The notes under the pieces were generated by a model, which saw only the letters and a program-made list of their open reading frames with translations, was not told the origin of the DNA and did no database searches. From a virus: a stretch of 25,771 bases of DNA. The stretch covers positions 1-25,771 of the IMG/VR virus record IMGVR_UViG_3300009136_000032; one strand, written 5' to 3'. How positions within the stretch are numbered: the stretch's first letter is position 1; each line of letters begins with the position of its first letter. The position numbers were made by a program, and so were the translations under genes. Shown here one piece after another: positions 1 through 25,771 of the stretch.

Positions 1-234
1 ATATTTAGATATGATGATTACTCATTAGAGCATAGCCTTAAACAGGTACATGTACTAAAGAGGGTTATGTTCAGAAAGAAAGAAGTAAAATACGGAAGAG
101 GCAAAAAAGCTTTTGTAAAACTTGAGTATGTATATAATCAAGATGGAGATGAAGAGATAAGAAATAAAATATTAAACAGCATAAAACACTATGAAACTAA
201 GTTGGAGACCATATCAAAAAAGAATAATAAGTAA
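1..234 (+). CDS. 3' end of an unknown phage gene (5' part outside window)
   Basis: Frame 1 is open from the first base of the window to a TAA at 232-234, giving the last 77 residues of a protein. The piece is rich in Lys, Glu and Tyr and ends in a basic, probably helical tail (ending KKNNK). It shows no recognisable motif, signal peptide or membrane segment. It overlaps the start of the helicase gene by 44 nt, in the same style as other long overlaps in this block, which supports it being a real translated frame. By position it belongs to the same plus-strand replication/early operon. Function unknown; the 5' part is needed for any assignment. Confidence 0.7.
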   Translation: MFRYDDYSLEHSLKQVHVLKRVMFRKKEVKYGRGKKAFVKLEYVYNQDGDEEIRNKILNSIKHYETKLETISKKNNK

Positions 235-1426
235 AGCAAGAGAAGTAATAAACAAGTATGGGTTTATATACCTTGCAATGGAAGTTAGAACAGGTAAGAC
301 CTTAACATCTTTAGGTATAGCTCAAGCCTGTGGATTTAGAAACGTTGTATTCCTAACAAAGAAGAAAGCAATATCATCTATAGTATCAGATTATAAATTA
401 CTTAACCCTAATTTTAAATGTGAAGTTATTAATTACGAGTCCATGCATAAGCTAATGATAACTCGTTGTGACTTCTTGATACTAGATGAGTCTCATGGCT
501 TAGGAGCTTTTCCTAAACCAAGTAACAGAGCTAAGAACGTAAAAGAATTTATAAGGAAGTTTGATTGTAGTGTTTGCTTATTATCCGGAACACCAACCCC
601 GGAAAGTTATAGTCAAATGTTTCATCAAGTATATGGCATTCCTTCTAACCCATTCAATCACTTTAAAAACTTCTATGCTTTTGCTAAAGACTATGTTAAG
701 GTGACACGAAAGAAAATAAATTCTATGTACATCAATGATTATAGCAAAGGTAAGACAAGTATACTTAGAACGATGCAGCCCTACACAATTAGCTATACTC
801 AAAAGGAGGCAGGTTTTAAAGTGGAAACAACAGAGAGAGTTTTAATAGTAGACATGAAAGAATCTACCTATAAGGTGGCTGCTAAACTAAAGAAACATAA
901 TGTCGTTGAAGGTAAAGAAGAAATTATATTAGGTGATACACCTGTTAAGCTAATGAATAAACTTCATCAACTTTACTCCGGTACAATTATATTTGAATCT
1001 AACAATGGTACCATACTAGATTATAGTAAAGCAGAGTTTATAAAGAAACATTTCAAAGGAAAGAAGATAGGAATATTCTACAAGTTTAGACAAGAACTAA
1101 AAGCTTTACAGGAAATATTTGGGGATGAGATTACTACTGACTTGGATAAATTCAATAGCACAAACAAATCAATAGCTCTACAAATAGTAAGTGGACGTGA
1201 AGGTATAAGCTTGAAGATGGCAAAGGCTTTAGTGTATTATAATATAGACTTCTCAGCAACAAGTTATTGGCAGTCAAGAGATAGGATGACTACTAAGGAG
1301 AGACTAAAGAACGATGTGTATTGGGTCTTTGCAAAAGATGGAATAGAGAATGACATCTACAAGGCTGTGATAAACAAGAAGGATTATACTGTAAATCATT
1401 TCAAGAAAGATTTATTATCTTTATGA
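191..1426 (+). CDS. SF2 / SNF2-like DNA helicase or translocase
   Basis: A 411-aa ATP-dependent superfamily 2 helicase, probably acting in phage replication, recombination or DNA remodelling. Visible motifs in order are a Q-motif-like N-terminus (WRPYQ, residues 5-9), Walker A with GKT at 35-37, a DESH Walker B box at 99-102, motif III SGTP at 132-135, a motif V-like GREGISL near 335-341, and a motif VI-like QSRDR at 361-365. The arrangement and short length match the small SNF2-type helicases of phages; no extra nuclease or zinc-finger domain is visible. The start is fixed because an in-frame TAA lies at 182-184 and ATG 191 is the first start after it, forcing a 44-nt overlap with the upstream gene. 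The next gene begins 1 nt after the stop. The helicase call is firm; the exact role is inferred from the adjacent nuclease genes. Confidence 0.93.
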   Translation: MKLSWRPYQKRIISKAREVINKYGFIYLAMEVRTGKTLTSLGIAQACGFRNVVFLTKKKAISSIVSDYKLLNPNFKCEVINYESMHKLMITRCDFLILDESHGLGAFPKPSNRAKNVKEFIRKFDCSVCLLSGTPTPESYSQMFHQVYGIPSNPFNHFKNFYAFAKDYVKVTRKKINSMYINDYSKGKTSILRTMQPYTISYTQKEAGFKVETTERVLIVDMKESTYKVAAKLKKHNVVEGKEEIILGDTPVKLMNKLHQLYSGTIIFESNNGTILDYSKAEFIKKHFKGKKIGIFYKFRQELKALQEIFGDEITTDLDKFNSTNKSIALQIVSGREGISLKMAKALVYYNIDFSATSYWQSRDRMTTKERLKNDVYWVFAKDGIENDIYKAVINKKDYTVNHFKKDLLSL

Positions 1427-1427
1427 G

Positions 1428-1634
1428 ATGAGGTTCGTTAAGTTTTTACTTGTATGGATTAGTCAAAACCTTGCTATTCCTTTTTGGGTAGTGGGACATA
1501 TACACCTTTCTATTCATACACTTCACAGCTTACTTGAATTAACAAGCTCCATTGCCATGAACATAATAGTGGCAGTAGGATTTTTTATAGACTACAACAA
1601 TGACAGAACAAAAGATTCAGAAAAAAAGAATTAA
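1428..1634 (+). CDS. Small two-helix membrane protein, unknown function
   Basis: A 68-aa protein with two hydrophobic stretches (about residues 4-25 and 35-56) and a short charged C-terminus (DRTKDSEKKN). This predicts a two-span inner-membrane peptide. Size and topology are compatible with a class II holin-like protein, but the gene sits between a helicase and a nuclease rather than in a lysis cassette, so that reading is only a possibility. It could equally anchor replication proteins to the membrane. The start ATG lies 1 nt after the helicase stop, and the 3' end overlaps the VRR-NUC gene by 35 nt. No Shine-Dalgarno sequence is present. That the gene is real is likely; its function is unknown. 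Confidence 0.7.
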   Translation: MRFVKFLLVWISQNLAIPFWVVGHIHLSIHTLHSLLELTSSIAMNIIVAVGFFIDYNNDRTKDSEKKN

Positions 1635-1839
1635 ACAATTAGAGGATGAAGGGTACTACGTTATCAAGCTTACTGTTACCAACAAGAATGGGATACCGGA
1701 CTTGATAGCTATACCAAAAGATTCAAACGTTTTGTTTGTTGAATGTAAAACCAAGGAAGGTAAAGTATCAGAGTTACAAAAATATAGACACAAAGAATTA
1801 AAAGATTATGCTGAGACAGAAATATATAGGGGAGACTAA
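1600..1839 (+). CDS. VRR-NUC domain nuclease
   Basis: A 79-aa protein consisting of a minimal VRR-NUC domain, a PD-(D/E)XK-superfamily nuclease found alone in many phages and fused in FAN1-type enzymes. The motif GIPD (residues 31-34) is followed by ECK (48-50) and Q60, giving the expected D34, E48, K50 and Q60 active-site set. Stand-alone phage versions are associated with processing branched DNA, including Holliday-junction-like substrates, so a role with the nearby helicase in recombination or replication-fork processing is plausible. The length is normal for stand-alone phage members. The start ATG overlaps the upstream membrane-protein gene by 35 nt, and the 3' end overlaps the next gene by 32 nt, suggesting translational coupling without a Shine-Dalgarno sequence. 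Confidence 0.88.
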   Translation: MTEQKIQKKRIKQLEDEGYYVIKLTVTNKNGIPDLIAIPKDSNVLFVECKTKEGKVSELQKYRHKELKDYAETEIYRGD

Positions 1840-2185
1840 ACACTATGAAATAGATGAATTGTTTGTAGAAAAAATACGAGACATGCCTAGACCAATAGGT
1901 ATAGATATAGCATTTCAGGTAGATGAGGTGGCATCTGATTTACCTGTGTTAGAATTTTGGCAACAAGAAATTGGAGGAGTTTCACATATTAATACAGACC
2001 CATTCTTTTTTAGAGTAGAATACTTAAATCAAGAAGATGATACTCCAATATTTTTTGACATCTACGAGATAGACTCAGATGAATATTTAGATTTATACAA
2101 TAAAAATAAAATAATTAAATTAAATGATAACATCAACACAGATGAACTTCTTAGAGAAGGTAATAAACGCAGAGTTACAGCTTAA
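1808..2185 (+). CDS. Hypothetical protein in replication operon
   Basis: A 125-aa acidic soluble protein with mixed alpha/beta character; no family is recognised. The centre (residues 60-95) is rich in aromatic and acidic residues (PFFFRVEYL, FFDIYEIDSDEY). No membrane segment or metal-binding motif is visible. The start at 1808 overlaps VRR-NUC by 32 nt. A second in-frame ATG at 1883 would give a 100-aa protein without overlap, but the residues between the two ATGs look like ordinary protein, so the longer form is preferred. The 3' end overlaps the DnaA-like gene by 62 nt. It is probably co-expressed with the surrounding DNA-metabolism genes. Confidence 0.65.
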   Translation: MLRQKYIGETKHYEIDELFVEKIRDMPRPIGIDIAFQVDEVASDLPVLEFWQQEIGGVSHINTDPFFFRVEYLNQEDDTPIFFDIYEIDSDEYLDLYNKNKIIKLNDNINTDELLREGNKRRVTA

Positions 2186-2549
2186 TATTTTAGAAAAGAA
2201 CAGGTCAATACCATATGTAAATGGAAGACTAATATTCTCATACATACTACATAAGCGTGGAGTAACATACGATAGGATAGCAAACCATCTAGGGAAAAAT
2301 CATGCAACAATAATTCATGCTGTAAAAAATGGAGAGCACTACTTGAAACATGAGCCTGACTTGAATGGGATATATAATATATGTAAAACTATATTTGAAA
2401 ATGAACACAATCCTGTTCTAGAATATAGTCATGAAGAACTTCTCAAAGCCTACCTAGACTTGGAGCTACAGCTATATAGCGTTGAGTGTGAACTAAATGA
2501 GGCACAGGAGTATATAAAAAATATTAAAAAAACTTGCGTAGATAATTAA
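2124..2549 (+). CDS. DnaA domain IV-like DNA-binding protein
   Basis: A 141-aa protein whose residues 30-90 resemble the C-terminal double-strand DNA-binding domain (domain IV) of bacterial DnaA. After a helix with a TYDRIANHLG turn comes HLGKNHATIIHAVKN (55-69), which matches the pattern of the DnaA signature (G-[RK]-[DN]-H-[TA]-T-[VI]-x-H-A). No AAA+ ATPase domain or Walker motif is present. Residues about 100-135 form a predicted coiled coil rich in Leu and Glu. The protein may therefore bind DnaA-box-like sites in the phage or host chromosome and oligomerise, either to mark a phage origin or to compete with host DnaA; both are inferences. Start ATG 2124 overlaps the upstream gene by 62 nt; an alternative ATG at 2142 would shorten the overlap to 44 nt. 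Confidence 0.82.
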   Translation: MITSTQMNFLEKVINAELQLNILEKNRSIPYVNGRLIFSYILHKRGVTYDRIANHLGKNHATIIHAVKNGEHYLKHEPDLNGIYNICKTIFENEHNPVLEYSHEELLKAYLDLELQLYSVECELNEAQEYIKNIKKTCVDN

Positions 2550-2573
2550 ATTTATATTAAATTTAACACTTAT

Positions 2574-2804
2574 ATGGGATATACATTAAATGATATCGAC
2601 AAAATTATAGAGTTTAAAAGTTGGAGTGACAAGAAAAAGATAGATGAACTATTACGATTGGACTGCTCTCAATACACTAACCTTGGATTGGAATCCTCTA
2701 AGTCACAAAGAGAGGAAGTAAAGAAGAACTCTAGAAAAATATACAAACTAATAAAGAAGGTAGATAAGGAGCTTGGAGATAAGTTTCTTAGAGTTATGGA
2801 TTAA
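2574..2804 (+). CDS. Small hypothetical protein
   Basis: A 76-aa basic, Lys-rich, mostly helical protein with no recognised family. The N-terminus (residues 1-28) contains an IDKIIEFKSW...KKKIDELL pattern that could be a short helical hairpin, and the C-terminal half is charged (KKNSRKIYKLIKKVDKELGDK). It lies 24 nt after the DnaA-like gene, with an A/T-only leader and no Shine-Dalgarno sequence, and 5 nt before the next small gene. Codon use resembles its neighbours. It is probably a genuine early phage gene of unknown function. Confidence 0.6.
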   Translation: MGYTLNDIDKIIEFKSWSDKKKIDELLRLDCSQYTNLGLESSKSQREEVKKNSRKIYKLIKKVDKELGDKFLRVMD

Positions 2805-2809
2805 ATAAT

Positions 2810-2995
2810 ATGGCGACAGCACTTGAGTACGAAAGGATTAATTACATCAATGATTTGATGCATAACCTTAACTCAATTAATTCAGACATCTACGAGTCGC
2901 TATGTGATAGAGAATATCAAGACACAAAGAAAGCTATTAACGATATGCAAATTCAGCTTAAGGAATTAAGCGACTCACTTAATGAAGACTTCTAA
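2810..2995 (+). CDS. Small coiled-coil hypothetical protein
   Basis: A 61-aa protein that is almost entirely predicted helix, with heptad-like Leu/Ile/Met spacing (INYINDLMHNLNSI, MQIQLKELSDSL), suggesting a small dimeric coiled coil. No catalytic motif is visible and no family is recognised. The ATG lies 5 nt after the previous stop, preceded by an A/T-rich leader (GATTAAATAAT). Its 3' end overlaps the HNH endonuclease gene by 14 nt. A role as an adaptor or inhibitor is possible but unsupported. Confidence 0.6.
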   Translation: MATALEYERINYINDLMHNLNSINSDIYESLCDREYQDTKKAINDMQIQLKELSDSLNEDF

Positions 2996-3389
2996 AACAT
3001 GTAGAGAATGTAAGGAAGTTAAAAGTGAGTCTGAGTTTTATAGCTCCGGACACAAAACCCTTTCGGGTAAAATAATAATAGGCACCTTGTGTAAGCCATG
3101 CACAAAAATCTATAAGAAAAAAAGAAACACAAGCATAAGAAAATGGCTACACAACTATAAGAAAAAAGCTCAATGTGAAAAGTGTGGTTACTCAAACAAA
3201 ACTCATGCAAGTTTCAAGACTTCTGCTATAGAGTTTCATCACGCACAAGGTAATAAAGATTTTGCTATTGCAAATTCTATAAGGAAGGGTGTGTCTATAG
3301 AAAGAATAAAAGAAGAGATAGGAAAATGTGTAGTATTATGTTCAAGATGCCACGCAGAAATTCATTCAAATGAACGACATAATTTATGA
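2982..3389 (+). CDS. HNH endonuclease with N-terminal zinc-finger
   Basis: A 135-aa HNH nuclease. The C-terminal part has the zinc-supported HNH layout: CEKCGY (Cys65, Cys68), the catalytic EFHH box (His86-His87) followed by GNKDF, then LCSRCHAEIH (Cys120, Cys123, His124, His128). The N-terminus carries another pair of cysteine knuckles, CREC (7-10) and CKPC (37-40), which probably bind a second zinc ion. This architecture is frequent in free-standing phage HNH enzymes that act as homing-type nickases or in DNA processing. The gene overlaps the preceding one by 14 nt and the following one by 4 nt (ATGA), so it is embedded in the operon rather than inserted in an intergenic gap. No intron or split gene is seen nearby. 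Confidence 0.9.
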   Translation: MKTSKTCRECKEVKSESEFYSSGHKTLSGKIIIGTLCKPCTKIYKKKRNTSIRKWLHNYKKKAQCEKCGYSNKTHASFKTSAIEFHHAQGNKDFAIANSIRKGVSIERIKEEIGKCVVLCSRCHAEIHSNERHNL

Positions 3390-3805
3390 GCACAAGGTTT
3401 GAGACTAACAAAGATTTAAGCAGAGAGAGAAAAGCTATAGAATATTTTGTAAAAAAGTTTAATGGCACTTTTAAAAAGCTAGACCCAAACGATATTGATT
3501 ACAAAGTTTTTGATAAAGAAGGAAAGCTTATTGCTTATGCTGAAATCAAAGGAAGATATAAGACCATTGCAAATTCCTATCCGTTGCCTGTTGCTTGTAG
3601 AAAAATAGTAAAGCTTTGTGACAAAAGATTAAACCCTGTTATTATATGGGCATGTGATGATGGTATAGTTTATGGACAGCCATCACAGATAGAAGGTAAC
3701 ATAAGGTGGGGTGGTCGCAAACCAAGGGAAGGTGCTGTCAATGACCAAGAGCTTATGATTTATTATCCTAAACAAAAAACACTAAGGTACCATACGTACC
3801 ACTAA
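3386..3805 (+). CDS. PD-(D/E)XK-like nuclease family protein
   Basis: A 139-aa protein with a putative restriction-endonuclease-fold core. Acidic residues at 36-38 (DID) precede a beta hairpin ending in AEIKGR, giving an ExK pair at Glu53-Lys55, the usual D...ExK arrangement. Strands with PVIIWACDDGIVYG follow at about residues 84-98. The size is typical of small phage PD-(D/E)XK proteins. Function is inferred from the motif only; it could act in DNA repair, host DNA degradation or recombination. It is coupled to the HNH gene by a 4-nt ATGA overlap and is followed 11 nt later by the next gene. The nuclease assignment is moderately supported; the specific substrate is unknown. Confidence 0.68.
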   Translation: MSTRFETNKDLSRERKAIEYFVKKFNGTFKKLDPNDIDYKVFDKEGKLIAYAEIKGRYKTIANSYPLPVACRKIVKLCDKRLNPVIIWACDDGIVYGQPSQIEGNIRWGGRKPREGAVNDQELMIYYPKQKTLRYHTYH

Positions 3806-3816
3806 ACTATAGTTAT

Positions 3817-4062
3817 ATGATTGATTCTATAATAAAACACCACAACGAAGAAGAGTTTTTAAAAGCTGATGGCTTTGATGATGCAATCATTGGAGTTGAT
3901 GAAAAAGAAATGAGACTAATATACTCTGTTTCTAAGTGTCTTAGAATATTAGAGAAGGATATGAGTCCACTAGATTCGTTTGAGTACTTTACATACAACG
4001 TAAGTGGTGCACACATGGGAGATAAGACACCTATATGGTGTTGGGATTTATATATCTCTTAG
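3817..4062 (+). CDS. Small conserved phage hypothetical protein
   Basis: An 81-aa acidic protein. The pattern ADGFDDAIIG...LIYSVSKCLRIL followed by FEYFTYNVSGAHMGDKTPIW resembles, from memory, a small family found in many unrelated tailed phages that ends in a conserved fN-x-x-G-x-x-x-G-x-x-T-P-i segment. No biochemical role for that family is known to me. It is the last gene of the plus-strand block. Its final 32 nt (4031-4062) overlap, on the opposite strand, the end of the 55-aa gene that closes the minus-strand operon. The start is the first ATG after the previous stop, with a short A/T-rich leader. Confidence 0.78.
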   Translation: MIDSIIKHHNEEEFLKADGFDDAIIGVDEKEMRLIYSVSKCLRILEKDMSPLDSFEYFTYNVSGAHMGDKTPIWCWDLYIS

Positions 4063-4198
4063 CCGGTCTTAATCCTGCAGGTTTCTTTATGTCTTTAGTA
4101 AAACCATCCGTTGCGTAGTAGAGTTTTACTTGTTTATCAGTAAAGACCCTACCACTTGGACTAACGTTTCTATTCTTTCCTACTTTTTTGAATGGCAT
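4031..4198 (-). CDS. 55-aa conserved-looking small phage protein downstream of the giant gene
   Basis: A short reading frame translated from ATG (4198-4196) to TAG (4033-4031). It starts MPFKKVGKNRNVSPSGRVF, continues with TDKQVKLYYATDGFTK and is strongly basic. The start lies only 2 nt after the stop codon of the 3110-aa gene, so it is probably translated by coupling from the same mRNA. The central SPSG-x-x-[FY]T-x-x-QVxLYYAT-x-GFTK pattern resembles, from memory, small proteins in other marine phages; this needs a search to confirm. The last 32 nt overlap the convergent plus-strand gene ending at 4062. No catalytic motif is visible. It may be a minor virion component or a late accessory factor, but its function is unknown. 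Confidence 0.8.
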   Translation of the reverse strand: MPFKKVGKNRNVSPSGRVFTDKQVKLYYATDGFTKDIKKPAGLRPAKRYINPNTI

Positions 4199-4200
4199 AT

Positions 4201-7200
4201 CTAGTTGGTTCTTCTTCGTCTAGTAGGTCTTGTTCTCCTGTTGGATGCAGGTCTTCTTCTACGAGACAATGTTTCAGCTTGTTTCTTTTTTCTTTCTTGC
4301 TCTTTATAATACTGAGCATTCATCTCTTGTACACTAGGACCTGAAGAAGAACTCTTCTTATTCTTTGGACCTGATATTACATAGTCAGAAAAGTTAAGCA
4401 GTCTAAGTAAATCTTTACCTACATCATTTCCTTTTCCAAGGTTGTCAATGTTCTTTATAAACCTGTGAATCTGAATAGCAGGAAGACCGGGAGTAGCAGC
4501 TAATTCTACATATAGCTTTTCTAAAGCATCCTTCTTTTTCTTTGCGTCTTTAGTATCCATAGCTCTCTTAGCTAGCTTAGTCAATCTTTGTAGCTGCATC
4601 AAGGGAGCAAGGCTTCTAACAGATTCACCTGCATATGGTTTACCTTGTACTAAATCAGCTGTTCCACTTATGACTTCACCAACTATAAACAAAGCATTTA
4701 AGTTTCCAATAAGCATAGCTCTTAACATATCCTCATCATCGTCATCTCTTTTTCCCCTGAGTAGTCCGGGTAATCCCAAGGCTACATACTGAAACAAAGC
4801 AGGGGCAACGAAGTGATAAGTAATAAAAGTTCTAAGGTTTTGTCCTAGCGTTCCTTTACCTGCGTTTCTGTCCCAAGCTTTTAGTTTACGATACAGGTTA
4901 CGAGTTGATTGTATTTCCTTACGTAAGTATTGCTTAGGTGTGGTTAAGAACATATTCAATCCTCTTTGTATTGCACCTGATGTTTGATAGAAATCTTTAT
5001 CCTGCAAGTCCATAGACTGCTGAGTTCTCTTAGTATCTTTCTCAAACTTTATAATAGCTTCTTGTTGAGCCTGCTCTTCTGTAAGACCACGTTTCTTTGC
5101 TTGAGCTTTGTAATATAAATAGTTGGGTGCACCTCCTAAATATATTGCAGCCTTATCACCAAACTTTGTGGTGTACATAATAAAGTTTACATAGTTATCC
5201 CAATACTGATTAGGTACCATCTCTACCATACCTTCTTTAGAATATGATTCTATTACTCTAGTAATGGATTGATTGTTTCTGTCCTGCATATACACAGAAT
5301 TCTTAGACATCTCCTTGAATACACTTTTCATTTGAGGAATAGTCTTCAACGAATACTTCAACCAATTTCTTACACCAATATCATTAGCGTAAGTTATCAT
5401 AGAAGTTAACTGCTTAATCATTACCGTTGGGTTTAAACCAATGCGAGAAAATATAAAAGCATTCTGCATTTTATTTATAAACCTATCTGCAGGATTGTTT
5501 CTTACTCCGTTGTTGGCAATCTTACCAATCATATTGTTAATCAATCTGTTTACATACTCTCCATGCACAGCTTCTATTGCAGTACGTACATTTTTATTGT
5601 TAAACATTTTGTGAATGTCACGAATTGTTTCTCCATACGCAGCAAAGTATTCCATGTCACGCAAGTATGTTGACATAACATTCATAGAATTCATCTTCCT
5701 AATTGGTAAGTTGTTTTGAACCCTAGCTTTAGTTGATGCTGTACCAACTGAAGTATTCATTATACTTTTTTGAGAAAGTAAATCCAAAGGCTCCTGCTCA
5801 ACAGGATTACCTTGAGTGTCGTTTCTATATATCATACCTGAATAGTATCTATTCCATGGCATGTTAGTTCTATACAGAGCTTTGTATGTTTCGTTGTAAT
5901 GAGAATACAATGAAGGATAAAACTCATTGACTTGCCAATCACCAAACTCTTTAAGGCTGTCGTCTATCTTTGATTCTATCTCTTCCATTATACGAGCATA
6001 GTCCTTGCCAAACGTAGCCTCAAACGAGCCTCTGTTTGCAGGGTCTTTGTATAAGTTATAGTAGTAAAGCATCTCGTTCTGAGACATTTTAGTTTCGTTC
6101 TTCAACAATACTTCTTTTAGATTCAGTTTGTTCTTTAAGCTTGGGTCATTATTAAAAGCTTCTTCTGCTTGACTTACCTCATTAGGGTCAAGAACATATG
6201 CAACCTCTTGCTTGTTGAATGCTCTTACTTTATTCCTCCATTTTTTACCAAACAGTTCTTCAAATTTCTTAGCAACAATCTCTTCTTGTTGCATCATTCT
6301 TTGCTTGTACATTCTTGATGATGAATCTACTCGACCTGTTACCATTGTCTGTAATCTACCACCAAACATTTCACCGGGTAGCTTAGATACTAAATCCATT
6401 AAACCATCTAGTGCTTCAGTCTCATTAAAAAACTTTGTAACATTAGTTGAAAGTGTATTTAGAAACTTTTTAATTACAGATTTTGTTTTGTTTCTTTTCT
6501 CGTTAAGTAACTTTTTATTAGATAAATCTATACCTTCCTGCTCACTCTTATCATTTAAGTCTACCTTCTGTCCTGTTACTTCTTCATAAGCCACCGATGC
6601 ATCATCGTTATATTTTTTGTGTGCATCTTCAAGCTGTTGTTTAAGTTCTGACCTACCTTCAGATACCATCTCTTCTAAGATAGTAGCAGCCACATCTAAA
6701 GAACCTGTCTTATTGACATCATTGTTCTCCATTAACAATGAGTTGTTAAGGTTTATCAGAACCTGAATGTCTACAGCTCTACTATAATCTCCTTCAGTTA
6801 AATTCTTTTTGCCATCAATAGCATTGAACTCTTCTGTAAGTCTTTGATTCTCAGCCTCTACTTCTTCTGCTGTAGCTGTTGGAGCTAGTCTATCTTTAGC
6901 AATACGTTCTATACGTTCCTTCACCTCAAGACTTATCTTAGAACCTTTCTTTCGTCCTGCAACTGTAGTCTCGTACTTTCCGTTTAGTATATCTTTGATT
7001 TTCTTTTCTAGTCTTGTATTGTTTTTTACGTTAACAAACTCTAAGACCTCATCAAATATATTTTCGATGTTAGCTTCTGTTGCGTTGGTTACTTTTCTAA
7101 CCAAGCTCATTACCTCACTACGAGTGTAGATGTCTGAAGGTAAAGACTTTCTAATAAAGTTTCGCACAGCAGCCTTAGCTTTTTGCAAACTCTTAGCACC

Positions 7201-10200
7201 ACGTTTTCTTTCCTGTACCTGCTTACGAGCTTCAGTAAGTTTCTCCTGTACACTTTCACTTGTTCGTGTACCAACACTTCTTTGGAACTCCACCTGAAGC
7301 ATAGCTTGTTTAGTGGTTAGATAGTTTCCGTCACCTTCTTTTAAATACTCAGGTTGTTTCTTTAAGAACTCTATAGTTTGGTCAGCTATCTGTTGCTCTG
7401 TTAGCTTAACCTTTTTTCTTTTGTTAGACTTGATTAACTTTTGCTCGAAAGCTTTTGTTCTTTTGTATAGTCTTAATCCTGATTTGAATCCACCTGTTAG
7501 ACTACCAAAAGTTTTTGGAAGAGTCTTGAATAAATCTACATCCACCTCCATCATTCTGTTAACTAACTTGGCAGGATACTTTTTTATTCTTACTAAGAAA
7601 TCTTTAGTAACCTCATCTCTAAAGTTGTCTTCTCTTGCAGCTGTAACATAGTCAAATATCTCTTGCTCTTGCTGCTCTCTACCTCTACTAGGTTTAGCAG
7701 ATTCCTGTAAAGCTTTGGCATCATCCCATTCAGTAACATATGGTGCTTTTTCTAGCTTGGGTTTAACACTTTCAAACGTACCTACTCGTTCAGTTATAGT
7801 TTGTCTGTTACCACCATCATAAACCATGGCAACAACATCAGGCTCTCCATTATTAAAAGCCTTGAATGTTTCTTTACTCCATCCATCAGGTGCAAACTCA
7901 TTGTTCCACTTAACTTTAGCAGCAGGAACAAAACCAAAATCAGCATAATACTTTGTGAGAACTGTATCGTAATGGTCTAAAGAAGTAGCTCCTTCTTTTA
8001 TTGCTGTAACTATTAACTGAGGAACTCTACCTTTTCCTTTTCCACTAGAGAACACAGAAATTATATCGCCATCTGCTGTAATAGCAAGACCTGCTTTTCC
8101 ATCTGCTGTTAAAAATAATCTTGAGTTTTCGTATTCAGATACAGGGTAAACAAATACACTTGCTGCGTATTTATTATTCTTTGTAGAGTCAGTAATTGAT
8201 TTGTGAAATAATTCAGCGTCATTAGTTTCATAAAACTCTGTGTCCAACACAGCTTTATCGCCTAATCTTTTTTCTAAATCCTGAGCTTCCTTTTGACTAA
8301 GAGATATAGTTTGTACTACGGTATCATCTCTAACAACTCTGTCGCTTCTTCCAACGTCATATCGGGATTTTCCTTTAATGTCGATTGAGCTACCCTTTCG
8401 TGTACGGTCAGCTTCGTTCTCGGAACGGATAACAGTTCTTCTCTTGTCTTGTATTTCATCCTGCAAATTTAGTTTATTATTTTTAGTTTCTCTACCTCTT
8501 GGCTTAATATTTATTTCTTCTGTCACAGTTTCAAATAAGGGCGGCTTAGATTGTGCAACTAAACTCCCTGCATTGGCTTTGCCTAATACTAATATATCCT
8601 CATTGATTGGATTCTCTTTGAACTTAGTTTTGTTTGTAACAGTTAAATGTGTATATGTTCTATCCTTTAACTCTAGGTCTCTAAATTCTTTTTGATAAGA
8701 CCTATCCTCAGAAAATTGTTCTCGAACTCTTTGGTCTCGTTCTTCGGTTTTTGTTTTATCAACCATTAACGTATCCGGCATATACTGTTGTAGCGTAGTG
8801 TTGATATCATATAGTCCATCTAATATCACAGCTGTGTTAGGTTCAGCAGGAACTTTACCCACAAAAAATGGGTGAGTAAAACCTTTGTCTTGAATACTTT
8901 CTACTAGTTTTTTAGTATTTTTTGGTACGACATATGTAAATCCTCCAACAAGAAAACCTCCCTTGTTTTCTTTTAAAAATTTCTTTCCTAATAAAGCTTG
9001 GTCTCCATACCTTAAAGTAAACTCTTGTGTATTAATATTTATATTGCTGAAGGCTTTTTTCCAAGGGGCGTTTTTATCCATTCTCATACCATTTCTAGCA
9101 GGTATAACTCCTGTTATAAAGAATCTCCTTTTGTCAAAGCTTTCCTTCTTCATTAACTCTACAAATTCTTTTTGATTTACAGAGCTAGGGTCAATGATAG
9201 CATCTCTTGTTTCTTTCTTTAACTTACCTTTCATCTTCTTAACAACATATTCAGAAAGATTTTTAGAATACTCCGCATAATCTTGTGGATTCTTTTTTTG
9301 CATCTCAGTTATGGCATCAAAGAAATATTCACTACCATACATATTACCATACATAGCGTCAGGTGTTTGTATCATTATAAGTACACCCACTCTGTCTCCT
9401 GTCTTGTAAGCCTTCTTAAGCTTGTTCATGTTTTTAGTAGCAGCAGTTTCGTCTAATGAAGCAAATCCAACTCCATTCTGCATGTTTTCTGATAGTAACG
9501 AATAACCAAACCCACCATCTAATACTTGTCCTGTTTCCTTAACTTTTCCTAGCTTACTAGCATCTGATGTAATTGCATAAACGTTACCATCGTGAAGATT
9601 TACAAAATCATTGAGTGTCATTTCATTGTAATTACCAACCCTGTCTTCTGTATATACCCTTGTCTCCCTACCTCTTGGTTTAATAGGCTGAGCATCAGGG
9701 TTTATGGCAACAGGTACACCTGTCTCACTATATGGTGAAGATTTCTTTAGAATCTTTAAGTCATTGGTAAATATCTCTTGACCTGTGGCTACCTTATCTG
9801 CTAGGGTGTTTAATAGTTCTACAACTTGCGTGTCGTCTTCGGTTACTATTTTTCCTATGTCAATAAACTTGTCTAGTCCTAGCTTTTTAGCTGTAGTTTT
9901 TAGGAAAGTTATAATTGCATTTTGTTCCGGTGCATTTAAAGTCTCATATCTACTTGCCATTAAGCCAAATAGCTCTGCCAATCTCTCCTCATTTTGTACG
10001 GTAGCACCTTGTTCTGCATATTGTTTAGCAAACGCATTGGCTCTTCTAAAAAGCATAGAGTTTTTAGGTGAAGCTTTCATGATAGCACTAGTCATTGTCT
10101 GAACAGCATCAGCAACATTTTTTTCTCCTAGCTTTTGAAATAGCACAGCGTGAAATGCCTCGTGAGCTACGGTGATTTCATTAGCCTTATTCATGTCAAG

Positions 10201-13200
10201 GTGAATAGTGTTGGTATCAAAGTCATAGAACCCTCTACCCTCTCTTTGAGTAGCCTTTTTAAATTGTGCCGATGACTCATGCATAACTATCTTAGTCTTA
10301 ACATTTTTAGCTAAAGACTGAGCTGCATTTACTGCCTTGTTTATGACCTTGTTACGCATAGAACGTTGTTCATTGGTCAGCTTTTTTCTACTCTTTCCTT
10401 TTCTGTTAAAGAATAAATTTTCTTCTACCTGTTCTTCTGCTTGTTCTTCAGGGGATGTTGCAGGGTCTTCTCCAAACCTTTCTTGAATATCTTCTTGCTC
10501 CTCTAAAGAAATGTCAGAGTCTGCCTCTACAGCAGGGTCTGTTTTTGTTTTACTCTTGGAGTTTATGTCAGGTATACTTTGCTCAGCTTCAGTTGCTGCT
10601 TCTTGCTCTGCAGCAGCAAGGACTGTAATGTTTTCTAATTGCTCATTAATATTTTTTATTCTTTCTTTTTGCTTTACCACTAACTCAGGGGCTTTACCTA
10701 CTATCTCAGACTCTAACCCTTGCTTCTCCATTAGTAAACTTAGTGCTACACGTTGTTGTTGTACTGTAAAGTCAACAGGTATTGATGGAGCTAAGCCTTC
10801 AAGTTTATTAAAAGTCTCTAGCATTGAATCAGCATCCTTTTGTGTAAGAGCATCTGTTTTATCTGCTACCCTTTGCTTTAAATTAGTAACAAACATTTTT
10901 TTATACTGAGGGTCTTGTAACATCCCTTGAAACATTTCAAATGCCTCATCAGAAACCATGCTTAAGTCTTCAGGATTGTTTGCCATGACGCTTATAGCAG
11001 TAGGTATAGCCATAATTTTACCACCTAACATTTCTAGATATCCTTGGTACATAACCTCTGAGAAAAATTCTCCTACTGAATCAGCAGTATCAAACATCTC
11101 ACCTTCAACACCATCCATGTTACGTTTGTATGTATTATATACCATCTCAGCAGTCTGCTCACCTATAGATTGTAGTGCTCCTGTTTCAAATTCTGCAGCA
11201 CCACCGGCTAGTACGGTTAATCCTCCCTTAGTTAAGGTACGACGCCATCCCTTACCCATTAGATTATTAAGGTCTTGTCTTACAAACTGAGCAAAAGTAC
11301 TAGTTCCTGCTGTAGGGTTGACTGCTCTGACTTTTGCAAACTTAGATATAGCCCTTGCAGCTAAGCTATTAACTAAACCACTAGAGTTAAGTATGTTTCT
11401 AAAACCTATGTCCTCCAATACAGCAGTAACAATTGCAACAGGCACAGCTACAGCTCTTTGCTCATCCAAATCTATGTTGTCAAAGTTAGGATTGTTAGCC
11501 ATCTTATTCATCTGTGCCTCACTAGACTGAGCCATTAACCTTAATACTCTTGTGGCTTTGTTGTTAGCTTTCCTATTCTTTAATAATTTTTTACCTAGTT
11601 GAGGACCATACTTTGCAGTAAGTTGTGCGGCTTTTGTAGGACCTGATTTTACAATAGTTAAAAATGCAGGAACAGAGTACATTACACCATGAAATGCTTT
11701 CTGTATATCGTTACCACTATTTTTTATTGCCTTTCTATAAGCTTTCTGACCATCTGTTTCTTGACCCACATAGGTGCTAAAAAATTCTCTAAACTTATCA
11801 CGAGTTCCTTCCTCTAAATCCATCTGTGAAACCACGCCTGTGTACCTGTTTCTATTAAAAGCTCCACCCATGGCAGCACTCTTCGCTTTCTCGTAGTCAG
11901 TTATTGTTTCAGAAACCATTATATCGTCCCTGCCTTTCATTAATGAGGACACTTCTGTATCCTCGTATTCTCTTACAGCCTTAGTTGCTACGTCTTCATA
12001 TATGCTTTCAGTTAAAGAATGTAAATCATCTCCATCTGCGTTCTCAATATTTTCTAATACAACTTGTAAATCATTTGGATTAAATTCCGACAACAACCCC
12101 TTAAGTTTCTTTTGGTCTATTACATCAAGTTCTTTTTTAGCAAGCAAACTTTTCAGTTCAATAAGTTCATTAATGAACTTAAGCTCATCATCATTATCTA
12201 CAAGAGTCAATACGTTAAAACCATCTAAATTAAATCCTTCTATATTGTTTGTTAGCTGTGCAACTGCATAATCTACGTGCTCATCTGCTGCAAACCTGCT
12301 CTCAGATGCATCAAAGTTTTTAAGCTTAGGTGCAACAAAAGAACCTATCTCTTCTAAAAATCCACTAGCAATACCACCAATCCCTTCTAAAAATGAATTG
12401 CCAAGACGTTCTATCGCTAAACCCTTATCACCTGATGTGTTTCGCATTAAGGTATATTCACCTACCATCTCATCAAGCTGTGCTCCTTTTGTTACAAAAG
12501 ATTTCTGCTTATTAATTAAACTAGTTCGAGCAGAATCTAATACCTTAGAGGCTTCTTGGTATTCTTGATATAGTGGATTATTAAGTAGCTCGTCTGCATT
12601 TTTTCCTGCAAAAGATTGTTGATAAATCCTAGATAGTCTTAGTTTTTCTGCTGAATAATTTCTAACATCATCTGAAAATCTATCAACCTGAGTATTAAAC
12701 AAAGTATTAAGCTTTACAAGCTGCTCTTTGTTTTGAATTTTGTTTAAATATTCTTGTTCGTTTTTTGAGGCTTGGTTAAACGCCTCTATTGATGCTTTCT
12801 TATTCTTAATTAGAAACTGACGAAGCTCTTCAGCTCTACCCTTGGCTCCTATCTCTAATGCGTCTGCAAAAGGCAAACCAAAAGCATCTAATGGTACTGT
12901 TAACTCCTCACCATTGGCAGACTTAACCACCATCTTATCTCCAATCCCTGCCTCTTCAAAATCAAAACCATACTGATTGAATTTGTAATTCATCTCACCA
13001 ACTACCTCGCCCTCTTCTCTATCTCCTGTTAGTTCAGAATCAATTGAGTTGACGTTGGCAATAAATACATTTTCTCCTAAGTCTTTATTATAATTATCAC
13101 CTAAAATAGAAGTTGCAAAGGGGTCTGAGGAATCAAAGCTATCCTTTGTAAGATAGGACTCCGATGAAGTATCGCCTTGAGAATAACCTGAAGGTAATTC

Positions 13201-13533
13201 CCCATCTCCTTCTGTCTGTGGTTGAGGAAATAGTTCGTTTGGAACTTCCTGTGGAAGCTCCGGGTCTGTCTCGAATGGATTTTTTTTTTCAGGTACACCT
13301 GCATTAGGATTTATAGCAGAAGTGCTTACATCCACAGGCTCAGGTGTAGTTTCAAAACTATAGGTACTATCAAAAACATCTCTAGATTTAGTGAACAAAC
13401 CCTCTGAAGTTACCACTCCAAAAACTTTATCTCTATAAGATTCGTTTTGATACTCCTGTTGAAATACTTCAAAAGATTTTGTAAAAAAACCTTCGCTAAT
13501 TAAAACGTCATATAACTTTTTTAATTCGTCCAT
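4201..13533 (-). CDS. Giant multidomain (polyvalent-type) virion protein with zincin protease and GNAT-like domain
   Basis: A 3110-aa protein and the largest gene here. Features in order are: a tandem SEG[FL]FTKS repeat (7-61); an acidic, Pro-rich linker (about 62-150); a small beta-rich segment (about 150-250); a long hydrophobic helical region (about 610-850); an acidic linker; a zincin metalloprotease (about 1050-1250) with HEAFH at 1124-1128 and a likely third ligand in NEERLAELFG (1181-1190); an unassigned domain (about 1295-1670); a GNAT-like domain (about 1780-1905); helical, coiled-coil-rich sequence; a C-terminal helical region (about 2530-2960) with hydrophobic stretches near 2898-2961; and an Arg-rich tail (3090-3110). 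KP(S)RGRE motifs at 1285, 1677 and 1947 sit between domains. No DxDGD RNA-polymerase motif is present, unlike the giant virion proteins of many crAss-like phages. Position at the end of the virion operon suggests an internal protein injected with the DNA. Start ATG 13533 lies 13 nt after the previous stop. Confidence 0.88.
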   Translation of the reverse strand: MDELKKLYDVLISEGFFTKSFEVFQQEYQNESYRDKVFGVVTSEGLFTKSRDVFDSTYSFETTPEPVDVSTSAINPNAGVPEKKNPFETDPELPQEVPNELFPQPQTEGDGELPSGYSQGDTSSESYLTKDSFDSSDPFATSILGDNYNKDLGENVFIANVNSIDSELTGDREEGEVVGEMNYKFNQYGFDFEEAGIGDKMVVKSANGEELTVPLDAFGLPFADALEIGAKGRAEELRQFLIKNKKASIEAFNQASKNEQEYLNKIQNKEQLVKLNTLFNTQVDRFSDDVRNYSAEKLRLSRIYQQSFAGKNADELLNNPLYQEYQEASKVLDSARTSLINKQKSFVTKGAQLDEMVGEYTLMRNTSGDKGLAIERLGNSFLEGIGGIASGFLEEIGSFVAPKLKNFDASESRFAADEHVDYAVAQLTNNIEGFNLDGFNVLTLVDNDDELKFINELIELKSLLAKKELDVIDQKKLKGLLSEFNPNDLQVVLENIENADGDDLHSLTESIYEDVATKAVREYEDTEVSSLMKGRDDIMVSETITDYEKAKSAAMGGAFNRNRYTGVVSQMDLEEGTRDKFREFFSTYVGQETDGQKAYRKAIKNSGNDIQKAFHGVMYSVPAFLTIVKSGPTKAAQLTAKYGPQLGKKLLKNRKANNKATRVLRLMAQSSEAQMNKMANNPNFDNIDLDEQRAVAVPVAIVTAVLEDIGFRNILNSSGLVNSLAARAISKFAKVRAVNPTAGTSTFAQFVRQDLNNLMGKGWRRTLTKGGLTVLAGGAAEFETGALQSIGEQTAEMVYNTYKRNMDGVEGEMFDTADSVGEFFSEVMYQGYLEMLGGKIMAIPTAISVMANNPEDLSMVSDEAFEMFQGMLQDPQYKKMFVTNLKQRVADKTDALTQKDADSMLETFNKLEGLAPSIPVDFTVQQQRVALSLLMEKQGLESEIVGKAPELVVKQKERIKNINEQLENITVLAAAEQEAATEAEQSIPDINSKSKTKTDPAVEADSDISLEEQEDIQERFGEDPATSPEEQAEEQVEENLFFNRKGKSRKKLTNEQRSMRNKVINKAVNAAQSLAKNVKTKIVMHESSAQFKKATQREGRGFYDFDTNTIHLDMNKANEITVAHEAFHAVLFQKLGEKNVADAVQTMTSAIMKASPKNSMLFRRANAFAKQYAEQGATVQNEERLAELFGLMASRYETLNAPEQNAIITFLKTTAKKLGLDKFIDIGKIVTEDDTQVVELLNTLADKVATGQEIFTNDLKILKKSSPYSETGVPVAINPDAQPIKPRGRETRVYTEDRVGNYNEMTLNDFVNLHDGNVYAITSDASKLGKVKETGQVLDGGFGYSLLSENMQNGVGFASLDETAATKNMNKLKKAYKTGDRVGVLIMIQTPDAMYGNMYGSEYFFDAITEMQKKNPQDYAEYSKNLSEYVVKKMKGKLKKETRDAIIDPSSVNQKEFVELMKKESFDKRRFFITGVIPARNGMRMDKNAPWKKAFSNININTQEFTLRYGDQALLGKKFLKENKGGFLVGGFTYVVPKNTKKLVESIQDKGFTHPFFVGKVPAEPNTAVILDGLYDINTTLQQYMPDTLMVDKTKTEERDQRVREQFSEDRSYQKEFRDLELKDRTYTHLTVTNKTKFKENPINEDILVLGKANAGSLVAQSKPPLFETVTEEINIKPRGRETKNNKLNLQDEIQDKRRTVIRSENEADRTRKGSSIDIKGKSRYDVGRSDRVVRDDTVVQTISLSQKEAQDLEKRLGDKAVLDTEFYETNDAELFHKSITDSTKNNKYAASVFVYPVSEYENSRLFLTADGKAGLAITADGDIISVFSSGKGKGRVPQLIVTAIKEGATSLDHYDTVLTKYYADFGFVPAAKVKWNNEFAPDGWSKETFKAFNNGEPDVVAMVYDGGNRQTITERVGTFESVKPKLEKAPYVTEWDDAKALQESAKPSRGREQQEQEIFDYVTAAREDNFRDEVTKDFLVRIKKYPAKLVNRMMEVDVDLFKTLPKTFGSLTGGFKSGLRLYKRTKAFEQKLIKSNKRKKVKLTEQQIADQTIEFLKKQPEYLKEGDGNYLTTKQAMLQVEFQRSVGTRTSESVQEKLTEARKQVQERKRGAKSLQKAKAAVRNFIRKSLPSDIYTRSEVMSLVRKVTNATEANIENIFDEVLEFVNVKNNTRLEKKIKDILNGKYETTVAGRKKGSKISLEVKERIERIAKDRLAPTATAEEVEAENQRLTEEFNAIDGKKNLTEGDYSRAVDIQVLINLNNSLLMENNDVNKTGSLDVAATILEEMVSEGRSELKQQLEDAHKKYNDDASVAYEEVTGQKVDLNDKSEQEGIDLSNKKLLNEKRNKTKSVIKKFLNTLSTNVTKFFNETEALDGLMDLVSKLPGEMFGGRLQTMVTGRVDSSSRMYKQRMMQQEEIVAKKFEELFGKKWRNKVRAFNKQEVAYVLDPNEVSQAEEAFNNDPSLKNKLNLKEVLLKNETKMSQNEMLYYYNLYKDPANRGSFEATFGKDYARIMEEIESKIDDSLKEFGDWQVNEFYPSLYSHYNETYKALYRTNMPWNRYYSGMIYRNDTQGNPVEQEPLDLLSQKSIMNTSVGTASTKARVQNNLPIRKMNSMNVMSTYLRDMEYFAAYGETIRDIHKMFNNKNVRTAIEAVHGEYVNRLINNMIGKIANNGVRNNPADRFINKMQNAFIFSRIGLNPTVMIKQLTSMITYANDIGVRNWLKYSLKTIPQMKSVFKEMSKNSVYMQDRNNQSITRVIESYSKEGMVEMVPNQYWDNYVNFIMYTTKFGDKAAIYLGGAPNYLYYKAQAKKRGLTEEQAQQEAIIKFEKDTKRTQQSMDLQDKDFYQTSGAIQRGLNMFLTTPKQYLRKEIQSTRNLYRKLKAWDRNAGKGTLGQNLRTFITYHFVAPALFQYVALGLPGLLRGKRDDDDEDMLRAMLIGNLNALFIVGEVISGTADLVQGKPYAGESVRSLAPLMQLQRLTKLAKRAMDTKDAKKKKDALEKLYVELAATPGLPAIQIHRFIKNIDNLGKGNDVGKDLLRLLNFSDYVISGPKNKKSSSSGPSVQEMNAQYYKEQERKKKQAETLSRRRRPASNRRTRPTRRRRTN
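4204..4266 (-). other. Arg-rich C-terminal tail of the giant protein
   Basis: The last 21 residues (3090-3110) carry eleven or so Arg and no acidic residue, with the pattern SRRRRPASNRRTRPTRRRRT. Such a tail is expected to bind nucleic acid or acidic membranes. It contrasts with the acidic linkers near the N-terminus and the DDDDED patch close to residue 2927. Confidence 0.75.
7675..7695 (-). other. RGRE linker motif, copy 3
   Basis: Encodes KPSRGRE at residues 1947-1953 of the giant protein. It is the same motif with one inserted Ser, placed after the GNAT-like domain and before the helical second half of the protein. Confidence 0.72.
7819..8196 (-). other. GNAT-like acyltransferase domain within the giant protein
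   Basis: Residues about 1780-1905. The segment GLAITADGDIISVFSSGKGK, followed by an Ala-rich helix, SLDHYDTVLTKYYADFGF and VKWNNEFAPDGW, matches the GNAT-like fold seen in large phage and mobile-element polyvalent proteins. There the GxG loop binds the acyl-CoA pyrophosphate and the YY..FGF region forms the last strand-helix unit. Target unknown. It sits between the second and third RGRE motifs. Confidence 0.72.
8488..8505 (-). other. RGRE linker motif, copy 2
   Basis: Encodes KPRGRE at residues 1677-1682 of the giant protein. Copy 1 and copy 2 share IKPRGRET exactly if the preceding Ile and following Thr are counted. It lies in a charged linker before the GNAT-like domain. Confidence 0.75.
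9664..9681 (-). other. RGRE linker motif, copy 1
   Basis: Encodes KPRGRE at residues 1285-1290 of the giant protein. It lies just after the zincin domain and before the unassigned domain at about 1295-1670. The flanking residues are Pro-rich and polar, consistent with an exposed linker. Confidence 0.75.
9784..10386 (-). other. Zincin-like metalloprotease domain within the giant protein
   Basis: Residues about 1050-1250. Sequence visible: a strand NTIHLDM upstream, then the zinc-binding helix AHEAFHAVLFQ (HExxH at 1124-1128), then NEERLAELFG about 55 residues later, where Glu1183 or Glu1187 can be the third ligand as in gluzincin-type enzymes. Zincin domains are known in large phage polyvalent proteins. 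Here it could cleave host proteins after injection or process the giant protein itself; neither is shown by the sequence. Confidence 0.8.
13351..13515 (-). repeat. N-terminal tandem SEG[FL]FTKS repeat in the giant protein
   Basis: Residues 7-34 and 37-61 of the giant protein are two copies of one roughly 30-residue unit: LYDVLISEGFFTKSFEVFQQ and VFGVVTSEGLFTKSRDVFDS. The SEG motifs start 30 residues apart (Ser13 and Ser43). The unit probably forms a small helical module at the extreme N-terminus, possibly a packaging or docking signal. The function is inferred only from its terminal position and duplication. Confidence 0.8.
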
Positions 13534-13546
13534 TTATTTGTCTATG

Positions 13547-15529
13547 TTATTTAGGGTCTAGTATTCCACCGCCACCTTTTCCTGACTTCTTTGCTCCTGT
13601 TGCGGTACCTCTTATAAAGTCTGATTGCGACTCAATCATTGAAAGAGGTAAATTAGTCTTAAGGAAACTACGTAAATCTAGGAGGTTTTTTTGCATCTCT
13701 ACAGCGTCATCTGTAATATAAAATTCAAAAGGAGAGTCCTCTTCTGTTGCACCCGGTTTAGAGATTTCTAAAACATTATCTCCTGTCATGTCAATCGTAT
13801 TGTTAACACTAAATCCAAATCCTTCTATATATGGAACTAGTTTAGGCATTACAAATTCATCATCAGTTATTAAAACAGGTCCTTTTTCAGTTTCCTTTTG
13901 AATTATATTTTCAGCTGTTATAACTGTATCAATATATCTGTTACCATATGCTTGAGTTGTCTCTTGAGATGCAGTTCCTGCACCTGTACTATCCTTTGTA
14001 ATAGAACCTAACTCATATGTTTCACCTACTTTGTATGGTGATGTAGTTATTTCTCCTTGAATTGTTTCTACTCTACCACCTTCAAACACCACTTCATACT
14101 CGCCTTTTGTTTCGGTAGTTTTAATTTCTTTTACCTTACCTTTTCTTAATCCACCTGCTAATTCAACACTATCTAAAATGTTTGGCACTCCTGTTAATAG
14201 TACAGCTGATTGTGCAAACGCCTCAAAGCCCATAAGTTGTCCATTAGGTCCAACTAAAGGAACATCTTTAGTGGTACCATCATTCATAGTTATGAATATT
14301 GAATTACCTTTTTTCTGCACCTCAGAAACTCCATCAAAGTTATCTCTAAAATATGTCTCAGCTGCTTTAACAGATGCTGCATCACCATAGTATATGTCTG
14401 ATAACATATTAAATGTAGTCTTGTCTTCGAGTAGTTGATTTTCTTTATCAGTAACCGCTACAGGTTCATAACCTTTACGAGAAGATTTAACATCTATCTT
14501 TTTATCTACTGAATCATTTAACCTTTCTATAATAGCACCTTTGACTTGCACCGATTGGTCTTTTGTAAACACAGGTTCACCACTTCTACTATTACTTCTA
14601 TCTAAATATATTTCGTTAGACTTGCGGTTTTTAGCGTCAGGCTCATATGTAAACGTGTAGGGTTTTTTTGTTTTTGGGTCTATAAGACCTTCATTAGTTA
14701 ATATAGAAGTTACATGAAGTGGATTAGCCATCATGGCATCTGCAGTATATCCTGCCCACTCAAAATATTCTTTTAAAACCTCATCATTACCCGAATACTT
14801 TCCACCTTGTGAAGAAGTTTTATATATCATATCAAGACCACCTTCTCCTGCATACTTTATATCTATCTCGTCTATTATTCCTAGACCATCTACAGCTGCA
14901 GCAACATCTTTTCTTACATCATAATAATCATACTCTCCTGCAAGGTTACCCATTAATTCAGGCACAGTTTGGAATGAGCCGGGGTCTCCCACCATCTGTC
15001 CATCTTTCCAAAGTCCAATAGATACCATTCCATTACTAGGATTGATTAGTGCTTTAGAGTTTTTAAGGTTATACAAACCTTCAGCCTGCTCCATCTTCCA
15101 TTGCTCCAACATCTGTGCTCTTTTGCTTGGGTCAGCTGCATTGATGCGTTCCATTTTAGTCTTATAGGCTGCTTGGTAAGCCTCACCCAACTTAAACATA
15201 GATTTATTAGACGAGTTTAGGTTTGCTCTAACAATAGAATAGTCACGAGGTTTTAAAATTCCTTGCTTTAATAATCTATCTTGTGTTAATAAAACTTGTG
15301 AGGCATCTGAAGTATAGTTAGCCATAAAAGTATTACCATCTACATATTCTCCTGATGGTGCGTTATCTAGGTTTTCAACCATCTCACGAGATGCATCTGC
15401 AAGCTCTTTCTTTTGAGCCTCTCTAGAAGCTACCTCAGCTTTTAATACATCTGTAAATTGAGAAGCAACAGCAGACCAATCTATAGCATTGCTTGCCTCT
15501 CTTTTAACATATCCAAACTTTGTTGCCAT
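13547..15529 (-). CDS. Probable virion (internal/cargo) protein, 660 aa
   Basis: A 660-aa soluble protein. The first 210 residues are mainly helical and charged (KAEVASREAQKKELADASRE, MERINAADPSKRAQMLEQW), suggesting a coiled-coil, and the centre and C-terminal half have more beta character. The C-terminus ends in a flexible Gly/Lys-rich tail (SGKGGGG near 648-655). No enzyme motif, signal peptide or membrane segment is seen. It lies between a gp14-like internal virion protein gene (16 nt upstream) and the giant gene (13 nt downstream), which is the position of internal or ejection proteins in T7-like and crAss-like virions. That role is inferred from context alone. The ATG follows an A/T-only leader without Shine-Dalgarno. 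Confidence 0.72.
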   Translation of the reverse strand: MATKFGYVKREASNAIDWSAVASQFTDVLKAEVASREAQKKELADASREMVENLDNAPSGEYVDGNTFMANYTSDASQVLLTQDRLLKQGILKPRDYSIVRANLNSSNKSMFKLGEAYQAAYKTKMERINAADPSKRAQMLEQWKMEQAEGLYNLKNSKALINPSNGMVSIGLWKDGQMVGDPGSFQTVPELMGNLAGEYDYYDVRKDVAAAVDGLGIIDEIDIKYAGEGGLDMIYKTSSQGGKYSGNDEVLKEYFEWAGYTADAMMANPLHVTSILTNEGLIDPKTKKPYTFTYEPDAKNRKSNEIYLDRSNSRSGEPVFTKDQSVQVKGAIIERLNDSVDKKIDVKSSRKGYEPVAVTDKENQLLEDKTTFNMLSDIYYGDAASVKAAETYFRDNFDGVSEVQKKGNSIFITMNDGTTKDVPLVGPNGQLMGFEAFAQSAVLLTGVPNILDSVELAGGLRKGKVKEIKTTETKGEYEVVFEGGRVETIQGEITTSPYKVGETYELGSITKDSTGAGTASQETTQAYGNRYIDTVITAENIIQKETEKGPVLITDDEFVMPKLVPYIEGFGFSVNNTIDMTGDNVLEISKPGATEEDSPFEFYITDDAVEMQKNLLDLRSFLKTNLPLSMIESQSDFIRGTATGAKKSGKGGGGILDPK

Positions 15530-15545
15530 ACTTTATTTTTTAATT

Positions 15546-16475
15546 TTATCTTGCTACTAAAGCATTTAGTTGTGCTATTTCTGCAGCAGTAGCGGTACCA
15601 CTATTTACCTTTGCTCTTAATGATTGTATTAATACTTGCTCAGGAGTTTGAGTAGGAGAAAAAGCATTCATTCCTGCTGTAGCCTGACCAAAAGCAGCTT
15701 GATAATTTGCATTACCAAAGATTTTCATTCTTTGTGCATCAGTTAAGTTTCTTCTGAATTTTCTAAAAGCAGCTTTACTTCCTGTTCCTAAAGCTCCGGG
15801 GTCAAAGTTTGTAAACCCTTCACCTGCTACTCCTTGACCTTCAATATTTCCAATGTCAGCAAACTCCTGCTGAGAAAACGAAGTCTCCCCTAATGCTGTT
15901 TGTTGTGCATCGGTATTTTGACCATATAAACTTATCATAGATAAACCCTGCTGTGCTGTGTTAACAGCACCTTGAATACCTTGTGCTGTCTGTGCTTGTG
16001 CACGTTGCTCAGCATCTGCAGCAGCCTGTTGTGCACCTGCTATTTCACCTAAGTCTAATTGAACATTTAAGTCCCTTAACCTTGCATCCTCTTCCGCTAC
16101 AGCTTTATCTATAGCTTGCAATTCTTGACCCATAGCTGTACGCACTTGACCTTGTGCTGCTGTCTGTGCTTGTTGTAATCTACCTGCTGTTGCTGCTACA
16201 CCTCTTTGGTCTCCTTCTTGTGCAGCTGCTAAGGCTGTAGCTCCCTGTTGAAGGAGTGCTTCTCTTTGTAACTCATATGGTTCCTTCTTAATAGAAAGTT
16301 CTTCCATAAAGTTTATATCTAATCTTTTTCTAGCCTGACGCATCATGGCGTCTGCCTTAGACTCAGCATCTCTTTGTGCTCTTTTAGATGCTCCTGCTTG
16401 AGCAAAAGAAGCTCCTGTTCCTATTGCTGATATAGCTAGTCCTGCTATTAGGAAACCTGTTCCAACTCCTGCCAT
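15546..16475 (-). CDS. Internal virion protein, T7 gp14-like in character
   Basis: A 309-aa Ala/Gln/Gly-rich protein. Residues 5-28 form a hydrophobic glycine-containing helix (TGFLIAGLAISAIGTGASFA), followed by a long Ala/Gln-rich helical region (about 30-200) with many RxxQ and AQ pairs. This combination, an N-terminal membrane-active helix plus an Ala/Gln-rich helical body, is typical of T7 gp14-like internal virion proteins that are ejected and help form the channel through the host envelope. No direct homology can be shown here. The start ATG overlaps the end of the cupin-like gene by 28 nt; its leader is the A-rich lysine-coding tail of that gene. The 660-aa gene follows after 16 nt. 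Confidence 0.72.
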   Translation of the reverse strand: MAGVGTGFLIAGLAISAIGTGASFAQAGASKRAQRDAESKADAMMRQARKRLDINFMEELSIKKEPYELQREALLQQGATALAAAQEGDQRGVAATAGRLQQAQTAAQGQVRTAMGQELQAIDKAVAEEDARLRDLNVQLDLGEIAGAQQAAADAEQRAQAQTAQGIQGAVNTAQQGLSMISLYGQNTDAQQTALGETSFSQQEFADIGNIEGQGVAGEGFTNFDPGALGTGSKAAFRKFRRNLTDAQRMKIFGNANYQAAFGQATAGMNAFSPTQTPEQVLIQSLRAKVNSGTATAAEIAQLNALVAR

Positions 16476-16990
16476 AATTTTTTAAATTTTTTAATAACCT
16501 TTTTAGGAAGGTCGTTATAATTATTTGTATAAACATCGGCTTCTGCTTTTTCAAAAGTTTTAGCGTTTGTTTTATACACACAACACCAAGTTGTATCTTC
16601 ATGTACAAACAATACTCTTTGTGTGCCTATTTTTGTAAATATTTTATGAGGACCTTTAACAGTCCTTACTACACCTTTATCGTCTAAGTAAGAAACTAAT
16701 CCTTTTAATACAAATGAAGGATGGTCTTGCTTGTGTATCATGCTCACCACAACACTACCTTTTGGCATAAATATTTCTCTTGTATATAAGCCTCCTTCTA
16801 AGTTTTGCTTTAAAGGAAAAGTTTGTTTCATCTTTTCACTTTGTTCCTCACCCGGCTGATGGGACATTGCTCCATCTAAACTTCTCAAATTATCTTCAAA
16901 TGTTCTAATTTTATCCCACATTATACCTGTTAATTGTGGGATGCCACCGAGAACTTCTTTAGCTATGAGTGATTGTTCTTTTTCAATCAT
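16448..16990 (-). CDS. Cupin-like phage protein
   Basis: A 180-aa protein with a likely cupin (double-stranded beta-helix) core at about residues 65-145. The pattern LYTREIFMPKGSVVVSMIHK, then HPSFVLKGLVSYLDDKG, then GPHKIFTKIGTQRVLFVHED matches single-domain cupin-like proteins found in many tailed phages. Candidate metal ligands are the histidines of MIHKQDH and FVHED. No substrate is known for these phage proteins. The C-terminus is Lys-rich and overlaps the gp14-like gene by 28 nt. Location inside the virion operon suggests late expression, as a structural component or as an enzyme packaged or used late. The fold call is moderately firm; the activity is unknown. Confidence 0.7.
   Translation of the reverse strand: MIEKEQSLIAKEVLGGIPQLTGIMWDKIRTFEDNLRSLDGAMSHQPGEEQSEKMKQTFPLKQNLEGGLYTREIFMPKGSVVVSMIHKQDHPSFVLKGLVSYLDDKGVVRTVKGPHKIFTKIGTQRVLFVHEDTTWCCVYKTNAKTFEKAEADVYTNNYNDLPKKVIKKFKKLWQELEQVS
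16476..16500 (-). promoter_or_regulatory. A-rich, Shine-Dalgarno-free translation leader inside the preceding gene
   Basis: Upstream of the ATG at 16475 the message reads AGGTTATTAAAAAATTTAAA and then AAATT, made of lysine/phenylalanine/isoleucine codons of the cupin-like gene. There is no purine-rich Shine-Dalgarno core at the usual spacing. This is the A-rich leader type associated with Bacteroidota starts, here doubling as coding sequence. Confidence 0.5.
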
Positions 16991-17009
16991 AAAACAAAGA
17001 TACTAAATT

Positions 17010-17864
17010 TTAAGGAAAGCTTTTCATTGCTTCTGATTCAACTGCAAATAATTCTGAAGCTTCTGTGGTGTTAAGAGTTAACTCAAATACACAGTAGTGT
17101 CCTAAAACACCATGTGATTCTGCTGTTGGATTTTTAATAAAGAACCAATAGCCATCTACAGCAGGAATAAAAGTAGGTTGTGGTGCTCCTGCAAACCCAC
17201 CTTGTGCTGCTGCTGTAGTGTTAATTGTAATATCATTATCACCTATAGGAAGGTCAACAAAAGTTTGGGTCAACACTCCTACAAATTGAGGTGTATCATA
17301 ATTAGGTCCTGCAGCATAATACATGTAGTCTCCTGCAGTAATTATACTTCCTATAGATACATTAGTAGGAAAGCTTACAATTACATTTACAGGGTCAAAC
17401 GATTGAATCAAGCTACTTACGCCTAAACCATTTACACTTCTTAATTCCCATTGTGTATCATTAGTATCAGGTCCTGTTGGTCCATCGCTTCTAACAAACC
17501 CAAACCATGCCCCTTCTTTTTTCACAAAATAATTTACACTTATCTCTCCATCAAGTTGTATATCTGTAAATAACTTAGCTCCCCATGGGTCATCACTTTC
17601 TAAATTTAATGTTTTAAAAATTTTGTTTTGCAATGGCTCTTGATTAAAAACACTTGTTATACTAGATGGATAATTAACACCATAGTAATTATTTCTTAAT
17701 TCATTTGTGTTATGCCTCCATAGATTACCTCCACTAAAACTATACAGGAATTGATTCATTCCTTTAAGGAACTCAGCACGATATGAATAGAATGATGGAA
17801 ACCCTTTTGAGTCTTCACTATAAGTTATTGTTGCTTTATTTGTTTGTATGGCTTCTAAGGACAT
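17010..17864 (-). CDS. Probable tail/adhesion structural protein, 284 aa
   Basis: A 284-aa protein rich in Asn, Thr, Tyr, Phe and Gly, predicted mostly beta. Notable stretches are SKGFPSFYSYRAEFLKGMNQ (near 19-38), GGNLWRHNTNELRNNYYGV (near 45-63) and a central GAWFGFVRSDG...QWELRSVNGLG. From memory, similar sequences are common next to tail genes in uncultured marine and Bacteroidota phages, but no function is established. It has no signal peptide or membrane segment. The start overlaps the upstream Cys-rich gene by 10 nt, indicating coupled translation, and the cupin-like gene follows after 19 nt. A tail or head-to-tail structural role is inferred. Confidence 0.68.
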   Translation of the reverse strand: MSLEAIQTNKATITYSEDSKGFPSFYSYRAEFLKGMNQFLYSFSGGNLWRHNTNELRNNYYGVNYPSSITSVFNQEPLQNKIFKTLNLESDDPWGAKLFTDIQLDGEISVNYFVKKEGAWFGFVRSDGPTGPDTNDTQWELRSVNGLGVSSLIQSFDPVNVIVSFPTNVSIGSIITAGDYMYYAAGPNYDTPQFVGVLTQTFVDLPIGDNDITINTTAAAQGGFAGAPQPTFIPAVDGYWFFIKNPTAESHGVLGHYCVFELTLNTTEASELFAVESEAMKSFP

Positions 17865-18787
17865 GCTGTTATATTTGTTATTATTCCGTTAACATCTATT
17901 GTTACTAATTTTTTCCCTGATGGTGGATTCATCACATATGTACCTGCATCTGACTGTGATAGACCACTAGAGTCTTTAAAAGCAAATTCATTAACAGAGG
18001 GTTCTCCTGCTGTGTTACCACGATTTGGTGCTACATAAAAAAATGTAGGAAAAGAAGTGGTAGTACAATTATCTGAGTCAAGATTAATAGGGATTGATGG
18101 TAGTGCCGCAGGACAATTTACATCTAAGTCCCAAGCTGTACCACAATAACCTACAACTTCTACCTCACAAGAATCGCTATTGTTGTTTACCCTAGGAACA
18201 ACTAAGGTGTAAAATCCGGGAGCACTAGAACTCAAAAATACATCTGCAGAGGTTCCTGTCGCAGTACCACTACTTCCAACAAGGTCAAACGAAGATGATG
18301 TTGGATTGTATGTAAACTCATCTAATCCTGAATATCCTCCTCCATCTAATGTGCTTCCTACAGATGGAGAACAATCAGAAGAAGTATTACCAACAACGGT
18401 AGAGTTTCCTGCCGCTGCTTGAGCAAAACCAAATAAATCACATGTTAGTTTATTGTAAACAACTCCATCAAACGTAGCTCTTATACTGTCAGGTACAGAT
18501 TGAGGACTAAAGTATATTATTATAGCACCAAAATCTCCTCCTGTATTAAACGTTAACTTATAAACTCCTGTACCACCTCCTGCGTTAATAGTAGAATCAC
18601 AAGGTGCAAAGCAAGATGGACATGGAGTTGCGATAGAAAGTACGCATGAAACCTGTTGTCTACATACGGTACCATCAGAATAAAATCCATCCGATGCACA
18701 TATCGTTAAATCCACATCCTCATATACTGCTGACGCAGTTGATAAGGTTGGTCCGTCTATATAATAATTTCCTAAGCTTGCTGCCAT
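17855..18787 (-). CDS. Cys-rich beta-structured tail protein, possible receptor-binding component
   Basis: A 310-aa protein, low in charge and rich in Ser, Thr, Gly and Cys, with about 13 cysteines including a CPSC-FAP-C cluster near residues 55-63. The opening YYIDGPTLSTASAVYEDVDL, then ICASDGFYSDG, resembles, from memory, beta-sandwich repeat units in adhesins and tail proteins of Bacteroidota phages. The Ser/Gly-rich centre (GTATGTSADVFLSSSAPGFY) fits a fibre-like protein. It lies 9 nt after the muzzle-like gene, whose C-terminus is also Cys-rich, and overlaps the next gene by 10 nt. A role in host attachment is inferred. The start ATG is preceded by an uninterrupted A-rich leader and no Shine-Dalgarno. 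Confidence 0.66.
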   Translation of the reverse strand: MAASLGNYYIDGPTLSTASAVYEDVDLTICASDGFYSDGTVCRQQVSCVLSIATPCPSCFAPCDSTINAGGGTGVYKLTFNTGGDFGAIIIYFSPQSVPDSIRATFDGVVYNKLTCDLFGFAQAAAGNSTVVGNTSSDCSPSVGSTLDGGGYSGLDEFTYNPTSSSFDLVGSSGTATGTSADVFLSSSAPGFYTLVVPRVNNNSDSCEVEVVGYCGTAWDLDVNCPAALPSIPINLDSDNCTTTSFPTFFYVAPNRGNTAGEPSVNEFAFKDSSGLSQSDAGTYVMNPPSGKKLVTIDVNGIITNITACP

Positions 18788-18796
18788 ATCTTTTTT

Positions 18797-21700
18797 TTAT
18801 ATTGGTGTACAATCACACGTTTGAAAGGTTACATCAAAAAATGTTTGTGGCTGAGTAAAAGAACGCATACACACTATCTGTACCCCTGTTGTTAATATAG
18901 TTATATTTTGAGCTATACCAAAGCAGTCTGTATAGAAAAATGTTTTAGTGCTTGGGGTAATGTTTTCTACAAAATAAGCATTGCAGCAAACTGATGTTTC
19001 ATTTCCAAGTTTTGTTGCAGTAACAGGGTCGCTAGTTATTGCTTTAACTTCAAACTTACATCCTGTAAAACCTGTTAAACTAATATAATCTCCGACTGAT
19101 TCTCCACCGTAAGCTATAACTTCTTCTTGAACAACACCTGTGTTAGGTTCTTGACATCTTCCAACCAAAACATTTAACCCACAGCCACAAGTATGTGCTG
19201 CTATTGTGTCAGTTAATGTGTTTATTGTTCTTGCACAGATTGTTGTTGAGGTACCTACATTTAGATTAACGTTTTGAATTGTTCCTCCACAATCTGTAAA
19301 ATTAACACTACCATTTACAAGACCATTTGCTGTTATTAAATACTCATCACATATTAAGTTACAATCTGTTTCAGTTGAGATACCATCTAAAGTATCTGAT
19401 GTAGTTTCAGTTGTTGTTGATACAACCACATACGTACAAGAAGGATTAGAAGATAAGTTAACAAACGAACCAATACTAACACCTGATGATGGAGCTATAA
19501 CTGCACTTGGTGCACTTGTTGTTGTAGCTAAAGGTGAGAAACATAATTCTACCTTTAAGTTATCTGTCGGGTCATCTCCACATTCACAACAAGCCTCTGC
19601 ACATGATACAGTTGAATAACATAACTCTATTGGAGTTGGTTTTCTATAGTCCCAAATTAAATATAAATACTCATCGTTAGTATTAGGCATAGGAAATGAA
19701 GCGTCAAATGTTGGAGCACCTCCTGTAATAGGTGTTGCTTGAGTTGAAACATTTAATAAAGTCTGAATGTCTGCAGGTAAACTACTATAAAGAGTAGCAC
19801 TTCTGTGGTATCTAAACTGATTAACCGATGCATCAAATATAAAATCATCCCCTAGTGCAGGTATCTGATTACTAATTATGTTTACATCTGCTCCATTAGC
19901 AGGAACTAAATTCCCTCCTTGAGGTGCGACAGTAGAGGTGTACTGAGACACAACTAAACCTGCTCCACTTTGAAATTCTATCTGCTCAGATTGCAAAGAG
20001 CTAGTAAAAGTACCATCATTCCAACGATACTCATCATGAATAAACTGACCTGATTCATTGTTAGATGTTATTGCTACTTGAATAATAGTTATTAATGGAG
20101 CATCAGGACACGTTACAGTAAGCTCTATTAGAGTTCCATCTTCCGTTGTAGCGTAAGGACCAATAATAACAGTTAGCTCTTCAGCATTAACTACATCTTT
20201 GTCAAACGTATCAGAAACCAATCCGTTAGATGATATGATGCCATTAAAAACTGAAACTCCATTATATATTCCTACATAAGGTATAGCCACACCTTGATAG
20301 TCTGATACTAAAAACGTTACGTTAACAGGACCAACTAAATCACCAAGCTGATATATAAATTCTTTTTCATCACCTCTTGATGTTATAGTTTTTGTTACAC
20401 CACAAGCTATATCTATTGGCTGCTGAGGTATCTCTAAGTCAGAGTTTGTTAATACATACTCATTCATGTATGGGTCATACCCTCCTAGCTTAAAAGTATT
20501 AAAGTCATTAATAAAGTAGTCCCTAAAGAAAGACCTCATCCCAAATTCAGACACAACTTGAAGTTGTTCTGATTGAGCTGAGGTTCCTTTTAATTGAAGG
20601 ACTGCTCCACGTTTTGCATCAGTAAAAAATTTATCTGCTCCCCAAACAGCATAACTCTCGGGGTTATTACTGTTTCCGTAATCTTCTATTCTAGCAATCT
20701 GTGTTCCTAAAACTTCAGGAACAGAAGTAACTGCACCACCACCGGTAGAATCCGATAGTAAGTTTTTTCCTTGTAATACATAAGAAATTTTATCTTCCTG
20801 TAAAACTAATATATCAGTCTCTCTTCCATCTAATACAGTAATTGGACCGTATGAATCTTCTAAAGGTTTAAAGTTTAATAACCCTAGGTTAAACTCATTT
20901 AGTTTATTTAAGTTTGTCTCGTCATTAATAACACCGCTATAGGTTATATCTGCAAACCTATGTGCCTGCTTATAATCTTGAGCTGAAGTACTTGTTACCC
21001 TGTTTCCTAGAGCTAAAGGCTTACCTACTATTGAGTCTTCTATCTTATAGCTCTCAACACCATTTCCAAAAGTATAACAATTAAAAAACCCTGTGTCTAC
21101 AATGGCAGGAAGTAAATCAGTTTGAGTTTGCACATTCCCTTCATGATACTTATCATTTAAAATCTGAAAAGTTGTAGGGGATTCATACCATAAATCAGGT
21201 AGTGCGTCTTGAGGCTCAGATTCAAAAACAATTAAAGTATCCGACCTCACTATAGTTATATCCACAGATAAATTAGACCTTCTGTTTCTGTTACTACCAC
21301 ATCCTTTTGTACCTGTCCATCCTAACAATTGTTTACCCGATAACTCTTGTTCGGTTCCATTGTAATCTAAAAACTGAACATAGTTTGTACCTAACTCACA
21401 AGGAAGATTAGTTTGTATTGCTTCAATTCCAAAGGCACTAAATGTAAAAAAGGTACCGCCTGTAGGTAGATATTCAAACTCTGATGGTTGGTCATTTGTA
21501 TCTGTTCTGCACTCTGCTTGGCTAGTTAATCCTCCTAAATTATCTCCATCCCACCAAGCTTTTAAGCTAGGATAGTCTTGTGATGCTGTGGCTTCAAACT
21601 CTAATATACACTCTCTTAACTCACACTTGTTTCCTGCACCACCATTTCTTTTATTATCATAAGATACATTAATAGTAGAACCTTCGGGAATTGTGTAAGG

Positions 21701-24061
21701 TAGATAGGCAAAAGTTGAAGGGTCAAGTGGGTCGTATGTAGACGCATCATAATCAGGGTTCTCAAAACTACATACATCTAACGCAACTTTTGGACATGAA
21801 CCATCGTTACCTCTCCCTGAACCCTCATCTTCAACAACAGGATTCTCTCCCAAGGTAGTTGCAATCTGATTAGTTGCAATTCTCATATAAGTTCCTGACG
21901 GAACTGTAGCCTCATTACCTGCAATATCAGCAGGAGGAGGATTAATAAAGTCTCCTTCTTTTGCGTCTTTATCTAGAACCGTTACTGTGGTACATCTATT
22001 CTTTGGACCATTGGTATCGGCTTTAACTATAAGCTTGTCTCCTACTTCAATCTTTTGAGAGTTTTCTCCATTAAGCAAAAACCATGTTGAACCAATTGAT
22101 GCGTCTCTAAAAAATAAATTAGAATAAATAGTATCGTAGTTTTCTTTATCTGCTTTTATACAAAACTTATAATACTTCGCCCAATCAGGAGGAAGCTGTG
22201 TTGAAGGTATTGTTACTTGTATAGTGTTCTTATCTGTTAAATTTCCACAAGGTACATACTGTGTATTGTTCTCACTTACCAACGCAGTTGTAGCTCTTGA
22301 GTATTCATCCATATAAATAATACCAACCTCATATCCCCTATTACTATGTAGGCTTGTTGCGTTTGCAATCTTTGTGTACTCAGCCTCAGCTAAGCTTATA
22401 GTTAAATACTCGTAAGCGATATTTAAAGGGTCAGTTTGGTCTACGTATTTTAATGCATTTATCTGTATTCCTAAAACATTTGGATTTAGAGGGTCTACAA
22501 TAATATCAAAAGGCTGCCCTATTCCTGATATACCACTTGAAGTTTTTTGATAATTAAGGTCAAGGTTAAGTTCTGCTGCACAATTAAGCTCATCTGATAA
22601 TGATGCTCCATCACATGCGTCTAAAAACACAGGCTCTAATAATTGTATAGCATCAATAAAATCTTGGTCTTGAGCTAAATCAAATACATTATCGTAGTCT
22701 TGTCTTAGGGTATATTGAAAATTTAATTCAATGTTACCATTGGTTTCTGTTAGTTGGTCATACGCTGCATCCCAAGAGTCATGAAGTAAATCAAGCTCAA
22801 TAGATATACCTGCACCTGCCACTAATTCTGCATCATTCAAATCAATTTCTACAATTGTTTGTACAATGTTTCTAGTGACTCCTGATATATTATATGTTCC
22901 TGCAGTTGTTACGTGTGGTAGAACTCTAAAATCAATAGGTTCGCTGAGTAATTCTGTAGTATATTCTAATTTTAAAGCAACACCTGTATAGTCAATTAAG
23001 TCACGTCCTTCTATGTAGTTACCATACATTAAACGGTTTCCCATTAATGTTTGTGCTTTGGCTTTTAAAGGAACGTTATCAAATAATCTTAAAACTTCTG
23101 TATCAGCTAGTACAGTAAATATTTTACTATTACTAAAGGTGTACAAAGTATCTGTGTTGTCAGGTATACCAAGGTCAGACTTATCAAGCTTCTCAATAAC
23201 CTTAATAATATTTGTGCTTATGTCCTTAAATAATAAATCAACTCCTACAACAAGCTCACCTCCACTATTATATGTTATTTCACAAATGTTGGTAGTATTT
23301 AACATCCCTTGATTATTAGCGTCACTTGAGCTATATTTAAAAGGACCCGGAATAAATGAGGGTGAACTAAATGGAGAGGTGGCAGAGTATTCATTGTCTG
23401 CATACCTATACCTATACCCAAAACATACAAATCTGTTTTCTAAATAATTATTTTGTCCTGCTCCTTTCTTGGGTACAATCAATGGAGATGTGTATGGAGG
23501 TCTTTTAATTACAAGTATAGACTCTGCTGAAAATTGGTCAATAAATGTAGCGGTAGGATTTTCATAATTTCTTTTTGTATTAATAAATCTAGGTGGATTA
23601 TAATTGTCTGTAAAAAACAACAAGTCATCCACAAAATCTACACCTAACATCAACTCATCTTTCTCAAAATTCAGGGTAGTGTTAACACCATCTCCATCAT
23701 CTAAGCTAACTATGTGATACGTTAAAGTTTCAGACTGAGTGTTAAATGATACTATCATGTCACATTTGCCTGTAGCTCCCAATCCAAAAGCAGGGTCATG
23801 TACAAACCAAAACATTGTTTCTTGCTCACCTAAGGCATAGGCACCAATGCACCTTGCTTGTGCTGAAAGAGTTTCTCCATTATATTTTAAAGTTGTTAAT
23901 GAATCGTTTCCTTTGGAGTTTTCCACAGCACCAATCTCAGATGCTTCAGTTGAACCTAAACGAACATTTACAGCATCAATGTACTGACCATTAGGCAAGA
24001 GTCTCTCATCAAGACTCTTATTCATTTTACCTGCTACAAAATTTCTTTGTACGTTTGCCAT
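18797..24061 (-). CDS. Large tail-stabilisation / muzzle-like protein with Cys-rich C-terminal duplication
   Basis: A 1754-aa protein. The N-terminus NFVAGKMNKSLDERLLPNGQ, continuing to VRLGSTEASEIGAVENSKGN (residues 7-51), and the following propeller-like beta repeats (YALGEQETMFWFV, LMLGVDFVDDLLFFTDNYNP) match what is known of phage stabilisation proteins (P22 gp10-like) and the crAss-like 'muzzle' at the tip of the short tail. It is much longer than P22 gp10 (about 470 aa), with many inserted beta domains. A short cysteine cluster, CAEACCECG, near residues 1486-1494 precedes two tandem eight-cysteine domains (1503-1630 and 1631-1754). It starts 1 nt after the stop of the ring/connector-like gene, as expected for interacting tail proteins. 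Family assignment is probable; the C-terminal extension is a likely receptor-contact region by inference. Confidence 0.82.
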   Translation of the reverse strand: MANVQRNFVAGKMNKSLDERLLPNGQYIDAVNVRLGSTEASEIGAVENSKGNDSLTTLKYNGETLSAQARCIGAYALGEQETMFWFVHDPAFGLGATGKCDMIVSFNTQSETLTYHIVSLDDGDGVNTTLNFEKDELMLGVDFVDDLLFFTDNYNPPRFINTKRNYENPTATFIDQFSAESILVIKRPPYTSPLIVPKKGAGQNNYLENRFVCFGYRYRYADNEYSATSPFSSPSFIPGPFKYSSSDANNQGMLNTTNICEITYNSGGELVVGVDLLFKDISTNIIKVIEKLDKSDLGIPDNTDTLYTFSNSKIFTVLADTEVLRLFDNVPLKAKAQTLMGNRLMYGNYIEGRDLIDYTGVALKLEYTTELLSEPIDFRVLPHVTTAGTYNISGVTRNIVQTIVEIDLNDAELVAGAGISIELDLLHDSWDAAYDQLTETNGNIELNFQYTLRQDYDNVFDLAQDQDFIDAIQLLEPVFLDACDGASLSDELNCAAELNLDLNYQKTSSGISGIGQPFDIIVDPLNPNVLGIQINALKYVDQTDPLNIAYEYLTISLAEAEYTKIANATSLHSNRGYEVGIIYMDEYSRATTALVSENNTQYVPCGNLTDKNTIQVTIPSTQLPPDWAKYYKFCIKADKENYDTIYSNLFFRDASIGSTWFLLNGENSQKIEVGDKLIVKADTNGPKNRCTTVTVLDKDAKEGDFINPPPADIAGNEATVPSGTYMRIATNQIATTLGENPVVEDEGSGRGNDGSCPKVALDVCSFENPDYDASTYDPLDPSTFAYLPYTIPEGSTINVSYDNKRNGGAGNKCELRECILEFEATASQDYPSLKAWWDGDNLGGLTSQAECRTDTNDQPSEFEYLPTGGTFFTFSAFGIEAIQTNLPCELGTNYVQFLDYNGTEQELSGKQLLGWTGTKGCGSNRNRRSNLSVDITIVRSDTLIVFESEPQDALPDLWYESPTTFQILNDKYHEGNVQTQTDLLPAIVDTGFFNCYTFGNGVESYKIEDSIVGKPLALGNRVTSTSAQDYKQAHRFADITYSGVINDETNLNKLNEFNLGLLNFKPLEDSYGPITVLDGRETDILVLQEDKISYVLQGKNLLSDSTGGGAVTSVPEVLGTQIARIEDYGNSNNPESYAVWGADKFFTDAKRGAVLQLKGTSAQSEQLQVVSEFGMRSFFRDYFINDFNTFKLGGYDPYMNEYVLTNSDLEIPQQPIDIACGVTKTITSRGDEKEFIYQLGDLVGPVNVTFLVSDYQGVAIPYVGIYNGVSVFNGIISSNGLVSDTFDKDVVNAEELTVIIGPYATTEDGTLIELTVTCPDAPLITIIQVAITSNNESGQFIHDEYRWNDGTFTSSLQSEQIEFQSGAGLVVSQYTSTVAPQGGNLVPANGADVNIISNQIPALGDDFIFDASVNQFRYHRSATLYSSLPADIQTLLNVSTQATPITGGAPTFDASFPMPNTNDEYLYLIWDYRKPTPIELCYSTVSCAEACCECGDDPTDNLKVELCFSPLATTTSAPSAVIAPSSGVSIGSFVNLSSNPSCTYVVVSTTTETTSDTLDGISTETDCNLICDEYLITANGLVNGSVNFTDCGGTIQNVNLNVGTSTTICARTINTLTDTIAAHTCGCGLNVLVGRCQEPNTGVVQEEVIAYGGESVGDYISLTGFTGCKFEVKAITSDPVTATKLGNETSVCCNAYFVENITPSTKTFFYTDCFGIAQNITILTTGVQIVCMRSFTQPQTFFDVTFQTCDCTPI
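18800..19171 (-). repeat. Eight-cysteine domain B of the muzzle-like protein
   Basis: Residues 1631-1754, the extreme C-terminus. The cysteines are at 1636, 1668, 1692, 1693, 1713, 1731, 1749 and 1751, ending in CDC. The segment TDCFGIAQNI aligns without gaps to TDCGGTIQNV of domain A, and the next Cys follows 18 residues after the TDC cysteine in both. Confidence 0.8.
19172..19555 (-). repeat. Eight-cysteine domain A of the muzzle-like protein
   Basis: Residues 1503-1630. The cysteines are at 1507, 1542, 1567, 1571, 1591, 1609, 1625 and 1627, ending in CGC. It contains the TDCGGTIQNV strand-turn segment that aligns without gaps to domain B. Confidence 0.8.
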
Positions 24062-24062
24062 T

Positions 24063-24983
24063 CTACTTTATCCATTTATCTTTACCCCTCATATTCATTA
24101 ATAATCTGCCGGGGTGAATATTACTAATTCTAATTTTTGCGTTTCTTAACAAGGCTTGTTTGTTCTTTCTCACCCTATTAACAACGTACTCTTGCACACC
24201 TAACTTTGAACTTAGAATAGCATATTCAATATATGCATAAATGTATTCTTCAAATAATTTATTAACACTAACTAAAGAGTTATCTCCATTCTCCATTCCA
24301 TCAGAAACATATTCTAAAATACATTTTTCGTTAGACATCCCTGAGCTAAAGTTTATAACTCCACCTTTTTTATTTATAGAAAAAGTAGGATTAGCATTTG
24401 CAGTCTCTGTGTTTAAGCCATACCTTGCTCCTATAGCATAGTCAAAATACCAACACCCTTCGTAACACCATCCTTCTTCTCCGTTGAATATACTATTTTT
24501 ATTTAGATAAATACTTTTTAATCCTCCTGTTATTCTTTCAAAATCTAAATCAGAATATTGTGGTTTTAAAACATTTCCATCTACATCAAACAATATACGA
24601 CAATCATTATCTTGTAGATATGCGTCACTCCAATTTGTTTGAATGTTTTCAGTAAGAGGATAAAGTAATCCATTTTTAAAAACAGATATCCTTACCCAAT
24701 TCACATAGTCAGAAGGTAACACAAATCTTAAACTATTACATACATCTAGTTCTAATATTTTTATTTCTTTAAATGCATCATAATTTAATTCTTGAATACC
24801 TCTCTTTGCGTGAAACAGTATCTTAAATCTTTGCTCATTGTTTACTAAGGAATGATTTCCTGAGTACATCAATAAGAAGTTAGTTACAATATCTTCTAAG
24901 CTTACATATTGATATGACCCCCAATTAGCATCTTCAGGTGGGTTGCCTCCGTTCTCGTAATATTGATATGGTGTTATATACAT
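24063..24983 (-). CDS. Head-tail connector / tail ring-like protein
   Basis: A 306-aa protein. The N-terminal part has a helical stretch (about 33-75, LVNNEQRFKILFHAKRGIQE) and the centre is beta-rich. The C-terminal helix bundle carries EYIYAYIEYAILSSKLGVQE followed by a basic segment with ALLRNAKIRISNIHPGRLL and an ending RGKDKWIK. From memory, this C-terminal pattern is shared with ring/connector (tail tubular-type) proteins of crAss-like and other Bacteroidota phages. It is placed directly upstream of the muzzle-like gene (1-nt gap) and 6 nt downstream of the partial gene at the window edge, consistent with the neck/tail assembly order. The family call is probable and based on pattern recognition only. 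Confidence 0.75.
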   Translation of the reverse strand: MYITPYQYYENGGNPPEDANWGSYQYVSLEDIVTNFLLMYSGNHSLVNNEQRFKILFHAKRGIQELNYDAFKEIKILELDVCNSLRFVLPSDYVNWVRISVFKNGLLYPLTENIQTNWSDAYLQDNDCRILFDVDGNVLKPQYSDLDFERITGGLKSIYLNKNSIFNGEEGWCYEGCWYFDYAIGARYGLNTETANANPTFSINKKGGVINFSSGMSNEKCILEYVSDGMENGDNSLVSVNKLFEEYIYAYIEYAILSSKLGVQEYVVNRVRKNKQALLRNAKIRISNIHPGRLLMNMRGKDKWIK

Positions 24984-24989
24984 AAACTA

Positions 24990-25771
24990 TTATTTTTCTT
25001 TTGTGTCTTCGTATTGTTCTGCTGCTTGACCAAACTGAACAGCTTGTATCTCTCTAATTGACATGCCTGCAAATTGTAAAATTTTCATTATCAAAGTTGG
25101 CTCGTCATCTATTGTTAATTCAAAATCCTGATAAGATGGATTTGATTGGTTGAACACAGGCTCACCTCCACTTAAGGTGGTGTATGTCCATTGTGGGTCA
25201 AAAGGATATCTTATATACTGACAAATCACTTGACCGGGTTGGTTAATTGTGTCAGGAAATAAATCACCTACCAAAGCTTCCTGCGTGTAAGCAGGGTAGT
25301 CTGTACTTGGCGAAGTTAATATTGAATTATTTAATAGAGTTATTTTACTATGAGTAACTTTCTCTGCTTCTGTTAAAGATTTTGCTTTATATACTGCATA
25401 GTCTAAAGGAAATGTAGATACAACGTTTGGTGTTACTGTCAGTTCGTCTCCGGCAGTTGCAACTGAAGTTATTAATAAGTTATAAGAAACTCCACCTATT
25501 TCTACACCTACTAAATCTCCAACCTGAACACCTAACGCATTAAAATCAACACCACTTGTATCAATAATTTTATTTTGTCCACCAACTGTTGCAGTAGTAG
25601 TTCCGCTTGTAATTACAACACTATTAATAAGCATTTTATTAATAAGGTAGTAATCATTGTTAGTCGTTAACAATGAAGGAAGTGAGTATATGTTTGTGCT
25701 TGCAGTAGCTTGACTTAAAGGTAATGTTACAGAAAACAAATCAATAACTTCTTCATATCCCTTTGTGATAT
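24990..25771 (-). CDS. Partial virion-operon protein, 5' end outside window
   Basis: The frame stays open to the right edge of the window, so the start codon lies outside; ten further in-frame codons upstream of position 25739 read ITKGYEEVID. The TTG at 25739-25737 is therefore unlikely to be the start. The visible 259 residues begin with a Ser/Thr-rich segment, then a beta-rich domain (about 45-115 of the visible part, VTSGTTTATVGGQNKIIDTS and GVQVGDLVGVEI), and end in a helical C-terminus (LIMKILQFAGMSIREIQAVQ, then a Gln/Glu/Lys tail). No family is firmly recognised. Its position 6 nt upstream of the ring-like gene suggests a head-completion, neck or other virion assembly protein. Confidence 0.72.
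   Translation of the reverse strand, partial: ITKGYEEVIDLFSVTLPLSQATASTNIYSLPSLLTTNNDYYLINKMLINSVVITSGTTTATVGGQNKIIDTSGVDFNALGVQVGDLVGVEIGGVSYNLLITSVATAGDELTVTPNVVSTFPLDYAVYKAKSLTEAEKVTHSKITLLNNSILTSPSTDYPAYTQEALVGDLFPDTINQPGQVICQYIRYPFDPQWTYTTLSGGEPVFNQSNPSYQDFELTIDDEPTLIMKILQFAGMSIREIQAVQFGQAAEQYEDTKEK

Follow-up and report, generated by a model that had tools for sequence, protein, structure and literature searches.

In work on crAss-like phages, the tail fibres have been given most of the role in host recognition, and the muzzle has been described as a conserved gate. The muzzle is located at the tail end, where it presumably makes contact with the cell (PMC10172136). In phi-crAss001 the distal tip is formed by the crass domain and disulphides stabilise other parts of the tail, and in the crAss muzzle family the length varies by insertions (PMC10172136). 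The muzzle analysed here belongs to an uncultured virus with a record of 25.8 kb, and the whole stretch of 25,771 nucleotides is called the window. Its muzzle is encoded by two genes, and the first polypeptide closes with two cysteine-rich repeats in a C-terminal region that we call the slot. A search of the literature found nothing on this tail region or on a split muzzle. The features discussed below are the following.

18797..24061, minus strand: muzzle, first polypeptide, 1754 aa, with matches to Pfam PF25731 and phrog_14478
20450..24061, minus strand: conserved muzzle core, aa 1-1204, matching the single-chain muzzles of phi38:1, phi40:1 and the elemo phages to aa 1204-1205
19643..20449, minus strand: region X, aa 1205-1473, beyond the phi38:1 and elemo alignments, present in split-muzzle relatives and phi13:2
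19562..19642, minus strand: cysteine hook LCYS..EACCEC, aa 1474-1500, from the tail alignment of 70 muzzles
19364..19552, minus strand: module A, copy 1 (C1, C2), aa 1504-1566, HMM of A with E 1e-21 and AlphaFold strands
19178..19363, minus strand: module B, copy 1 (C3-C8, FTDCGG motif), aa 1567-1628, HMM of B with E 1e-13
18989..19165, minus strand: module A, copy 2, aa 1633-1691, HMM of A with E 5e-20
18806..18988, minus strand: module B, copy 2 (YTDCFG motif), aa 1692-1752, HMM of B with E 1e-18
17855..18787, minus strand: cysteine-rich 310-aa gene between the muzzle parts, in an order kept in about 50 relatives
17010..17864, minus strand: MUZ_C part of the muzzle as a gene of its own, 284 aa, Pfam PF25729 with 65.7 bits (cut-off 27)

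The muzzle and its closest relatives

On the strength of its sequence matches, the ORF at 18797..24061 is a crAss-type muzzle. The Pfam family PF25731 (crAss_MUZ) matches aa 5-171 with 33.7 bits (cut-off 27), and phrog_14478, a virion structural protein, spans aa 5-1474 with an E-value of 8e-219. By the PF25731 and PF25729 matches it belongs to the same muzzle family as gp44 of phi-crAss001, but the window muzzle consists of two genes, and the modules, which close the first polypeptide, lie outside the crass and IG2 domains and have no counterpart in the published list of gp44 domains. The closest named records are MW202828, a spring-water phage from Manatee Spring with 43% identity, followed by Cellulophaga and Flavobacterium phages. 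The muzzle of MW202828 is also split and has the same slot, with one B module and no A-B unit. Cellulophaga phage phi13:2 (Pachyviridae) likewise has a split muzzle and the same slot, filled by a Big_9/cadherin-like domain and not by an A-B unit, and unlike the window it has no 310-like gene between the muzzle parts. Near aa 970 of the window muzzle (about position 21150) most of the close relatives hold about 75 residues more, 1830 as compared to 1754 aa.

Both muzzle parts are found on a single polypeptide in phages of the phi38:1 and elemo type, whereas the window has them on two. The phi38:1 muzzle is a single ORF, where the match to the window core ends at residue 1077 and the match to the MUZ_C protein resumes at 1083. 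The gap between the two matches in elemoF is about 20 residues by profile and 15 by BLAST, and in single-chain relatives MUZ_C begins 5-15 residues past the equivalent of window residue 1204; region X would in these relatives fall between the two muzzle parts. In the window and about 50 relatives, on the other hand, the core runs on into region X, the hook and whatever modules are present, and a stop codon and the 310-like gene follow, which puts the slot at the free end of a chain that is split. The junction of the two parts, 17864-20450, with the split at residue 1204, is kept in the split-muzzle relatives. As judged from these matches, the two-gene muzzle is a split variant that is still homologous to the single-chain crAss muzzles.

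The phi-crAss001 chain gave no sequence alignment that places the split, and we infer that it falls within the propeller part of the muzzle. The slot attaches close to the part of the chain that forms the beta-propeller, and in phi-crAss001 another domain makes up the distal tip, so exposure of the units at the tip is no more than a possibility. The preliminary description had placed the modules at the tip of a muzzle-like protein. The protein is a muzzle and the modules do form the C-terminal end of the polypeptide, but this end arises from a split gene.

The repeats and their cysteines

Counted along the 1754-aa ORF, the cysteines of copy 1 are at aa 1507, 1542, 1567, 1571, 1591, 1609, 1625 and 1627, and those of copy 2 at aa 1636, 1668, 1692, 1693, 1713, 1731, 1749 and 1751. 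These recounted positions of 16 cysteines give exactly the spacings described earlier, 35-25-4-20-18-16-2 and 32-24-1-20-18-18-2, and the exact bounds of the repeats, 18806-19165 and 19178-19552, are a small correction to 18800-19555. Several relatives have CxxxC, as in copy 1, also at the place of the '1' spacing in copy 2, which makes this spacing a local shortening.

The homology of the two successive repeats, proposed in the preliminary description, is confirmed by both local alignment and profile comparison. The Smith-Waterman score between the copies is 97; full shuffles score 35 ± 6, and none of 1000 shuffles that left the cysteines in place exceeded 69. With profiles built from ten relatives, A1 against A2 gives P 1.5e-11 and B1 against B2 gives P 1.6e-7. 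We also compared 35 distinct A-B units, taken from muzzles and from one neighbouring gene family, and all eight cysteine columns were invariant in every unit at a mean column identity of 35%, which bears out the idea of an architecture held by cysteines.

Iterated profile searches divide the repeat into a module A of about 60 aa, with C1 and C2, followed by a module B of about 62 aa, with C3-C8 and the motif Y-T-D-C-x-G. Module B is found without A, in a single copy, in many muzzles (for instance in L046, L052 and L024; relatives are given L numbers here), and as three lone copies in L072 and L080. The repeat is therefore not one domain with eight cysteines, and the earlier description of two domains stands as far as there are two repeats, but not for each repeat as one domain, since each is a composite of A and B. 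An unrelated structural-type protein of L101 has six B modules; it is the first of two adjacent structural-type genes (1522-7809) of an unrelated virus and has TPTPT linkers, and the second bears one B. In another lineage (L107-L118) a virion protein of about 2200 aa ends, behind a Thr/Ser linker, in a minimal B whose four cysteines are C4, C5, C6 and C8.

Weak B-like matches were observed directly past the split point in several relatives, at muzzle aa about 1188-1246 (E 7e-6 in L033, for instance); these are possibly a degenerate B module or the result of profile drift and were not counted as modules. For module A, homology to the L067-type domains is weakly suggested (hhalign P 0.0035), and homology to the N-terminal half of the L023-type tails is unsupported (hhalign P 0.045).

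C3 and C7 are jointly missing in ten B modules, as would be expected of a disulphide pair. We infer that the bonds C1-C2 and C3-C7, plus two bonds among C4, C5, C6 and C8, would fit, and a C1-C2 disulphide in module A is probable. It is very unlikely, in our opinion, that the cysteines hold zinc and do not form disulphides, a reading which would be compatible with any proposed function. Pairs of the CxC and CxxxC type do exist, but the four cysteines of the minimal B lie far apart without knuckle pairs, and the joint loss of C3 and C7 is how disulphide partners would behave. The modules are probably braced by disulphides.

Predicted fold and searches for known relatives

The AlphaFold model of a single A-B unit is all-beta, with a pLDDT of 94.7 and a pTM of 0.82, and the whole tail is predicted with a mean pLDDT of 86.8. 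The strand order is alike in copies 1 and 2, and the difference in predicted structure that would have counted against the preliminary description was not seen. Among solved structures none was convincing; the best Foldseek match to the PDB had an E-value of 0.12, and the best VIA-align scores, Z 3.7-3.9, were tied by unrelated proteins. Neither search gave a match to a known ligand-binding fold. The Bacillus endospore appendage protein Ena1C, with Z 3.9 over 55 residues at 2.6 Å, was level with unrelated proteins. Sequence searches of the PDB gave no convincing relative of the modules. A Pfam scan of the 35 A-B units reached at best E 0.008, to one unrelated family, and fn3, Big, cadherin and BACON were absent among the Pfam families listed, though the unit may be related to such domains at the level of the fold; the PHROG scan reached E 0.003 in one of the 35 units, with no convincing family. 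When known phages were searched directly with the tail by BLAST, there was no match, and in cellular genome contigs no relative of the modules was confirmed.

Among predicted viral structures, a few matches to uncharacterised phage proteins were obtained in BFVD. Foldseek gave a probability of 1.00 for A0A6J7WZY8 and A0A6J5NSF4 and a match over 61 residues at 2.0 Å for A0A8S5LX81, at weak single-unit E-values (0.005 or higher), which suggests that the module fold may be spread among tailed phages. The A-B unit appears as a phage protein family that neither Pfam nor PHROGs contain; its fold is predicted with confidence, and no solved structure is convincingly related to it.

Variation of the slot

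The hook is the final part common to the split-muzzle relatives in the tail alignment of 70 muzzles, and the tails past the conserved core are from 22 to 412 aa long. A module is lacking in 20 of the 78 muzzles used for the tree, which stop at or just past the hook, so the module is dispensable. Other tails have one, two or three lone B modules; L096 and L097 have one A-B unit, the window and 12 relatives have two, and in L099 two units are followed by fn3 and pectate lyase. The largest array was found in L098, where a muzzle of 3256 aa has eight A and twelve B modules, with at least eight A-B units. The long array is supported by L120, which is 93% identical to L098 over 2386 aa and shows at least six A-B units up to the contig end. 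Still other tails bear unrelated domains, among them the Big_9/cadherin-like domain of phi13:2. Three muzzles (L018, L038 and L061) have the hook, LCYS..DACCxC, repeated 2-3 times and no A or B modules.

On the tree of 78 cores the tail type changes at least 19 times. The two-copy muzzles form one clade, and the copy number is constant inside it. The variation in copy number that had been expected is therefore real between lineages, from none to at least eight units or other domains, but not within the clade of the window, where it is fixed at two. The proposal that a module has been added to the muzzle agrees with related cores that end in nothing, B, A-B, an enzyme or cadherin-like domains, and judged by these comparisons the region behaves as a fast-evolving exchange slot. 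In relatives this C-terminal slot is taken by fn3, Big_9/cadherin-like and pectate-lyase beta-helix domains, which presumably work like the A-B unit although by sequence the unit does not match any of these families.

Tempo, duplication and transfer

In most close pairs the rate of evolution in the tail is 2-3 times that in the core. Between the window and L081, dS is 0.85 in the core and 0.82 in the tail, and dN/dS is 0.158 and 0.445, respectively. The pair L081/L082 is an exception, with a tail that is no faster than the core in identity. The faster change predicted for this region is accordingly seen as a tail dN/dS above that of the core in most close pairs, and the tail dN/dS is below 1 throughout (0.13-0.87).

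The duplication is old, as had been proposed. In the tree of units the first and the second units of the window clade form separate clades, so the duplication is older than the window clade, and the identity between A-B units is 25% within one genome as compared to 47-49% across genomes. Diversification of the type caused by a diversity-generating retroelement seems less likely as judged from the window; no long DNA repeats were found within it, and an identity of 53% in DNA between the two units speaks against it.

The single unit of L096 and L097 shares 42-59% of its residues with unit 2 of the window clade, whereas the identity to this clade is only about 45% in the core and 20-27% in region X. 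Unit 2 of the window is 40-62% identical to that of other clade members, with cores that are 71-83% identical. The L096/L097 unit is consequently as close as the clade members' own, and the simplest reading is that it appears to have been transferred horizontally into the L096/L097 muzzle lineage; an AU test of its placement inside as compared to beside unit 2 gave p 0.32.

These observations also bear on the possibility that the units are passive stiffening or decoration, like Ig-like spacers, which have no specific ligand, are weakly constrained and diverge fast for that reason. We find this improbable. It agrees with the tail dN/dS under 1, with the B modules behind Thr/Ser linkers in the other lineage and with the relatives that have no module, but an enzyme and known adhesion-type domains also fill the slot, a unit has apparently been exchanged horizontally, and the cysteines are strictly kept amid fast surface change, suggesting a selected surface. 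Host binding would be the best reading of the slot units, and the strongest pointers to it are probably the pectate lyase and cadherin-like domains at the slot together with the apparent transfer of a unit.

The neighbouring 310-aa gene

The 310-aa protein opens with the motif YYIDGPxxxxAxxVY..DGFYSDG. In L007, L011, L043, L054 and L057 the 310-like gene encodes about 580 aa, to which the window protein aligns two times, and this implies an internal duplication. L024 and L035 have a 432-aa counterpart with one C-terminal A-B unit (E 1e-16 to 1e-18), and the muzzle itself has a lone B in these two. Modules may thus move between the muzzle and the 310-like gene. The muzzle tail of L060 (aa about 1469-1557) has a segment that resembles the N-terminus of the 310-aa protein, and this could be a further sign of such movement.

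The neighbour could also be a partner of the units. If these dock another virion protein, such as the 310-aa neighbour or the tail fibres, their variation would track that partner and no host binding would be involved. The 310-aa gene adjoins, between the muzzle parts, in nearly all relatives, and the 310-like protein has a variable C-terminus that can bear an A-B unit. However, muzzles without a unit (L007, L021 and others) retain the 310-like neighbour, so the unit is not required for the neighbour, and a pectate lyase at the slot fits contact with the host surface better. We therefore regard docking as unlikely and keep host binding as the reading for the units.

Proposed function and significance

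We consider it rather likely that the slot carries an exchangeable, disulphide-braced extension of beta modules on the split muzzle, displayed on the outside and serving as an adhesin for the host surface. The A-B units would be displayed on the outer face of a hexameric muzzle, which would give 12 A-B units per virion if the muzzle is a hexamer as in phi-crAss001. On a Bacteroidota host they would act as adhesins, with a surface glycan or a structure of the outer membrane as the variable target, and the binding would come before or during the docking and opening of the muzzle. The slot could take up further units, or domains of another kind that bind or depolymerise, with the muzzle core undisturbed.

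A more general interpretation is that in environmental crAss-related phages the split point is a plug-in site for disulphide-braced beta modules of an undescribed family. They would be stacked there in numbers that range from zero to at least eight A-B units, would be swapped across lineages and between adjacent genes, and could give way to a depolymerase or to cadherin-like domains. To us the case for this is evenly balanced. If it is true, the mouth of the tail would, beyond the tail fibres, be a rapidly changing host-recognition device. If the muzzle of this environmental group bears an exchangeable adhesin slot, it would also imply that the muzzle too joins the arms race, and the A-B copy number would be a measurable trait to relate to host range.
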